This document shows positions 1 to 64,000 of a stretch of DNA of 64,000 nt, piece after piece. Each line of letters opens with the position of its first letter. Position 1 is the first letter of the stretch. The position numbers and the translations under genes were made by a program. The notes beneath the pieces are model-generated. The model had not been told where the DNA came from. It searched no databases and saw nothing but the letters and a program-made list of their open reading frames with translations. This DNA comes from Nostoc edaphicum CCNP1411 (GTDB lineage Bacteria > Cyanobacteriota > Cyanobacteriia > Cyanobacteriales > Nostocaceae), in contig NZ_CP054698.1 in NCBI RefSeq assembly GCF_014023275.1, positions 7,091,001 through 7,155,000 on the forward strand, in the 5' to 3' direction.

Positions 1-290
1 CCTCCTTCCAGATGGGTAACAGTGGTAAAACCCGCATCAAATAGCTTTTGAGCAGCCATTGTCGAACGATTCCCAGAACGACAGTAGAGAATCACTTTTG
101 TGTCTTGATCTTGGGGAACTTTGCGCGGATCAAATTTGGATAGGGAAATCAGGGTTGCTCCGGGAATATGCTCTCCTGCATACTCAGCTGGTTCACGGAC
201 ATCTATAAGTGTGATAGCTTGTTGCTTCAACAACTGTTTGAGTGTTTGAGTATCAACGGTTTGTAATTTATTGAGACGGGAAGTAGTCAT
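1..290 (-). CDS. Rhodanese-like sulfurtransferase (partial, runs off the window)
   Basis: Single rhodanese domain; the C-terminus lies beyond position 1. The start is the ATG at 288-290 (MTTSRLNKLQ). Visible landmarks are the IDVREPAEY entry motif and the active-site loop YCRSGNRS with the persulfide-carrying Cys, followed by AAQKLFDAGF. Rhodaneses move sulfane sulfur between persulfides, thiosulfate and thiols, probably in the cytoplasm. It lies 56 bases downstream of the persulfide dioxygenase gene on the same strand, so the two are probably co-transcribed from the operator-bearing promoter at about 1080. That pairing is typical of sulfide detoxification operons. The family call is firm; the operon is inferred from spacing. 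Confidence 0.9.
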   Translation of the reverse strand, partial: MTTSRLNKLQTVDTQTLKQLLKQQAITLIDVREPAEYAGEHIPGATLISLSKFDPRKVPQDQDTKVILYCRSGNRSTMAAQKLFDAGFTTVTHLEG

Positions 291-346
291 TGCTTTTTAT
301 AATTAGGAATGTAGATTTTTAAACGCAAAGTTTTTGTGTGATTTTG

Positions 347-1042
347 TTACGCAGCAACGCTACCGCAGCGCTGGTTAGCGGGTACTGCTTCCATAATCTT
401 TTTCGGGTTGGGTAGATTCAGGTTTCCCATCAATTGGATAAATTCGCTGCGGTTTCGTCCCACCAGCCGCGAATTCCATTGTTTCTCTTCCCCAATGCTG
501 GAAACTGTGTTACCTCGATAATCATGACCGGGATAAACTAAGGTTTCGTCAGGTAATGTAAACAAACGTTGCGTTATTGCGTCATACATTATCCCTGCGT
601 TCCCACTTTGAAAGTCAGTCCGTCCACAACCACGAATTAACAAGGCATCTCCGGTAAGTAAATGAGTACCATTAACTAAATAGGCATTATGGCTATCAGT
701 ATGACCCGGAGTAGCGATCGCCTTTACTTTCAGACTCCCTAACTCTAATACTTCTCCATTTTTCATAAATCTGTCTGCACATATAGCTTGGGCATTTTCC
801 GGTACAATCCCCAAACAACCCGTAGCCTCCCGCAATTTAGCTGTCCCAGTAATATGATCGGCGTGGATATGGGTTTCTAAGCAGTATTTGAGAGTTAATC
901 CTAGTTCTTTTAGTAATTGGCGATCGCGCTCTACCTGTTCTAATACTGGATCGACCAAAATCGCCGTTTTAGTCTCTAAATCTGCAATTAAATATGTATA
1001 GGTGCTTGTTTCCGGGTCAAAGAGTTGTCGGAATAACATCAT
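347..1042 (-). CDS. ETHE1/persulfide dioxygenase-type metallo-beta-lactamase-fold protein
   Basis: 231 residues. The metal-binding signature THIHADH is near residue 57, followed by the family markers GHTDSHNAYLV, TGDALLIRGCGRTDF and VYPGHDYRGNT. These markers distinguish sulfur dioxygenases from ordinary lactamase-fold hydrolases. Members oxidise glutathione persulfide to sulfite with a mononuclear Fe(II). Two Met codons stand at the start (1037-1042); either could be used. The rhodanese follows directly downstream, which would handle the same sulfane-sulfur pool. A 20-bp operator identical to the one before arsR lies 38-57 bases upstream of the start, suggesting repression until sulfide or persulfide appears. 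The substrate is inferred from the family. Confidence 0.9.
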   Translation of the reverse strand: MMLFRQLFDPETSTYTYLIADLETKTAILVDPVLEQVERDRQLLKELGLTLKYCLETHIHADHITGTAKLREATGCLGIVPENAQAICADRFMKNGEVLELGSLKVKAIATPGHTDSHNAYLVNGTHLLTGDALLIRGCGRTDFQSGNAGIMYDAITQRLFTLPDETLVYPGHDYRGNTVSSIGEEKQWNSRLVGRNRSEFIQLMGNLNLPNPKKIMEAVPANQRCGSVAA

Positions 1043-1079
1043 GGCTAACTCCAGATAAAATTGTTTGATTAATCAATAG

Positions 1080-1099
1080 TATAACTATATAGTAATATA
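1080..1099. promoter_or_regulatory. Predicted ArsR operator, site A (dioxygenase promoter)
   Basis: The sequence TATAACTATATAGTAATATA contains the dyad TAACTATATAGTAA. The same 20 bases occur on the opposite strand at 3993-4012 in front of arsR. The site is 38-57 bases upstream of the dioxygenase start, where a repressor would block transcription initiation. Binding by the local ArsR protein is inferred. Confidence 0.7.
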
Positions 1100-1151
1100 T
1101 TGTCCACACTGGAGTTAGTTTTTTTGTGGCTGTTGCGATCGCCCTTTTGAT

Positions 1152-1187
1152 AAAAAAAGCAACCCGAAGCATTTTTACTTGGGTTGC
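1152..1187 (-). terminator. Rho-independent terminator of psbA
   Basis: Read on the minus strand, GCAACCC (1187-1181) pairs with GGGTTGC (1165-1159) and is followed by a run of seven T. It lies 46 bases after the psbA stop codon and separates psbA from the dioxygenase promoter. Confidence 0.75.
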
Positions 1188-1232
1188 CTACACTGTTTTT
1201 GAGGAGTTAAAACGAACTGAATTCAGAATTAA

Positions 1233-2318
1233 TTAACCGTGAATAGCGGGAGCAGCAAAAGCCACAGGTTGAATGTCCCCAGCAGCTAAATCTAAGGGGA
1301 AATTGTGAACGTTGCGTTCGTGCATTGTTTCAATTCCCAAGTTAGCGCGGTTTAAAACATCAGCCCAAGTATTAATTACAACACCTTGAGAATCAAGAAG
1401 GGAATCGTGAAAGTTAAAACCATTGAGGTTAAAGGCAAAAGAAGATACGCCCAAGGCAGCAAACCAGATACCAATTACTGGCCAAGCAGCTAAGAAGAAG
1501 TGTAAAGCACGACTATTGTTAAAAGATGCGTATTGAAAGATCAATCTACCGAAATAACCGTGAGCTGCGACAATATTGTAAGTTTCCTCTTCTTGACCAA
1601 ATTTGTAACCGTGGTTTTGGGATTCAGTTTCAGAGGTTTCTCGAACTAAAGACGAAGTAACTAGAGAACCGTGCATGGCAGAGAATAAAGCACCACCAAA
1701 GATACCAACTACTCCCAACATGTGGAATGGGTGCATGAGAACGTTGTGTTCTGCTTGCAATACAAGCATGAAGTTGAAAGTACCACTAATCCCTAAAGGC
1801 ATCCCATCAGAGAAAGAACCTTGACCAATAGAGTAGACCAATATTACCGCAGTGGCAGCAGCAACAGGTGCGCTGTAGGCAATAGAAATCCAAGGACGCA
1901 TCCCTAAGCGGTAAGATAATTCCCACTGACGACCCATGTAGCAGTAAATACCAATCAGGAAGTGGAAAATAATCAACTGGTAAGGGCCGCCATTATATAA
2001 CCACTCATCTAAGTTAGCCGCTTCCCAAATGGGATAAAAGTGCAGACCAATTGCATTGGAAGTAGGCACAACCGCAGCAGTAATGATGTTATTGCCATAG
2101 AGTAAAGCACCAGCGACAGGTTCACGAATACCATCTATATCTACAGGTGGTGCAGCAATGAAAGCAATGACGAAACAAGTGATTGCCGTTAAGAGTGTGG
2201 GAATCATCAGTACACCAAACCAACCAATGTACATACGGTTGTTGGTACTGGTGATCCAATTGCAGAATTTCTCCCAAAGATTGTTACTACTTTGGCGTTG
2301 TTGCAGAGAAATAGTCAT
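1233..2318 (-). CDS. psbA: Photosystem II reaction-centre protein D1, D1' (low-oxygen) type
   Basis: 361 residues from MTISLQQRQ. An upstream in-frame Met exists but would add a non-homologous leader. In standard D1 numbering (this protein is one residue longer at the N-terminus), the Mn/Ca ligands D170, E189, H332, E333 and D342 and the mature end A344 are present. So are Tyr161 and its partner His190. Residue 130 is Gln, as in low-light D1 forms. Residues 80 and 286 are Ala, two of the three marks of D1' proteins induced at low oxygen; the third, 158, is Ile rather than Leu. Pro162 is Ser. A 16-residue processed C-terminal tail follows A344. A predicted ArsR operator lies 53-76 bases upstream. 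It is a special-purpose psbA, not the housekeeping copy. Confidence 0.95.
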
Positions 2319-2370
2319 AATTTTTAATTCCGAGGTTAATCGTTGTTCAAGGCAAGTTAACCTTATTCTT

Positions 2371-2394
2371 TTATATAACCACATAGTTATATAA
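2371..2394. promoter_or_regulatory. Predicted ArsR operator, site B (psbA promoter)
   Basis: A perfect inverted repeat: TTATATAAC, six-base spacer, GTTATATAA. The core TAACCACATAGTTA fits the 14-bp consensus shared with sites A, C and D. It lies 53-76 bases before the psbA start. Confidence 0.65.
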
Positions 2395-2555
2395 GATGTC
2401 AAGTAAATTCTCATATTGCTTTAAAGTTATTTTGATAGGCAGTGAGTTTGAGGCGTGACAAGCGGGCTGTAATCTAGACTGGGCTTTCACTTTAAGTTAA
2501 AAAAAAGAATTGTATCGATAGCGTCGCGGAAAGTGCCGCAACTTGCATTGCATCC

Positions 2556-2593
2556 AAGGTCAATCCCACGTTTTTAAACGTGGGATTGACCTT
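2556..2593. repeat. Perfect 18-bp palindrome
   Basis: AAGGTCAATCCCACGTTT, then TT, then its exact reverse complement. It lies between two divergent promoters. It is most likely a small dispersed palindromic repeat; a transcriptional role for the hairpin is possible but unsupported. Confidence 0.75.
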
Positions 2594-2724
2594 CTGCCTT
2601 GTCTACGACACGCTACGCAAACGTACTTCTGCCTTATAGCGGGAACATACTTGTACCCCTTGCGGGAAAACGAAAGCAGGAACAGAGTCATCTTTTAGAA
2701 AGATTTAACTAACTAATTCATTAA

Positions 2725-2740
2725 ATTACTAAATAGTAAT
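2725..2740. promoter_or_regulatory. Predicted ArsR operator, site C (Rieske promoter)
   Basis: ATTACT-AAAT-AGTAAT, a perfect dyad whose core TTACTAAATAGTAA fits TWACYAHATAGTWA. It lies 87-102 bases upstream of the Rieske ATG. Confidence 0.6.
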
Positions 2741-2826
2741 ATAGTAGAAGAGTGAATAACGTTTACTGAATCAAAACATTAAACTCCAGACTCAACACCT
2801 ATGCTGAAACTAAGAGGTATAAAATT

Positions 2827-3360
2827 ATGACGGAGAGTCTTCCTCTAGAAAGTCCCTCAATGTCGAGGCGACAATTGCTAAACTTTATCACAGGTGCAGT
2901 TGTTGCCACTACAGCCAGCAGCCTACTGTATCCTGCGGCTAAATTCTTTGTTGCCCCCACAGAAGTGGGTGAAGATGGTTCTATCCTCGCTAAGGATATT
3001 AACGGAAATCTCATTCCTGCTAGCCAGATTTTGGCTGAACCCCCTGGTACTCGTGCTTTAGTCGCGGGTTTAGGAGCAGAACCTACTTACCTAACAATAC
3101 AGTCAGATGACACCCTGCACCCTTGGGGAATTGTCGATAACTGCACCCATTTGGGTTGTACCTTTCCTTGGAATCCCAATGACAATCAATTTCAATGTCC
3201 TTGTCACGGTTCTCGCTATGATCCCGATGGGAGAGTAGTACGGGGGCCAGCACCTCTTCCCCTCAAGCTTGTTAGTGTTAACTTGGAAGGGGAGTATATC
3301 CGAATTTCTCCCTGGACGGGAATTGACCCCCGCACTGGGCAAAAACCTTGGTGGGTTTAG
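2827..3360 (+). CDS. petC: Cytochrome b6f Rieske iron-sulfur protein (alternative copy)
   Basis: 177 residues, close to the usual cyanobacterial PetC length. After an N-terminal MSRRQLLNF segment a single hydrophobic helix (about residues 18-35) acts as uncleaved Tat-type anchor. The 2Fe-2S binding motifs are CTHLGC and CPCHGSRYD, with two Cys and two His as ligands and the disulfide pair present. The end GQKPWWV is normal for the family. It transfers electrons from plastoquinol to cytochrome f or plastocyanin. Cyanobacteria commonly carry several petC copies. This one is not next to petA but shares an operator type with a D1' psbA, the persulfide dioxygenase and arsR, so I infer a condition-specific subunit. 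Confidence 0.93.
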
Positions 3361-3543
3361 CGGGTACTCAAACCTGATGGTCGTCACAGGATAATATTAA
3401 TTAAAAATTGCAAGACGCGACGCTAACGTGGACTCGCTTGCCGCCGGCGCTATCAGTGGGGGCTTGTACCCTAAATTAATTAATTAATTAAAAATTATTT
3501 ATTATCCTTCTTAATTTTTAACTTTTAATTTTTAATTTTTAAT
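3361..3543. other. petC-arsR convergent intergenic region
   Basis: Non-coding, AT-rich. From about 3475 it contains runs of the TTTTTAA/TTAATTA heptamer type seen elsewhere in the window. No gene is visible. Confidence 0.5.
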
Positions 3544-3568
3544 TAAAAAGGGGAGTAGGGAAACTCCC
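3544..3568 (-). terminator. Terminator of arsR
   Basis: On the minus strand GGGAGT pairs with ACTCCC across a short loop and is followed by C and five T. It lies just downstream of the arsR stop. A second small hairpin, CTCAG/CTGAG, sits at 3581-3595. Confidence 0.6.
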
Positions 3569-3602
3569 AAGAAACTTTTTCTCAGTCAAGCTGAGAATAT
3601 AG

Positions 3603-3968
3603 TTATTTTGAGAGGGTGCTAAAAGCTTTGATCTGTTCAAATTCTTTAGCCCGTTTTTGTATTTGGTTGCCAATGCGATCGCAAACTAATTCGCATAATT
3701 CAAAAATCACAGGGTCACTGATCGCATAGTAGACGCTAACTCCCTTTTGCTGACGGGACACCAAACCTGCTTGGGTCAACACCTTTAAATGTTTTGAGAG
3801 ATTGGCTTGTCCTAAACCCGTAGCTTCACCCATTTCGGTAACGTTCATCGGCCCGGTTCTGAGACAACTCAAAATCTGTAAGCGACTGGTTTCAGAGAGT
3901 ACCTTAAAATACTCTGCAACGGGAGCAAGGATTTCTGAAGTGTTTTTTCGAGAAAGAGTCTCTGACAT
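3603..3968 (-). CDS. ArsR/SmtB-family winged-helix repressor
   Basis: 121 residues of one winged-helix DNA-binding domain: KVLSETSRLQILSCL (helices 2-3), the recognition helix region GLGQANLSKHLKVL, and the wing RQQKGVSVYYAI. Cys35 is in the second helix and Cys92 and Cys96 are in the C-terminal helix. Persulfide sensors of the BigR/SqrR type also pair Cys residues in those two helices, though the spacing around Cys35 is shifted by one. Metal sensing through the same Cys cannot be excluded. An exact copy of its own upstream operator stands before the dioxygenase gene, and related sites stand before psbA and petC. Autoregulation and control of all four units are inferred. Confidence 0.9.
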   Translation of the reverse strand: MSETLSRKNTSEILAPVAEYFKVLSETSRLQILSCLRTGPMNVTEMGEATGLGQANLSKHLKVLTQAGLVSRQQKGVSVYYAISDPVIFELCELVCDRIGNQIQKRAKEFEQIKAFSTLSK

Positions 3969-3992
3969 AAGGATTCAATTTCATATATAATT

Positions 3993-4012
3993 TATATTAC
4001 TATATAGTTATA
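3993..4012. promoter_or_regulatory. Predicted ArsR operator, site D (arsR promoter)
   Basis: The reverse complement of this segment is TATAACTATATAGTAATATA, identical to site A. It lies 25-44 bases upstream of arsR, overlaps the last codons of the preceding small membrane-protein gene, and implies autoregulation. Confidence 0.7.
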
Positions 4013-4275
4013 ATTTGTTCTTGATAAAGTTCTGCGACCAAAATTCCCGAAGCGTCAATGGGCGGTAAGTTTGTAAAAATGGCAATTTCCCACTCTTGGT
4101 TATGGGTAGGACGAGTTAACTTTTGTGAGTTGCGTAGCACTTGGATTTGTAAGTTATTATTTAAGCCATTCTTTTCATGAATTTGCTGAACTGCTGCGGC
4201 TATGACAAAAATTGTTAGTACAGCCTGTCCTATCCATGCGATAATTTGATAACCTTTCCAATTCAGAATTTTCAT
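4000..4275 (-). CDS. Small single-span membrane protein, unknown function
   Basis: 91 residues: a short N-terminus, one hydrophobic helix (about residues 10-27, IIAWIGQAVLTIFVIAAA), then a polar domain. No family recognised. It follows the DUF2254 gene by 43 bases on the same strand and could be the last gene of that unit. Its stop codon falls inside the arsR operator, so its 3' end and the regulatory site overlap; the last residues (IITI) are encoded by the operator itself. It may have been shortened there. Confidence 0.55.
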   Translation of the reverse strand: MKILNWKGYQIIAWIGQAVLTIFVIAAAVQQIHEKNGLNNNLQIQVLRNSQKLTRPTHNQEWEIAIFTNLPPIDASGILVAELYQEQIITI

Positions 4276-4318
4276 AATTACTAGCTCAAAAATATTAATT
4301 TAAAAGTCATTTTTCTGG

Positions 4319-5668
4319 TTAATCCCAATCTTTATTAGTGTCATCATTATTTAAATTTTTAATGACCTGATAATAACTCTCTTCTACATCTTTCCGGTCT
4401 TGTTCTTGTGAGAGTCCCTCACGGCTATCTTGTAAAATCATGTCAGCATGATGGTGCAGACTTGCTTGATATTTAGAATTATTGGTGTAAGTAGCAATTG
4501 CAGCTATAGCTTCTAACAAACGAATAGTTACTCCTGCATCCGACTTTCCATACTGCCGAATTTGGTTAAAAGCACGATCAACCAATCCTTTAAAATCTAC
4601 TCCTTCGGCAATGAAGCGCAATTTTTTATTTTTATCGTAGCGATAGGTTGAAGGAAAATTTCTTTGAACTAAGTGGCACAGCCCTGCGCTAATTCGATCA
4701 ATACAGCGAATTGCAGTAAATGGATCATTTATTCCAGGGGAAATGGCACGCAGAGCAATTTCTACTAATTGATCAATTGGAAACTCTATATCCTGTTGTT
4801 CTGTACGTTCTTTGCCAAAAATAAAAGCATCATTTATTTGTTTAGTAAGTTTTTTATTTACTTTTTCACCAGGAAAAACCAAGGCTAAATCGCTACCTTG
4901 AATTAGAAATTGCCCTGGTCTAATCTTAAGGCGTACTAGCAAATTATGTTTACAAGCAATTTCCATCAATTCTTCGTCATCAATTGCTTGTAAATAACCA
5001 GTTCCATTCGCTCGAATTGGTAAAGCTTCCTCCTCAAAAGACATGGGAATTTCTTCAACTCCAAGGCTATCTTCTGGTTCACCATGCCCAATTCTTTCTG
5101 GAAATAACCGCTTAATTGCTGAATGTAAATCCTCGCTAACATTTTGGATTACATAAGATGCCTGAATTATGGTTGAAGCATGATGGATAAAATAAATTAA
5201 TACACCAATGCTAATAATTGCCAGTAAAGTGCCGACTGTAACTGAAAGTTGTGGCACATATTGTTCGTATCCATCTCCTTCTCCATGAATTGTCCGCAGT
5301 ACAAGCAAGCAGTAGATGAACGTACCAATAAATGTGCCTAGTACAATTTGATTACCTGTATCCTGCATAAAATTACGCAGAAGTCGCGGCCCGAAATTGG
5401 AAGCAGCCAACTGAAGCGCCACAATTGTAATTGAAAAGGCTGTAGCAGCAACGCTAATCATCGAACCTGCAACCGATCCTAACAGCGATCGCGCTCCATC
5501 TGCGCCACCTGTATAAATCCACCAATAATCAATGTCTACCTTGCCTGTACGGTCAAGATTCAGCATTGTGAAAGCCAAAGCAGTAGCTACTACCGCCATA
5601 ACCGCCGGTATGAACCAGTAACTTGAGTGGAGTTGATCCCACAGTTTGCTTATCTTGACATTTCTCAT
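4319..5668 (-). CDS. DUF2254 family membrane protein
   Basis: 449 residues. Four hydrophobic helices lie in the first about 170 residues (SYWFIPAVMAVVATALAF; the AATAFSITIVALQLAASNFGPR region typical of the family; LGTFIGTFIYCLLVL; LLAIISIGVLIYFIHH). A soluble C-terminal domain follows with the conserved ALRAISPGINDPFTA segment. The function of the family is unknown. Its start overlaps the stop of the MscS-family gene by four bases, showing translational coupling, so the two membrane proteins probably act together in envelope or osmotic stress (inference). Confidence 0.85.
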   Translation of the reverse strand: MRNVKISKLWDQLHSSYWFIPAVMAVVATALAFTMLNLDRTGKVDIDYWWIYTGGADGARSLLGSVAGSMISVAATAFSITIVALQLAASNFGPRLLRNFMQDTGNQIVLGTFIGTFIYCLLVLRTIHGEGDGYEQYVPQLSVTVGTLLAIISIGVLIYFIHHASTIIQASYVIQNVSEDLHSAIKRLFPERIGHGEPEDSLGVEEIPMSFEEEALPIRANGTGYLQAIDDEELMEIACKHNLLVRLKIRPGQFLIQGSDLALVFPGEKVNKKLTKQINDAFIFGKERTEQQDIEFPIDQLVEIALRAISPGINDPFTAIRCIDRISAGLCHLVQRNFPSTYRYDKNKKLRFIAEGVDFKGLVDRAFNQIRQYGKSDAGVTIRLLEAIAAIATYTNNSKYQASLHHHADMILQDSREGLSQEQDRKDVEESYYQVIKNLNNDDTNKDWD

Positions 5669-6672
5669 TGTTCGTTGGTTTGAGAATCTACTTTACCGTT
5701 GTTATCTTCTGAGGAGCGTGCTTGAGCAAGTAACCTGAGCGAATCGCTGATGCGGCGAGGCTTCGGTACTTCACCTTTACCTGCGGGCCAACCTTCACGC
5801 TGACGAGAGCGGTTTCCATCTGTCTCTTCTGTCTGGTCGTGGAACAAAATTTGTTGAGTTGGGAAGGGCAAATCAATGCCGTTTGCAACCAGCTTTTTCT
5901 TGATTGCAATAATCACTTTATCCCGCGAAATAAGATTATCTGCCCGTCGTGGTGGATGAACCCACCAGCGCACCCGGATATTGACAGTGCTTTCGGCTAG
6001 TTCCATTGCTAGTACATCAGGAGCCGGGTCTTTTAAAACCTCATCTACACTAAGCATTGCGTCTAGCATTAACTGCTTGGCACGGTCAATGTCATCGTTG
6101 TAGCCAATTCCGACATCGTACTCTAATCGGCGGTTATCAAAAGCAGTGTTTACAGTTACTGAATTAGTAAATAACTCCGAGTTAGGAATGACAATCCGCC
6201 GACCGTCATAAGTTCTGATTGTTGTTGCGCGTGTCTCAATATTTTCGACCGTTCCCTCAAAGCCTTTAAAAACAATTTGGTCATCAATTTGAAAAGGTTC
6301 AGTTAGCAGAATTAAAATTCCAGCTAAGAAATTTTGCAAAATATCGCGGAAAGCAAAACCAATTGCAACACCACTAATTCCTAAAAGTTGTATCAAATCA
6401 CCGGCTTGAAATGTAGGAATCACAATGGAAAGGGCGATAAATAACCCAATCAAAATTGTCAATCCCTGCGCTAACCTTCCTAGTACTAGACCTAAATTTC
6501 GGGCAGAACGACGATTGCGAGTTAAGCGCTTGACAAGTGCCTTAATTCTGCTAGCAATAAACAAAAATAAGATGAAGACAATTAACCCTAATAAAATGTT
6601 TGGCAGCAAAGCTATAAAACCGTTAATCATGCTTTGAATCTTATCCCAAGCTGTGGATATTTCTGCATTCAT
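5665..6672 (-). CDS. MscS-family mechanosensitive ion channel
   Basis: 335 residues. Three hydrophobic segments (about 20-45, 70-90 and 95-125) lead into the MscS pore helix and beta domain. The QLLGISGVAIGFAFRDILQN stretch is the pore-lining helix; DQIVFKGFEGTVENIETRATTIR and VIPNSELF are beta-domain hallmarks. The last about 70 residues are a charged, probably disordered tail. These channels release solutes at high membrane tension. The DUF2254 gene overlaps its 3' end. The truncated ion-channel protein lies 40 bases upstream. Confidence 0.92.
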   Translation of the reverse strand: MNAEISTAWDKIQSMINGFIALLPNILLGLIVFILFLFIASRIKALVKRLTRNRRSARNLGLVLGRLAQGLTILIGLFIALSIVIPTFQAGDLIQLLGISGVAIGFAFRDILQNFLAGILILLTEPFQIDDQIVFKGFEGTVENIETRATTIRTYDGRRIVIPNSELFTNSVTVNTAFDNRRLEYDVGIGYNDDIDRAKQLMLDAMLSVDEVLKDPAPDVLAMELAESTVNIRVRWWVHPPRRADNLISRDKVIIAIKKKLVANGIDLPFPTQQILFHDQTEETDGNRSRQREGWPAGKGEVPKPRRISDSLRLLAQARSSEDNNGKVDSQTNEQ

Positions 6673-6712
6673 GAAGTTTCCTCACTAAGTAATTTTTGCT
6701 AATGTTAACGCT

Positions 6713-6964
6713 CTAAATTCTGATGCAATAATTCTTGAATTTCCCCGGTTTAAGTAGAAAATCTAATATAAAAATAATCCAAATAGTGATGCTAAAGGCT
6801 TCCAGTAAAGAGTTTAATCCCCAGATGATCTCGATGATGAATAGTGCTAGCCATACAAAGCCCAGCACCAGCATGGGAATTTCTAGCCAATCTTCCAACT
6901 GGTGCAAAACTTCATTACGTTCTTTTTCTAGGGCTTGTTTTTCTGAAAGCTTCAGACTACTCAT
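6713..6964 (-). CDS. Two-helix membrane protein resembling the N-terminus of a potassium channel
   Basis: 83 residues with two hydrophobic helices (IPMLVLGFVWLALFIIEIIW and an AFSITIWIIFILDFLL segment). The LEDWLEIPMLVLGFVWLALF and IIWIIFILDFLL wording resembles the first helices of cyanobacterial voltage-type ion-transport proteins. Those continue for two hundred or more residues with a pore loop, whereas here the protein stops after FLLKPGKFKNYCIRI. No pore sequence is left downstream because the MscS gene begins 40 bases later. It is either a short accessory protein or a truncated channel gene. Confidence 0.5.
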   Translation of the reverse strand: MSSLKLSEKQALEKERNEVLHQLEDWLEIPMLVLGFVWLALFIIEIIWGLNSLLEAFSITIWIIFILDFLLKPGKFKNYCIRI

Positions 6965-7046
6965 AGTATTAATTCGTAATTCGTAATGACGCTCGATGAC
7001 TCGCTAACGCTGCGCTAACGTAATTCGTAATTTTAGATAATTGGTT

Positions 7047-8330
7047 TTATTGTTTACTAGCAGGGGTTTCTAGTACGTTGACATCAACTAGAGGTGTCAC
7101 ATTTAAGTCCTGTTTCAATAGATTGGTTTGAATTGATTGGGTGAGGCGATCGCGAATTTCTTCACTAGACGCTGTAACTCCCGGTTCACGCTGCACATAA
7201 ACAACAGATAGCAGGGTATCCTGTCCTTCAATATTGGATCGTGTAAAGCGGACATTCGACTCGACTAATTTTGCTAAACCAACTTGCTCTACAGTTTTCT
7301 GAACTTGGGCGTTAGCACGTTGGGCAAGGCTAGAGCGTTGTAAATTGGGAGAATGAGAGAACTGCCAAGTCAGCAAACCTGCCAATGCGATGACAGTAAT
7401 CGCTAAGGCAATACCGAATACCCGTTTTTTACCACGCTGATAGCGAGTTCCTTGAGCAGACAGCCCGAACACTCGGAACAACAGGGATGCTGAAAAGTTG
7501 ATGCCGCATAGTTGCAAAAACAGTAAGAACAGCCCCGAAATTGCCATGTCCCATCTGCCAATTGCACCAGCCATACCTATGATTCCCGCAGGTGGGGCTA
7601 AAGAAGCGGCAACTAACATTCCTGTTGCTGCCCCAGATACTAAACTACTCCGTTCTGACTGCACCAAGTTCAGCGCCCCTGCTGCTCCGGCTGCCAATGG
7701 TAAAATCACTGCTACTGCTGAAACCTGGCTGCTGTCTAACATTAAACTGGTGGGAATTTCTTGCCGTAATATCAGGCTAAGTAACCAAGTAGTGGCAATT
7801 GTGACTGTTAATGCAGAAAAATACCGTAGAATACTCCGTCCTAAGAGTTTGCGATCGCCCCATGCAGTAGCGATCGCTGTATTCATTGCCGGGCCTGCAA
7901 AGGGTGCTATCAGCATTGCCGCCACTAGCAAGTAAGCTGTATTAGTATACAAGCCAATCCAGACTACAAAGCCTGCCAGTGCTGCATAACCAAGAAAGCC
8001 TCGCCAAGAGCCAACACTTTGCAAACCAGAAAGAAAAATCTCAATCGGACTGCGTTCTTCCACATCTACAACTTGTTGCGGCGCTTCCGATGCAGGGGGT
8101 TGCAGAGTCATCACACCAGTTGGTATGAGCGTGATTTGTACTTTGGGCAAGTCTTGCAACTTGTCCAGAACTTTGCCAACTTCTCGATTAGAAACGTGAA
8201 CAATCACCACATCAATCGGTTCTTCAGCATTGCCTTCAAATCGAGCCAGATTTGTGCCGTTATGAGATTTGGCGATATCGATAACAGCTTTTCCATTTCC
8301 CCGTGGCACTTGAATAATGAGTTGACGCAT
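7047..8330 (-). CDS. DUF389 family membrane protein
   Basis: 427 residues. The N-terminal soluble region (about 1-105) starts MRQLIIQVPRGNG and has a ferredoxin-like alternation. A hydrophobic core with about six helices follows, with the family motif AAMLIAPFAGPAMNTAIA (about residue 140). A C-terminal soluble domain of about 110 residues ends the protein. The function is not established. It heads the minus-strand set of membrane genes (DUF389, channel-like, MscS, DUF2254, 91-residue protein), though the 82-base gap to the next gene contains repeat sequence, so a common transcript is uncertain. Confidence 0.88.
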   Translation of the reverse strand: MRQLIIQVPRGNGKAVIDIAKSHNGTNLARFEGNAEEPIDVVIVHVSNREVGKVLDKLQDLPKVQITLIPTGVMTLQPPASEAPQQVVDVEERSPIEIFLSGLQSVGSWRGFLGYAALAGFVVWIGLYTNTAYLLVAAMLIAPFAGPAMNTAIATAWGDRKLLGRSILRYFSALTVTIATTWLLSLILRQEIPTSLMLDSSQVSAVAVILPLAAGAAGALNLVQSERSSLVSGAATGMLVAASLAPPAGIIGMAGAIGRWDMAISGLFLLFLQLCGINFSASLLFRVFGLSAQGTRYQRGKKRVFGIALAITVIALAGLLTWQFSHSPNLQRSSLAQRANAQVQKTVEQVGLAKLVESNVRFTRSNIEGQDTLLSVVYVQREPGVTASSEEIRDRLTQSIQTNLLKQDLNVTPLVDVNVLETPASKQ

Positions 8331-8657
8331 TCTACCCTCCTACCGCTAACCATCTTGTTTTTTCAGACAAGAACTCTACTACCCAAAGAAAGATTTTTTG
8401 AAATATATATCTCATTCAATTAACACTTGATTTTTGTCCGTAAAATTGCTAGAACCTAGGAAAATCAAGGATAGGTCAGGCAAAAAAGCAGATTGTGCAG
8501 ATTATAAATAAACGTTTTATCACTTTATATTTTAGATTTAGATTAAATATTAATTCAACAGTAATGATTTTTTAGACATAAATATCCTTCTGGAGAAAGA
8601 AGGAGTAAAAACTTATATTTTTACAATTAAAAAGGTAAATTTAGGAGGAAAAAGAAG
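8331..8657. other. Intergenic region, divergent promoters
   Basis: AT-rich. The only clear signal is a strong Shine-Dalgarno sequence (GGAGGAAAAAG) directly before the ATG at 8658. Promoters for both divergent genes must lie here, but I cannot place them. Confidence 0.5.
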
Positions 8658-8876
8658 ATGGCTTTATATAAACTCGAAGACTTTGCTGGTAACTATAGCA
8701 ATCCAGATTTTGATAACTATGAAGTTAGGGATTTTGATGTCTATTCAAACATAGATGACGATAAAGTTGGGACTGTCAAACACATCTTGGTGGAGGCTTA
8801 CTGGATACAGCAAGCCTTGGCAACATACTCACCATCGCCTATGGTGGGGCGTAGCCCATCGCACTCCAACTATTAG
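8658..8876 (+). pseudogene. Truncated PRC-barrel-type stress protein
   Basis: A strong ribosome binding site is followed by MALYKLEDFAGNY and FDVYSNIDDDKVGTVKHILVE. This is the start of cyanobacterial PRC-barrel/DUF2382 proteins, which normally continue for 200 or more residues. Homology stops after about 45 residues; the rest (AYWIQQALATYSPSPMVGRS...) is repeat DNA shared with the end of the convergent HAD gene. The signals to make the short peptide are intact, so it may be expressed, but the barrel is incomplete. Confidence 0.6.
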
Positions 8877-9612
8877 GAAATGGCAAAATATTAAAATAAA
8901 TCAATCCTTCAAGAATACCCGCAGCACCAGGGTAGTGAGCTAGAAAGTTCCAAGGGTAACGTGTTTTATAATACCACCACAGAAGTTCCGTTTGGGCATT
9001 ACCAACGATAATCCCAGCTGATGGCTGTTGAAATAAGCTGATGTCATTTCCAGAACCTCCACAGATAACGGTTGCATCTGATTGCGCTTGCAGCAATTCT
9101 TGCAGATATGCAGTTGCTTTACCTTTGTTGCTGTTCTTGGGTATAATATCAACGTCCCGCCCATTGCTGAAAATTACCTCCACTTGCAATCCAGTAAAAG
9201 TTAACAAATCCTGCAAATCATGGATAACCTCAAGTGGCGCATCCATATCTAGGCAAAAGCTTAATTTATAGGGAGTTTGTTCGCTGTCAGGTTGAGGTAT
9301 CAGTGCTGGAAAGTAACTAGCAATTGTCCAAACTGCATCCCAATTCCAATCTCTTGAAATTTGATTTGCCCAATCTTTTTCTAAAAGCACGCCCTGTTGA
9401 TAAATTTCAGTGCCTGCACTAACGATTAAATAATCGGGTTTCAAAAGCCATGCTTTTGTTATCACCCGACGACTAGAAGCATAAGAGCGACCAGTAACAT
9501 AGACTAAGTAAATCTGATTGCGTATAGCTTCTAGCCTTTGGTTTAAAGCAGCAATAGCTCGATTGTTACCAACCAAGGTATTATCTAATTCAATCACCAA
9601 AAGCAGTTTCAT
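8839..9612 (-). CDS. Sucrose-phosphate phosphatase-like HAD protein with altered nucleophile
   Basis: 257 residues of the sucrose-6F-phosphate phosphohydrolase family. HAD motif I reads VIELDNTLVGNN, motif II VYVTGRSYASSRRV, and motif III CGGSGNDISLFQ. The normal motif I is DLDNT, where the first Asp forms the phospho-aspartate. Here it is Glu8 (codon GAA), while the acid/base Asp10 remains. The family removes phosphate from sucrose-6-phosphate, and the sucrose-phosphate-synthase-like gene lies just upstream on the same strand, so the pathway fits. Activity is doubtful without the Asp. The last about ten residues are encoded by a repeat overlapping the PRC-barrel remnant. Confidence 0.8.
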   Translation of the reverse strand: MKLLLVIELDNTLVGNNRAIAALNQRLEAIRNQIYLVYVTGRSYASSRRVITKAWLLKPDYLIVSAGTEIYQQGVLLEKDWANQISRDWNWDAVWTIASYFPALIPQPDSEQTPYKLSFCLDMDAPLEVIHDLQDLLTFTGLQVEVIFSNGRDVDIIPKNSNKGKATAYLQELLQAQSDATVICGGSGNDISLFQQPSAGIIVGNAQTELLWWYYKTRYPWNFLAHYPGAAGILEGLIYFNILPFPNSWSAMGYAPP

Positions 9613-9775
9613 ATTTGCTTGTTTCTACTAAAACAGTACAGTATTGATAAACCTCTTTCCTCTTGCTCTCGTTCGGCTCCTTTCGACTCTGCTCAAGGCA
9701 AGTCGCTCATGGCAAGCCTTCTCCCAGCAAGAACTGCGGTATTAATGATAAGTCTTTAACCGGCAACGATATCAT

Positions 9776-11242
9776 TTAACTGGTTGCCCACTGGACAATG
9801 CCATTAGAAAAAGAGTCAATCAATTTTTCTAAAGCTTTAATTTCATTTGATTTCAAAACTTTCGACTTCAATAAATTTTGGATTTGTCTTTCCAAATCTG
9901 GAGTTAACTTTTTAGTTTGAATAATTTCTTGAACAAATGTATCAAGTGTCAAAGATTGATAGAGTTCGTGAACTTGGGTGGCAACTCCCTGAGTGCTAAA
10001 ACGAGACTGAACCCAATTTTGTGCAGCATTGCCATAGCTTTGTTTTAGAGTTGGGTTTTGTAATAGACTATGAATCGCGATCGCCAATGCTTTAGAATCA
10101 CGAGGAGGAACTAAAAATCCGGTTTCACCATGCACTACCGTATGCTGCAATCCTCCCACATTACTAGCAATTACGGGTGTTCCGGCTGCCATTGCTTCAA
10201 TCGCCACTAAACCAAAAGGTTCGTAATAACTCGGTACAACGCATATATCCCCTGCGGCATAGTAAGCAGGTAACAGCGCTTGAGAAATTCGTCCAGTGAA
10301 AACTGTAACGGCTTCCAATCCCAGGTCGTTCACCAAAGTTTCAATGCGTTGTTGTTCTTTGAAGTCTGCTCCGTCTTCACGGCAACCACCAACTAGATAG
10401 AGTTGAAATGCTGAAGGCAACAAATTGGCGCAAGCTCTGACTAGGGTTTCAACTCCCTTGCGTGGGTCAAAACGTCCTACATACAAGATTATCTGAGAAT
10501 CTGGAGCAATTCCCAACTGTTGGCGAGCAACTTCTTTACTGACAGAACCAAAGTGTTCAGTATTAATTCCACAGGGAATAACTTTAATACGACCATGTTG
10601 CGAAATTAACTGACGTAAATCTTCTGCTTCTTGAGGGCTAGTGGATATTACATAATCTGCTTGTTCTAAAATTGCCCTCTCCACACAATTACGAATTGCA
10701 GCAATCTGCGGCGGATTCTCCACATTGCGGTATTTGACTGCACCTATAGAGTGATAGGTATGAACTTGAGGTAGTCCTAATCGAGATTTAAGTTCTAATC
10801 CTACCCAAGCAGAAAGCCAATAGTTAGTGTGAATCAAGGCATAGTTGCGCCCTGTTCGTTGTTGAAAATCCAGCCAAGCTTCTACAAATTCGGGTAGGTA
10901 TTCAAATAAATTATTTCTAGAAATGAATTCTGCTGGCCCAGCATTTAGACGAATAGTGCGACACCCTGGTGCTAATTCCACAATTTCTTCTTGATTGGGG
11001 TGTTCGCGTCGGGTAAACATATCAACCTGACAGCCGCGTTTTGCTAATGCTAACCCCAATTCTCGCACGTAGACATTTTGACCACCTGCCCCTTCTTTTC
11101 CAATTTCAGCTGTCGGGTCGCCATGAACTGAAATTAGCGCATACATAGGTTGAGAATTTGGGGGTTGAGAATTTGGCGTTTCTGGAGCAGAATTTTCTAA
11201 AGATTTAACTAAATTTAAAGTAGGAAGAGTATTCATAATCAA
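9776..11242 (-). CDS. Sucrose-phosphate synthase-type GT4 glycosyltransferase
   Basis: 488 residues, GT-B fold. The N-terminal domain begins YALISVHGDPTAEIGKEGAGGQNVYVRELG, the signature of cyanobacterial sucrose-phosphate and sucrose synthases. The C-terminal domain has YVGRFDPRKGVETL and the nucleotide-sugar site YEPFGLVAIEAMAAGTPVIAS (EX7E). The first 30 residues are low-complexity (Pro/Asn/Gln). The last about 55 residues form a helical tail not usual for the family. Expected reaction: NDP-glucose plus fructose-6-phosphate to sucrose-6-phosphate. The HAD phosphatase-like gene follows 163 bases downstream. A related GT4 specificity is possible. Confidence 0.78.
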   Translation of the reverse strand: MIMNTLPTLNLVKSLENSAPETPNSQPPNSQPMYALISVHGDPTAEIGKEGAGGQNVYVRELGLALAKRGCQVDMFTRREHPNQEEIVELAPGCRTIRLNAGPAEFISRNNLFEYLPEFVEAWLDFQQRTGRNYALIHTNYWLSAWVGLELKSRLGLPQVHTYHSIGAVKYRNVENPPQIAAIRNCVERAILEQADYVISTSPQEAEDLRQLISQHGRIKVIPCGINTEHFGSVSKEVARQQLGIAPDSQIILYVGRFDPRKGVETLVRACANLLPSAFQLYLVGGCREDGADFKEQQRIETLVNDLGLEAVTVFTGRISQALLPAYYAAGDICVVPSYYEPFGLVAIEAMAAGTPVIASNVGGLQHTVVHGETGFLVPPRDSKALAIAIHSLLQNPTLKQSYGNAAQNWVQSRFSTQGVATQVHELYQSLTLDTFVQEIIQTKKLTPDLERQIQNLLKSKVLKSNEIKALEKLIDSFSNGIVQWATS

Positions 11243-11308
11243 AATTAACTATGGTATCCGGTACAAAAATTCACAGCTAGGTAACTTGGAGAAAAATTAT
11301 TTATTAAG

Positions 11309-11530
11309 TTACTTATCATCAAAGGAAACGTGTAAAAACCTTCTAGGAAACATAACCGAATGGCTTCTACTTAATTCTTTATTATTTTGAGAGCATTCTG
11401 GAAGAGAATCAATTAATAACCGTATTGCTTCATGAATTGATATTTGATGATATCCTGCATACGCTCTAAGCTTGCGATACTCTTTATTGGTAATAACAAT
11501 ATTGGAAATATTTATTGAAAAATGGGGCAT
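11309..11530 (-). CDS. Small hypothetical protein
   Basis: 73 residues from an ATG with AAGGA about eight bases before it. The helical stretch NKEYRKLRAYAGYHQISIHEAIRLLIDSL looks like a ribbon-helix-helix or small regulatory fold, but no family is recognised. It stands alone, 66 bases downstream of the glycosyltransferase start on the same strand but not in a clear operon. Confidence 0.5.
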   Translation of the reverse strand: MPHFSINISNIVITNKEYRKLRAYAGYHQISIHEAIRLLIDSLPECSQNNKELSRSHSVMFPRRFLHVSFDDK

Positions 11531-11929
11531 AAAAATTTCCTTAAAACTGAAATAGACTTCCCAAAATGCTTTCGTTCCAAGATGTTACATTTTAGAAGTT
11601 GAAATATCGGTTAAATATCGGTGAGAAATCGGTTATTAAGAAAAAAAGGCTATCTAAATTAATTTCTATCTCATTTGAGAATATCAAATATCTAATAGTT
11701 AAAATTTAACTAATCGCGGTGTCGGAGCGAGTATCGGAGGGTTAATTATTTTTGTCTGCGATCGCTAGTTCAATTTTCATCAAGTCAAAGGCGGGTATCA
11801 TTTCAAGCTATGCGATCGCGCCTAGAGTTAAAAAAGTCTATTTAACAGGGGGAAGCTTTAGTTCTATACCTAATTTGCTTCCTATTTCTATAATATTTAA
11901 GTTAAATTTGGTCAATGTTGAAATAGGTT
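11531..11929. other. Intergenic region upstream of the 73-residue gene
   Basis: AT-rich with two HIP1-type GCGATCGC sites (about 11758 and 11812). I see no gene or RNA here. Confidence 0.4.
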
Positions 11930-12382
11930 CTATTTCATGGCTTTTTCGACTTCTTCGCAAATTTTCACCCAAGCTTGGTTACATTCTGCCTTACTTAGAC
12001 TGTCGAGGGGTTTATCTGGAGAGTGAGCAGCTTGGTATTCTTTGATGTCAGTTTTTCTATATGAGCTTGCACTAATTGGAATCCAGAAAATAGTTAATCC
12101 CTCTTGTTCGGCTGCGTTGAGTAAGGGGGGAAGCTCATGTTCGTCGATGAAATCAGAGGCTATAAAGTTAGGGCTGACTAGCAGGATAGCAACCTTAGCC
12201 GTGGCTAATGCTTTTTCAATCTCGGCTTTCCATTTTGCGCCAGGTTTGATTTTGGTGTCATCCCAAACGATAAAACTTTCTGCACGAATATAGGGTTTTA
12301 GTTGTTTTTGCAGTTCTGTTAACCATTCTGCATCTTGATGACTGTAGCTAACAAATATTTGGTTTCTGATGCTTTCTGACAT
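11930..12382 (-). CDS. TIR-domain protein
   Basis: 150 residues, a single TIR domain. [21 protein letters not shown] is box 1 with the first strand; [22 protein letters not shown] and [16 protein letters not shown] follow, and the Glu of the NADase pocket could be in DEHELPPLL. Bacterial TIR domains cleave or remodel NAD or act as signalling adaptors. It is directly downstream of the LRR-Roc-COR gene on the same strand, separated only by a 152-bp MITE, so the pair may once have been a tight operon. Its ATG overlaps the first base of that MITE. A role as effector of the Roco protein is inferred. Confidence 0.85.
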
Positions 12383-12533
12383 ATAGGACTAGTATTTGAT
12401 TTATGAAAAAATCTAAGTATATGTAGGGTGTGTTACGGCTTCCGTAACGCACCAAAATCTTCGGATGGTGCGTTAGCCTACGGCATAACACACCCTACTG
12501 AAATATTTTCAGAAATCAAATATGATTCCTATA
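12382..12533. mobile_element. 152-bp MITE between TIR and Roco genes
   Basis: The terminal inverted repeats of about 28 bp match at 24 positions: TATAGGACTAGTATTTGATT at the left, and TATAGGAATCATATTTGATT as reverse complement of the right end. The interior is a long imperfect palindrome (GTAGGGTGTGTTACGG ... CATAACACACCCTAC). The left end overlaps the TIR start codon and the right end supplies the last codons and stop of the Roco frame. A single related end recurs near 18205-18226. Confidence 0.75.
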
Positions 12534-15500
12534 ATTGGTTCCTTAATGGGGAATGATTCAATAATTTCTTTGTCTATTTGTTGTCTTTGTCGAGTTCTTA
12601 TATCTTCATACCCATCAAGTAGTTGACGGATATTGATGTTTATTTTGAGTTTACCAATTGGATATTCAAGAACGCCCATTGATTCGAGTCCGAGTAGTTC
12701 TTGGTAATCGAGGGGTGGATGATTGCGATGGCCGGGAACAGGAACCCATTCGGTGATTTCGAGATTGGGGAGGGTTTTGTGGATTTTTTGGAAGACATCG
12801 CGGAGGATGCCGAGAAATAAGCGGCGAGTTTCTTGGCGTTTGCTAATGGTGATGAAGATTTTTTTGTCTTCGGGATCGGCTTTAATGCGAGCGATGTTGT
12901 AGATTTCGTTGTTTTCTTGATATTGCAGCATTACGCCACTGCGCCAATAGATTTGGTTATGGATTTTTTCGTGGGTGTTGACGATGAAGCGGGAAATGAT
13001 GCTTTCGGGGAGAACTTTGTAATGGTATTGAAATTCCAGGGTTTCGCCTTGGAGTTCTGTTTCGTCTGGTTGGTCTTTAGGCAGAAGTCCCGCAATCAGA
13101 AATTGTGGTGGGTAACATTCTAGTGCAAAGCCAAGCTCGAATTCTTTCATCAGTTCAATCAGATAGCCATGACGCTGGGTGGGATAGCGTTCTGGGTCAA
13201 GGATACGGATGAGATCGGCGGGGGTGAAAATGCCTTTGGTTTGAGTTTTGAGGTTTTCATCGCTCAGGAGCGCGTAAATGCCTTCTGTAACCCAGTTGGG
13301 TTTGAGAACGTTGGTATCTCTAAGGATGGGATGTTCGCGGAAGTTGAGAACTAAGCCAAGTCGATGGAGGAGATCGATGAGTTGATCTTGGTTTTGTTCT
13401 TCGGGAATCTTATTTTCGTGGCAGATGCCGATGTAGCGGTTGTAGCTGATGAAGTCTTGGGGCATGGATTCGAGTTGTTGTTTAACTTCAAACCATGTCA
13501 GGGGTAGAAGGTCGTAAACTTCTTTGAGGTTGGCGATTTGCTGCAAAATGGCGGCGCGGAGTTCATCAATGCCGATATTGTTTTGGCATGAGGTTTCGAT
13601 AATGTCTTGGATGTTGGGATATTTTTCGCGTAATGCCTTGCGGTTGATGTCGAGGGGTTGTTCGTCTTTTTTGTTGCCAACGATAATTACGGGGGACTGT
13701 CCGCCGAAGCTTTCGATTAGTTTCAGCCAATATTCGATGCGGTTTTCTTCTTCGCTGGTGCGACAATTACAGACTAAGAGATAAAGGCTGCGCTTAGTCA
13801 GAAAAAACTGATGGGTAGCATGATAAATTTCCTGTCCGCCAAAGTCCCAAACATTGAGGCGGATGTCTTTGCTATTGACCTGCACGTTCCAAGTTTCTAC
13901 ATTAAGTCCGTCGGTTTGGGGTTGATTTTTGTCATATTTATTGCGGATTAGTCGCTCGATAAGGGATGTTTTGCCGACGCTACCTTGTCCGATGAGCAAG
14001 AGTTTGGCTTCCTTGAGTTGACGCACTTCACCGCTACGGAGTAATCGCAAGTAATTGAAAATGTCTTCAACTGAACCAACATTATCAAAAGATCCTAAAA
14101 TCTCTGGTGAAATAGGAAGCGGATTTCCCCGTAAATCTAGAGTTTCCAATTTCAGCAAACTTTCGATCGCCTCTGGAATCTGGGTTATTTGGTTGTCACT
14201 GAGGTCAAGCTGCGTCAGATTGGTTAAATTAGCGATCGCCTCTGGAATCTGGGTTATTTGGTTGTCACTGAGGTCAAGCTGCGTCAGATTGGTTAAATTA
14301 GCGATCGCCTCTGGAATCTGGGTTATTTGGTTGTCACTGAGGTCAAGCTGCGTCAGATTGGTTAAATTAGCGATCGCCTCTGGAATCTGGGTTATTTGGT
14401 TGTCACTGAGGTCAAGCTGCGTCAGATTGGTTAAATTAGCGATCACCTCTGGAATCTGGGTTATTTGGTTGGAACCGAGGTAAAGCTCCCTGAGATTGGT
14501 TAAATTAGCGATCGCCTCTGGAATCTGGGTTATTTGGTTGCCATCGAGGTGAAGCGTCCTCAGATTGATTAATTTAGCGATCGCCTCTGGAATCTGGGTT
14601 ATTTGGTTGGAAAAGAGGTAAAGCTCCCTGAGATTGGTTAAATTAGCGATCGCCTCTGGAATCTGGGTTATTTGGTTGGAACCGAGGTAAAGCTCCCTGA
14701 GATTGGTTAAATTAGCGATCGCCTCTGGAATCTGGGTTATTTTGTTGTTATGGAGGGAAAGCTCTATCAAATTGGTTAAATTAGCGATCACCTCTGGAAT
14801 CTCGGTTATTTTGTTGCCAGTGAGGTGAAGCTGCGTCAGATTGGTTAAATTAGCGATCGCCTCTGGAATCTGGGTTATTGGGTTGTCACTGAGGTCAAGC
14901 CTAGTCAGATTGGTTAAATTAGCGATCGCCTCTGGAATCTCGGTTATTTTGTTGCCAGTGAGGTCAAGCCTAGTCAGATTGGTTAATTTAGTGATCGCCT
15001 CTGGAATCTCGGTTATTTTGTTGTTACGAAGGTCAAGCCTAGTCAGATTGGTTAAATTAGCGATCGCCTCTGGAATCTCGGTTATTTTGTTGTAACTGAG
15101 GTCAAGGTTTGTCAGATTGGTTAAATTAGCGATCGCCTCTGGAATCTGAGTTATTTGGTTGGAAAGGAGGTTAAGCTGCGTCAGATTGCTTAAATTAGCG
15201 ATCGCATCAGGTATTTCAGTTAGCTCTACTCGAATTAAGATAAGTTCCTCTAAATGTAGTATTTGCGTTACCACATCGGGAATGGTCTCTAAAGGATTGC
15301 CACTAATATCTAACTTACGCAAATTAGGCAAACCCAATAGTTCGAGTGGAAGCGTTTTTAAATTGTTGCCTGAAACCTTTTCGAGATAGCGGCCTCCTAC
15401 TTCTTCATAACCTTCAACCTTCTTTCCCAAAATCAAAGACTCAAGCTGCTTCAACTTACCAATTTCCACAGGTAACTGGGTCAACTCCTGTCCCGACAAG

Positions 15501-15565
15501 TCTAACTCTTGCCAACCCTCAGTCACGGCGCGATCTATCAGTTGCAATAACTCATCCTGCGTCAT
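12509..15565 (-). CDS. LRR-Roc-COR (Roco) GTPase
   Basis: 1018 residues. A degenerate N-terminal LRR part (1-110) is followed by about sixteen very regular 23-residue repeats of the type LTNLTQLDLSDNQITQIPEA, to about residue 490. The Roc GTPase domain (about 518-680) shows P-loop GQGSVGKTS, switch WDFGGQE, specificity NKKD and G5 TSC. The COR domain and a C-terminal region fill the rest. Roco proteins are GTP-dependent dimerising switches, with the LRR as sensor. The TIR gene downstream is a plausible output partner. The final residues GIIFDF and the stop are encoded by the MITE end, so the native C-terminus may be lost. Confidence 0.93.
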   Translation of the reverse strand: MTQDELLQLIDRAVTEGWQELDLSGQELTQLPVEIGKLKQLESLILGKKVEGYEEVGGRYLEKVSGNNLKTLPLELLGLPNLRKLDISGNPLETIPDVVTQILHLEELILIRVELTEIPDAIANLSNLTQLNLLSNQITQIPEAIANLTNLTNLDLSYNKITEIPEAIANLTNLTRLDLRNNKITEIPEAITKLTNLTRLDLTGNKITEIPEAIANLTNLTRLDLSDNPITQIPEAIANLTNLTQLHLTGNKITEIPEVIANLTNLIELSLHNNKITQIPEAIANLTNLRELYLGSNQITQIPEAIANLTNLRELYLFSNQITQIPEAIAKLINLRTLHLDGNQITQIPEAIANLTNLRELYLGSNQITQIPEVIANLTNLTQLDLSDNQITQIPEAIANLTNLTQLDLSDNQITQIPEAIANLTNLTQLDLSDNQITQIPEAIANLTNLTQLDLSDNQITQIPEAIESLLKLETLDLRGNPLPISPEILGSFDNVGSVEDIFNYLRLLRSGEVRQLKEAKLLLIGQGSVGKTSLIERLIRNKYDKNQPQTDGLNVETWNVQVNSKDIRLNVWDFGGQEIYHATHQFFLTKRSLYLLVCNCRTSEEENRIEYWLKLIESFGGQSPVIIVGNKKDEQPLDINRKALREKYPNIQDIIETSCQNNIGIDELRAAILQQIANLKEVYDLLPLTWFEVKQQLESMPQDFISYNRYIGICHENKIPEEQNQDQLIDLLHRLGLVLNFREHPILRDTNVLKPNWVTEGIYALLSDENLKTQTKGIFTPADLIRILDPERYPTQRHGYLIELMKEFELGFALECYPPQFLIAGLLPKDQPDETELQGETLEFQYHYKVLPESIISRFIVNTHEKIHNQIYWRSGVMLQYQENNEIYNIARIKADPEDKKIFITISKRQETRRLFLGILRDVFQKIHKTLPNLEITEWVPVPGHRNHPPLDYQELLGLESMGVLEYPIGKLKININIRQLLDGYEDIRTRQRQQIDKEIIESFPIKEPIIGIIFDF
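14165..15200. repeat. Tandem 69-bp repeats encoding the LRR units
   Basis: About sixteen 69-bp units. The four between about 14170 and 14450 are almost identical at DNA level, each containing GCGATCGC (HIP1) or a one-base variant at the codons for EAIAN. Unit identity beyond protein need points to recent expansion or gene conversion. Confidence 0.85.
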
Positions 15566-16014
15566 AATTCCAAGGAGAAGGGTAAAAGGAAAGAAGATTG
15601 ATGAAGATTATCTTAACTGATTAGGGAAAAATGATGGAAAAAGGCGATCGCTGTTTGGAATATTCTGAATTTAGGCGATGCCTGCGGCGGGCTACGCCAA
15701 CGCGCCTTGAGATGATGGGAAAAGCGAATTACACAGGTTTAGCGATCGCGCCTTTAGATGTAGCGATCGCATATATCTAAATTTGGATTTTGGGCATCTC
15801 TATTATCAAAATAGAGATATCTAAAATATGGTAATTATGTATTTTTTAGTTTAGTTAGATAAAAATTAAAATTCTCCAAACCAATAATTAAATAGATTTG
15901 GAGAATAATAGTGTTCTAGTGTAAAAGAAGAGGTTAATTTCAGTAATGTAATTGTAGTCTAACAATCAGTTGTAAAGATAAGAGGTAAATATCGGGTAGA
16001 AGTCAGGTATTTTC
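15566..16014. other. Intergenic region with HIP1 sites
   Basis: Holds several GCGATCGC sites and a short palindromic repeat (GGCGATGCCTGCGGCGGGC at about 15672). No gene is seen. The Roco promoter must lie near 15600. Confidence 0.45.
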
Positions 16015-16722
16015 CTAAAGCTGCTTTAAGCGATAACCCAATCCATGAACTGTCTCAATAAAATCATCGGCAGCACCTGCGTCTTTAAGTTTATACCGTA
16101 AACTCTTAATGTGAGACTTAACAGTTTCTTCGCTTGGAGGGTCATCAAGTGACCAAATGCGCTCAATAATGCCGGCTCGACTTAGCACCCGCCGACCACT
16201 AGAAACCATTAGTTCTAAAAGAGCAAATTCTTTAGGTGTTAGATGTAAAGGCTGGTCAGCGTATGTAACTTCATAAGTGCTGGAATTTAAACGCAGATTA
16301 CCCCAACCAAAGTCTGAAGAAGATGTTGCGGCACTATTGCGGCGCAACAGGGCACGAACACGAGCCATTAACTCTGGCATTTCAAAAGGTTTGACCATAT
16401 AATCATCTGCCCCAGCATCCAACCCAGTAATTTTGTCACCAAGGGTATCGCGTGCTGTTAACATAAGTACAGGTATTGTAATGTTGCGCGATAAACTATG
16501 CCTTGATGTAGGCGATCGCAACCGTTGACAAAAACTTACACCATCTAACTTGGGTAAGGTAATATCTAGCACCACTAAATCATATTCCAATACTTTAATG
16601 CAATCCCATGCTTCCTCTCCATCTTGGGCTATATCTACCACATATTGACGGTCTGTGAGGGCTTCCATCAGCATCTCTGCTAACTGGACATCATCTTCAA
16701 CTACCAAAATCCGCATTGCCAA
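16015..16722 (-). CDS. OmpR/PhoB-type response regulator
   Basis: 235 residues. The receiver domain has acidic pocket EDD (9-11), phosphoacceptor Asp53 in VVLDITLP, Thr in MLTARD, and KPFEMPEL. The C-terminal winged helix (about 135-235) has LTPKEFALLELMVSSGRRVLSR and ETVKSHIKSLRYKL. A second Met (MRILVVEDD) is an alternative start three residues on. No intact partner kinase is adjacent; only a truncated CHASE3 kinase stub lies at 17506. The PBP1A remnant lies immediately upstream on the same strand. Targets are unknown. Confidence 0.92.
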   Translation of the reverse strand: MAMRILVVEDDVQLAEMLMEALTDRQYVVDIAQDGEEAWDCIKVLEYDLVVLDITLPKLDGVSFCQRLRSPTSRHSLSRNITIPVLMLTARDTLGDKITGLDAGADDYMVKPFEMPELMARVRALLRRNSAATSSSDFGWGNLRLNSSTYEVTYADQPLHLTPKEFALLELMVSSGRRVLSRAGIIERIWSLDDPPSEETVKSHIKSLRYKLKDAGAADDFIETVHGLGYRLKQL

Positions 16723-16776
16723 AATATTTGTAAATTAAAAAACTAGGATGAATCTTAATACCTAACTTTAATACTT

Positions 16777-17191
16777 TCAATTTGATTTTGGGCGAGGAAA
16801 ATTAGAAGGTGGCTTAAAGTTTTCTACTGGTACACCCTTAAGTGCCTTCCGCATAAAATCACGCCAGATAGGAGCCACCATACCTCCGCCTGTTGCGTGG
16901 TTAGATAATTGTCGGTTGTTGTCCCTCGCTACCCAGATGGCAGTCGTTAACTGCGATATCATAGATATAAGTTGTTTCTGAAGGTATAAAGTTTCGTAGT
17001 TGTCTAACATCTGGCAAATTACGGAAACTAATAGATAAACCCACTAGTCCTCCAGCTAGCACAGAACTCGATAGCATAGTAATTGATAGGAGTGTACCAC
17101 CAGTTACCTGACCGACTTTTTTCAAAAATTCAAAACTAGGTAAAGTCTGAACTTGTGATTGTTTATCTTCAAAAGTTTTAAATGATGACAC
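16777..17191 (-). pseudogene. PBP1A (class A penicillin-binding protein) with internal deletion
   Basis: The first about 80 residues (MSSFKTFEDKQSQVQTLP..., transmembrane SITMLSSSVLAGGLVGLSIS, then RNLPDVRQLRNFIPSETTYIYD) are the N-terminus of cyanobacterial class A PBPs. In another frame the last about 55 residues (TTAIWVARDNNRQLSNHATGGG ... VENFKPPSNFPRPKSN) are the C-terminal end of the same family. The glycosyltransferase and most of the transpeptidase domain are missing. The two ends meet at about 16950 with a frame change, as expected for one internal deletion of well over a kilobase. It is not functional. Confidence 0.75.
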
Positions 17192-18478
17192 GGCAATTCG
17201 ATTTCCTCACTTATTAAATCCGGTTTTATTTAGATAAATATAAAGAAGATAAATAAAATGAAAATTCTCCAAATAAACAGTGAAATTTATTTGGAGAAAA
17301 TTTAGTGTGATGCATAATGCATAAAGAGTTGATTTTAAACATTATTTTAACAAGTAGCTGTGGAGAGAAAGGGCAAAAATCGGGTAGAAATCGGTTAGTA
17401 AGAAAAATAATTTTGAATTAAGCTTAATATATATTGGAAAAATCTTTACTTTGATGTCAGGTCTTGGATAAGATATGGACTCTGAACCATTAATTGATTT
17501 TTTCTATGAAATGGTCACTGGAAAGGAAATGGATTGTCTCTGGCTTTGGCTTGAGCTTCTTATTAATGGGTACAGCTAGTCTTATTTCTTACCAAAATGC
17601 TACCCAGTTAATTGCAAGATAATGGGATAGGAATTCCTGACGAATTTCAAGAGCATGTAAATTAAGCAGTCATGATTCAACTTAAATCTTCTTAATTATA
17701 AGGTTTTCATCCTTACTATTTAACAAATTAATTTCGAGAGGAAGATGCCACAAATATATAGGGCGAACGCATCTAAATATTAAAGATAGATAATCAAAGT
17801 GGGATTCCCCAACACTCCACCACACAGTACTTTCAGAAAATTAGGCATGAAACTGAATAAGAATGATAATCGTTGTAGGGTGGGAGTTTGTGGCAGCCGT
17901 CGGCTGCCAAGCAATACGGGTTCGTTTAGGAAAAATTTCACTTTTCCTCTAAATAAACATACTTTTACAAACTCAAATCTTGAATCGTTTAGTATCAATA
18001 AATAATTATTCAGATGCAGATAAGCTAATTCATATTTATCAGAAATACTTCATTTATTTTATTTATCATTCCATCAATTTTTACAATTATCTATGTCATT
18101 TTGAAATTTCTCTTAGTTTTTATTAGTAAATAAGGTGCGTTTCCCCTACTCGTAGAGGTAAGGGGCTGGGAAGAAGGAATAAAGGTATACTGAGTTTTGT
18201 TCAAAAATCAAATATGATTCCTATACATTTCTATAAGATTAATAAATAACTAACGTATGTTGCCGAACAATCAAGTTACCTTCCCTACTTGAGTCCAGAT
18301 TACGTTAATACAATTAGTCAGCAACCACTACCGTTAAGTTTAATTAAATCTTTGACATCTGAACAACTACAAGAAGCGTTCAAATAAGGATTTTGAAGCT
18401 AGATAAACCTATAGAGTGATGAAATAAACACTAAATATTATTAATTTGGAAAGCAAGGATTAATAATTAGCAGGAATT
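17192..18478. other. Largely non-coding region
   Basis: AT-rich. It contains the CHASE3 stub (17506-17622), a short stretch at about 17870-17930 with a small palindrome (GCAGCCGTCGGCTGC), and a lone MITE end at about 18205-18226 (AAATCAAATATGATTCCTAT). Nothing else is recognisable. Confidence 0.5.
17506..17622 (+). pseudogene. N-terminal stub of a CHASE3-type sensor kinase
   Basis: A 38-codon frame MKWSLERKWIVSGFGLSFLL...TASLISYQNATQLIAR, then TAA. This is the standard start of CHASE3-domain histidine kinases: a cytoplasmic lead, first transmembrane helix and first residues of the sensor domain. Nothing of the kinase follows. It is probably the remains of the partner of the response regulator at 16015 or of another two-component gene. 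Confidence 0.5.
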
Positions 18479-19378
18479 ATGAATATAGCAACTCGCAATG
18501 AGCCAATTTATGTATTTCGCTTAACTCCAGAAATATCACTGATTTGGACTACTTTAGGTTCTTTACTGTTAATATTGGCAGCAGCAGGTGCAACTTTGTA
18601 TTATAGCATAATTCACGGACAAGCAGTAATTTTTAGTGTAGAAAGTGCTGGAGGTGGAGCTTGGCAAGGAATTCTTGCTTTTGTGATTTTACTGGCCATT
18701 ACTTTTGTCACCATCATTGTTCATGAATTGGTGCATGGAATAGCGTTTGCTGCCTTTGGTGGTTCGCCACGTTATGGATTTAAATTTAAGTATTTCTTAC
18801 CTCTTGCTTACGCCACTTCACCAGGTGACTTGTTTCACCGGAATGCTTTTATCTTCATTGATTTAGCACCATTGATAGTCCTTGATGTTGCGTGTTTGTT
18901 ACTGCTAGCAATTTTTCCGCAAGCAAGCTGGTTAATTTGGGTAATTGCATTCAATACAAGCGGTGCAATTGGAGATATCTGGATAGCAGTACAATTGCTA
19001 CGTTGTCCGCAGTCAATTCGAGTCGAAGATAGAGAAGAAGGCATAGCAATTTACGCACCTCCTAGTGTGACTTACCGAGAACTTCCTTTTGCTAGAACTG
19101 ATAAAACTCGTAAGCGTTCAGGTGTAAAAGCTTTGTTAAACCTCGCTTTTATGGCTTTGGCGTTGGTGCTGATTTCTAGCTTTTTACTAATACCAGTATT
19201 GAAAATATTAGAAGTTCCTTCATTTATTATCGGTAATAATTCTTTCTGGATTTTCCGTTGGATAAATAATACAAAAGGATTTAGTATTGAATTTAACTGG
19301 ATATCTTTTGTGATAGTTATTTTTACATTATTGTTACTAAGCTTTTTAACTAATATGGTTCAGCGACGGGACAGTTAA
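18479..19378 (+). CDS. DUF3267 membrane zinc metalloprotease-like protein
   Basis: 299 residues. Hydrophobic helices lie at about 20-45, 60-80, 120-150, 225-245 and 275-292. HELVH at residues 82-86 is the zinc-binding HExxH of the DUF3267 family, embedded at the end of a membrane helix. GGSPRYGFKFKYFLPLAYA follows, with later residues around the LAPLIVLDV helix. This resembles intramembrane or membrane-bound peptidases, but substrates are unknown. It stands alone on the plus strand with a fragment of another membrane gene convergent at its 3' end. Confidence 0.8.
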   Translation: MNIATRNEPIYVFRLTPEISLIWTTLGSLLLILAAAGATLYYSIIHGQAVIFSVESAGGGAWQGILAFVILLAITFVTIIVHELVHGIAFAAFGGSPRYGFKFKYFLPLAYATSPGDLFHRNAFIFIDLAPLIVLDVACLLLLAIFPQASWLIWVIAFNTSGAIGDIWIAVQLLRCPQSIRVEDREEGIAIYAPPSVTYRELPFARTDKTRKRSGVKALLNLAFMALALVLISSFLLIPVLKILEVPSFIIGNNSFWIFRWINNTKGFSIEFNWISFVIVIFTLLLLSFLTNMVQRRDS

Positions 19379-19381
19379 TAA

Positions 19382-19542
19382 TTAAAGAGCTAATAAGAGA
19401 ATTGCATAGCCGAACGTACCAAATGCAAACGCCCAAAAGCGGCTTTCTCGCTGTTCTGATAATTCTTCCTTAAGAACATTGAGTACAATACCTCCCGATA
19501 AAAAGGCGAAGAGAACTGCAACAGCCACTTGATGAATTTGTT
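19382..19542 (-). pseudogene. C-terminal fragment of a membrane protein
   Basis: The minus-strand frame reads QIHQVAVAVLFAFLSGGIVL, then NVLKEELSEQRESRFWAF, then GTFGYAILLLAL and stop. It is the last two membrane segments of a cyanobacterial membrane protein I cannot name firmly. It is preceded in frame by a stop codon, and the rest of the gene is absent or in other frames further upstream. Confidence 0.45.
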
Positions 19543-19629
19543 AGTTCCGACTTGGGCATTTTGTAGTTCTGTCTTCGCCAAACATTTTGACCGCAAGGCA
19601 TTTATCAAAGCGTAAGCTATAGAAGAAAA

Positions 19630-19830
19630 CTACAGTCGTAACTGATTGCCCACAAATATGTGTGTACTGGTTCTATCGCTAAAAAGTTCCAGTTGTTGTT
19701 CCTTAAAGCAATTTTCCCTCTCACCTCTAGGACAATATTTCTGGGTATAAAGTTTACCTGTAGCCATCTTATCTGTAGTAATTGATGTCACAACAAAACG
19801 AATATTGGTTCGCTTGAGTGCAAACGACAT
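19630..19830 (-). CDS. Small hypothetical protein, coupled to the secreted protein gene
   Basis: 66 residues, Cys- and Lys-containing (YCPRGERENCF). The ATG comes two bases after the stop of the preceding gene, which suggests translational coupling. No family recognised. It could also be the frame-shifted tail of the upstream gene. Confidence 0.35.
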   Translation of the reverse strand: MSFALKRTNIRFVVTSITTDKMATGKLYTQKYCPRGERENCFKEQQLELFSDRTSTHIFVGNQLRL

Positions 19831-19832
19831 TC

Positions 19833-20219
19833 TTATCTCGGTTTGCAGGTTGCGGTAAGTTCTAGATTGTAGAAAGTCCCTGCTTTAGGATTAATTGAAC
19901 GCAATTCTTGGATAAAAGCATTAAATCTTGTATTGCTGATCCCGAAGCCAGCTTCAGCACAAGCAGATAAACCTCCTTCGATGGGAATAGGAGATCCGTC
20001 CTTGGGACTGTATACAATGAATTTATCGACGGTACTAGTGCCGACTGCAAACCCGATAACCTGGCGAATTGTTCGCAAAGCGGCATTATCTAAAGAACCA
20101 CCAATACTGCCAATACTGATATTAACCGCACGAGTATTAACCGCACGGCTTTCAGCCACAGCGGGCGCACTAATCGACAATACTGCCCCGACAATCATGA
20201 AACAGGTGAACTTCAACAT
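19833..20219 (-). CDS. Secreted hypothetical protein
   Basis: 128 residues. The start chosen is MLKFTCFMIV because GGAGGAGAGG lies just before it; an upstream Met exists. An N-terminal signal peptide (hydrophobic to SISAPAVA, cleavage after AVAE or near) is followed by a mature part with SIGGSLDNAALRTIRQVIG and GLSACAEAGFGI. No family recognised. Exported to the periplasm by prediction. Confidence 0.6.
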   Translation of the reverse strand: MLKFTCFMIVGAVLSISAPAVAESRAVNTRAVNISIGSIGGSLDNAALRTIRQVIGFAVGTSTVDKFIVYSPKDGSPIPIEGGLSACAEAGFGISNTRFNAFIQELRSINPKAGTFYNLELTATCKPR

Positions 20220-20382
20220 TATCCTCTCCTCCAAAAAATTGAAAAACAAATAATTAGGTTTCGACATGGATGAAGTAGATCAGAGATGCTAGCCATTTGG
20301 AGATTACTTCAGCATTACGTCTTTCCTTTTCTGAAAAATGTTAATTTCTTAAAAATTCTTTATCAAATCACCTTTGCAAACC

Positions 20383-20507
20383 CTAGTACAGCACGGCGGA
20401 AATAAACCAATCATTCCAAATCAACGAAACCCTTATGCTGTATTCATTTTTAATTTTTAATTTTTAATTTTTAATTTTTAATTTTTAATTCCGCCTTGCG
20501 GTACTAG
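20383..20507. mobile_element. MITE-like repeat, long copy (125 bp)
   Basis: The ends are imperfect inverted repeats: CTAGTACAGCACGGCGG at the left, and CTAGTACCGCAAGGCGG as reverse complement of the right end. The interior carries phased TTTTTAA heptamers. A second copy at 40434-40537 is 21 bp shorter, exactly three heptamers. Confidence 0.75.
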
Positions 20508-20572
20508 CTGTCTAATTGGTGTTGTTTACAGGTAAGGTAATAACCTATACCCTGAATCAGGGTACTCGCATT

Positions 20573-20662
20573 AGACATCTCCGAAAATGAATGTAGAGAT
20601 GTAGCACTGCTACGTCTCTACAAGGGTTCTGGATATCGCATATTTAATTTCTGGAGATGTCT
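20573..20662. mobile_element. 90-bp palindromic MITE-like element
   Basis: The ends AGACATCTCC and GGAGATGTCT are inverted and flanked by ATT on both sides. An internal hairpin with 15-base arms (TGTAGAGATGTAGCA at 20592-20606) has one wobble pair. No coding capacity. Confidence 0.65.
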
Positions 20663-21105
20663 ATTACCCGACGCTCAAGGATCTGGCGACAGACACCGCA
20701 GGGTTGGAAGTACGAGTTCTCGATATGTTATCTGACGTTGATGTAGGACTAGAATTTTAGTGAGGCTCAAAGACAGCCCCCATAGTTAATAATCCTTGGA
20801 TGCTGGATAAGAGTTAGTTCCTTTTGCTTGGGAGGAACTGACCTTTTAGCGCTGTTCCCAATAAATCACGCCATCCATTCATTCTACTGGGGCGCATCTG
20901 TCACCAGTTGAGCAAACTTTTGAGGGCAAGCGTCTTCAAACTCTAGCATCACGCCGCAACTTCAGGCGTAACCCCTTCCATCCTTGAGCTTCTTGCGTTT
21001 CGAGACTATGGTAAGATTCAAGACTATGTAGGAGAAACTTGGTTGACGCTCAAACAGGATTTAGGTTCTTGTCAGCTTTTGGTGATCACTAGTGGGCTGG
21101 TTTAG
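20663..21105. other. Degenerate region upstream of the SWIM remnant
   Basis: No intact gene. A short plus-strand frame at about 20975-21100 reads ILELLAFRDYGKIQDYV, then GETWLTLKQDLG, then a stop. It looks like the remains of a gene I cannot identify. Confidence 0.35.
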
Positions 21106-21288
21106 GCAGAAGGCAGAAGGAAGAAAGAAGAAAACTATGATGCTGCGGTTAATTGGCTAAAAAAAGCAAAAGCTGCGTATGTGCAACTTGGAAAAAAAGC
21201 TGAATGGTCTGCTTATCGCTCACAACTAGAAGCGGCTCATGGACGGAAACGTAAATTAATGGAATTATTCAAAGAACTGAATAAATAA
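21106..21288 (+). pseudogene. C-terminal remnant of a SWIM zinc-finger protein
   Basis: The frame reads YDAAVNWLKKAKAAYVQLG, KKAEWSAYRSQLEAAHGRK, and RKLMELFKELNK with stop at 21286-21288, one base before the helicase ATG. It matches the end of the TPR-like C-terminus of cyanobacterial SWIM zinc-finger proteins that commonly precede this helicase. No start or SWIM motif remains. Confidence 0.55.
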
Positions 21289-21289
21289 T

Positions 21290-24200
21290 ATGACTACTTT
21301 GGAGCCTAATTCCACAAAACTACAAACACAACTCGCCCATATATACTTCGAGTTACATCCTTCTGTACAAAAAGTTATTCAGTTGTTTTCGGTAATTTAT
21401 GCACCGATAGACAAAAATTCATTTGTAAGTTGTATTAGTAAGACTGGTGCTTTAGATGAAAACAATAAACCTTGGGGTACTAAAACCCTCAGTCCCCAAA
21501 TTGATAAATTGTTAAAAGCAGGCTTGTTAATACAGGAAAACAGATCGGGCCCTGAATGTCATCCCTTACTCACAGAAATAGCTACTCGCCATGCTGTACA
21601 AACCGGACAGTTTGAAATTCTGGTTACAGCAGTAGAGGAGAAGCTACCAATACGTACTCACTGGAACAGAGATTCTCGGATATTCTACAGCTTACGCCAG
21701 TGTATCAGAGAAATCCGCATTGGTATTTATCGTCAAGACCTTAGTTTTATTAATCAGCAAATTGAAGATTATCAGAAGTACGCTGATAGTGAAGAAAAAA
21801 TAGTAATAGAAAATATCTTTGAGCAGATATACAATAATCCATTTGATGCAGATTGGTTTAAGACCCTACCACAAGAATTATATGAAAGTGGCATATCAAG
21901 TATCCTCTTCAATTCAGCCTTAAAATTATCTGCTTCGGAAGATGCGTTGATGCTGCTGGAAGAAGAATGCTCTAACAGTGAAAAACATTGCTCAGATTAT
22001 CTACACCTGATTTTGACAGAGCAACTGTTGTTACAGGGTTGTATTCAAGAAGCACAAGAAAGTCTGGAGCGGATATCAAATGAATATCAAAATAACGCTG
22101 CTATCTTTTGGGGTTGGTTAAGTTTTCTGCGGGGTGATAATGAACAAGCCATCAAATATTATAAAGATGCCCTGAAAGCCATCAAAAAGGCTACAGGCAA
22201 ACGCCAAATATATTTCAATACAATTGGGGGCTTATTTTTTATCCTCGCACTTTTAAAAGATGGTTCAGCGCCACACCTCAAAGAAGCAGAAGAGTACACC
22301 AGTTTGATGTCCCGTCAATCAGATCATTGGCTTAGGTTCACTTATGGCAGACTGAAAATGGTACTGCAAGTCCACCAAGGTGATATTACCCAAAAACAAT
22401 TTGTAGTCAGCGGTCATATTTCTTCCGTGGAAGAAGAAAATAGCTTACAAACATTGTTGTGTTCACTATGCCTTTACTGGATGGATGCAGAAAGTGCTAA
22501 AAAACGCTTACCTAATTTATTGGAACCATTGTATCGGCGATCGCTCGCTTCCGGTTATCACTGGTTGGCAATGGAAACCGCAGAACTCCTATCCCGACTC
22601 AAACCTAGTAGTAACTATAAACAACTTGCAGAGGCACTGCGAGAAGATAGCAATATCCAAACCATCGTAGATTTAATTCGACCCCAAGAAGCTTGGGAAA
22701 TGTGCCTTAATGCCCTGGCAAATCTTCAAAAAGAACCACAAACACCAGGAAAACCAGAATCGGAACTGCGTTTAGCATGGTTCATAACCTTCTATCCCAG
22801 TAGATGTGTCTTGCAACCAAAGGAACAAAAAGTTAATGCCAAAGGCGAATGGAGTAAAGGTCGCCCCATAGCCCTCAAGCGTCTAAGCAGTGCATTATCT
22901 GAGTTTGATTACATCACCCCCCAAGATATGCGGGTATGTAGTTGTATTGAGGTATATAGTGAAGGCTATTACGGCAAAGTTGATTATACCTTCGGTGAAA
23001 AAGCCATCTCTGCTTTAATTGGACACCCGTTGGTTTTTTGGGAAGATACACCTAATATCCGTGTAGAAATTGTCAAGGGAGAACCGGAACTACTGGTTAA
23101 AAAAGGAAAACAAGATCGTCTCACCTTGGAATTTTCTCCCAAATTACCAGAATCACAAAATATTCTGCATATCAAAGAAACTCCAACCCGCATCAAAGTC
23201 ATTGAAATTACTGCCGAACACAGACGCATTGCGGAGATTATTGGTATAGATAATAAATTAAATGTACCTGCGATCGCAGAGAAGCAAGTTTTGGCAGCCA
23301 TAAATGCCGTCTCTGGCATCGTCACCGTACATTCTGACATTGGTGGCGGTTCAGAAGGTGCAGAAGAAGTACCCGCCCAGACTTTCCCCCATATTCATCT
23401 TTTACCTGCCAATGCCGGCTTGAAAATCAGCCTTTTGTCGCGCCCCTTTGCCCAAGGTGGCCCCTACTACCGTCCTGGTACAGGTGGTGAAACTGTAATT
23501 GCCGAGATTGACGGGAAACGTCTCCAAACCAGACGAAATCTGTCTGAAGAAAAGCAACTTGCCAAAGATGCTATAGCCGCCTGCGCCACCTTGAATCGAA
23601 CTGAAGAACAAGATGGTGAATGGATTATAGACGATCCCGAAGACTGTTTAGAACTGCTGCTAGAACTGCAATCACTGGGAAATAAAGTAGTCATCGAATG
23701 GCCACAAGGAGAAAAACTGCGTGTTAGCCATAATGCCGACTTGAAAGACTTTAATTTATCAATTCAACGTCAGCAAGACTGGTTTGCAGCCACAGGGGAG
23801 TTGAAATTGAATAACGACCTAGTGCTAGATATGCAGCAACTACTAGAACTATTAGAGAAAACCCCCAGCCGATTTATCCCCCTTGGTGATGGTCAATTTT
23901 TGGCTTTAACTCAAGCTTTTCGCAAACGCCTCGACGAATTGCGGATGTTTTCGGAAAAACATAGTAAAGGTATTCGTTTTCACCCATTAGCAACATTAGG
24001 GTTAGAAGATTTTGTCGATGAGGTAGGTAAGGTAAAAGCAGATAAACACTGGAAAACACATATCCAGCGCCTCAAGGAGGTGCAAAACCTCCAGCCGGAA
24101 CTGCCATCTACTCTTCAAGCAGAACTACGAGACTACCAGATGGAAGGCTTTTGTTGGCTGGCGCGGCTAGCACATTGGGGTGTGGGTGCTTGTTTAGCAG

Positions 24201-25501
24201 ACCAAATGGGACTCGGTAAGACCTTGCAAGCATTGGCGGTCATTCTCAGAAATGCCCATGAAGGGCCAACCCTAATTATTGCCCCCACTTCTGTATGTAT
24301 GAATTGGGTGAGTGAAGCACAGAAGTTTGCCCCAACTCTGAATATTATTCAATTTTCTGGTGCTAACCGCCAAAAATTATTAGATGGTTTACAACCTTTA
24401 GATATGTTGGTATGCAGCTATGGTTTATTACAGCAGGAAGAAGTAGCGCAAATGCTTGCTCAGATACAGTGGCAAACTATTGTGCTAGATGAAGCCCAGG
24501 CGATTAAAAATATGACCACTAAACGTTCTCAGGCAGCCATGAACCTAAAATCTAATTTTAAGTTGCTGACTACTGGGACTCCCATTGAAAATCACCTGGG
24601 TGAGTTGTGGAATTTGTTCCGCTTTATTAATCCTGGGTTATTGGGTTCATTTGAAAGCTTCAATCAACGCTTTGCTACCCCCATTGAAAAATATCAAGAT
24701 AAACTTGCACGTAATAAACTCAAAAAACTGATTCAACCATTTCTATTGCGGCGGACAAAAAATCAAGTACTAGAAGAGTTGCCATCTCGTACCGAAATTC
24801 TTCTTCATGTAGAGTTAAGTCGAGAGGAAAAGGCGTTTTATGAAGCGTTGCGCCGTCAAGCAATATCTAAACTTACCGAAAGTGATGCAGAAGCAGGAAA
24901 GAAACATTTGCAGGTTTTAGCTGAGATTATGAAACTGCGTCGTGCTTGCTGTAATCCTAGTTTAGTGATGCCTGGTACTGAATTACCCAGTTCCAAATTG
25001 CAACTTTTTGGTGAGGTGCTGGGTGAACTGCTGGAAAATCGCCATAAAGCGTTAGTGTTTAGTCAGTTTGTTGACCATTTGCACATCATCCGTGATTACC
25101 TCGAACAGCAAGGTATTAATTATCAATATCTAGATGGCAGTACTTCAGTGGCAGAGCGCAAAAAACGGGTCGATGCGTTCCAAGCTGGTTCAGGGGATGT
25201 CTTTCTGATTAGTCTCAAAGCAGGGGGGACAGGACTTAATCTAACTGCGGCTGATTATGTGATTCATACAGACCCTTGGTGGAATCCCGCCGTGGAAGAT
25301 CAAGCCTCAGACCGCGCCCATCGCATTGGGCAACAACGCCCGGTGACAATTTATCGCTTAGTAGCAAAGGATACTATAGAAGAAAAGATTGTGCAATTGC
25401 ACCACCACAAGCGAGATTTGGCAGACAGCCTCTTGGAAGGTGCTGATATCAGTGGCAAGATATCAACGGAAGTCTTGTTACAGTTGATTAGCGAAAGTTA
25501 A
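21290..25501 (+). CDS. SNF2-family DEAD-like helicase / ATPase
   Basis: 1403 residues. The first about 900 residues are a helical, partly TPR-like region plus the bacterial SNF2-associated domain. The ATPase core starts at about 945: Walker A DQMGLGKT (about 970), DEAQ box (about 1066), TTGTPIENHLGELWNLF, and in the second lobe LDGSTSVAERKK, SLKAGGTGLNLTAADYVIH and SDRAHRIGQQRPV (about 1340). It is probably a DNA translocase remodelling protein-DNA complexes. A SWIM-protein remnant directly upstream suggests a former two-gene operon. No frameshift is seen. Confidence 0.93.
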   Translation: MTTLEPNSTKLQTQLAHIYFELHPSVQKVIQLFSVIYAPIDKNSFVSCISKTGALDENNKPWGTKTLSPQIDKLLKAGLLIQENRSGPECHPLLTEIATRHAVQTGQFEILVTAVEEKLPIRTHWNRDSRIFYSLRQCIREIRIGIYRQDLSFINQQIEDYQKYADSEEKIVIENIFEQIYNNPFDADWFKTLPQELYESGISSILFNSALKLSASEDALMLLEEECSNSEKHCSDYLHLILTEQLLLQGCIQEAQESLERISNEYQNNAAIFWGWLSFLRGDNEQAIKYYKDALKAIKKATGKRQIYFNTIGGLFFILALLKDGSAPHLKEAEEYTSLMSRQSDHWLRFTYGRLKMVLQVHQGDITQKQFVVSGHISSVEEENSLQTLLCSLCLYWMDAESAKKRLPNLLEPLYRRSLASGYHWLAMETAELLSRLKPSSNYKQLAEALREDSNIQTIVDLIRPQEAWEMCLNALANLQKEPQTPGKPESELRLAWFITFYPSRCVLQPKEQKVNAKGEWSKGRPIALKRLSSALSEFDYITPQDMRVCSCIEVYSEGYYGKVDYTFGEKAISALIGHPLVFWEDTPNIRVEIVKGEPELLVKKGKQDRLTLEFSPKLPESQNILHIKETPTRIKVIEITAEHRRIAEIIGIDNKLNVPAIAEKQVLAAINAVSGIVTVHSDIGGGSEGAEEVPAQTFPHIHLLPANAGLKISLLSRPFAQGGPYYRPGTGGETVIAEIDGKRLQTRRNLSEEKQLAKDAIAACATLNRTEEQDGEWIIDDPEDCLELLLELQSLGNKVVIEWPQGEKLRVSHNADLKDFNLSIQRQQDWFAATGELKLNNDLVLDMQQLLELLEKTPSRFIPLGDGQFLALTQAFRKRLDELRMFSEKHSKGIRFHPLATLGLEDFVDEVGKVKADKHWKTHIQRLKEVQNLQPELPSTLQAELRDYQMEGFCWLARLAHWGVGACLADQMGLGKTLQALAVILRNAHEGPTLIIAPTSVCMNWVSEAQKFAPTLNIIQFSGANRQKLLDGLQPLDMLVCSYGLLQQEEVAQMLAQIQWQTIVLDEAQAIKNMTTKRSQAAMNLKSNFKLLTTGTPIENHLGELWNLFRFINPGLLGSFESFNQRFATPIEKYQDKLARNKLKKLIQPFLLRRTKNQVLEELPSRTEILLHVELSREEKAFYEALRRQAISKLTESDAEAGKKHLQVLAEIMKLRRACCNPSLVMPGTELPSSKLQLFGEVLGELLENRHKALVFSQFVDHLHIIRDYLEQQGINYQYLDGSTSVAERKKRVDAFQAGSGDVFLISLKAGGTGLNLTAADYVIHTDPWWNPAVEDQASDRAHRIGQQRPVTIYRLVAKDTIEEKIVQLHHHKRDLADSLLEGADISGKISTEVLLQLISES

Positions 25502-25663
25502 GCTGTCAACCCCTTCTCTGCGAGACGCTACGCGAACGGGGAATTCATAATTTTGAACCCCATAAATAAATTTAGGGGCTTGAGGAAAGGACACCTTTTT
25601 CCTCTCTACGAGACAAGGATGTGATAGCATACCTTCAACAAATTTAAGTAGCATACCCAATCC

Positions 25664-26251
25664 ATGAATCAAGTTCGACTCCCTAAATTTAGCATCGCTG
25701 TGATTGGTTTGGTAGTTGCAAGCGTATTTCATGCTACTCCCGTGCTGGGAGCGATTCTAACTAGACAAGAATTTTCAGGTGATTTTACCTTAGTCGATGC
25801 TACTACCCCATTCCTTACGAACTCTTTGCCAGAAGAGGGCGAATATTCTGGATTCGTGGTTTACTCAGAGGATGGGACTTTGAGCGATTGGGAGCTATCC
25901 GTCAACAATCTAGACCTGAATTTGAATCCAGGATCTACTAATGGCGGTAACTTAACCCCAGATGTTGATTTTGAGCTTGATTCTGGGTCGAATTGGAATT
26001 TAGTAGTTGATTTTGGCATTGCTTTTGATGCTCCTAGATATACCTTAGAAAGAACTTCAAGCTCTGAAATTATCTTGACGGGTGAAGTGGGACGGGCAGG
26101 AACATACATCTATCAAGATTCTGCTGCCAAGATTACCCTGAGTTCTTCATCTACATCAGTACCAGAACCTACTTCCCTACTAGGTCTATTGTTTGCAGTT
26201 GGTGCAATTGCTGTCTCTAAAAAAGCTGGGGAGACGAAATCTGAAGTATGA
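25664..26251 (+). CDS. PEP-CTERM sorted secreted protein
   Basis: 195 residues. An N-terminal signal peptide (IAVIGLVVASVFHATPVLGA) leads a beta-rich, Asn/Asp/Ser-rich body. The C-terminus VPEPTSLLGLLFAVGAIAVS plus a charged KKAGETK tail is the PEP-CTERM sorting signal: VPEP motif, helix, basic end. Such proteins are processed by exosortase and shown on the surface or linked to exopolysaccharide. No recognisable body domain; no exosortase in the window. Confidence 0.85.
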   Translation: MNQVRLPKFSIAVIGLVVASVFHATPVLGAILTRQEFSGDFTLVDATTPFLTNSLPEEGEYSGFVVYSEDGTLSDWELSVNNLDLNLNPGSTNGGNLTPDVDFELDSGSNWNLVVDFGIAFDAPRYTLERTSSSEIILTGEVGRAGTYIYQDSAAKITLSSSSTSVPEPTSLLGLLFAVGAIAVSKKAGETKSEV

Positions 26252-26791
26252 ATTACTGAACTTTTTACCAAAGCTTTATCGATCTACACCGCTTTAAGCC
26301 AATCACAGAACACAGACGTACACCCGCTCCTAAAGTTAACCCAAACCTACCACTGTCCCAGATATCCATTCCAGTAAGGCTCACCATCAGCAACGCCAAC
26401 AGCCTCGCCAAGCAGGGAGACTCACTCGCTGTAGAACTGAGCCGCACTTTCAAGCCCCTGGCGTAATTTCAGCTTGAGGATTTTTGGGTATTGTATCTTA
26501 GGAATTAGGTTGCTAGTTTAAATTATTTGCTTTTTCAACTGCTTCCCTTAACTCTTCATGTCTTCGTGGCACTTTCCGCTCGACACAAATCTTTTTATAC
26601 TAGTGGGCAATAACCCACAACTAAAGTTTTTATTAATACTTCTTTCATAAAAGCCTTCTGCCTTCTGCCCTTGTCTTTGTCCAATATCTTTTTCAAGTGG
26701 GTGAACCTATCGGTTAAATTAAGCCTTGGTGTAATTGAAAATATTGTAGAGTACAGAATTGTCCTAAGTATTGCCCAACGTAACTCCCCCT
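26252..26791. other. Intergenic region upstream of the GST gene
   Basis: 540 bases with no supportable gene. I see no repeat or RNA structure that stands out. Confidence 0.4.
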
Positions 26792-27997
26792 ATGACTACT
26801 GCACCATTAAGCTGGCAAGAACTAGAAACTCTCACGGACTATCAAATAGATACCGTTAATGGTCTCACCAACGCTAGAGCCAGGTTGCGCTTGTTTGGTC
26901 AGCCAGAATCTGATGTGCGGGTAACGCTGTACCGCGATAACCACGCCTGGTGTCCTTACTGTCAAAAAGTTTGGTTATGGCTAGAGGAAAAACAGATCCC
27001 CTACCGCATCGAAAAAGTGACAATGTTCTGCTATGGGGAGAAAGAAAGTTGGTACAAACGTAAAGTACCATCAGGAATGCTCCCCGCGATCGAGCTAGAT
27101 GGACGGATTATTAAGGAAAGCGATGACATTTTGATCGCTTTGGAAAAGGTATTTGCTCCATTGAACCAAGGCATGGAAGACCGCACGGTGCTGACTCTAC
27201 GTCAATTAGAACGACTTTTATTTAGAGCCTGGTGCGCTTGGCTGTGTTCAAAAGCTGGTTCCTCTCAACAAGAACAATTCAACCGAGAACAATTTATGGC
27301 CGTGGTGGCTAGGGTAGAGGAGGCTCTGGGTCGCACCCCAAGCCCTTACTTTCTATCGGGCTTCGGCATCGTCGATGTCATTTTTACGCCATATCTTGAA
27401 CGAATGAATGCGAGCCTTTACTACTACAAGGGCTACTCACTGCGGGAGGAAAACCCTCATTTGAGTTCATGGTTTGCCGCAATGGAAAGCCGAACTACCT
27501 ACTGCGGTACCCAGAGCGACTTTCACACCCACGTACATGATTTGCCGCCCCAGATGGGGAGCTGTTGGGAAAACGGCGAAACCCAGATGCTTCTCAATAA
27601 AGTACGGGTGGATAACGGCCCTTGGTTTGGGCTACCAGATGTTACTTATCCAGAACCCGAAAACTCCCGTATGGAAGCTCTTCAACGAACTATCGAACAC
27701 CGCATTAATATTATCCGAGTCAACCCCTTAGATGATAAATTATTTGATCAAGCGCTACGTTGTGCTTTAACACAGATGATGACAGGTGAAGACTGTGTAC
27801 CTCCATCGGGTTCTGATGTCGCTCTCCGATATTTGCGCGATCGCATTAATGTACCACGAGACATGTCTATCTACGCAGCCAAGCGATTGAGGGAATCCCT
27901 GGAACAAACCGCAGCCCTTGCGGGTGATGGGCAGCCAGCCCCCATTCCCACTAAGCATCGAAGAGATCAAGACCCGTCTAACTTTGCCATCAAGTAG
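26792..27997 (+). CDS. Glutathione S-transferase family protein with CPYC motif
   Basis: 401 residues from the ATG at 26792 ([10 protein letters not shown]); a TTG seven codons upstream is possible but less likely. The thioredoxin-fold N-terminal domain (about 40-125) reads [19 protein letters not shown] with a redox CPYC, then the cis-Pro strand [10 protein letters not shown] and the ESDDIL glutathione-binding turn. A helical C-terminal GST domain follows (about 140-260), then a 140-residue extension. It is probably a cytoplasmic glutathione-dependent reductase or dehydrochlorinase-like enzyme; the substrate is unknown. The Cys pair makes it more like omega-class or glutaredoxin-type enzymes than classical GSTs. 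Confidence 0.85.
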
Positions 27998-28196
27998 GAT
28001 TACCGCAGCCATCCTGGCAAATCGCGCTTCTCTAAAAGTTAACAGTGAACAGTTGTTTTTTTCAAGGGCAAGGCAATAGACGCCACATAAACTTTGCGTG
28101 GTGGCAAGCAGAGGGGCAGAGGTGCCCAGGGGCAGGGGGGAAATTATATGCAGCTTCACAAAGAAACGGTATTACTGAAAAAATAGGAGAAACAGC

Positions 28197-28739
28197 ATGA
28201 ACTATACCGTACAATCTCCGATGAGGATAAACCTCCGCCCTGCCACCTTGGCTGATTTGGATCTGCTGCGACATTGGGATGAGCAACCTCATGTGGTTGA
28301 CTCTGATCCTAACGATGACTGGGGCTGGGAAGTAGAACTCGACCGTGCCCCCGAATGGAGGGAGCAATTGATTGCTGAAATTGATCATCGCCCCATCGGA
28401 TTTATACAGATCATCGATCCAGCACGTGAGGATAGTCACTACTGGGGTGATATTCCGGCGAATCTTCGCGCGATTGATATCTGGATTGGGGAAGAGATTG
28501 ATTTGGGTAAAGGTTATGGAACCCAAATGATGCAGCTTGCACTTACTCGATGTTTTGCTGACCCGAAAGTGACGGCTGTACTCGTCGATCCACTTGCTGG
28601 CAATACCCGTGTTCACCGCTTTTATGAACGTTTTGGTTTCCAATTTGTTGAGTCTCGACGATTTGGTGGCGATGACTGCTTAGTTTATCGCGTGAACCGA
28701 GCAGATTGGCATCATGAAAATGCGATCGCATTGCCGTAG
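28197..28739 (+). CDS. GNAT N-acetyltransferase, AAC(6')-like
   Basis: 180 residues of one GNAT fold. INLRPATLADLDLLRHWDEQPHV starts the domain. WREQLIAEIDHRPIGFIQIIDP and IDIWIGEEIDLGKGYGTQMMQ (the acetyl-CoA pyrophosphate loop, GKGYGT) follow, then VDPLAGNTRVHRFYERFGFQ. The layout resembles aminoglycoside 6'-acetyltransferases, but environmental members often act on other amines, so resistance should not be assumed. It stands alone with repeats and remnants around it. Confidence 0.85.
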   Translation: MNYTVQSPMRINLRPATLADLDLLRHWDEQPHVVDSDPNDDWGWEVELDRAPEWREQLIAEIDHRPIGFIQIIDPAREDSHYWGDIPANLRAIDIWIGEEIDLGKGYGTQMMQLALTRCFADPKVTAVLVDPLAGNTRVHRFYERFGFQFVESRRFGGDDCLVYRVNRADWHHENAIALP

Positions 28740-29235
28740 GGCAGTACCCGAGCCTGACTTCGAGTCTTCAAACAAGCTTGTTAATCAATGCAGGAGCGTC
28801 CTACATCGTTTGTATCCTCAGTACCTTCCCATTTTGGCATGAGACGACGATCCGCATCTATCGTAGACAGAACTCAGCGATAATTCTACCCTGGTTGGTG
28901 ATTGGATTAAACATTGTTTGGATGATCTGGGAGGCTTAGAGTCAAAACTGGACGATGGAAGCCATTTTACTAGCGTTTTCGAGGCTATTAGTTATCTTAA
29001 ATATTTGCAGAAATCATTGTTGTTACATGGCGAGTTAAGTCTGAACATTAATCTCTAAATCGGATGATACCGAAACGAACTCGCTCTTCACCATAAGAAT
29101 TTGACAAATCGTTGTAAGAATCTGGAACAAGTCAAGCATTGAAACTCAGCACAATTGAGATCAAGACAACGAGGTTAATGCTGAGGAAAGCACAATGATA
29201 CTTAAAACACTTCTGAAGAATGGAGATTTAAGGAT
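28740..29235. other. Intergenic region with a membrane-protein remnant
   Basis: A plus-strand frame ending with TAG at about 28938 reads NAGASYIVCILSTFPFWHET, then TIRIYRRQNSAIILPWLVIG, then NIVWMIWEA. It has two hydrophobic stretches but no start of its own. I take it as a possible degraded membrane gene; the remainder shows nothing. Confidence 0.3.
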
Positions 29236-29637
29236 ATGGAGATGAATATTACTTCTGAAGGAAGCAATCCCTCGGTTCTAATTAAGATGGAAGCTGCGAT
29301 TAATGCTCATGACATTGATGCGTTCGTGAACTGCTTTGCGAATGACTTTGTGGGTGAACAGCCAGTACACCCGAAGCGAAACGTCACTGGCGCAGAACAG
29401 GTGCGAAAGAACTGGACTGGTATCTTTGCTCAAGTTCCCGACCTCCAAGCAAAATTAGTTGCCCATACGATCGCTGGTGACATGGGTTGGTCGGAGTGGC
29501 ATTGGCAAGGAAAACATATAAACAGCACAGAATTCAATATGCGAGGCGTTGTCGTTGTTGGACTAAGAGAAAACACGATTGCATGGGCGCGGCTGTACAT
29601 GGAGCCAGTTCAAAGCGGGAGCAATGCGATTTTGTGA
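29236..29637 (+). CDS. SnoaL/NTF2-like protein
   Basis: 133 residues of one NTF2-like cone fold. INAHDIDAFVNCFANDFVGEQP is the opening helix and pocket strand. NVTGAEQVRKNWTGIFAQVPDL and the C-terminal strands WSEWHWQGKH and FNMRGVVVVGLRENTIAWAR follow. Members bind small hydrophobic ligands or act as isomerases or cyclases; no catalytic role can be assigned. No operon partner. Confidence 0.75.
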   Translation: MEMNITSEGSNPSVLIKMEAAINAHDIDAFVNCFANDFVGEQPVHPKRNVTGAEQVRKNWTGIFAQVPDLQAKLVAHTIAGDMGWSEWHWQGKHINSTEFNMRGVVVVGLRENTIAWARLYMEPVQSGSNAIL

Positions 29638-29918
29638 GATCATCATAAAGACAGCAGGGGAGCAGGGAGCAGGAAGCAGGGGGAGGCGAAAAATGCTTTG
29701 AAAAATCTCAAAGTAAGAAAAATTAGAACTTAGATTTTTACTTGGGTTGCCACAATGGAGTGATATCAAGGTTTTCAGCAGCAGATACTGCATTTCTAAC
29801 CTACGCTGGTACGGTTTATACCCCTTCGATTTTTGTAAAGCTATCGTAACATTTATTTATATAAAACAATATTTGCTTACACAAGCAAACTCAAATAAAA
29901 GAGTAGGCAATAAAAGCG

Positions 29919-30116
29919 ATGAATCAACCCATTGAATTATCTTTAGAACAAGAATTTAGCCTTAGAACTTTCTCTGATCAAGTGCAGCAGATGTCCCGTG
30001 AACAAGCTCAAGAGTTTTTGCTGATGCTCTATAAGCAGATGATAGTTAGGGAAGCGACTTACCAAGAATTGCTCAAACATCAGTGGGAAGTTGATTCAGG
30101 TTCAATCTTGGGTTAA
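29919..30116 (+). CDS. nblA: Phycobilisome degradation protein NblA
   Basis: 65 residues, the usual NblA size. ELSLEQEFSLRTFSDQVQQM is the hallmark N-terminal helix; REQAQEFLLMLYKQMIVREA and YQELLKHQW complete the two-helix hairpin. NblA tethers phycobilisome subunits to the Clp protease during nitrogen or sulfur starvation. The gene is alone, followed by the convergent hybrid histidine kinase. No promoter element is identified. It confirms a phycobilisome-bearing host. Confidence 0.93.
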   Translation: MNQPIELSLEQEFSLRTFSDQVQQMSREQAQEFLLMLYKQMIVREATYQELLKHQWEVDSGSILG

Positions 30117-30295
30117 AACAAACCTTGCAAGGTGACTTTGCTCCATCAAACACCTGAAGCTTGTGAGAAATGCGGGCTAAAACTTCTTCTTTCTCCCCTG
30201 CTCCTTTGCTCAAGAGCACCCCTGCGGCCTCAACGATTGTCCCTTTTCTTAGTGCCATTCGATACTGTCCCAAAATCCACGCAGGGGACTCGACT

Positions 30296-31912
30296 TTAAA
30301 TAAAAATATCGATGACAAACTCTGTACCTTTTCCTGGTGCAGAAGAGCAGGTTAAATGACCTCCATGCTGTTTGACTACAATCGAGTAGCTAATCGATAA
30401 TCCCAAACCCGTACCACTGCCCACAGGCTTGGTGGTAAAAAAAGGATTAAATATTCTCTTAAGTATTGATTCACTCATGCCTAGACCATTGTCAGCAATG
30501 CGAATCAGCACTCTATCAGCATCAGCAATTTCAGTGCGAATGCGAATTGTCGGGAGGGAAAATGTTTCACTTGTGATTCCCCAGTCTCCAGCAATACACT
30601 GACTTTTACTGATCATATCGGCTACTTCGACTGCGCTCAGTACAAGTTCGCTCGATGGAACCGCAGTCGTTGGCGCAACCTCTCGCAGAGAAGTAGCTTG
30701 TGGTACTCCTTCGGAGAAGCAAGCTACGCGTAGCGTCCCGTAGGGAAGTGTTCTCATTTCTAAAGCATCAATTGCATTACTTAAGATATTCATAAATACC
30801 TGATTGAGGGCACCGACATAGCAGTTAACCAAAGGCAGTTGACCATATTCTTTAATCACCGCGATCTCTGGATGCTTATCATTAGCTTGGAGTCGGTGTT
30901 GTAAAATTAACAGAGTGCTTTCAATGCCGGAGTGAATGTCTACTGGTTTAATTCCCGCTTCATCTAAGCGGGAGAAGTTACGCAGTGATTCAACAATATG
31001 TTTAATACGCTCAGTTCCAGCTCGCATTGAGTCGAATAGTTTAGGTAAATCCTCCATTAAAAATGGTAAATCAATAGACTCTGCTATAGTTTGGATCGCC
31101 TCCACTGGAGTAGGATAATATTTTTGATAAGTTTTGATGAGTTTTAACAGAGACTGCACATAAGTTTCTGTATGAAACAGGTTGCCATAAATGAAGTTTG
31201 TCGGATTGTTAATTTCGTGAGCAACGCCTGCAACCATTTCTCCCAAAGACGACATTTTTTCTGCTTGAATTAGTTGAGCTTGAGTTTGTTGAAGATGTTG
31301 TAGAGCGAGGCTTAGTTCAGAATTTTTGTTCTCTATTTTGAGGATATTACCGTAGGAACGAAGGGAAGAAATCACTACTGTAATCAGCTTTTGCCGTGTC
31401 AGTTCTGTTTTGAGCCGATAGTCGTTAATATCGTAGTCCAGAATCACCGAGGCTTCCGGCGCTTCTCCAGGCTGACCTGTACGTAAAATAATTCGTACTT
31501 GGTGGTTGTGCAATTCTGTACGAATATACTGAACCACTTGCAATCCAGCATCATCTGTTTCCATAACGACATCCAGCAAAATTAACGCTGTATCGGGATG
31601 TGTCTGGATTAAGTACTTTGCTTCTGTAGCAGAGTGGGCATGGAGAAACGTTAGAGGTTTGCTTTCAAAAATGCAATCTTCGAGTGCCAGAATTGTGGCT
31701 CGATGGACTAATACATCATCATCCACAATCAAGATTTTCCAAAGTGCTACAAGTGTTGGTGGAGAGTTTGGAACCGCTTGGGAACCCCTATCAACTTCAT
31801 TGATTGGTTGTCCGCCATTGTCATCTGCAAAGATAAACGTATCATCGTTGTCTGCAAAGACAAAAAAAGCATCAGTTTCTGAGTTGGAAACCCTTTGATT
31901 TTCGCTGGACAT
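30296..31912 (-). CDS. Receiver-histidine kinase hybrid sensor protein
   Basis: 538 residues without membrane helix. The N-terminal receiver (about 58-185) has pocket DDD and phosphoacceptor Asp near 111 in LILLDVV. A short coiled linker (SLALQHLQQTQAQLIQAEKM) leads to HisKA with the H-box GVAHEINNP (His near 235). HATPase_c shows NAIDAL, DNGLGM, FFTTKPVGSGTGLGLS. Between the N-box and the next strand about 45-60 residues (TLPYGTLRVACFSEGVPQAT..., SSELVLSAVEVADMISK) are encoded by palindromic repeats and are not normal for the domain. It lies 26 bases after the giant kinase gene: one two-gene operon. Confidence 0.92.
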   Translation of the reverse strand: MSSENQRVSNSETDAFFVFADNDDTFIFADDNGGQPINEVDRGSQAVPNSPPTLVALWKILIVDDDVLVHRATILALEDCIFESKPLTFLHAHSATEAKYLIQTHPDTALILLDVVMETDDAGLQVVQYIRTELHNHQVRIILRTGQPGEAPEASVILDYDINDYRLKTELTRQKLITVVISSLRSYGNILKIENKNSELSLALQHLQQTQAQLIQAEKMSSLGEMVAGVAHEINNPTNFIYGNLFHTETYVQSLLKLIKTYQKYYPTPVEAIQTIAESIDLPFLMEDLPKLFDSMRAGTERIKHIVESLRNFSRLDEAGIKPVDIHSGIESTLLILQHRLQANDKHPEIAVIKEYGQLPLVNCYVGALNQVFMNILSNAIDALEMRTLPYGTLRVACFSEGVPQATSLREVAPTTAVPSSELVLSAVEVADMISKSQCIAGDWGITSETFSLPTIRIRTEIADADRVLIRIADNGLGMSESILKRIFNPFFTTKPVGSGTGLGLSISYSIVVKQHGGHLTCSSAPGKGTEFVIDIFI

Positions 31913-31937
31913 ACTCGATTATCCCTAATTCTGGCGT

Positions 31938-34900
31938 TCATGGAGTAACCTGTGGCTCAAGTGGAAGGGTTACTATAAATAGAGTTCCCTTCCCCACTTC
32001 GCTTTGCACATTGATTCTTCCCCGCAATTTTTGGGTGACTAGATTGTAGACAATATGCAATCCTAGTCCTGTTCCACCGCGATGCCTTGCTGTGGTAAAA
32101 AAGGGTTCAAAAATGCGGCTGTGATACTCTTCGGGAACACCACAGCCATCATCACGGTACTGAATGATCGCTCGATCGGCTTGCCTTAACACATGAAGGT
32201 GCATTTCCCCAGCTTCTTCGGGCTGATATGCGTGCATGAGAGAGTTCATCACCAAATTGGTGACAACTTGTGCCAATGCTCCTGGATAAGTGCTAATGGT
32301 TACAGTATCATCACCAGTTACAGTTACCGTATGTAGTGTTTTTCTTAAATTTGGTGCCAAACTAAAAAGCATTTCTTCCAGATAAACTTTAACCCTAATA
32401 GTGCGTCGCTCCAGGTTGGTTTGATCGACAGCAACCTGTTTGAAACTTTGCACCAATTCTGCGGCACTATTAAGGTTTGTCAAAATAATGTCTCCACATT
32501 CTTTAGCAATGTTCAGGTAGTTGGTTAAATCTGCCCGTTTTAGCTGTCCCTGCTCAACTGTTGTGATGAGAGCAGTAGTTTTATCAATTAGGGTTGATAC
32601 CAGTGTGATGCTAGTACCAACAGGGGTATTAACTTCATGAGCAACCCCTGCTACCAAGCTACCTAAAGCAGCCATTTTCTTGGATTCCACAAGCTGATCT
32701 TGAGTCGTTTTGAGTTCTTCTAGCGCTTCGGAAAGTTGTTGAGTGCGATCGCTAACTTTCTGTTCGAGAGTATTGTAGAGATTAGCGTTTTCGATCGAAA
32801 TGGCAGCTTGGGATGATAGAAGCTTGACAATTTCCAACCGATCTGGTGTAAACGCTTCCGTAGCCAGGTTATTTTCTAGATATAAAATTCCCAGTAGTTT
32901 ACCCTGATGCACGATGGGATTACATAGTAGGCTCTTGGGCTGGTGCTTTGTGATATAGAAATCACTCATCAGAGTCATCTCTGTTCTAGCATCAGCGATC
33001 ACAAGGGATTGTAAACTGCGTTTGACAGTGTAAATTAGACTAATAGGAAGATCAAAACTCCGATCAATTGGCAGTGCTAGTCCAATGCTGGGTTCTTGTC
33101 CAAGTTGAGCGATCGCTTCTACTTGCAAATCATTCTCCTGCATTAACATCAGCACACATTTACTGGCTCCAGCATTGGTGATAATTGCATTGAGTAAGTT
33201 AATGAGCAATTTGTCTAAATGAATCTCGCTAGATACGCTCTGAGATGCTTTCAGAACGGTGGTAAAATCTAAGGCTTCAGAGATAGAAGTGCTGCTGGAG
33301 TTAGATGTTTGCGTTGGTTGATGAATCGTGCGGGCAGGTATAGCAATGGTTTCTAAGGGTTGGAGAGTGAATTGCTTTTGTTGCAGAATAGATTGTAGTA
33401 ATTGCGGATAACGTGTTTCCAAGTCATCAATTTTAGCTTTGGCATCCCAACGAGCGTAGCAATAGTAGGCTTCTTGGATGTAGGCTTGAGCCACCTTTTC
33501 TTTACCCAAGTTGAGGTAAAATTTGGCTGCCAACTCATTGCTAAGTGCTTCTTCATTGAGGTAGCCGTTTTCTTTAGCTGCTGTAATGGCGCGATCGTAA
33601 TACTCCATTGCTTGGAGTGTATTTCCCATCACCCGCGCTGTTTCTGCTTCAACTAAATCATACTTGTGCTGGTAATTAACAGTAGCACGAGCAGCCCAAT
33701 AGCCCATGAATTTTTGGTTGATAGCTACTTGATTTAAGCAGCGTTCCTGTTGATTGCGAACTGCTGAAGGCAGCAGCGCTTCGCTATCGCACTCAGAATA
33801 TCTTGCAAGTAAAGACAAAGAGTAGTAAAAGTTATGTACAGCAACAAGTAGTGGGCCAAAGGCTCCATCTACAAACTCAATGGCTTGCTCTGCATTAGTT
33901 ACAGCCTGTTCATAGCTTTCAAATGTATAAAGTATAATTGTTTTAGCTACATAGATAGCAAATAGTGATTGATGATTATGGGTGTTATGAAAATGCAGTA
34001 GCATTTTTGTCTCATCAAAATCACTACCACTCAGGTGAAATTGATCAGAGGTTTCTCCGAGGAAGTTTAAAGTGATTTGCCTCCAAATCTGGGCATAATC
34101 AACACAATGTTTTTGTTTTAAATTTAAAAGTAAATCAGTATATTTTGCTTGCGTTTTCTCAACATAATTTAGAGGTTCTCCAATCAAGAATAAATGTGTA
34201 CACTCAGCCATTATTGAATAGCTAGCGTTTTCCATGTCTCCAACCTCTAGTCCACACTGCATACTTTCTCGTAACAATTTGAGTGTATTTCTACCATGCT
34301 CCTTGCACGCACAAATAAAAGCACCAAAGAGCATATAAATTTTGCAGCTAAATTCTTTGGCATGGTATTGCTCTAAAAGCTTTAGAGATATCTGACCTGA
34401 GTGATAAGCAGCGTCTACATCTTTGATTACAGCACACAGAAATAAGCCATAAATTCCATAGACATAAGCAGCCAATGATGAATGTCCCTGCTCAAGACAA
34501 AGATGAAGCATTGTCAGCGCCACTGACGGAAACATATCCGGTTTGACATGATGAACAGGAGGAGTAATGCTACTCAGCAACCGGAGTGCAGCCAAAGATT
34601 CAGGATTGACCATCTCTGGAATACTAGCCAAACTTGTCAACTCTGGTAGTCGCTCTAAATAATTCTCCTGCTTTACATCAGGTAATATCAACGAAATTTT
34701 TAACTGCTCTAGTGCTTTTAACCCTGTTTCAATAGCTTGAACTTGCCGATCTTGGGCAATATAAATTTGAACTTTTAGCTCATAGGTCTTAATTTTATCC
34801 AACAGATGCGTGGTTTGCTGCAATATCAAGTCTGCGAGACTGATAGCTTGTTCAAAGTGGGTGTTTAAGTATTCTGCTTCTGCGGCTTCCTCATACAGCG

Positions 34901-37403
34901 CTAGCGTCAAAGCATACTGATTTTGCCACCTATCTGCTGCTAACAATTCTATTCCTAGTGTTAAATACTGAACCGCAGCAGTGTAGGCAGTAGAAGCCTT
35001 GGCTTTCCGTCCAGCTATCAGATTTAATTGAGCTAATTGATTGCGTTCGGTCTGTTGAGTAAGTAATCCCAACCCCATATTTAATTGACTAACAATTTGA
35101 AAAATCCTCTCTTGTTGCTCGCTTGGGGAAATATTATTTAATAGTAGCTGCCCCAGCTTTAAGTGAGTAGTCTGTTTCTCATCGTCAGGTATTAGAGAAT
35201 AAGCAGCTTGTTGGACGCGATCGTGCAAAAACTTATAAGTAACTGCTTGTGAGCTTTGCCCTACAATTGTTTGACTTTCTTGACCCGCATATACCTTATA
35301 AACTTCAGTTTGAGGTAGGATTAATCCCTCTTGTAAAGCTTTCCATAGGGCTGTTGCAGTTTCGGCTTCTGAGGTTTGGGAAATATTTGTAGAGACTGCG
35401 CCTCGTGCGATGCCTTCTCTGCATTCGCGCAGCGTGTCGCAGACAGACGCTCCGCGAACGGCGGACGTAGCCATCGCCAAGGTTGCTAAGTCAAATTCGT
35501 TACCAATGCACGCAGCTAATTTCAAAACATCCTGGGTCGCTGTTGGCAACTTTTGCAACTGCAATGCCATGAATTCAACAACATCATCCGTTAGAGCTAA
35601 CGCTTTCACTTGAGGAATATCACACTGCCAAATTCCCCGATCAAAATCAAACTGGATTAGTCCATCTTCATGCAGTGCTTTGAGAAATTGCGTACTAAAG
35701 AATGGATTCCCTTTAGTCTTTTGATACACCAGTTGAGTTAGTGGTTGTGCGACTTGTTGCGAACAACTGAGGGTATCGGCAACTAGTTGATTTAAACTTG
35801 TTACACTCAACGGTGCTAGTGTAATCATATTGATTGTGACTTTGGCTTTAGCAATCTCTTCTAGTGTCAACATCAAAGGATGAGCAGCAGAAACCTCATT
35901 GTCGCGGTAAGCTCCAATTAATAATAAATACCCACCATCTGAATCATCCATCAGCAACTGCATTAACTTTAAAGATGCTGAATCTGCCCACTGCAAATCA
36001 TCTAAGAAAATCACCAAAGGATGTTCTTTGGTAGTGAATACTTGGATAAACTTTTGAAATAGTAGATTAAATCGATTTTGTGCCGCAGTTCCAGATAAAT
36101 TGGGTGCAGGTAGTTGTTGATCAATAATTTGTTCTAGTTCTGGAATTACCTCAATAATGACTTGCCCATTATCACCCAGCGCTGCTAATATTTTGATTTT
36201 CCAAGCTGATAATTGAGTATCATTTTCACTGAGCAATTGCCCCATTAAATCTCGAAACATCTGTACAAAGGCAGAAAAAGGAATATTCCGATTAAATTGG
36301 TCAAACTTGCCTTTGATGAAATAGCCTCTTTGTTGGGCAATCGGCTTATGAACTTCGTTAATAATCGCTGTTTTCCCAATCCCAGAAAACCCTGCGACTA
36401 ACATCAGTTCGGTACTTCGGCTACGCTCAGTAACCGTCTGATGATTAGTAACACGGTCAAATGCTGCTAGCAAAGATTTGACTTCCTCTTCCCGACCATA
36501 GAGTTTTTCGGGGATAATGAAGCGATCGCTAACATCCCGTTGCCCAATGGGGAAACTTTCAATTTTGCCCGTTTGCTGGAGTTGATGCAAGCAAGTTTCT
36601 AAATCATATTTCAGCCCGAATGCACTCTGATAGCGGTCTTCGGCATTTTTCGCCATCAATTTGCTGACAATTTCTGAGAGTATCGGTGCAATTTCTGGAT
36701 TAATTTCATGTACTAGAGGTGGAAGTTTGGCAATATGGCAATGCACTAACTCCATTGGATCGTTTGATTGGAAGGGTAATTCCCCTGTCAGTAACTCGTA
36801 AAAAGTTACGCCTAGAGAATAGAAATCAGTACGGTAGTCTATGCAACGATTCATTCGTCCGGTTTGTTCCGGTGACAAATAGCCGAGTGTTCCTTCTAAC
36901 ACATTGGGAATTTTCAGGGTTTGGGTTTCTCGTGTTAGCAGAGATGCAATACTAAAGTCAATGAGTTTGATATCACGAGTTTCTGGATTAATCAGAATAT
37001 TGGCAGGTTTAATATCTTTGTGAATAATCCGATGACGAATGAGAATATCTAATATATTGCACACGGCGATCGCTAAAAGCAAAAATTCAATGACACTTGG
37101 TACAGTTCCCCATTGCTTTAGGGAAATTCCTCCAAAGTCTTCCATTACCAATGCATAGCCATTCTGGTACGTTTCCAAGCTATAGGTTTGAATGATTCCA
37201 GGTAAGTTGAGATTTTTAGCTATGGTGTACTGATTGCGAAACGACAAAAGTTCGATGAAACTAGGGTAAGGATTTTTCAGCAGTTTAATGACCACAGGCT
37301 GTTCGTCAACCTCTCGAACTGCTTGATAAACCAAGGTTCTAGAACCGTTGTAGAGTTCTTCGCTGACTTGATAGCCGGGAATGGTAACTACACTACTAAT
37401 CAT
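31938..37403 (-). CDS. Ser/Thr kinase-AAA ATPase-GAF-histidine kinase signalling protein
   Basis: 1821 residues. The Ser/Thr kinase (about 10-270) has HRIIHKDIKPANIL and KLIDFS. The ATPase module (about 300-560) has P-loop GFSGIGKTA near 334 and VIFLDDLQWADSAS. A long helical TPR-like region (about 600-1330), GAF (about 1390-1540) and a short coil come next. HisKA has GVAHEVNTPVG (His near 1588), and HATPase ends with DDGCGVP and GGTGLGLHIVYNLV. This architecture is common in filamentous cyanobacteria. Two stretches look repeat-derived: TVTERSRSTE just before the P-loop region and SAVRGASVCDTLRECREGIA near 650. The hybrid kinase follows in the same operon. Confidence 0.95.
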   Translation of the reverse strand: MISSVVTIPGYQVSEELYNGSRTLVYQAVREVDEQPVVIKLLKNPYPSFIELLSFRNQYTIAKNLNLPGIIQTYSLETYQNGYALVMEDFGGISLKQWGTVPSVIEFLLLAIAVCNILDILIRHRIIHKDIKPANILINPETRDIKLIDFSIASLLTRETQTLKIPNVLEGTLGYLSPEQTGRMNRCIDYRTDFYSLGVTFYELLTGELPFQSNDPMELVHCHIAKLPPLVHEINPEIAPILSEIVSKLMAKNAEDRYQSAFGLKYDLETCLHQLQQTGKIESFPIGQRDVSDRFIIPEKLYGREEEVKSLLAAFDRVTNHQTVTERSRSTELMLVAGFSGIGKTAIINEVHKPIAQQRGYFIKGKFDQFNRNIPFSAFVQMFRDLMGQLLSENDTQLSAWKIKILAALGDNGQVIIEVIPELEQIIDQQLPAPNLSGTAAQNRFNLLFQKFIQVFTTKEHPLVIFLDDLQWADSASLKLMQLLMDDSDGGYLLLIGAYRDNEVSAAHPLMLTLEEIAKAKVTINMITLAPLSVTSLNQLVADTLSCSQQVAQPLTQLVYQKTKGNPFFSTQFLKALHEDGLIQFDFDRGIWQCDIPQVKALALTDDVVEFMALQLQKLPTATQDVLKLAACIGNEFDLATLAMATSAVRGASVCDTLRECREGIARGAVSTNISQTSEAETATALWKALQEGLILPQTEVYKVYAGQESQTIVGQSSQAVTYKFLHDRVQQAAYSLIPDDEKQTTHLKLGQLLLNNISPSEQQERIFQIVSQLNMGLGLLTQQTERNQLAQLNLIAGRKAKASTAYTAAVQYLTLGIELLAADRWQNQYALTLALYEEAAEAEYLNTHFEQAISLADLILQQTTHLLDKIKTYELKVQIYIAQDRQVQAIETGLKALEQLKISLILPDVKQENYLERLPELTSLASIPEMVNPESLAALRLLSSITPPVHHVKPDMFPSVALTMLHLCLEQGHSSLAAYVYGIYGLFLCAVIKDVDAAYHSGQISLKLLEQYHAKEFSCKIYMLFGAFICACKEHGRNTLKLLRESMQCGLEVGDMENASYSIMAECTHLFLIGEPLNYVEKTQAKYTDLLLNLKQKHCVDYAQIWRQITLNFLGETSDQFHLSGSDFDETKMLLHFHNTHNHQSLFAIYVAKTIILYTFESYEQAVTNAEQAIEFVDGAFGPLLVAVHNFYYSLSLLARYSECDSEALLPSAVRNQQERCLNQVAINQKFMGYWAARATVNYQHKYDLVEAETARVMGNTLQAMEYYDRAITAAKENGYLNEEALSNELAAKFYLNLGKEKVAQAYIQEAYYCYARWDAKAKIDDLETRYPQLLQSILQQKQFTLQPLETIAIPARTIHQPTQTSNSSSTSISEALDFTTVLKASQSVSSEIHLDKLLINLLNAIITNAGASKCVLMLMQENDLQVEAIAQLGQEPSIGLALPIDRSFDLPISLIYTVKRSLQSLVIADARTEMTLMSDFYITKHQPKSLLCNPIVHQGKLLGILYLENNLATEAFTPDRLEIVKLLSSQAAISIENANLYNTLEQKVSDRTQQLSEALEELKTTQDQLVESKKMAALGSLVAGVAHEVNTPVGTSITLVSTLIDKTTALITTVEQGQLKRADLTNYLNIAKECGDIILTNLNSAAELVQSFKQVAVDQTNLERRTIRVKVYLEEMLFSLAPNLRKTLHTVTVTGDDTVTISTYPGALAQVVTNLVMNSLMHAYQPEEAGEMHLHVLRQADRAIIQYRDDGCGVPEEYHSRIFEPFFTTARHRGGTGLGLHIVYNLVTQKLRGRINVQSEVGKGTLFIVTLPLEPQVTP
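35400..35480. repeat. Repeat inserted in frame in the giant kinase gene
   Basis: A stretch with repeat-like words (CGCAGCGTGTCGCAGACAGA and CGCTCCGCGAACGGCGGA) encodes residues SAVRGASVCDTLRECREGIA. Flanking codons remain in the kinase frame. Confidence 0.5.
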
Positions 37404-38029
37404 AATTCTTTTGAATTTTTAAGACCTTAGCATTTAGTATTCCCAGATTCGCCCCCATCAGTGAGAGATTAAGGTAATTGCATTTTTTCAAGAGGACATA
37501 GCCCAAGGAGACAAATCTAGCTTGGAGGCTAGAGATTTCTTGGCTTTGACTACTCCTAAATTTTGATTCTCTTTGGCAGCGAAATATTTAATCGGGTGAG
37601 GCACAAACACGCTCCAACTACAGGAGAGTTTTGCACGTATGTTTTCGCTTCTAATACCACAGATTCGATTGCATCGCTTGCTTCCAGTTTCAGTTTATTG
37701 ATGTTCGATTGGTTTTTTCTAGCAGTTCTTGATTTTCAGCTTCTTTATCCGCTAATTCTCTTTCCGATTGTTTTATACGCTGCCCCATTTTCTCCACCAG
37801 TTCTTTGATACAGAAAGAGAGTTTTTTCCCAATCGGAGCTAGGGATTTCAATCCCGTAAACGAGGCACACTACATTCATGCATCTTAATTTACCATCTAT
37901 GTGTACCTCAGAATCTTGGTAACACTTTTAATCCTGTGAACCGCTACAAAATATATCCTCTGCTAGATCCAAAGTAACTACTTAATTAATAAAGTCAAGT
38001 ATATTACATACAAGAATAATAAGTAATAG
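37404..38029. other. Intergenic region with a coiled-coil remnant
   Basis: On the minus strand at about 37700-37850 a frame reads ELVEKMGQRIKQSERELADK, EAENQELLEKTN. After a one-base shift it continues KLKLEASDAIESVVLEAKTY to about 37565. It looks like a degraded coiled-coil protein gene of unknown family. The rest shows nothing. Confidence 0.3.
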
Positions 38030-39046
38030 ATGAAAGTTACCATCCCAACAAATACAGCAGAAATCCTGGAGCAAGTTCACCAATTAGAGTCCACGTTAGG
38101 TCTGAAAAACGAAGCCTGTCGTTCCAAATTTTTAATTCATCCTTACTTAACGTCAAAAGTTTTTTTGTTTTTGCATGGTTTTACAGCAGGCCCTTACCAG
38201 TTCGAGCCGCTCGGTGAAGCCTTCTTTAACAACGGATATAACGTTCTGATTCCTTTACAACCTGGTCATGGACGCTCAGGAAACTGGAGTCGTCAAAATC
38301 CTCCACCACTACCAACAGATATTCAGATATATCAACAATTTCTGCTCAAATGGTTGCAGATTGCAAAAACGCTAGGACAACAAGTTGTAATTGGTGGATT
38401 GTCAACAGGTGGAACTTTAGCTGCTTGGTTAGCTTTAGAGCATCCCCAGGAGATTGACAGCACTTTATTGTTCACCCCTTATTTAGCTAGTCGTTACTCA
38501 CTATTAGATCAACTTATCAAAATCCTACCAATTTATTTTGAATGGTTTAACAAAGACGCATCTGGCAATTTTGGTTATAAAGGTTTTTGTCTCAAGGCAT
38601 TACGGATATTTCTTCAGTTGGCAGGGGAAGTTTCAGAAAAGGCTCAAGGCTGTGTTTCCGCTCCTATTTTAATGGTATGTAGTGAAGCAGATCGTGCTGT
38701 TAAGCTTTCCAAACAACAAGATTTTTTCCGAAAGGTAGTTAAAGAGCAACCGAAATCCTGGTATTACTGTTTCGATGATTCGCTTCACATTGAACACCGA
38801 ATGATGACAAAACTGGAAGACAATGATTATGAGGAGCTGGTAATTACTCTTGCTAAAGCATTTGTTGAGAGTGATTTGACTTGGGTAGAGTTTGAGCAAA
38901 TAGCAAAGCAGATAACGCAGGGACAAACCTATGACCAAATCATGCTCAAACTCAACTTTGATGGACAAGTTTCTCAACAGCTAGCTGCAATGATGACTCA
39001 AGCTTTTGGTTGTGAGCATCTTAACTGCATCAATCCAGATTCCTAA
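38030..39046 (+). CDS. Alpha/beta-hydrolase (lipase/esterase-like)
   Basis: 338 residues. The oxyanion region is VFLFLHGFTAGPYQFEPLGE. The nucleophile elbow GGLSTGG puts the Ser at about residue 124. An acidic residue in CSEADRAV and a His in DDSLHIEHRMM complete the triad. The order and the HGFTAGPYQFEPL wording resemble carboxylesterase/monoacylglycerol-lipase-like hydrolases. The last about 60 residues are an extra helical tail. No signal peptide, so cytoplasmic. A shared terminator separates it from the convergent bciB gene. Confidence 0.82.
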   Translation: MKVTIPTNTAEILEQVHQLESTLGLKNEACRSKFLIHPYLTSKVFLFLHGFTAGPYQFEPLGEAFFNNGYNVLIPLQPGHGRSGNWSRQNPPPLPTDIQIYQQFLLKWLQIAKTLGQQVVIGGLSTGGTLAAWLALEHPQEIDSTLLFTPYLASRYSLLDQLIKILPIYFEWFNKDASGNFGYKGFCLKALRIFLQLAGEVSEKAQGCVSAPILMVCSEADRAVKLSKQQDFFRKVVKEQPKSWYYCFDDSLHIEHRMMTKLEDNDYEELVITLAKAFVESDLTWVEFEQIAKQITQGQTYDQIMLKLNFDGQVSQQLAAMMTQAFGCEHLNCINPDS

Positions 39047-39064
39047 ATTTACTAGCAGACAAAA

Positions 39065-39084
39065 AAGCCTGCTTTTGCAGGCTT
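39065..39084. terminator. Bidirectional terminator
   Basis: AAGCCTGC-TTTT-GCAGGCTT, a perfect eight-base stem between two convergent genes, with a preceding A run that serves as T run on the minus strand. Confidence 0.8.
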
Positions 39085-39111
39085 AGATATATCTCACACA
39101 AACGCGAAAGA

Positions 39112-40305
39112 TTACTCTGGTAACTTATATTGCTCCACAATACGCTTGGCAAACTCTGGAACGTGCGCTTCTAATTTCTCTGGATGATTCCGCTTTACAT
39201 ACAAATAATTCCGAGTAAAGTGAGAATCAATGGAAAACCGCGCATATTCTAAACCCTTGGGGCCAATTTTTTCGATCACCACACCCATCAGTTTTGCTGC
39301 CCACATCGGGAGGGTAACGCCTTTATCGTAAGCAGGAATACTTTGCTGTACAGCTTCTTTCCGGTTGCCTTTAGATGTCACTGGTTGAGTGTCTAACTGG
39401 TCTTTCACCAAGTCCAGCATTTCCTTACCAGTATCATTTCTGACTACAATCCATTGCCAGCCGAAGGGTGCGCCCATATAGCCAACGACTAAATCGGCTA
39501 GTGAGTTGACGTAATCAAAGCAACTCATACAGGATGGGGCAAAGACATCTTTGAGTTTGTTAGTCTTCAAGCCAAAGAAAGGCACTGTTTCAGATGAGCC
39601 ATCCTCATGTTTGAAGTGAACCCGGAAGTCTTGCATGAATTCATAATGGACAACTGTATCAGGCGATCGGCTGGTGGTTTCTAAGAATTTTTGCAGTCCG
39701 GCGCGATTAACATTGTCTACGCAGGGCGTACCCAAAACATACAGCTTTTCTAAACCAAGTTGTTTTTCTACGGCTCGTAATGCTTGAATTTGGCAACCAA
39801 CACCAATTACCAACAGCCGCTTCATTCCCGATTTTTCTATCTGTTCCAACACAGAAAGGTTCGGGGAAAGTGTTGGTTTATTTACCCGTGCTGCTAGTAT
39901 TTCTTCTGGGGTACGAGCGATGACGGGCATGGGTTGAAAACGGTCTTCTTTAGTGTTTTGCACACACACCACACCTTCAACTAAGCCGCGATTGAGCATT
40001 TCAATAGCGATGCTGCTAACAATACCCGTCCATTGTGCGCCTTCGATGGGCTGTTGTTTCCGCGCCGCCATCATGTCTTGGTGAACACCAAAGTAGAGTT
40101 CATCGGGGTTGTCGAGATGACGCGATCGCGTATGCGTTTCTGCTTCAAGTTCACCTATTTGCTGATTAATAAAAGCGCAGGCTTCCTTGACATAATGAAT
40201 ATAGTATGTATCACATAGTCCGCACTCGCTACAGAGTTCTTTTGCAGGGCGGCGGCTGGTAGGTTTTAAGGCTCTGGCTTTTTTGTGAGGAGAAACTGAG
40301 GTCAT
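39112..40305 (-). CDS. bciB: Ferredoxin-dependent divinyl chlorophyllide 8-vinyl reductase (F420 hydrogenase beta-like)
   Basis: 397 residues, the length of cyanobacterial BciB. The N-terminal cluster motif is CSECGLCDTYYIHYVKEACAF. Further Cys for the second 4Fe-4S site are in GVGCQIQ, GTPCVDN and PSCMSCFDYVN. Flavin and F420-hydrogenase beta family sequence fills the rest. The enzyme reduces the 8-vinyl group of divinyl (proto)chlorophyllide in chlorophyll synthesis; the same family includes 7-hydroxymethyl chlorophyll a reductase, which is the main alternative. Intact start (MTSVSPHKKARALKPTSRRP). Single-gene unit. Confidence 0.85.
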   Translation of the reverse strand: MTSVSPHKKARALKPTSRRPAKELCSECGLCDTYYIHYVKEACAFINQQIGELEAETHTRSRHLDNPDELYFGVHQDMMAARKQQPIEGAQWTGIVSSIAIEMLNRGLVEGVVCVQNTKEDRFQPMPVIARTPEEILAARVNKPTLSPNLSVLEQIEKSGMKRLLVIGVGCQIQALRAVEKQLGLEKLYVLGTPCVDNVNRAGLQKFLETTSRSPDTVVHYEFMQDFRVHFKHEDGSSETVPFFGLKTNKLKDVFAPSCMSCFDYVNSLADLVVGYMGAPFGWQWIVVRNDTGKEMLDLVKDQLDTQPVTSKGNRKEAVQQSIPAYDKGVTLPMWAAKLMGVVIEKIGPKGLEYARFSIDSHFTRNYLYVKRNHPEKLEAHVPEFAKRIVEQYKLPE

Positions 40306-40373
40306 ATAAACTTTTTGTTTTATCCAGGAATCGCTTTTATTACAATACCTTTACTGGCTATAAACTGGGGGCT

Positions 40374-40429
40374 GGGGATTGGGGATTGGGGATTGGGGAC
40401 TGGGGACTGGGGATTGGGGATTGGGGATT
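40374..40429. repeat. Phased heptamer repeat, eight units
   Basis: Eight perfect-phase units of GGGGATT or GGGGACT (units four and five are GGGGACT). This is the short tandemly repeated repetitive sequence type of heterocystous cyanobacteria. It directly precedes the MITE-like repeat at 40434. Confidence 0.85.
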
Positions 40430-40433
40430 CAGA

Positions 40434-40537
40434 CTAGTACAGCACGGCGAAAATAAACCACTCATTCCCAATCAACAAAACCCTTACACTGTCTTCATTT
40501 TTAATTTTTAATTTTTAATTCCGCCTTGCGGTACTAG
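40434..40537. mobile_element. MITE-like repeat, short copy (104 bp)
   Basis: Same ends as the copy at 20383-20507 (CTAGTACAGCACGGCG ... GCCTTGCGGTACTAG), with three fewer TTTTTAA heptamers. It lies about 60 bases before the receiver remnant. Confidence 0.75.
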
Positions 40538-40597
40538 GCTGTTGACTTTGGCTATTTTTCGGGAATTTTCCGAAAAATTATTTGTGCTGGTTTTTGT

Positions 40598-40795
40598 TTG
40601 TGTGAAAGCGCCTGCACGGTAATAAAAGAAATTCGTAGACAGGGAGAGACACTAACCATTATCATCATCACAGCTCGTAAAGACGATCAAAAAGGAGCGA
40701 TCGCATTCAAAAATGGAGCAAATGACTATATTACCAAGCCATTTCGCTTCAGTGACTTGCTGGAACGAATTAAAATCCATCTAAGTCGTGGTTGA
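40598..40795 (+). pseudogene. C-terminal half of a response-regulator receiver
   Basis: TIIIITARKDDQKGAIAFKNGANDYITKPFRFSDLLERIKIHL is the second half of a receiver (positions written here as recognised motifs: Thr of beta-4 in IIITARKD, Lys in ITKPF). The acidic pocket and phosphoacceptor Asp are missing, and no good start exists. The first half ends where repeats begin at about 40540. Its stop overlaps the start of the next gene (40792), so it was probably a receiver-sensor pair. Confidence 0.7.
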
Positions 40796-41937
40796 GTATG
40801 AAACAGCACATTAAGTTCGATAAACTGACTTCTAAGCAATCGAATAACCACTTGCAAGTATCAAATAACCTCACTGGACACACAAGTGTTTCTAGACATT
40901 GGTTTAGTTATTTGAAGGTTGGTCAAAAGATCGGTATTGGATATGCGCTGCTTGTGAGCATCGCCGTGCTGGGAACTACTATGGGTTTTGTGATTGCAGA
41001 TTATTACAAGCAGAAGGCACAAAAACGGGAAGAAGCAGCATTTGAAGAGTTATATCAAGCGTCTCAACTCAAAACGAGTGTGTTTTTTGTTCGCACTACT
41101 CAACATCAACTGATTCTCTACATGGATCGACCAAAACTGTGGAACAAAAATTACACTCAATTACTTGACCATGTTGCCGAAGCCCGACAAGTTTGGTTTG
41201 AATTAACAGCAAATTACACCATTAACAAGCCCACCATGTATGGTTCTGGAAGTGGGCAGAAAACAGTTTACCCGTTGTTGCAGAATTATCAAGGTTTTAG
41301 TGCTTATTTACAGCGCACAGAAGCTTTTTTTAAAGAGAATAATCCCAATAATTTATCACCGAGCCAGATTAAGACAGCACAAAGTCAATTGTTTAATTTT
41401 ATGCATGGCTCGTCGGTTTTTTTGATGGATGACTTTCTCAATGACATCAGCAAGCTTGTGAAAGTTACAGCCGAGGAGTATCAGCAAGCAAAACTGGAAC
41501 TACAAACGGCGGAAAAATTACGTTTATACATTATCGTTGGTAGCCTGTCACTATCAATTGCGATCGCTACATTATTAGCAATTTACACCAGTCGCGCCAT
41601 TGCCCGTCCCATTCAAGCTGTCACTCATATTGCCCAACAGGTTACAGAAGAATCTAATTTCGATTTACAAGCACCCGTCACGACTAATGATGAAGTTGGC
41701 ATCTTAGCGACTTCTCTCAATCGTCTTATCCAGGAAGTTCAGCAACTCATCAAAGCCCAAAAGGATGCTAATGAACAGTTAGAAGTATACAGTCAGGTGC
41801 TAGAAAAGAAGGTGCGCGAACGGACGCGGGAGTTAGATGAGAAAAATCGCTGTTTAGAATTGGCGTTAGAAGAATTACGTTCCACCCAAGCAAATCTCGT
41901 AGAAAATGAGTGCGAGGAAAGTTCGGTTGAGCAATAG
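40792..41937 (+). pseudogene. Membrane sensor protein truncated before its kinase domain
   Basis: 381 residues. Transmembrane helix one (IGYALLVSIAVLGTTMGFVI), a helical periplasmic sensor domain (about 65-225), helix two (LYIIVGSLSLSIAIATLLAI), HAMP (about 265-320) and the lead coiled coil LEVYSQVLEKKVRERTRELD are present. The frame ends at LRSTQANLVENECEESSVEQ exactly where HisKA should begin, and the stop lies at the edge of the palindromic element at 41936. The catalytic half is gone. It might still be made as a receptor without kinase. Confidence 0.65.
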
Positions 41938-41999
41938 ACGCGATAAATCGCCGTCTCTACAAGGACTGATTTTTGTAGAGACGGCGATTTATCGCGTCT
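41936..41999. mobile_element. 64-bp palindromic element at the kinase/CRISPR junction
   Basis: Two perfect 25-base inverted arms (outer part AGACGCGATAAATCGCCGTC) around a 14-base loop. The left end holds the stop of the truncated sensor gene; the right end abuts a 13-base CRISPR repeat remnant. A half copy, itself interrupted, is at 56545-56705. Confidence 0.8.
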
Positions 42000-42000
42000 T

Positions 42001-42453
42001 TGTGATCGTAAAGTAAGTCCCGCCATTTTTGTTCCAGAGTTGGAACAAAAGTTTCCATCCCCTTTCGGGGCGATGTGATCGTAAAGGTGACCGAAGGGCA
42101 AACTCAGACCGCCAATCCTCAGTCCAGTTTCCATCCCCTTTCGGGGCGATGTGATCGTAAAGAAGGGGCATTACTCCTTTACACCTCCAAAGATTCAAAA
42201 GTTTCCATCCCCTTTCGGGGCGATGTGATCGTAAAGTAAGTAATTCAAACGCAGTTAAGCAAACATCAAAGGTTTCCATCCCCTTTCGGGGCGATGTGAT
42301 CGTAAAGTCTTTTTTAGTTTCTGCTGCTTTGATTGGTGGTAATTTGTTTCCATCCCCTTTCGGGGCGATGTGATCGTAAAGTTCTGGCAATATCCTTGAA
42401 AAAGGTCATGATATTAAGTTTCCATCCCCTTTCGGGGCGATGTGATCGTAAAG
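42001..42453 (-). CRISPR. Orphan CRISPR array, six full 36-nt repeats plus one truncated
   Basis: The repeat on the minus strand begins CTTTACGATCACATCGCCCC and ends GGGGATGGAAAC, with a CCCC-GAAA-GGGG stem. Full repeats start at 42051, 42127, 42201, 42272, 42346 and 42418. The spacers are 37, 40, 38, 35, 38 and 36 bases. At the low-coordinate end only 13 bases of a seventh repeat remain (42001-42013), next to the palindromic element. The GGAAAC end suggests transcription on the minus strand with the leader above 42453. No cas gene lies in the window, so any processing machinery is elsewhere. Repeats are identical. Confidence 0.97.
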
Positions 42454-43099
42454 AGTTCACTTCTGGAAACCTTACCAGGAGCGGGTTTCAGACCCCCTAA
42501 TCGACGCCACTTTTTTAGTGTCAATAACTCCCGAAATATTGTCAATAACCAATGCATTTCACAGCTTGAAAGCCTTGCTGTGTAAGCAATCGACACCAGT
42601 CAACCAAGTTATGCGGTTTTCAAGGTTCGGGCGAGTGGTGTCGATGAACGACATACGCTGCTTCCAAACTAAAACTTTTACGCCTTTTTTGTCAAATCTA
42701 TTACACGATTGTTACAAAAAACTAGGGAATTTGGGCGATCGCATTTCTAAACCCAGAATTGACCTGACAATTCAGCGGCATCTGGAAAACCTCTCTCTAA
42801 ATCTCTCTCCTAAAAGGAGAGAGACTTTGAATTTCCCCCTTCCCGCATCGGGAAGGGGGTTAGGGGGTTAGGTTTTTCGTGGACTTCTCCACATAACGTG
42901 AAAAGTCAGCAGAATTGACTTATACTGCCATTACGCAATCGGAATTGAAGAAGTATGCAGAAGTCAGAATTATTCTTCAATTTTGACAAAAGAATGATGA
43001 GAATTTTCTCATAGAAGTTTCATAAAAGACTCATGTAAGCTTGGGAAGCTTTTAATTAGTTCGGCATCCATTCACTGAATAACTTAGGGACATTTAACC
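42454..43099. other. CRISPR leader candidate and repeat-rich region
   Basis: Directly beside the last repeat (42454-42720) lies non-coding DNA that would be the leader for minus-strand transcription. An inverted TCGACACCA/TGGTGTCGA pair is near 42590-42645. A palindromic repeat at 42788-42874 (TCTCTCCTAAAAGGAGAGA; CCCTTCCCGCATCGGGAAGG) is of the type found at 56563-56689. No gene. Confidence 0.45.
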
Positions 43100-44347
43100 A
43101 TGAGACTGATGGTATATTCCCACGATGGCTTCGGTCTCGGTAATATTCGCAGAATGCTGGCAATATGCACCCACTTACTTGATTCGATTCCAGAACTTTC
43201 TATTCTGGTGATTTCTGGTTCGCCGATGCTGCACAGCTTTCGTCTCCCCAAAAGACTCGATTATATTAAACTACCCTGCTTAAATCGGGGAACATCTGGT
43301 GAAATGTCTGTCAAGTATCTAGGGACAGAAATCGAAGAAACAGTGAAGTTGCGCTCAGAGTTAATTTTATCTGCGATCGCTAATTTTAAACCTGATATAT
43401 TTCTAGTAGACAAAAAGCCTTATGGTATCCGTAATGAATTAAAAGCGGCTATCGAATATCTAAAAACAAAGTTGACAGAAACTTCCCTAATTCTCCTGCT
43501 GCGCGACATTTTGGATCATCGAGATGTGACGATTCCAGAATGGCAAAAGCACGGTAACAACGAAGCAATACATAGATTTTACGATCGCGTGCTTGTCGTT
43601 GGCACTCCCGAAATTTTCGACATTCGCCAAGAATATCAACTACCGCCAATGGTTGCCGAGAAGGTACAGTTTTGTGGTTACATCCGCACAGAATTGGGGC
43701 GTAAAAGTCCAAATCTCATCCGCAGCGAGTTGCGATTAAGTCCAGAAGAACAATTTATTTTAGTTACGCCGGGTGGTGGCGAAGATGGTTACAGGTTAAT
43801 TGACACATATTTATCGAGTTTGGTATTGTTGCCAGATTCCTATAAATTCCGAAGTTTAATTATATGTGGCCCAGAAATGCCCTTAGAACACCAAGCCTCA
43901 CTGCAACGGAAAGCAGCAGCATATCCCCAAGTGCAAATAGGCGAATTTACCGATGATTTGATGAGTTACATCGCCACCGCAGATGCCGTAGTAGCAATGG
44001 GAGGCTACAACACAACTTGCGAGATTCTCTCAGCGGGTAAGCCAGCTGTAGTAGTACCCAGAATTAAACCATCACGAGAACAGTGCATCCGTGCAGAACA
44101 CTTGTCCAAGTTGGGGATTTTGGCAGCGATTCATCCAAATGATCTGACTCCAGATATATTACTGCGATCGCTGTTACAACAACTCCAAACTCCGCAGATT
44201 TCCTTTTCCACAATTAATATGGATGGATTGCCCAAAATTAGCCAATACATTTCTGCCTTACTCGCAAAAAAAAAGAGCGTGAGTTCATTTTGTTACAAAT
44301 CCCCGGAACAATTACCAGAATTAATGATGATTGCCAAAATTGTTTAA
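43100..44347 (+). CDS. MurG-like GT-B glycosyltransferase (COG4671 type), first copy
   Basis: 415 residues. The N-terminal domain starts MRLMVYSHDGFGLGNIRRML, a glycine-rich acceptor loop typical of this predicted glycosyltransferase group. The C-terminal donor domain has LVTPGGGEDG and GYNTTCEILSAGKPAVVVPR, the nucleotide-sugar site, then REQCIRAEHLSKLGI. The function of the group is unassigned; a glycan or glycolipid substrate is likely. It starts a plus-strand series of three more glycosyltransferases, an ABC exporter and a phosphatase. The second copy follows after 176 bases. Confidence 0.82.
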   Translation: MRLMVYSHDGFGLGNIRRMLAICTHLLDSIPELSILVISGSPMLHSFRLPKRLDYIKLPCLNRGTSGEMSVKYLGTEIEETVKLRSELILSAIANFKPDIFLVDKKPYGIRNELKAAIEYLKTKLTETSLILLLRDILDHRDVTIPEWQKHGNNEAIHRFYDRVLVVGTPEIFDIRQEYQLPPMVAEKVQFCGYIRTELGRKSPNLIRSELRLSPEEQFILVTPGGGEDGYRLIDTYLSSLVLLPDSYKFRSLIICGPEMPLEHQASLQRKAAAYPQVQIGEFTDDLMSYIATADAVVAMGGYNTTCEILSAGKPAVVVPRIKPSREQCIRAEHLSKLGILAAIHPNDLTPDILLRSLLQQLQTPQISFSTINMDGLPKISQYISALLAKKKSVSSFCYKSPEQLPELMMIAKIV

Positions 44348-44523
44348 TTAAAAAGTAGACAAGTCCTAAGTCACTTTTTCTTTTGGTTTTATAACTTTTG
44401 CTTTGTTTGTTTTAAGCAAACTCATAACAATAGATGGAGTACTCAAAGGAATTACCAACAACTCTTTGACAATTCAAAATCAAAAATGTAAAATCCAAAA
44501 TTGTTGAAAGAGGTAAAAGTATC

Positions 44524-45711
44524 ATGAAACGTATTATGTTCTATTGCCAACATATTTTAGGTATGGGGCATCTAGTTCGCAGCCGAGAAATTGTGCGCGG
44601 TTTAACCCAAGACTTCCAAATTTGTTTTATTAATGGCGGTGAAATAATTCAAGGATTTGAAATTCCTGCTGGTGTCGAAGTCATCAACTTACCTGCAATT
44701 AAAACTGACGCAGAATTTACAGAACTGCAAGTAGTAGATGATGCCTTGAATCTCGCGGAAGTGAAGGAAATCAGAAAAAATCGACTTCTAGAAATATTTG
44801 ACCAATTCCAGCCTGATATTTTAATAGTTGAGTTATTTCCCTTTGGGAGAAGACGCTTTTCTTTTGAATTAATTCCCTTATTAGAAAGAGCAAAATCAAA
44901 TGGAAGCTCAACGAAAGTCGTTTCTAGTTTGCGAGATATTGTAGTTGCTAAACCAGAGAAAAAAGCAAAACACGAAGAGAAAGTATGTAAATTAATCAAC
45001 AAATATTTTGATACGTTGCTGGTTCACGGTGACCCAGAATTAGTACCACTAGAAGAAACTTTTTCTAGAGTCCATGACCTCAAATGTCAAGTATATTACA
45101 CTGGATATGTTGTACAAGAACCACCGACAAATCCTGCGCTTACTGATGAAGATCGAGAAATTATTAAATCAGAAAAACCCCTGATTTTAGTTAGCGTAGG
45201 CGGTGGGAGATTTGGTCATGAATTGCTTGAATGTGTAGTGAACACAGCCCCTTTCTTAGAGAAATCATTACCGCACAATATTCAGGTTTTTACCGGGCCA
45301 TTTATCCCCGATTCCAAATTTAAGGAACTGCAAGCAATGGCAAAATTTAGTAAGAATATCCACATTCGACGCTATACTCCTTACTTGCTAAATTACATGA
45401 AAAAAGCAGACCTCTCGATAAATATGTCTGGCTATAACACCACAATGAATGTTCTAACTACAGGTGTACGAGCTATGATTCTTCCCTTTACAGGCAACCA
45501 GGATCGAGAACAAACTATTAGAGCCGAAAAGTTAAGCAATTTAGGAATCGTCAAGTTTATCAATCCTAATGATTTGAAACCAGATTACTTAGCTATTAAT
45601 ATTATTCATTACCTGAAAGAGCAACCTAATAAAATTAGCTTTGATTCTAATGGAGTTGAAAAAACTGCAACTGTCTTAAAAGCTCTAGCATTTAAGCAAA
45701 AAGTTGCATGA
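44524..45711 (+). CDS. MurG-like GT-B glycosyltransferase (COG4671 type), second copy
   Basis: 395 residues, the same architecture as the preceding gene: MKRIMFYCQHILGMGHLVRS at the start, VSVGGGRFGHELL, and the donor site SGYNTTMNVLTTGVRAMILP with REQTIRAEKLSNLGI. Clear homology but low identity to the first copy, so an old duplication with separate roles. GAAAGAGGT precedes the ATG. Probably two successive sugar additions in one pathway (inference). Confidence 0.82.
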   Translation: MKRIMFYCQHILGMGHLVRSREIVRGLTQDFQICFINGGEIIQGFEIPAGVEVINLPAIKTDAEFTELQVVDDALNLAEVKEIRKNRLLEIFDQFQPDILIVELFPFGRRRFSFELIPLLERAKSNGSSTKVVSSLRDIVVAKPEKKAKHEEKVCKLINKYFDTLLVHGDPELVPLEETFSRVHDLKCQVYYTGYVVQEPPTNPALTDEDREIIKSEKPLILVSVGGGRFGHELLECVVNTAPFLEKSLPHNIQVFTGPFIPDSKFKELQAMAKFSKNIHIRRYTPYLLNYMKKADLSINMSGYNTTMNVLTTGVRAMILPFTGNQDREQTIRAEKLSNLGIVKFINPNDLKPDYLAINIIHYLKEQPNKISFDSNGVEKTATVLKALAFKQKVA

Positions 45712-45714
45712 GAA

Positions 45715-45909
45715 GGAGTCAGGAGTCAGAATTCAGGAGTCAGAATCTAATCAGTCGGGGATTCAGACCAGCGACTGATAGCGTAGCTTTAGCGAGTCCG
45801 CGAACGTCTTGAAGACCATCAAATCATAGATTTATTTGGTGGGGTATTAAACCCGGTGATTCATCCACCAGTCATACAGAATTCATTCTGAATTCTGACT
45901 CCTGACTCC
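45715..45909. repeat. Terminal-inverted-repeat element between glycosyltransferase genes
   Basis: GGAGTCAGGAGTCAGAATTC at 45715 is inverted at the far end (45888-45909); the 22-base arms are perfect. The interior is unique and non-coding. A similar pair of ends is at 57931-58125. Confidence 0.6.
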
Positions 45910-45946
45910 TGAATTCTGTTTGATAAATTCACAGAAAAATCAAATC

Positions 45947-47158
45947 ATGGTTAAAACAAAAATTTGTATTACTACACTCGAATATCCACCTGATATTGGC
46001 GGAGTTGGTGAATCAGTGCATCGGATTGCAAAGATGCTAAATGATAGCGGCTATGAAGTTCATATTGCCGTTTTTCGCTCTAAACAACGGCTAGTTTCTG
46101 ATGGAAGTCGCAGACGAGCAAGTTGCACATCAATGCTTCAAGATGGTGTATTTGTACATCGCATTAAGTCAGCCGTTCGGACTCAAACAACAGAAATCCA
46201 AGATTTTTTTAGCGATGTTTACTTTCAACTCAAATGTCTGCATCAAAAGCATAACTTTGACTTGTTTCACGCCTTCTTTCTAAATGAAGCAGGTTATGTA
46301 ACGACGCTTTTAGCCAGAGAAAATGATGTTCCGGTAATCAATAGTGTTCGTGGTAGCGACTTGCATAAACATATTTTTAATCCTAAGAATCATGCTCAGA
46401 TAGCATGGATTTTAGAGAATTCTGATTGGGTGACATTTGTCAGCCGCGACTTGCTCAAAAGAGCTAGTGTTATTACTCCCAGTGTGAAGTTAAAATCATC
46501 AGCTTTCTGGAATTCCATCGCACCTATCGATTTTGAGCAATTCCCCACCCCATCTTTAGTTAAGGAATTACCAGGTATTGTTATCGGTTCATCGGGGAGA
46601 TTCCGAGATAAAAAGGGGATTGAATTTCTCCTTGATACCTGTGCCGAGTTGGGTCAAGAGTTAGATTTAACACTCTTATTAATAGGTGATTTTGTTGATA
46701 AAGAACAAGAATATTGGCAGCAACAAATCCAGCCAAGTGAAATTGGTCATCGCCTCCGCATCACTGGAATTACCAGTCGCCAAGAGGCTTTGGCTTATTT
46801 ACCACATTTAGATATTTTTGCGATTCCCTCGCTGAATGAGGGTTGTCCCAATGCCCTGTTGGAAGCGATGCTAGCGAGTCGAGCAATAATTGGCACTCGT
46901 GTAGATGCGATCGCAGAAATCATAGAAGATGGTGTAGACGGTTTGCTTATCAACCCCGGCAGTACCGAAGAATTAATTGCTGCAATCCGATATCTGGCAA
47001 CTCAACCAGAACTACGGCAAAAGTTGGGTGCAAAAGCTAAGACAAAAGTAACTCAACAGCTTGCCCCATCAGTAGAATATCAAAACTGGATGAATGTTTA
47101 CGAACGAGTCTTAAGAATCTCTGATGCAGCTTTGTTAGGCGAAATATCTTTCGTGTAG
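45947..47158 (+). CDS. GT4-family glycosyltransferase
   Basis: 403 residues from the ATG at 45947 (MVKTKICITTLEYPPDIGG); an upstream TTG is not preferred. The PPDIGGVGESVHRIAKML loop, SVRGSDLHKHIF, donor-domain GSSGRFRDKKGIEFLL, and the EX7E motif in SLNEGCPNALLEAMLASRAIIG are classic for GT4 retaining enzymes. It adds a sugar from an NDP donor to a lipid or glycan acceptor. Third enzyme of the cluster; a terminal-inverted-repeat element separates it from the gene before. Confidence 0.85.
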   Translation: MVKTKICITTLEYPPDIGGVGESVHRIAKMLNDSGYEVHIAVFRSKQRLVSDGSRRRASCTSMLQDGVFVHRIKSAVRTQTTEIQDFFSDVYFQLKCLHQKHNFDLFHAFFLNEAGYVTTLLARENDVPVINSVRGSDLHKHIFNPKNHAQIAWILENSDWVTFVSRDLLKRASVITPSVKLKSSAFWNSIAPIDFEQFPTPSLVKELPGIVIGSSGRFRDKKGIEFLLDTCAELGQELDLTLLLIGDFVDKEQEYWQQQIQPSEIGHRLRITGITSRQEALAYLPHLDIFAIPSLNEGCPNALLEAMLASRAIIGTRVDAIAEIIEDGVDGLLINPGSTEELIAAIRYLATQPELRQKLGAKAKTKVTQQLAPSVEYQNWMNVYERVLRISDAALLGEISFV

Positions 47159-47197
47159 TCCCTTCCTAACAATGACCTGCACCTTTGTTGCATCCAC

Positions 47198-47451
47198 TTA
47201 CCCCCCTTAATCCCCCCTTGCAAAGGCTACGGTGTACACACAAGTCGAATTACCCCCCTTAATCCCCCCTTGCCAAGGGGGGAAACAAGAAAATCTAGTC
47301 CCCTCCCCTTTGCAAGGGGAGGGTTAGGGTGGGGTAAAATCCGCATTCATCAACTACTTGAGACTTGTGTATATACCGTAGCCTTGTAAAGGGGGGAAAC
47401 CGGAAAATCTTGTTCCCTCCCCTTTGCAAGGGGAGGGTTAGGGTGGGGTAA
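47198..47451. repeat. Nested repeat elements (X within Y within X)
   Basis: Outer element X2 starts TTACCCCCCTTAATCCCCCC and ends GGGTTAGGGTGGGGTAA. It is interrupted at 47227-47381 by element Y, with ends TACGGTGTACACACAAGTC and, inverted, TACGGTATATACACAAGTC. Y is flanked by CCTTGCAAAGG and CCTTGTAAAGG. Y itself contains a full 88-bp copy of X (47250-47337). Confidence 0.75.
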
Positions 47452-47487
47452 ACGGCGTACAGTACGCAGAAACTCTAGATTTTAACC

Positions 47488-48570
47488 ATGAATAAACCAC
47501 AAATCACTATAATTGTTTCCCAGCGTGAGCGATTCAGTTACACCCGCGAATCACTAGAAAGCATTTACGAACACACTCAACTACCTTTCTCTCTAGTTTA
47601 TATAGATGGCAATTCACCTCGGCATATCCAGCGCTACCTCCAAGAACAAGCCCTAGAAAAAGGATTCCAATTAATCCGCACAGAACACTACCTTTCACCC
47701 AACCAAGCCCGCAACTTGGGTTTACAACAAGTTAATAGCGAGTATTTAGTATTTGTTGACAACGATGTAATTGTCAGTCCAGGCTGGCTCAACTCCTTAC
47801 TCGAATGCGCCAAAGATACGAAAGCGACTGTAGTCTGTCCGCTAACTTGCATTGGTCAGCCTTTGGGGGAAACAGTACATTTGGCAGGTGGTGAAGCTCA
47901 TATTGTTCTGGAGATACAGGAGACTGGAGTCAAGCGACGGGTGCATGAAAAACATTACTTTGTAAATCGGAAAGTTGCTGAGGTGCAGGATCAACTTCAT
48001 CGTACACAATGTGAGTTTGCCGAGTTTCACTGTATGTTAGTTCGCACTGAGATTTTTGGGCAAATAGGGTTGTTAGATGAGGGATTCCTGAGTACGCGAG
48101 AACACATTGATTTTTGTCTAAAAGTAGCTGAGGCAAGAGGTACATTTTACTGTGAACCGGCTTCGGTAGTTACTTATGTACCAGGACTAAAGTTTGAATT
48201 GTCAGAACTAGCATTCTTTATGTTGCGCTGGAGTAATGCTTGGGAAATTGCCAGTTTAGAACACTTTTCTGCAAAGTGGAATTTGACAATGAATGACAAG
48301 TATTTCAAGAAGCGCTATAAGCGGATGGGGCATCGTCGCCATCAGGGATTTTTGAAGCCGTTGCTAAGTCGTCTCACCTTTGGGCAAAATCCCCTGTGGC
48401 TGGAGAAAATAGCGATCGCTCTTGAAAGAAAATTAAATCACTACATTAGCGATCGCTATACTCAAAGTCAACAGAAGAGGATAAGAAGTATTCATGCTGA
48501 ACAATCCCCTCATCCCCCCATCTCCTTGTATCCTTATCTTTTGCATCAATCCCTAAAGGGAGACAAGTAA
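47488..48570 (+). CDS. GT2-family glycosyltransferase
   Basis: 360 residues, GT-A fold. ITIIVSQRERFSYTRESLESIYEHTQLPF opens the nucleotide-binding domain. The metal-binding motif is VFVDNDVIVSPGWL (DxD-like DND); EFHCMLVRTEIFGQIGLLDEGF is the acceptor-site region. The stop is two bases before the ABC transporter ATG, so those two are co-translated. Inverting enzyme of unknown acceptor, the fourth glycosyltransferase of the cluster. Confidence 0.85.
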   Translation: MNKPQITIIVSQRERFSYTRESLESIYEHTQLPFSLVYIDGNSPRHIQRYLQEQALEKGFQLIRTEHYLSPNQARNLGLQQVNSEYLVFVDNDVIVSPGWLNSLLECAKDTKATVVCPLTCIGQPLGETVHLAGGEAHIVLEIQETGVKRRVHEKHYFVNRKVAEVQDQLHRTQCEFAEFHCMLVRTEIFGQIGLLDEGFLSTREHIDFCLKVAEARGTFYCEPASVVTYVPGLKFELSELAFFMLRWSNAWEIASLEHFSAKWNLTMNDKYFKKRYKRMGHRRHQGFLKPLLSRLTFGQNPLWLEKIAIALERKLNHYISDRYTQSQQKRIRSIHAEQSPHPPISLYPYLLHQSLKGDK

Positions 48571-48572
48571 TA

Positions 48573-50423
48573 ATGGCGGCTAGAGATCCTAAAAGTCTAA
48601 GGGCTGCGTTACCAGGAATTGTAAGGATTTTGCAGCGGTTTTCGCCCCAGTTGAGCAAACAAAAGGCGCTGCTAATCGTGTCTTTTGTGGCACTGATGGC
48701 TGAGATTTTCTTGCACCTGCTGGAACCCTGGCCGCTAAAGTTCATTTTTGACTACATACTTGTAGCTGGCTTTCAGCCTCAGTCTTTGGGTATTCCTCTA
48801 CTTTCAGGACTTAGCTCGTTTGCCCTATTAACAGGCTTGACGTTAGGGTTAGTTGCGATCGCTTTACTTCGGGCTACTGCTGCTTACTTTAGTGTGGTGG
48901 GCATGGCACTGGCTGCTAGTAATGTGTTAACTGAGATTCGTTCTGACCTTTACAGTCATCTCCAAAATCTATCTTTATCATTTCACCACAAAGCCAAAAC
49001 CGGCGATTTAATTACCCGCGTTACCTCTGATATTGAACGACTGCGGGAGGTGACGGTGATGGCAGTATTACCCCTAATTGCCCATTCCCTCACCTTAGTG
49101 GGGATGATTTGTGTCATGTTCTGGCTGCATTGGGAACTAGCGCTGATTGCCGTCGCCGTGTTTCCCTTATTTATTTTCTTCACCACGCGCTTGACAAAAC
49201 GCATTCGGCAAGTAGTGCGATCGCAACGTCAACGGGAAGGGGCAATGGCGGCAACGGCGGCGGAATCCATCGGAGCAATCAAAGTTGTTCAAGCCCTTTC
49301 TCTGCAAAATATGCTGGAGAGTACTTTTTCCGGTCATAATCGCCAAAGCTTAAAAGAAAGTGCCAAGGCGCAAAAACTGGCAGCCGGTTTAGAACGCATG
49401 GTGGAACTGCTAGTAGGCATTGCCACTGCTTTAGTTTTATGGCGGGGTGTGCAGCTAGTCTTGGCAAAGGCAATCACACCAGGGGATTTGCTGGTATTTG
49501 TCAACTATCTCAGGATTGCTTTTAAGCCGATGCGGCAACTTGCCAAATACACCGGGCAAATTGCTAAAGCTACCGCTTCCGGCGAGCGTATTTTAGATGT
49601 ACTGGACACCGTACCCGAAATCCGCGATTCGCGGGGAGCAATGGATGCACCGCCTTTGTTGGGAGGTGTGCGTTTTGAAAATGTCACCTTTGCCTACGAA
49701 CCGACCAAGAGAATTTTACACAACATCAACTTTGAGGTGCAACCTGGTCAACGCGTCGCCTTAGTGGGGCCATCCGGTGGCGGAAAATCCACCTTAGTAA
49801 GTTTGCTGTTGCGACTTTATGACCCATTAGAAGGGCGAATATTAGTTGATGGTCATGACCTGCGCGAATACAAGGTGCAATCTATCCGCCAACAAATTAG
49901 TGTGGTGTTACAAGAGAGCGTTTTATTTGCTGCAAGTGTCAAAGATAATATTGCTTATGGCTTTTTAGGGGCTTCAGACCAAGCAATTGAACAAGCTGCG
50001 CGTCTGGCAAATGCCCACGATTTTATTATGGCGCTACCCGAAGGCTACGAGACTATTTTGGGTGAAAGAGGGGCGACACTTTCGGGAGGACAACGGCAGA
50101 GAATTTCTATCGCTCGTGCTGCCATTCGTCAAGCTGCGATTGTAATTTTGGATGAGCCGACCACTGGCTTAGACAACGAAAATGAACACGCTGTTAATGA
50201 AGCACTCGATCGCTTGACTCAAAAATGCACTACCTTCGTAGTTTCTCATAATCTTAGAGCCGTTGAACAAGCCGATTTAATTCTCTATATCGAAAACGGA
50301 CAGATTTTAGAGCAAGGTACGCATAAAGAATTGCTGCGCTTAGGTGGACATTACAGCGCAATGTATGCATTGAAATCAGCGGTAAATTCTCAGGAGGATG
50401 ATGTGTATGCAGTTGAAAAATGA
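48573..50423 (+). CDS. MsbA-type ABC exporter (fused permease-ATPase)
   Basis: 616 residues. Six transmembrane helices lie in the first about 330 residues. The ATPase domain (about 365-600) has Walker A GPSGGGKS, Q-loop VVLQES, signature LSGGQRQR, Walker B VILDEPTTGLD and switch His in VVSHN. The family flips lipids, glycolipids or lipid-linked glycans. Its place after four glycosyltransferases suggests that the cluster product is exported. The ribosome binding site for the next gene lies inside its last codons. Confidence 0.93.
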   Translation: MAARDPKSLRAALPGIVRILQRFSPQLSKQKALLIVSFVALMAEIFLHLLEPWPLKFIFDYILVAGFQPQSLGIPLLSGLSSFALLTGLTLGLVAIALLRATAAYFSVVGMALAASNVLTEIRSDLYSHLQNLSLSFHHKAKTGDLITRVTSDIERLREVTVMAVLPLIAHSLTLVGMICVMFWLHWELALIAVAVFPLFIFFTTRLTKRIRQVVRSQRQREGAMAATAAESIGAIKVVQALSLQNMLESTFSGHNRQSLKESAKAQKLAAGLERMVELLVGIATALVLWRGVQLVLAKAITPGDLLVFVNYLRIAFKPMRQLAKYTGQIAKATASGERILDVLDTVPEIRDSRGAMDAPPLLGGVRFENVTFAYEPTKRILHNINFEVQPGQRVALVGPSGGGKSTLVSLLLRLYDPLEGRILVDGHDLREYKVQSIRQQISVVLQESVLFAASVKDNIAYGFLGASDQAIEQAARLANAHDFIMALPEGYETILGERGATLSGGQRQRISIARAAIRQAAIVILDEPTTGLDNENEHAVNEALDRLTQKCTTFVVSHNLRAVEQADLILYIENGQILEQGTHKELLRLGGHYSAMYALKSAVNSQEDDVYAVEK

Positions 50424-51726
50424 TCGGGGACTGGGAACTGGGGAAGAAGCAAGGGAGCAGGGAGCAGGGAGCAAGGGAGAAAAGTTTCCCCCTCTGCCCC
50501 CTGCTCCCCGCCCCTCTGCCTCTTTTCAATGCCCCATGCCCCATGCCCAATGCCCAATCCCCATAACCCGCGTAATTTTAGTGCGTCACGGTCAGAGTAC
50601 TTACAATGCCCAAAAGCGTTATCAAGGAAGTTGCGATGATGCAGTGTTGACTGAGAAGGGACGCAGCGATGCTTACCAAACTGGTATTGCTCTAAGAGGA
50701 ACGGAATTAGATGCAATTTATACAAGTCCTCTCCGGCGAGTCCAGGAAACTACAGTTGAGATTCTTGAGGGGATGGAAATAGAAGAGAAAAAGAGAATCT
50801 TCACATCTTCCCATCTCAAAGAAATCGATATCCCCAAATGGCAAGGGTTGACATACAAATACGTACAAGAACACTTTGCGGCAGATTATCGCTGCTGGAA
50901 CGAGCGACCCCATGAGTTTCAGATGGCAGAACCGCAGCCAGAAAGGGAGTTAAGAAGAGGTGGCGTAGCAGTTGCAACATCTGTGGGGCAATGCTTCCCC
51001 GTACTAGATTTGTACGATCGCGCCCGTCAATTTTGGCAAGAAATTTTACCGCGCCATGTTGGCAAGACTATTCTAATTGTCAGCCACAGTGGCACAATTC
51101 GGGCATTAATTAGTACTGCGATCGCGATGAAATGCCAGCAATACAATGTCCTCCAGCAATCAAACTGCGGTATTAGCATCCTGAATTTTCCTACACCCGG
51201 TGAACAGCAAGGGCAACTGGAGGCAATGAATATTACCACCCATCTCAGTGAAGTCATCCCCAAGCTGAAAAACGGCAAACAAGGTCTGCGTCTACTTGTA
51301 GTCCCAGCCACAGGTACAGCGCCACATTTAATTCATCAACTAGCTGAACACCTTCAGACAGTACCAATAGATTTTAGTCTCAGCAGTGATTTGGATAGTT
51401 CCCAACAAAACGCCGAGCAACTGCTGAAATATCATCCAACAGCCGTGCAACTTCAAGTACTGCGCCAAGATTTTCCCGCCATCTGGCAGCAAAACCTGTT
51501 ATCTAAACGTGCCGTAGTGCAATCAAATGAAATAGATTTAAGCCGTCCCACAACCGGATTAGTAGTTGCTTCTCCCTCCATCATCAAAAATATGCTGACT
51601 CACGTCTTGGACACTTCACCACAGTGTTTGCAATTAGTACCCGACACTCTTAGCGTTATTTACTATCCTCTAAAAAGCCCTTTCCCTGTGTTGCAAGCTA
51701 TGAATATTACCAATCAGTCAATTTAG
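50407..51726 (+). CDS. Two-domain histidine phosphatase with a repeat-derived N-terminal extension
   Basis: 439 residues. AGGAGG at 50392-50397 is nine bases before the ATG at 50407, which decides the start over two earlier Met codons. After MQLKND about 45 residues (GLGTGEEAREQ..., PPLPPAPRPSASF, CPMPHAQCPIP) are low-complexity and encoded by a GGGAGCA/CCCCATGCCC repeat. The catalytic domain follows with RHGQSTYN, SPLRRVQET, EIDIPKWQG and SHSGTIRAL. The last about 150 residues resemble a second phosphatase domain without the RHG motif. Phosphoglycerate-mutase-like phosphatase, possibly removing phosphate from a sugar or lipid intermediate. It overlaps the ABC gene end. Confidence 0.85.
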   Translation: MQLKNDRGLGTGEEAREQGAGSKGEKFPPLPPAPRPSASFQCPMPHAQCPIPITRVILVRHGQSTYNAQKRYQGSCDDAVLTEKGRSDAYQTGIALRGTELDAIYTSPLRRVQETTVEILEGMEIEEKKRIFTSSHLKEIDIPKWQGLTYKYVQEHFAADYRCWNERPHEFQMAEPQPERELRRGGVAVATSVGQCFPVLDLYDRARQFWQEILPRHVGKTILIVSHSGTIRALISTAIAMKCQQYNVLQQSNCGISILNFPTPGEQQGQLEAMNITTHLSEVIPKLKNGKQGLRLLVVPATGTAPHLIHQLAEHLQTVPIDFSLSSDLDSSQQNAEQLLKYHPTAVQLQVLRQDFPAIWQQNLLSKRAVVQSNEIDLSRPTTGLVVASPSIIKNMLTHVLDTSPQCLQLVPDTLSVIYYPLKSPFPVLQAMNITNQSI

Positions 51727-51973
51727 TATCATCCCAGACTTCCAATTCCAAATCGTGAAGATAGGTTAACCCACTCTCAATTTGTGCATCTGTTCCTTTT
51801 AATTCAAGGTCAAACCAACCATCACCGACAGCATTGGCTCCCAAAATCGCTGCCGTGATATTCACAGTCAGTCCATAGTCAGACACCAGGCGAGAAATAA
51901 CAGGTTCCTGGTGATAATCCTTAGGAATTCTTAGTCGAATCCGTTTATTGGTAAGTGTATTGTCAGTAGCCAT
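51707..51973 (-). CDS. NIL-domain protein
   Basis: 88 residues of one ferredoxin-like NIL domain: KRIRLRIPKDYHQEPVISRL, VNITAAILGANAVGDGWFDL, then IESGLTYLHDLELEVW. NIL domains bind methionine or act in sulfur metabolism and occur at the end of Met transporters. It is 149 bases downstream of cysW on the same strand, probably part of the sulfate operon. Its 3' end overlaps the convergent phosphatase gene by 20 bases. Confidence 0.85.
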   Translation of the reverse strand: MATDNTLTNKRIRLRIPKDYHQEPVISRLVSDYGLTVNITAAILGANAVGDGWFDLELKGTDAQIESGLTYLHDLELEVWDDTKLTDW

Positions 51974-52122
51974 ATCTGAGTTATTCTAATCCCTGATCGG
52001 GATTGGTACAGAACTACCCTTAACCCTAATGGTAATTTCCTGATAGGTACTAGGTAGATTGCACCATATCCCATGATTTGTTTGTATCCTATTCAAAGGA
52101 TAACTATAATTCCTTGATTTTT

Positions 52123-52998
52123 CTATTCAACATCTTTTATGCGGGTTTTCCGTTCCAGAATCTCTTTCAGCACTAGGGTTACGACTGCTAGCAAAGCTAA
52201 CAGTACAGCCGCCGAGAAAGCAGCTTCAGTTTCATATTGTTTGTAAGCATCTTCTACAAATAGTGGTAAAGTCTGGGTTTGGTCAGCAATGTTGCCAGAT
52301 ACCACTGAAACTGCCCCGAATTCACCCATTGCTCTGGCATTGGTCAAAATTAAACCGTAGAGCAAGCCCCAGCGAATACTAGGCAGGGTAACACGCAAAA
52401 ATATTTGCCAATCTTTTGCACCTAAAGTTCTAGCAGCTTCTTCTTGATCCTTACCAAATTCTTCTAAAACAGGAATTACTTCCCGCGCCACAAAGGGCAT
52501 ACTCACAAACGCTGTAGCCAACAACATACCTGGAAAGGCAAAGATAATCCTGATATCATTGGCTTGCAGCCAAGGCCCAAACCACCCTTGTCGTCCATAA
52601 AGTAGTACAATCATCAATCCTGCGACTACGGGTGAAATCGAAAAGGGCAGGTCAATAATGCTCAAAATTATGGCGCGTCCTGGGAATTTATGACGAGCGA
52701 TCGCCCAAGCTGCACATAGCCCAAATACTGTATTTAAAGGCAGGGAAATCGCAGCCAGTAAAAATGTCAGCCAAACTGCATTGAGAAAATCTGCTCGTGT
52801 CAGGTTGGATAGAAATGGCCCAACTCCTTTGCTGAAGGCCTGGAAAAAAACGTTGATTGCAGGGATATATTGAACTAGGGCTAAATAGGCGATCGCTATC
52901 CCAATTAAAAGTGTTGGCACCCAACTCTTCTGCTCTTGTGGCTTGACTGTATCTGTATCAGATGCAGATGAGTGAAAACTTGGCTTATCTACTGTCAT
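52123..52998 (-). CDS. cysW: Sulfate ABC transporter permease CysW
   Basis: 291 residues with six membrane helices. The EAA loop [20 protein letters not shown] and [36 protein letters not shown] are CysW hallmarks (GEFGAV). It forms the membrane channel with CysT. Its start overlaps the cysT end by 14 bases. No cysA ATPase gene is in the window, so the ATPase must be encoded elsewhere. Confidence 0.92.
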
Positions 52999-53869
52999 AT
53001 CGCCTTGCCCATGCTTGTAAGAAATTAATTGCCAATAGCAGTACCAACGAAATTGATAGTAAAACTATGCCAATTACTGTTGCACCAGAATAGTCATACT
53101 GCTCTAACCGTTGGAAAATCAGTACAGGTGCGATTAAATCTTGGAATGGCGTATTGGAAGAGATAATCACAGTCGAACCATACTCCCCAACGGCACGAGA
53201 GAAACCCAAGGCAACACCAGTTAAAATTGTCGGAAATAAAGGTGGCAAAATCACTTTCCAAAAGGTCTGCCATTGAGAAGCACCTAAACACCAGGCGGCT
53301 TCTTCAATTTCATGTTCCATTTCCTGAAGTACGGGTTGCACAGTTCTCACAATAAAAGGTAGTGAGATAAATATCATTGCCACTGCTACTCCCGTCCGGC
53401 TGAAAGATATCTGCTGAATTCCTAAAGGTGCTAGTAGTGAACCTATCCAGCCGTTATTACTGTAAACTGTTGCCAGTGTTAACCCTGCTACCGATGTTGG
53501 TAGTGCAAATGGTAAATCGACTGTGGCATCGATCACGCGTTTGAAGGGAAAGTCGTAACGAACCAGAACCCAAGCAATCAGAGTTCCAAAAATGCCATTC
53601 AGGAAGGCAGCAAATATTGCTGTAACAAAAGTGACATTATAGGTAGATAGTGCGATATCACTGGTTGCGATCGCCCAAAATCTAGATGGAGGTTCTGTAC
53701 CTGCTTTCAAGAACATGGCAATTATGGGGATAAACAACATCACCGTCAAGTATCCAATGGTGATTCGCCAAGTCCAAGGAACCCGCGCCAATTTCTTCCA
53801 AAACGGTTTTTTGGGTTCAACTTCCAAAGAAGGAGATACAGTCGTCACTTCGCTTTGCTCCGAATTCAA
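52985..53869 (-). CDS. cysT: Sulfate ABC transporter permease CysT (CysU)
   Basis: 294 residues. N-terminal cytoplasmic stretch, then six helices; [35 protein letters not shown] is the EAA loop (given here as the landmark [12 protein letters not shown]), and [19 protein letters not shown] is diagnostic of CysT. Partner of CysW in the high-affinity sulfate/thiosulfate importer. It is downstream of sbpA with a repeat-rich 220-base gap. Confidence 0.92.
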
Positions 53870-54089
53870 AATTCAAAATTCAAAATTCAAAATTAGCAGT
53901 ACTCATAAATAAATTTACTTGCTCTGTATTATGAGTCTGGTTAGGTCAGTATTCGTAATTGTTAATTCGTAATTCCTATAGTCTTTATGCACACTCTACG
54001 AATTACATAGCTTACTTCTAACCATTCGTGTAGCGTCTCCTAAAGAGCGCCATTAAGAATTACGAATTACGAATTACGAATTATTTTAG
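53870..54089. repeat. Short tandem repeats between sbpA and cysT
   Basis: Runs of AATTCAAA at about 53865-53895 and of AATTACG at about 54058-54082 (inverted relative to TTCGTAATT at 53949-53975). These are common short tandem repeats; no gene. Confidence 0.6.
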
Positions 54090-55235
54090 TTACCTTTTCT
54101 TTTGGGCTTGAATCTTGTCAAATACACCCCCATCAGCAAAGAACTTCTGATCAATTGCTTCCCAACCGCCCAAGTCTGCAACGGTACCCAAAGTTTTCAC
54201 CTTGGGAAATTTATCTGTAGCTTCTTTACTTTGAGCCACTTCTTCATTAGCGGGACGGAATCCTAATCTGACAAACTCTTGCTGTGCTTCTGGAGTGTAA
54301 AGGAATTTGACAAAACCTTCAGCGACTTCACGGTTGCCATGCTTGTCAACGTTTGTATCTACCACAGCGATCGGATTGTCAATGGATATATTCACGTCGG
54401 GAACGACATAATCAACCTTTTCGCCATTTTGCAGTGCCAAAAGAACTTCGTTTTCGTAGTTGATTAAGACATCTCCCTGTCCTTGCTTGGCGAATGTATC
54501 AGTAGCTTCCCGTGCATCTTTAGGCAAGATTGGTACATTTTGGTAAACTCTAGTCACAAATTCAGTAGCTTTAGCCTCATCGCCACCTGTTTTAATCACA
54601 GAATCCCATAGTGCTAAGAAATTCCACCTAGCAACGCCTGACGTTTTGGGATTAGCAGTAATCAATCTCACACCATCTTTGGCTAAATCTGGCCAGTTCT
54701 TGATGCCTTTAGGATTGCCTGAACGAGTCACTAGTGCTGCAACTGATTTGGAGACAATGCCATTGTTGGGAACTTCTTTCTCCCATCCTGGCTGAATCAA
54801 TCCAGCCTTCTCAATCTTTTGGGTGTCTCCAGCTAGTGCTAGGTGGACAACATCTGCTTCCAAGCCATCGATAACGGCGCGAGTTTGAGTACCAGAACCG
54901 GCATAGCTTTGTTTGAAGGTGACAGTTTGGTTATGATCTTTCTTCCACTGTTCTACAAACTTAGGAATAATCGCTTCGTGAGCCGCTTTGGTGACAGCAA
55001 AAGAAACTAGGGTTACTTCAACATTTGGCTTACTTGCAGCCACAGGACTAGCAGCGGGGGCTTCTGTAGAAGAATTATTCCCAGTCTCACCAGAGCAGGC
55101 GGCAAGTGCCACACTCAATAAAGTACCTACCAAAAAGAGTGATACAAAGCCTTTGAGCGAATTTAGTCTGAACCTATAGGTTATATGTTCAGCGATCGCT
55201 TCTAATCTTTTCAGTTGGCGTTGCCACAAACTCAT
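54090..55235 (-). CDS. sbpA: Sulfate-binding periplasmic lipoprotein
   Basis: 381 residues from MSLWQRQLKRL at 55235; GGAGG precedes this start, so the longer upstream frame is rejected. Membrane lead SLFLVGTLLSVALAACSGE has a lipobox LAAC. The mature protein has VTLVSFAVTKAAHEAIIPKF, QSYAGSGTQTRAVIDGLEAD, NPKTSGVARWNFLALW and GQGDVLINYENEV, the sulfate pocket of SbpA. It delivers sulfate to CysT/CysW. A sulfur-starvation promoter is likely but not identified. Confidence 0.92.
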   Translation of the reverse strand: MSLWQRQLKRLEAIAEHITYRFRLNSLKGFVSLFLVGTLLSVALAACSGETGNNSSTEAPAASPVAASKPNVEVTLVSFAVTKAAHEAIIPKFVEQWKKDHNQTVTFKQSYAGSGTQTRAVIDGLEADVVHLALAGDTQKIEKAGLIQPGWEKEVPNNGIVSKSVAALVTRSGNPKGIKNWPDLAKDGVRLITANPKTSGVARWNFLALWDSVIKTGGDEAKATEFVTRVYQNVPILPKDAREATDTFAKQGQGDVLINYENEVLLALQNGEKVDYVVPDVNISIDNPIAVVDTNVDKHGNREVAEGFVKFLYTPEAQQEFVRLGFRPANEEVAQSKEATDKFPKVKTLGTVADLGGWEAIDQKFFADGGVFDKIQAQKKR

Positions 55236-55533
55236 TCCATTTCCTCCACTAAATCTACAAATAATCGATGGGAATACAGTTATATACTGTTTATAATACT
55301 GGATGATTTCATGTATCCAGTCGCAAATATCAAAAAACCTCAGATTCTTTATCAAGAATATGGTGATTCTACCAGTTATGTGAGGAATTACAAATGCTTT
55401 TATTTTCAACTATCAAATTGTCATCACAATCAGCTACCTGGTATATCAAGCAACTTGCTAGGGAATAGCTAATTTTTGAGGATAGTTTGTTTGTTGTAGT
55501 GTAGGTGTAGCCCTTCATAGACATCGGTTTCGC

Positions 55534-56298
55534 TTAACGCAGTGCAACAAAATCAAGTAACGTCTTTAGTGCAAGGACGATTACTGTAGTGAGAAATATA
55601 CGCCGCAACCAAATGTTGCTGAGTCTGAGAGCAACTCGCGATCCGACGATTCCACCAACGAACATAGTAATACTCAGAATAATACCTAGTTTGTAATCAA
55701 CTATTCCCTGTGTAAAGAAAATAATCGTGGCAATCAGCGAAGAAAAGATGTTGATAAACTTTGTGTTTGCTACTGCTTGCACAAATGTCATCTGAAATAG
55801 ACTGACATAAGCTGCTGTGAGCATGGTGACATAGCCACCACTAAAGAAACCACCATAAACACCAAGCACAAAAGTAGCCACATATCCACCAACTTCTGCT
55901 ATTTTTGATGGTTTCCCTATTCTTGAAACAATTCCAGCATTCCGATTAGTGATTGAAAACACGGCAACCACAATCATCAAAACTGAGATAATCAGAGGCA
56001 TCGATTTTGAAGGTACAACTAAAACAAATAATGCACCGATAATTGAGCCTAAAAGTGTTAGAGAAATCATTATTGGCAAGCGACTATGGTCAATTGCTTT
56101 TTTCCCAATAAAAGGCAATGTACCGCCAACACTCATAAAAGTTAATGCCAACATATTAGTGGCAAGAGCAATACGCGGTTCAATACTCAATTGCAACATT
56201 ATGGGGACAGTAATTAAAGAAGTGCTTCCTGTAATGACACTTATTACACTTGTTATAAAGAAAATTGTAATGAGGAAGAGTAATTGAAGAGTGGTCAT
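55534..56298 (-). CDS. TauE/SafE-family permease
   Basis: 254 residues with seven or eight helices. The two half-repeats are visible in SVISVITGSTSLITVPIML near the N-terminus and GVYGGFFSGGYVTMLTAAYV in the middle, the GGxxxG-type motifs of the family. Members export sulfite, sulfoacetate or other organic anions. It lies upstream of the sulfate uptake genes (same strand, about 300 bases), which fits sulfur-anion transport, but the substrate is open. Confidence 0.85.
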   Translation of the reverse strand: MTTLQLLFLITIFFITSVISVITGSTSLITVPIMLQLSIEPRIALATNMLALTFMSVGGTLPFIGKKAIDHSRLPIMISLTLLGSIIGALFVLVVPSKSMPLIISVLMIVVAVFSITNRNAGIVSRIGKPSKIAEVGGYVATFVLGVYGGFFSGGYVTMLTAAYVSLFQMTFVQAVANTKFINIFSSLIATIIFFTQGIVDYKLGIILSITMFVGGIVGSRVALRLSNIWLRRIFLTTVIVLALKTLLDFVALR

Positions 56299-56844
56299 TA
56301 TAAATTATATTCTTATGTTGTTAGCAATACATCTTTGTAGTGATGATTGCAGTAGACAAAAGATATCTAACACTCTTGTTATATAAAGAGTTACAGAATT
56401 ATTTAATTATATTAATATAGATAAGATTCAGTGTAAAGTATAAATTTTATACCAAAAAAAGTGGTATTTTATATATAAATTGGTAACAACTAAGTTGGGG
56501 AAAGTTGTATAAGTCAAGACAGTTCAGGTAAAACTAAAATACTTGTAGAGACGGCGATTTATAGCGGTTCTCGCGTGGATGCAATACACTCTGACCTCTC
56601 TCCTTTTAGGAGAGAGGCTTTGAATCTTGCTCCCCTTCCCTTGTAGGGAAGGGGCTGGGGGTTAGGTTTGTATTGGACTCAACCGAGAAGCGATTTATCG
56701 CGTCTCAAAAACCCATGATTTTGTACAAGTAGCGCTTAACCCAAGCGTATTGTTGTATAAGTTGGGAAATTACAACAGTGAACCACATCTGTTGTAGAGA
56801 AAATTGTTTATGAGTGTCAACTGAAAGTAAAAAATTTCATCATT
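56299..56844. other. Intergenic region with nested repeat element
   Basis: Contains the repeat pair described at 56545-56705. The remainder is AT-rich without a visible gene. Confidence 0.5.
56563..56689. mobile_element. 127-bp MITE-like element with 9-bp target duplication
   Basis: Flanked by direct GCGATTTAT at 56554-56562 and 56690-56698. Imperfect inverted ends: TTCTCGCGTGGATGCAATAC and, inverted, TTCTCGGTTGAGTCCAATAC. The interior has two hairpins (CTCTCTCC/GGAGAGAG; CCCCTTCCC/GGGAAGGGG). It interrupts half of the palindromic element known intact at 41936-41999. Confidence 0.7.
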
Positions 56845-57891
56845 TCATCTATTCAAAGACATCACGGACACGATTTTCTCCGCTTCATCTACCGTGATTT
56901 TCGCCAGCCCAAATTGTTCAATTACCGCTGCATTCGTCGTTAAATGCCTACTCACTTCAGCCACTCGATACTGACTTTCCTGTGATGCTAAAGCAGCTGG
57001 TAATAATAACTGATCTGCTAAATGCTCATCTACTGCTGCGCCGGTGTGATGAAACTCAAGCAGCTGCTGACAAGCAATCTCTGCAACTGTTTCTGCCGAC
57101 AACCGTAATCGCCCAAATCCACCAAAGCCAGTCAAGCTGTTCTGATATTCAGCAGTTAGGAAAATACCTGCCCCTGGTGCCACACCTCTTTCTCGCAAAG
57201 TCTGTACAGCAACTTTCAAATTGGCTTCCCGTAACAAATTTTCGGCACGATTTGCCATCCGTTGGGGAATATGGGAAGGCAATTCTGTCACCACTGCTAG
57301 TCCTCGCACCCGTTGTAACTCTCCCCGTTCCAACAAGTTGATCCCACCGAGTTTACCACCACCATCTACCTGCAACTGTACCTCACCCCCACCTTGGGGA
57401 TACCAACCCCAAGCGCCTAGCTTGACTTGGGCTTCTACTCCCATGCGTTGCAGTATGGGCAGATAAACTTGCTCAATGTACGTCACTGTGGGACTAAAGT
57501 TAACGTGAGTTCCACCCTTGAGTGTTACCTGAGAATTACCAGATGCTAGTGCCAAAGGTAAAAGAATTGTCTGTAAAACTAGAGCGATCGCACCCGCAGA
57601 ACCACCTTGTTGTGCTTTACTAACATCAAAGGTATAAATTCCAGCTTGCACAGCACTACCTGGGATGAATTCTAGCAGCATTGAACCCAAAGCATCACCC
57701 CGTAGTTGGGCATTACAAATTCTACCCGCAGCCCGAACGGCTGTTAAGTGTTGTGCTGCTAATCCTGGCTTTTTGCGTCCAGCGCGAATGCCTGTAATTC
57801 GTATGGGTTCGCCAGTGATGGCGGCTAGACTTAAGGAAGTGCGGAGAACTTGTCCGCCTCCCTCTCCGTAGGAACCGTCAATTTCAATCAT
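56845..57891 (-). CDS. rtcA: RNA 3'-terminal phosphate cyclase
   Basis: 348 residues, normal for RtcA. IDGSYGEGGGQVLRTSLSLAAITG is the N-terminal signature; RAGRKKPGLAAQHLTAV and GGTHVNFSPTVTYIEQVYLP follow, then GGGEVQLQV. The catalytic His lies in HLADQLLLPAALA. It converts RNA 3'-phosphate to 2',3'-cyclic phosphate via an adenylated intermediate. It stands alone; no rtcB or rtcR in the window. Confidence 0.95.
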   Translation of the reverse strand: MIEIDGSYGEGGGQVLRTSLSLAAITGEPIRITGIRAGRKKPGLAAQHLTAVRAAGRICNAQLRGDALGSMLLEFIPGSAVQAGIYTFDVSKAQQGGSAGAIALVLQTILLPLALASGNSQVTLKGGTHVNFSPTVTYIEQVYLPILQRMGVEAQVKLGAWGWYPQGGGEVQLQVDGGGKLGGINLLERGELQRVRGLAVVTELPSHIPQRMANRAENLLREANLKVAVQTLRERGVAPGAGIFLTAEYQNSLTGFGGFGRLRLSAETVAEIACQQLLEFHHTGAAVDEHLADQLLLPAALASQESQYRVAEVSRHLTTNAAVIEQFGLAKITVDEAEKIVSVMSLNR

Positions 57892-58337
57892 GGGCGATTT
57901 TGGGATGTTGGATTTTGGGTTCTCTGAAAAGAATTCAGGAGTCAGGAGTCAGAATGGGCTAAACGCCCCGCTACCGCTAACAGAATTGAATTGGAATCCG
58001 ACTGAGGAATGAATACATGGTAAAACATCACAATCTGATCTTTCTGGCGGAAGTTGTCGCTCCGACTTTCCGCGCTTAATCCGCCACTTTCTGATTCTGA
58101 TTCCTGAATTCTGACTTCTGAATTCTTCTTCAAACCACGGCTCTTAAAATCAAACCACAAATTATAAACGCCCAACAACGAGCTTTTTGGAGGGAGGTTA
58201 CACAAATATACAGAGAAATTTCTGATATATGTTTCTGTAGTTTCCTAATTTACGCGATGTGCAACTTAATATTTTGGCCTCACTTCTATTCCCTAGTATA
58301 AAAGGGGGTTGGGTTTGAGTAAAAGTTGCACATGGCG
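57892..58337. repeat. Intergenic region with inverted-repeat element
   Basis: GAATTCAGGAGTCAGGAGTC at 57931 is imperfectly inverted at 58094-58125. The interior is non-coding. The rest (58126-58337) shows nothing. Confidence 0.5.
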
Positions 58338-59705
58338 TTAATTTTGAACCTTGAATTGAAGAACCTTGCTTTTACCGGGGTTCATCAACCCATAAGGATC
58401 AACTATTTCTTTAAATTTTAATTGCTCAGGAGCAATTACTTTTCTGCCTCCCTCTTCAATAATACACGTGTGGGGATTGGCAATACTCACACCCTGTTCT
58501 TCGTGATAGTGGATAATTTCATTGAGGCGTTCTTCGGTAGTGTAGCGCACAAGTTGCAAAGCACCAGGAACTACAGCACCGTTTACCCGAAAAAATTCCA
58601 AATGCATCATGACTTCATCGCCGAAGTGATGATACATATGCTCTACTAGTTTTAAACTGCGTAGGCGCAGCCCGCCGGAGGCATCGCTAGGAAACATACT
58701 TTGTAAGTAGGTAATTGCAGTATCTACACTCCGAGCGTGTAAGGTAGTGTGGTTCCAAGTAAATTCTGCTAAATTTATACCTTTGCCTGCTTCTTCGGCT
58801 GGTTTTTTATATGTGATTTTGCCACCATATTGCTGCACCAAACCTGGTAAAAATTCCAAACTCGGTTCGGAAATTATCAAAAATACTGGGTGAGTCCCTT
58901 CAGGAATGTACTGTTGTAGGGCATGAAAATATTGGGGAATTTGGGATGCAAAGACAGAAATCAACTTTTTAATCATGCCATCAGCATTACCAAGAGCCTG
59001 ACCAAACTTTGCTGCTGTCATAAACTCGTCAAATGTCACAATGACTTCTGCCCAAGGATAAGCTGGTGCTAAGGGGATTTCTACTTCGGTGATGATGCCG
59101 TTAATTCCCCAAGCATGATTAACCTTTTGCACATCGTCGCCGCGTAATTCGATCGCACGGGGTTCATCTTCTACAGTTATTACTCGCAATGCTAAGATAT
59201 TACCGCGATCGCCTAGTAATCCATATTGGATCGAGCCAATGCCCCCACTTCCCCCAGCAATAAACCCGCCAATTGTCGCTGTGCGGTACGTGGAAGGGGC
59301 CATACGGATTTCCCAGCCGATTTCTCTGGTTTTTTTATCCAAAGTTGCCAACTTCACCCCAACTTCTACCCGCGCCACCCCCGGTTTTACCCAAGGAATC
59401 TCTTGCATCCGCGTCATGTCTAAAATTACGCCACCATGCAACGGTACACATTGCCCATAATTCCCAGTTCCCGCACCCCGCACAGTTACAGGTACACGGT
59501 GTTTCGCGCAGGCGGCTGCAACTTTTAAAACCTCTGCTTCATTGGCGGGACGCACTACGATATCCCCCACTTTTCCCTCTAGTTTCGGCACTAGCACTGG
59601 ACTAAAGGTGTGGTAATCCTGGGATAATTTTGCGACTTGGGCGGAATCGGTGATGGTTTCTATCCCTTCTAGAGAATTAATCAGGGCATCCAATTTTATT
59701 GTCAT
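58338..59705 (-). CDS. FAD-binding oxidoreductase, GlcD/glycolate-oxidase-like
   Basis: 455 residues. The PCMH-type FAD domain (about 40-225) has VTVRGAGTGNYGQCVPLHGG and VGVKLATLDKKTREIGWEI, then GGFIAGGSGGIGSIQYGLLGDR. The C-terminal substrate domain (about 230-450) ends with the EGGRKVIAPEQLKFK and DPYGLMNPGKSK motif of this flavoprotein class. It oxidises a 2-hydroxy acid or related substrate. It lies 104 bases downstream of the broken ABC permease on the same strand, so it may have belonged to that uptake operon. Confidence 0.85.
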   Translation of the reverse strand: MTIKLDALINSLEGIETITDSAQVAKLSQDYHTFSPVLVPKLEGKVGDIVVRPANEAEVLKVAAACAKHRVPVTVRGAGTGNYGQCVPLHGGVILDMTRMQEIPWVKPGVARVEVGVKLATLDKKTREIGWEIRMAPSTYRTATIGGFIAGGSGGIGSIQYGLLGDRGNILALRVITVEDEPRAIELRGDDVQKVNHAWGINGIITEVEIPLAPAYPWAEVIVTFDEFMTAAKFGQALGNADGMIKKLISVFASQIPQYFHALQQYIPEGTHPVFLIISEPSLEFLPGLVQQYGGKITYKKPAEEAGKGINLAEFTWNHTTLHARSVDTAITYLQSMFPSDASGGLRLRSLKLVEHMYHHFGDEVMMHLEFFRVNGAVVPGALQLVRYTTEERLNEIIHYHEEQGVSIANPHTCIIEEGGRKVIAPEQLKFKEIVDPYGLMNPGKSKVLQFKVQN

Positions 59706-60048
59706 AGCTTATATCCTTTTTTTACGCAGAGGAACGTCAAGGTTCGCTGAGGAGTTTATTCTCTGCGCTCCTCTGGGTTGTAAAATCTTAATTCTCATGT
59801 TTCACAGCACTATTCATGCCACTTACTTAATATAAAGTCAGATAGGGCACTAAAGTTGAAATAGGTTGAGCAGATTCCGTCAAGGCTGTTGAGTCCTAGT
59901 GTAGTGTTAGATACGATGGGGAAAAAGGTGACAATCCAGGCACAAACTACCAAGGCGGCGAAGGTGTTATTTTTTAGCCAGAGAATTATTAAGGGTGCGA
60001 TCGCAAATATGGGAGTTGTTTGTAAAATGACTGCATAGGGAAATAACC

Positions 60049-61924
60049 GTATCCGCTCAATAAATCGGGGTAGTAGAAAAAATAACAAAGTAGAGAGATG
60101 CACATAGGGTCGTAGAATATATGACATGGCGCAAAAGCAATCTCCAGAAAAACAAGTAGAGGCATTGTTGCAAACCATCGACCCCTCAAAGTTTGCAGAC
60201 GAATCCTTGCGCCAGACATTAACTGTTCTGCTAAACGTCATAGAGCAGCAACAATCAGAGATAAAAGAATTACGTGAAGAAAACCAAAAACTACGGGACG
60301 AAAACAATCGTCTGAAAGGCGAACAGGGGAAACCAGAAATCAAGAGCAATCAGTCGAAAGGGTTCAAGAGCAATCATTCATCCGAAAAAGAACGACACAC
60401 TCCAAAAAAACATACGAAAAGTAGCAAAAATCAGAGCATAAAAGTAGACAGGACATGCATTCTGGATTATCCGGCGAGTGAGCTACCGCCTGATGCACAG
60501 TTCAAAGGCTATGAAGAGGTAATCATTCAAGATATTTCACTGTTAACTGATAACGTATTATTCCCGGGAAAGAAAAATATTACTCGCCTAGTGTTGGAAA
60601 AAACGTATTTAGCATCTTTGCCACCTGGTTACGATGGAGAATTTGATCTGGGAATAAAAGCTCTAGTAATTAGCTTATATTACGGCGGTAATATGACCCA
60701 AGGTAAGTTGCTAGAGTTTTTAGAGAATATTGGGATCTCAATGTCGGCTGGCTATTTATCAAATCTACTCATCAAAAACTTAGGCGATTTTGAAGCTGAA
60801 TATAATCAAGTTTATACATCTGGGTTAGAAAGTAGCTCGTGGCAGCATATAGACCAAACAAGTGCCCGTGTTAAAGGAGTAAATCAGACCACGAATGTAA
60901 TTTGTAACCCCTGGTACACAGTCTACTCAACTACAGCTAAGAAAGACCGACTAAGCGTAATTGGGGTCTTGCAAAATAGACAAGAGCTTGAATATGTTCT
61001 AAATGGGCTGACTTACGAGTTGCTTACAAGTTTTAATGTCCCAACTAAATGGCACAATCAAATGAAATTGTTGCCGCAAGAAACAGTTTTGACTGAATTA
61101 GAGTTTAATTCATTGCTGGATACGTATTTAAGCAAGCTAGGTTCTCAATACCGGACTCGTGTTTTGGAAGCTGCTGCAATTTCGTTCTATCATCAGCAAT
61201 CTCAAATACCAGTGGTAGAATTTCTGGTCTGCGATGATGCACCCCAATTCAAATTAATTACAGATAATTTGGCTTTATGTTGGGTACATGAAGCCAGACA
61301 TTATAAAAAAATTAAGTCCATTTGTTGGTTTTTGTCAACAAACATTAGACAAATTTTTAGGGGAATTTTGGGATTACTACCGAGAATTAGTCGCTTACAG
61401 AAATTCCCCCTTCCCCAAAAAACCAAACAGGAATTAAAGACTAAATTCTGTCAGCTATTCGGTACTGAAACTGGATATAAACAATTAGATGAGCGAAAAA
61501 AATTAACGGCAGCTAAAGAGTCTGAACTACTGCTGGTCTTAGAGTATCCAAACTTACCTTTACATAATAATCCGGCGGAATTAGCTGCTAGGACTATGGT
61601 GCAGCGACGAAAAATTAGTTACGCCACTCAAACGAGTGAGGGTACTAAGGCATGGGACATTTTTATGTCTCTTGTTGCCACTACTCGTAAATTGGGAATC
61701 AGCTTCTTTGAATATATACATGACCGGATTTCTCTCTCTGATAAAATCCCCGAATTGGACACTATTATTCGCTCAAAATTTTCTATTAATCCTCAACCTT
61801 TATAGTCAAGCGTTTGCATTCAAATAGAATCCCTGCGTTAGAACAATCTAGTTAACTCTCAATAAATTGGATGTTAGCAAGTCTTTTTACTTTTATTCGC
61901 TACCCCGACTTATTGAGCCGATAC
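60049..61924 (+). mobile_element. IS66-family insertion sequence, complete
   Basis: 1876 bp. The 25-bp terminal inverted repeats begin GTATCCGCTCAATAAATCGG at the left and, inverted, GTATCGGCTCAATAAGTCGG at the right (two mismatches). Both sides carry the direct repeat AAATAACC (60041-60048, 61925-61932), the 8-bp target duplication of the IS66 family. One transposase gene, no tnpA/tnpB, as in the ISBst12 group. Confidence 0.9.
60126..61805 (+). CDS. IS66-family transposase (TnpC)
   Basis: 559 residues. N-terminal coiled coil (IEQQQSEIKELREENQKLRD), a basic linker, then the DDE domain. The likely catalytic residues are Asp in SWQHIDQTSARV, Asp in VCDDAPQF, and Glu in LHNNPAELAARTM. The end GTKAWDIFMSLVATTRKLG is typical. 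The frame is intact and both element ends are preserved, so the element could still move. No stop or frameshift seen. Confidence 0.93.
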   Translation: MAQKQSPEKQVEALLQTIDPSKFADESLRQTLTVLLNVIEQQQSEIKELREENQKLRDENNRLKGEQGKPEIKSNQSKGFKSNHSSEKERHTPKKHTKSSKNQSIKVDRTCILDYPASELPPDAQFKGYEEVIIQDISLLTDNVLFPGKKNITRLVLEKTYLASLPPGYDGEFDLGIKALVISLYYGGNMTQGKLLEFLENIGISMSAGYLSNLLIKNLGDFEAEYNQVYTSGLESSSWQHIDQTSARVKGVNQTTNVICNPWYTVYSTTAKKDRLSVIGVLQNRQELEYVLNGLTYELLTSFNVPTKWHNQMKLLPQETVLTELEFNSLLDTYLSKLGSQYRTRVLEAAAISFYHQQSQIPVVEFLVCDDAPQFKLITDNLALCWVHEARHYKKIKSICWFLSTNIRQIFRGILGLLPRISRLQKFPLPQKTKQELKTKFCQLFGTETGYKQLDERKKLTAAKESELLLVLEYPNLPLHNNPAELAARTMVQRRKISYATQTSEGTKAWDIFMSLVATTRKLGISFFEYIHDRISLSDKIPELDTIIRSKFSINPQPL

Positions 61925-62344
61925 AAATAACCTGCGTTCAATCCATTTACTTTGGGTGAACAAAATGCGCCATAAGTAAACCAGAAATAGCCGCAGTAAG
62001 AAAAGCAAAGACTGTGATTTGCAGTGTAATTAATAGTGATGAAAAAGCTCATTTTAATCAGTAATTAAAGTTTTAAATACTAATAAATGGCTGGAAAAAT
62101 ATAAGCAATTATATATGTTATCCGCACAAATATATCCCATAAGACTAATGCTGTCATCCCAACTATAATTGATGTCCAAACGTCAGCAAAAAAAGTTATT
62201 TGGTGTTTTTTGTGATTGAGTGCGACGGAGAAACAGCATATAAGTTTAAATTTAAATATGAAATTACAGCGATATTACTATTGGATGTAATAAACTACAA
62301 TCCAGTATTATCCTAATCGTAACAAACATCATGGTCACGCATCT

Positions 62345-63556
62345 ATGAAAAAAGTGCTCATACATCAAACTGCTTTACTATTTACATGTTCTATGCTGCT
62401 GGTAGCTTGTGCTAGAAGTGGCAGTAATGATGCAAATAATCCAACAGGTGTAGCTAATGCTATTCCTATTGGTATCGCCTTTGCACAAACAAGCAATGTA
62501 GCATTACTTGGTCAAGAAGGAACTGATGGAGTAAAAATTGCTGAGAAATATTTTAATAACAAAGGAGGCATCAATGGTAGACCAATTAAATTAGTCTATC
62601 AAGATACTGGTGGCGATGAAGTTGGAGCCATTAATGCTTTTCAAACTTTAATTAGTAAAGATAAAGTTGTTGGCATTGTTGGCCCTACCCTATCACAACA
62701 AGCTTTTAGCGCTAATCCCCTAGCAGAACGCAATCAAGTCCCAGTTATTGGAGCATCAAATACTGCTAAAGGTATTCCCGAAATTGGTGATTATGTAGCT
62801 CGTGTTTCTTCATCTGTTGCTGTTGTCGCTCCTTATTCGGTGAAAGCTGCGCTCAAACAAAATCCTCAAATCAAAAGAGTAGCTGTATTCTACGCTCAAA
62901 ATGATGCTTTCAATAAGTCGGAAACAGAAATCTTTCAGAAAACAGTAACAAATTTAGGATTGGATTTAGTCACAGTCCAAAAGTTTCAAACTACGGATAC
63001 CGACTTTCAAGCTCAAGCCAGCGATGCTATTAATTTAAAACCAGATTTAGTGATTATATCCGGGTTAGCTGTAGATGGAGGTAATTTAGTTAAACAATTA
63101 CGAGAACTTGGTTATAAAGGAATAATTGTTGGTGGCAATGGTTTTAACACATCCCATATATTTTCTGTGTGCAGAGCGCTTTGTGATGGCGTGATTGTGG
63201 CTCAAGCTTATAGTCCTATATATGCCAGTGAAATTAACACTGCATTTCGCAAAGCCTACCTTGAACAATATCAGAGAGAACCACCCCAAGTAAGTGCTCA
63301 AGCTTTTACTGCTTTACAGGTATATGTAGAAGCACTTCAATCTTTAGATAAAAAAAGCAACATTAATAAATTGAAATTGCCACAATTGCGTGCAGAATTG
63401 AATAAGGAGTTACTAACAAAAAAGTTTCAAACTCCTCTTGGGGAAATTACTTTTACACCAGTAGGTGATGTAATTCAAAAAGAGTTTTACGTTGCACAAC
63501 TCAAGATGGAACCAAACGGTGTCAAAGGTAAATTTTCTTTTTTAAGCATAAAATAG
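62345..63556 (+). CDS. Leu/Ile/Val-type ABC substrate-binding lipoprotein
   Basis: 403 residues. The lipoprotein signal ends LLVACARSGS (lipobox LVAC). The periplasmic-binding fold type I begins IPIGIAFAQTSNVALLGQEG; KYFNNKGGINGRPIKLVYQD, IVGPTLSQQAFSANPLAERN and PVIGASNTAKGI follow, then QASDAINLKPDLVIISG. It binds an amino acid, urea or similar solute for an importer whose permeases are not in the window. It lies between two minus-strand pseudogenes of another ABC system but is intact. Confidence 0.92.
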   Translation: MKKVLIHQTALLFTCSMLLVACARSGSNDANNPTGVANAIPIGIAFAQTSNVALLGQEGTDGVKIAEKYFNNKGGINGRPIKLVYQDTGGDEVGAINAFQTLISKDKVVGIVGPTLSQQAFSANPLAERNQVPVIGASNTAKGIPEIGDYVARVSSSVAVVAPYSVKAALKQNPQIKRVAVFYAQNDAFNKSETEIFQKTVTNLGLDLVTVQKFQTTDTDFQAQASDAINLKPDLVIISGLAVDGGNLVKQLRELGYKGIIVGGNGFNTSHIFSVCRALCDGVIVAQAYSPIYASEINTAFRKAYLEQYQREPPQVSAQAFTALQVYVEALQSLDKKSNINKLKLPQLRAELNKELLTKKFQTPLGEITFTPVGDVIQKEFYVAQLKMEPNGVKGKFSFLSIK

Positions 63557-63573
63557 TTGCAATGTTGCTGATG

Positions 63574-64000
63574 CTATGCGATGGGCAGGAGGAATCCTCG
63601 TAAATAAATATACCAATCTTTAATTGACGCATCAACAAAGCGCTGCACTAATTTGGGATTTTTGTCTACTAGTTCTTTTTTTGTTTCAATAGTATTTGCA
63701 TACGGTTGATAATCATAATCTGCTAATAAAAATACCGTTGGTTGAAAACCGCCCTGCTTTTCAATAGCAAAGGGTTTTAATTGCTGGGTTGGGATGTGCA
63801 ATGAGACGCCAAGGGTCTTTCTGGAAAATTGCTGCGACTGTGATTTTGGGAATATCTTGTGCTATGGCATTTACGGCATCCATGCCATAACCCATAAAGA
63901 AATCTACCGCATCCCTCATCAACAATTGAGTACCACTAGGAACCTGCGGCCCACCCATTTTGATGGTTACATCTAAACCGTAGTCTTTGTAAATACCAGT
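63574..64000 (-). pseudogene. NMT1/SsuA-type ABC substrate-binding protein with internal deletion
   Basis: The upstream frame (runs off the window) gives GGPQVPSGTQLLMRDAVDFF, MGYGMDAVNAI and ITVAAIFQKDPWRLIAHPN. The sequence then jumps at about 63790 to another frame with LKPFAIEKQGGFQPTVFLLA, then DYDYQPYANTIETKKELVDK and LVQRFVDASIKDWYIYL. In intact family members these parts are separated by roughly eighty residues, so a deletion with frame change is the simplest reading. It belongs to the same system as the broken permease. Confidence 0.7.

Follow-up and report, generated by a model that had tools for sequence, protein, structure and literature searches.

The window analysed here, a stretch of 64,000 nucleotides of Nostoc edaphicum CCNP1411 (NZ_CP054698.1, positions 7,091,001 to 7,155,000), opens with genes for a rhodanese-domain protein, a persulfide dioxygenase (PDO), a D1' protein of photosystem II, an alternative Rieske protein of the cytochrome b6f complex and an ArsR-family regulator, among which lie four candidate operator dyads:

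3..290, minus strand: rhodanese-domain gene, truncated at the edge of the window (PF00581, E 4.4e-19)
347..1042, minus strand: PDO gene (closest solved chain 4ysb, E 9.4e-83)
1082..1095 (20-bp form 1080-1099), no strand: dyad A, 39 bases upstream of the PDO start
1233..2318, minus strand: psbA for D1' (TIGR01151, 744 bits)
2376..2389, no strand: dyad B, 57 bases upstream of the D1' start
2726..2739, no strand: dyad C, 87 bases upstream of the Rieske start
2827..3360, plus strand: alternative cytochrome b6f Rieske gene, petC2-like (NF045928, 279.8 bits, cut-off 250)
3603..3968, minus strand: ArsR-family regulator gene (PF01022, 45.8 bits, cut-off 22; NF033788, 84.9 bits, cut-off 55)
3997..4010 (20-bp form 3993-4012), no strand: dyad D, 28 bases upstream of the arsR start

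The matches to 4ysb, TIGR01151, NF045928 and PF01022 bear out the identities given to the PDO, psbA, Rieske and arsR genes in a preliminary description of this DNA. The solved structures closest to the PDO cover nearly its whole length, the nearest being 4ysb, which we take to be a persulfide dioxygenase, and human ETHE1 (4chl) is matched with an E value of 1.7e-67. The PDO gene is the first of a unit that continues leftwards with the rhodanese gene, which in full encodes 181 amino acids with a hydrophobic C-terminal part and has its end 256 bases to the left of position 1, and next with a TauE/SafE exporter gene (PF01925) outside the window. Ala80 together with Leu158 marks microaerobic D1 proteins. 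A further marker is Ala286 instead of Thr286 (PMC9709244). By alignment, the D1' protein has A80, I158 and A286; among 31 Ala286 psbA genes the pair A80 and L158 occurs in 28, and among 46 Thr286 psbA genes G80 and F158 occur in 45. The protein thus belongs to the low-oxygen type by A80 and A286, with I158 where most others of its kind have leucine. The Rieske gene is of the b6f kind as proposed, but it is not simply the second of two: the genome has three such genes at E<=1e-15, the other two being 72% and 44% identical to it, the latter beside a gene read as petA.

All four dyads were found where the preliminary description had placed them, as exact matches to its 14-bp motif shortly before the PDO, D1', Rieske and ArsR start codons. 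The 20 bases that dyads A and D were said to share are indeed identical, 1080-1099 being the reverse complement of 3993-4012 throughout, and this 20-bp form is about ATATWACYANNTRGTWATAT. The dyads lie at or near predicted promoters: dyad A touches the -10 element of a predicted promoter match scoring 10/12, TTGACA immediately precedes dyad B, and dyad D overlaps a -10-like element.

The 8.3-Mb genome contains the exact motif at 6 places (reversed control, 3), comprising the four dyads of the window, one place inside an open reading frame (C3:35139), which was set aside for that reason, and one before a gene for sulfide:quinone reductase (sqr) 13 kb left of the window. An sqr gene had been predicted on this side, and its site was found with the motif already fixed. 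The encoded protein matches 3hyv over residues 3-408 (E 8.7e-103), and three cysteines align with those that have a redox role in SQR. A symmetric form of the motif, TWACYANNTRGTWA, occurs 16 times in the genome (31 times for the reversed control), and a stretch of 16.9 kb holds 6 of these sites, each 28-116 bases upstream of a start codon; at the control density, the chance of at least 6 places in 16.9 kb is 8e-11, for a form chosen post hoc with the sites already known. It adds a site before a second unit to the left, an operon in which a further alternative Rieske gene stands with genes for a NifX-like protein, a BLH phosphatase, a small thioredoxin and an ArsP-type permease. Since TWACYANNTRGTWA was picked after the sites were known, independent evidence comes from the sqr site and from the genomes of other cyanobacteria. 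The nine other, distant places of TWACYANNTRGTWA were not taken into the regulon: 4 are inside open reading frames, 2 overlap the starts of a small open reading frame and a SurE-like gene, and 3 are intergenic, one lacking any open reading frame start within 300 bases, a second flanked by a polA-like gene and a further open reading frame, and the third about 280 bases upstream of a Dps-like gene (names by reading). Six units therefore carry the dyad, namely arsR, D1' psbA, Rieske, PDO-rhodanese-TauE, sqr and the second Rieske operon, while no site at <=1 mismatch was found before the heme oxygenase gene of the heme oxygenase-HemN pair in the same genome.

Upstream regions of 200 nucleotides were compared at <=1 mismatch in the best 80 of 371 arsR candidate loci of cyanobacteria, leaving out of this tally open reading frames with <100 nucleotides upstream or with identical last 100 upstream bases; SQR and PDO matches of <45% identity were dropped in a separate count. 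Among these loci, the dyad precedes 36 of 76 arsR orthologs and 36 of 895 other open reading frames, and arsR genes with an exact or one-mismatch dyad before their own start are found in many genera. It also precedes D1' (7/11), petC (2/3), SQR (2/4), BLH phosphatase (2/2) and, near arsR, acsF (8/20, rising to 12/20 within 300 nucleotides), the acsF genes being called chlAII-like by their neighbours. In Fischerella sp. PCC 9431, for example, both D1' and arsR have the dyad. The other 40 arsR orthologs are without a dyad at this stringency, as are all 8 Microcystis arsR loci, where the best match in 300 nucleotides has 3 mismatches, and counts are low for PDO (1/4), heme oxygenase (1/10), HemN (0/9) and TauE (0/4), some of which are inside operons. 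The closest relatives of the arsR gene, in N. punctiforme NIES-2108 and Calothrix NIES-4101, retain the dyad at arsR, but the 7 psbA genes found in these two strains are all Thr286. In genome G005 the D1' gene has a one-mismatch site, yet the one ArsR-like protein seen at E<=1e-20 is a distant paralog.

A control was provided by psbA paralogs, comprising every psbA with at least 150 nucleotides upstream in loci that had been retrieved for different purposes, classed by alignment. The dyad (<=1 mismatch) is present at 18 of 31 Ala286 genes and 0 of 46 Thr286 genes (p 1.3e-9), in a set that is not random, as some of its members were picked for resemblance to D1' or for adjacency to arsR; too-short psbA pieces were dropped, and 13 Ala286 genes have no site at this stringency. 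In the subset from D1 searches, partly hand-picked from a list, the counts are 6/14 and 0/32 (p 3e-4). The notion that the dyads arose by chance, as palindromes to be expected where intergenic DNA is AT-rich, draws on the loose matches: at <=2 mismatches the genome has 180 matches versus 230 in the reversed control, which is noise, and the window has 17 versus 11.15 expected, a number reached by 9 of 100 shuffles. Counts so near to control and shuffle levels make loose matches uninformative, whereas the exact sites are clustered, the sqr site was found with a motif fixed beforehand, and the dyad distinguishes psbA paralogs. Chance is thus a most improbable explanation, the dyad being far commoner at the genes of the regulon than at other promoters. 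The sqr and second Rieske sites, with the psbA, arsR and acsF counts elsewhere, indicate at the sequence level that the predicted regulon is real and wider than proposed, and that its content varies between lineages. The compact shared regulon first described thus stands as regards an operator-like dyad common to its genes, but not as regards its size, with six units here and others elsewhere.

Because the dyad is common to the six units and recurs before such genes in other cyanobacteria, an ArsR-type repressor is the candidate switch, and the protein encoded at 3603-3968 is the candidate repressor. Its predicted structure (pLDDT 85.7) has a winged-helix fold of the ArsR/SmtB type and points to no finer sensor class: the best Foldseek match is SmtB (1smt, E 7.5e-7), and in a comparison by Z score LmrR entries come first (11.1), ahead of BigR (10.3) and SmtB (10.1), with residues 25-96 of the model superposed on residues 33-107 of BigR. 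Persulfide sensors of the SqrR/BigR kind have a cysteine pair at set places in helices 2 and 5, one in each, and BigR operons contain PDO, rhodanese and TauE genes. The regulator shares the ArsR fold with the repressors SqrR, BigR and YgaV, and PDO, rhodanese and TauE are among its probable targets, resembling a BigR operon; in E. coli, ygaV adjoins ygaP. It differs from these repressors in its photosynthetic targets, in a score below the cut-off for the BigR model NF040642 (39.7 bits, cut-off 155), and in apparently shifted cysteines. Its cysteines are C35, C92 and C96, conserved in 19, 23 and 24 of 24 relatives, respectively; when the two sequences are aligned none falls on a cysteine of the YgaV pair, the first YgaV cysteine being opposite S34, adjacent to C35, and the helix-5 ends failing to align.

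These clustered cysteines could bind As(III). A rival reading keeps ArsR as the binder but has a metalloid or metal such as arsenite or antimonite as the signal, with the sulfide and photosynthesis genes forming part of a metalloid response. One target operon has an ArsP-type permease, and in Synechocystis expression of the plasmid-borne sqr and arsR is seen both with sulfide and while arsenite is oxidised in a light-dependent manner (Nagy et al. 2014, as cited in the available part of PMC5061849). However, no arsB, arsC or arsA was noticed in the six units, and no part in metalloid handling is evident for the D1', Rieske and acsF targets, relatives of these genes rising in microoxic cells (PMC5295598, as far as available). 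A metalloid signal is accordingly judged improbable.

The dyad could also belong to a low-oxygen regulator of the MarR type, ChlR or another, with arsR as no more than one of its targets. ChlR is an oxygen-sensitive [4Fe-4S] protein that activates as oxygen falls, and likewise controls a low-oxygen gene set through a palindromic motif with similar half sites (PMC13421787, PMC4500134), given in the accessible part of a review as 5'-TTMCC-N3/4-GGWAA-3' (PMC13421787). By inspection some dyads fit this motif, for example TTACCATATGGTAA at locus L204, and the acsF sites would suit such a regulator, but none of the four dyads of the window fits, and the literal motif occurs 0 times in the 300 nucleotides before arsR, acsF, heme oxygenase, hemN and D1' at 21 arsR-linked acsF loci. 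ChlR is an activator of another family. The dyad precedes arsR itself and sits among sulfide genes. Cyanothece BG0011 has an exact site before D1', with arsR on a different contig, beside the report in the available text of a review that Cyanothece ATCC 51142 is without chlR (PMC4500134). In the N. edaphicum genome a PF12802 search gave 6 matches, two of them ArsR-type and none identifiable as ChlR, with a domain and not a ChlR sequence as query, so that absence is not implied. Control by a ChlR-like protein is unlikely, if less so than a metalloid signal, but ChlR is a serious rival, and it is because of its similar published motif that binding by ArsR is the best inference and not asserted. 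As a whole, an ArsR operator and repressor is the probable explanation of the dyad, although the arsR and Ala286 psbA genes that lack a site, the G005 case, the Thr286-only psbA sets of the closest arsR relatives and the apparent shift of the cysteines tell against it.

On this explanation, the dyad would be the operator of the ArsR protein encoded at 3603-3968. An ArsR dimer would sit on or beside the promoters in air, when sulfane sulfur is scarce, and repress its own gene and the five other units. The dimer would be released from the DNA by a thiol-reactive signal that accompanies sulfide or low oxygen and is sensed at the helix-5 cysteines C92 and C96, in many members also at C35, whereupon electrons from sulfide would enter plastoquinone via SQR, the D1 subunit of photosystem II and the Rieske subunit of b6f would be changed, and sulfane sulfur would be disposed of.

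The gene set itself is already known from published work. Acaryochloris has a low-oxygen cluster psbA1-DUF2892-Rieske-rhodanese, and Synechocystis a similar one (slr1181-slr1185), in which D1', alternative Rieske and rhodanese genes adjoin as they do here; microoxic induction in Acaryochloris is log2 2.62 (psbA1) and 4.03 (Rieske gene), and the parts of these accounts that were available name no regulator and do not mention arsR, PDO or sqr (PMC5295598). Cyanobacterial sqr-arsR operons, on a Synechocystis plasmid and in Geitlerinema PCC 9228, likewise have an ArsR-type gene beside sqr, and an anoxygenic or micro-oxygenic psbA close to sqr hints at linked transcription (PMC5061849). As described in the accessible text, those systems show proximity only, whereas here sqr, D1', two Rieske units, PDO and arsR each have a promoter of their own and one dyad is common to all. 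RexT of Nostoc PCC 7120 is also a thiol-based cyanobacterial ArsR repressor, but is described in the available part of a review with the motif ATTCG-N15-CGAAT, vicinal cysteines 40 and 41 and the target trxA2 (PMC13421787). In the literature searched, no shared operator and candidate repressor were found for this gene set.

Cryptic copies of psbA and petC that are induced when oxygen is low persist in cyanobacteria, some of which live on sulfide. Strains that have low-oxygen genes and no chlR probably use another mechanism, according to the accessible part of a review (PMC4500134). It is conceivable, though we hold it with some doubt, that a thiol-sensing ArsR is the master switch for low-oxygen, high-sulfide life, governing D1 and Rieske exchange, electron entry via SQR, sulfane-sulfur clearance and, elsewhere, the low-oxygen chlorophyll cyclase; it would then be the missing regulator of the cryptic microaerobic psbA in these lineages, one that responds to sulfur chemistry rather than through an iron-sulfur cluster. 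If so, the exchange of reaction-centre and b6f subunits and the oxidation of sulfide would be one programme, which would matter for understanding how cyanobacteria functioned in waters that were sulfidic and poor in oxygen.

The first 4.3 kb of the window carry, in order, genes for a rhodanese (truncated at the window edge), a persulfide dioxygenase (PDO), PsbA, a Rieske protein and ArsR, and the PDO unit extends leftwards beyond the window as PDO, a rhodanese with a hydrophobic tail and a TauE exporter. The four dyads of 14 bp claimed in the preliminary description were reproduced at their positions; dyads A and D do share 20 identical bases, one being the reverse complement of the other, and the gaps to the start codons, described as 25-102 bases, are 39, 57, 87 and 28 bases.

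Dyads and related features of the window
1082-1095: dyad A, before the PDO gene
2376-2389: dyad B, before psbA of the low-oxygen kind with Ala286 (D1')
2726-2739: dyad C, before the Rieske gene
3603-3968: arsR, encoding the candidate repressor
3997-4010: dyad D, before arsR
4000-4275: ORF of 91 amino acids just upstream of arsR, same strand, with its stop codon within dyad D; no Pfam or NCBIfam match

Before the PDO gene, dyad A touches the -10 element of a promoter match (10 of 12); before arsR, another match (9 of 12) has a -10-like element that dyad D overlaps. In the D1' promoter, TTGACA immediately precedes dyad B. The promoter matches are weak evidence because 10 were found in the stretch versus 7.4 expected. 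The placement of the dyads would be compatible with a repressor blocking polymerase.

The exact motif occurs at six places in the 8.3-Mb genome, 7.7 Mb of which is the contig that contains the window, at 7091001-7155000. One of these, L007:6141-6154 in the left neighbour of the window, was not among the sites from which the motif was built, and lies 116 bases 5' of a gene for an FAD enzyme identified as sulfide:quinone reductase (SQR; best solved match 3hyv, E 8.7e-103, three cysteines aligned); an sqr gene to the left of the window had been proposed as a target to look for. The symmetric form of the motif, TWACYANNTRGTWA, which was chosen after the sites were seen, brings in a further site at L007:9411-9424, 101 bases 5' of an operon-like run encoding a YgaP-type membrane protein, another Rieske protein, a NifX-like protein, a BLH phosphatase, a small thioredoxin and an ArsP-type permease. 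Six of its 16 genomic places belong to six units within 16.9 kb, whereas the reversed control matches at 31 genomic places, a density at which the probability of at least six in 16.9 kb is 8e-11. The remaining ten places are within ORFs (five), across ORF starts (two) or intergenic (three). One intergenic copy (G000:C6:110291, L197:2291) lies about 280 bases 5' of a Dps-like gene, and in locus L076 a Dps-like gene likewise adjoins the D1' dyad.

The cleanest control of dyad specificity is the comparison within the psbA family, covering every psbA gene whose upstream sequence was long enough. With up to one mismatch allowed, a dyad within 300 nt precedes 18 of 31 Ala286 genes versus none of 46 Thr286 genes (p 1.3e-9), which speaks against chance palindromes; the reversed motif gave one and none, respectively. 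The subset from the D1 searches agrees (6/14 versus 0/32; p 3e-4). No such dyad was found before 13 of the 31 Ala286 genes, nor, in the organism's own genome, before six copies with Thr286 and a divergent one with Ala286. This divergent copy (G000:C6:7364678-7365712, L176), with 67% identity to D1', may encode a rogue D1 or a ChlF. Cyanothece BG0011 has an exact site before D1', with arsR on a different contig.

Within the order, 127 of 148 genomes have a relative of ArsR at E<=1e-20, a count that includes a distant paralog forming an outgroup in the tree. One same-family genome (G035) and Anabaena sp. 4-3 (L117) have identical arsR genes, which suggests a Nostocaceae-type cyanobacterium as the source of the window. 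Among the 20 best fetched loci, own locus excluded, sites with at most one mismatch within 300 nt precede D1' in L040, L043 and L054, the Rieske gene in L039, L044, L054, L055 and L057, and sqr in L039, L054, L055 and L057; by chance (base-wise shuffles) 2% of 300-nt stretches would carry one. A scan of 84,980 species, one genome each, gave 371 loci, of which the best 80 (25 of them under 15 kb) were tallied; genes within one locus are not independent, because this set was drawn by arsR.

Dyads (at most one mismatch, within 200 nt upstream) in the best 80 of 371 loci
arsR: 36/76
D1': 7/11
acsF: 8/20
petC: 2/3
SQR: 2/4
BLH phosphatase: 2/2
Rhodanese: 1/2; second rhodanese kind: 0/1
YgaP type: 1/1
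PDO: 1/4
Heme oxygenase: 1/10
HemN: 0/9
TauE: 0/4
All other ORFs: 36/895

At least one of D1', petC, SQR, PDO, acsF, heme oxygenase and HemN is present in 34 of these 80 loci. By the same measure 40 of the 76 arsR genes have no dyad, and none with at most one mismatch was found at the eight Microcystis arsR loci. Nostoc punctiforme NIES-2108 and Calothrix NIES-4101, which have the closest arsR relatives, retain an exact dyad there; the seven psbA genes found in these two strains all encode Thr286, and arsR (L060, L061, ~6500-9800) has heme oxygenase and a coproporphyrinogen-oxidase-like gene in its vicinity, not D1'. These patterns, with the Ala286 genes that have no dyad, indicate that regulon content varies. 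Two further loci are of note for their gene content: at L134:9165-17020 (Leptolyngbyaceae) two ArsR paralogs from different groups stand on either side of D1', acsF, heme oxygenase, HemN and a desaturase-like gene (names partly by reading), and at L203:6819-8994, in another genome, PDO beside sqr and arsR is interrupted by an inserted ORF that resembles, by reading only, a transposase-associated gene.

ArsR is favoured as the candidate binder of the dyad because in many genera a dyad precedes arsR, and because arsR sits among the targets. Counting against it, one genome (G005) yielded just the distant ArsR paralog at E<=1e-20, yet its D1' gene has a site with one mismatch. ChlR is the strongest rival, a low-oxygen MarR-type activator with the motif TTMCC-N3/4-GGWAA (PMC13421787), of which Synechocystis psbA1 is described as a possible target (PMC4500134). 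The literal ChlR motif was not found in the 300 nt before arsR, acsF, heme oxygenase, hemN or D1' at 21 loci, yet some arsR dyads of the sister group match both motifs, which leaves ChlR a candidate binder.

As to what ArsR may sense, helix 5 of its model (residues 86-119) contains C92 and C96. Of 24 relatives, 23 keep C92, all 24 keep C96, and 19 keep C35, which lies where the first long helix ends. The first cysteine of the E. coli persulfide sensor YgaV aligns with S34, several sister-group members beside PDO genes have C34 too, and against the BigR model ArsR scores 39.7, below the cut-off of 155. From the YgaV alignment and the BigR score, ArsR may therefore act like a persulfide sensor without belonging to that subfamily. 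What the target genes do is the ground for guessing at this signal; arsenite or another thiol-reactive signal is a possible, though not preferred, candidate. A second ArsR in the organism's own genome (L220:1429-1776, G000:C6), beside a biotin-carrier-like gene, has both helix-5 cysteines, and related members of its group occur in several genomes.

The company of these genes is known. Thermosynechococcus turns on the Ala286 form of D1 (PsbA2) under microaerobic conditions (PMC9709244), and in microoxic Acaryochloris psbA1 (log2 2.62), the adjoining Rieske gene (4.03), acsF (6.37) and heme oxygenase (5.22) are all up, with like behaviour reported for a comparable Synechocystis cluster; the available portion of that account names no regulator of the psbA1-Rieske cluster (PMC5295598). 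Adjacency of sqr to petC2 and to arsR has been recorded (PMC11304991), as has psbA close to sqr with a hint of linked transcription (PMC5061849). The novelty lies in the common operator and the candidate repressor; no description of ArsR controlling psbA or petC was recognised among the papers listed by searches of open-access full texts.

Thus, a real and conserved regulon links the exchange of photosynthetic subunits to sulfide oxidation, with ArsR as its likely repressor. Elsewhere, to judge from dyads within 300 nt of acsF (chlAII-like) near arsR in 12 of 20 loci among the best 80 (L073, L076, L090, L097, L100, L101, L103, L111, L114, L120, L124 and L125) and from an exact dyad between heme oxygenase and acsF in another genome (L208:7012), the regulon may also take in low-oxygen chlorophyll synthesis.
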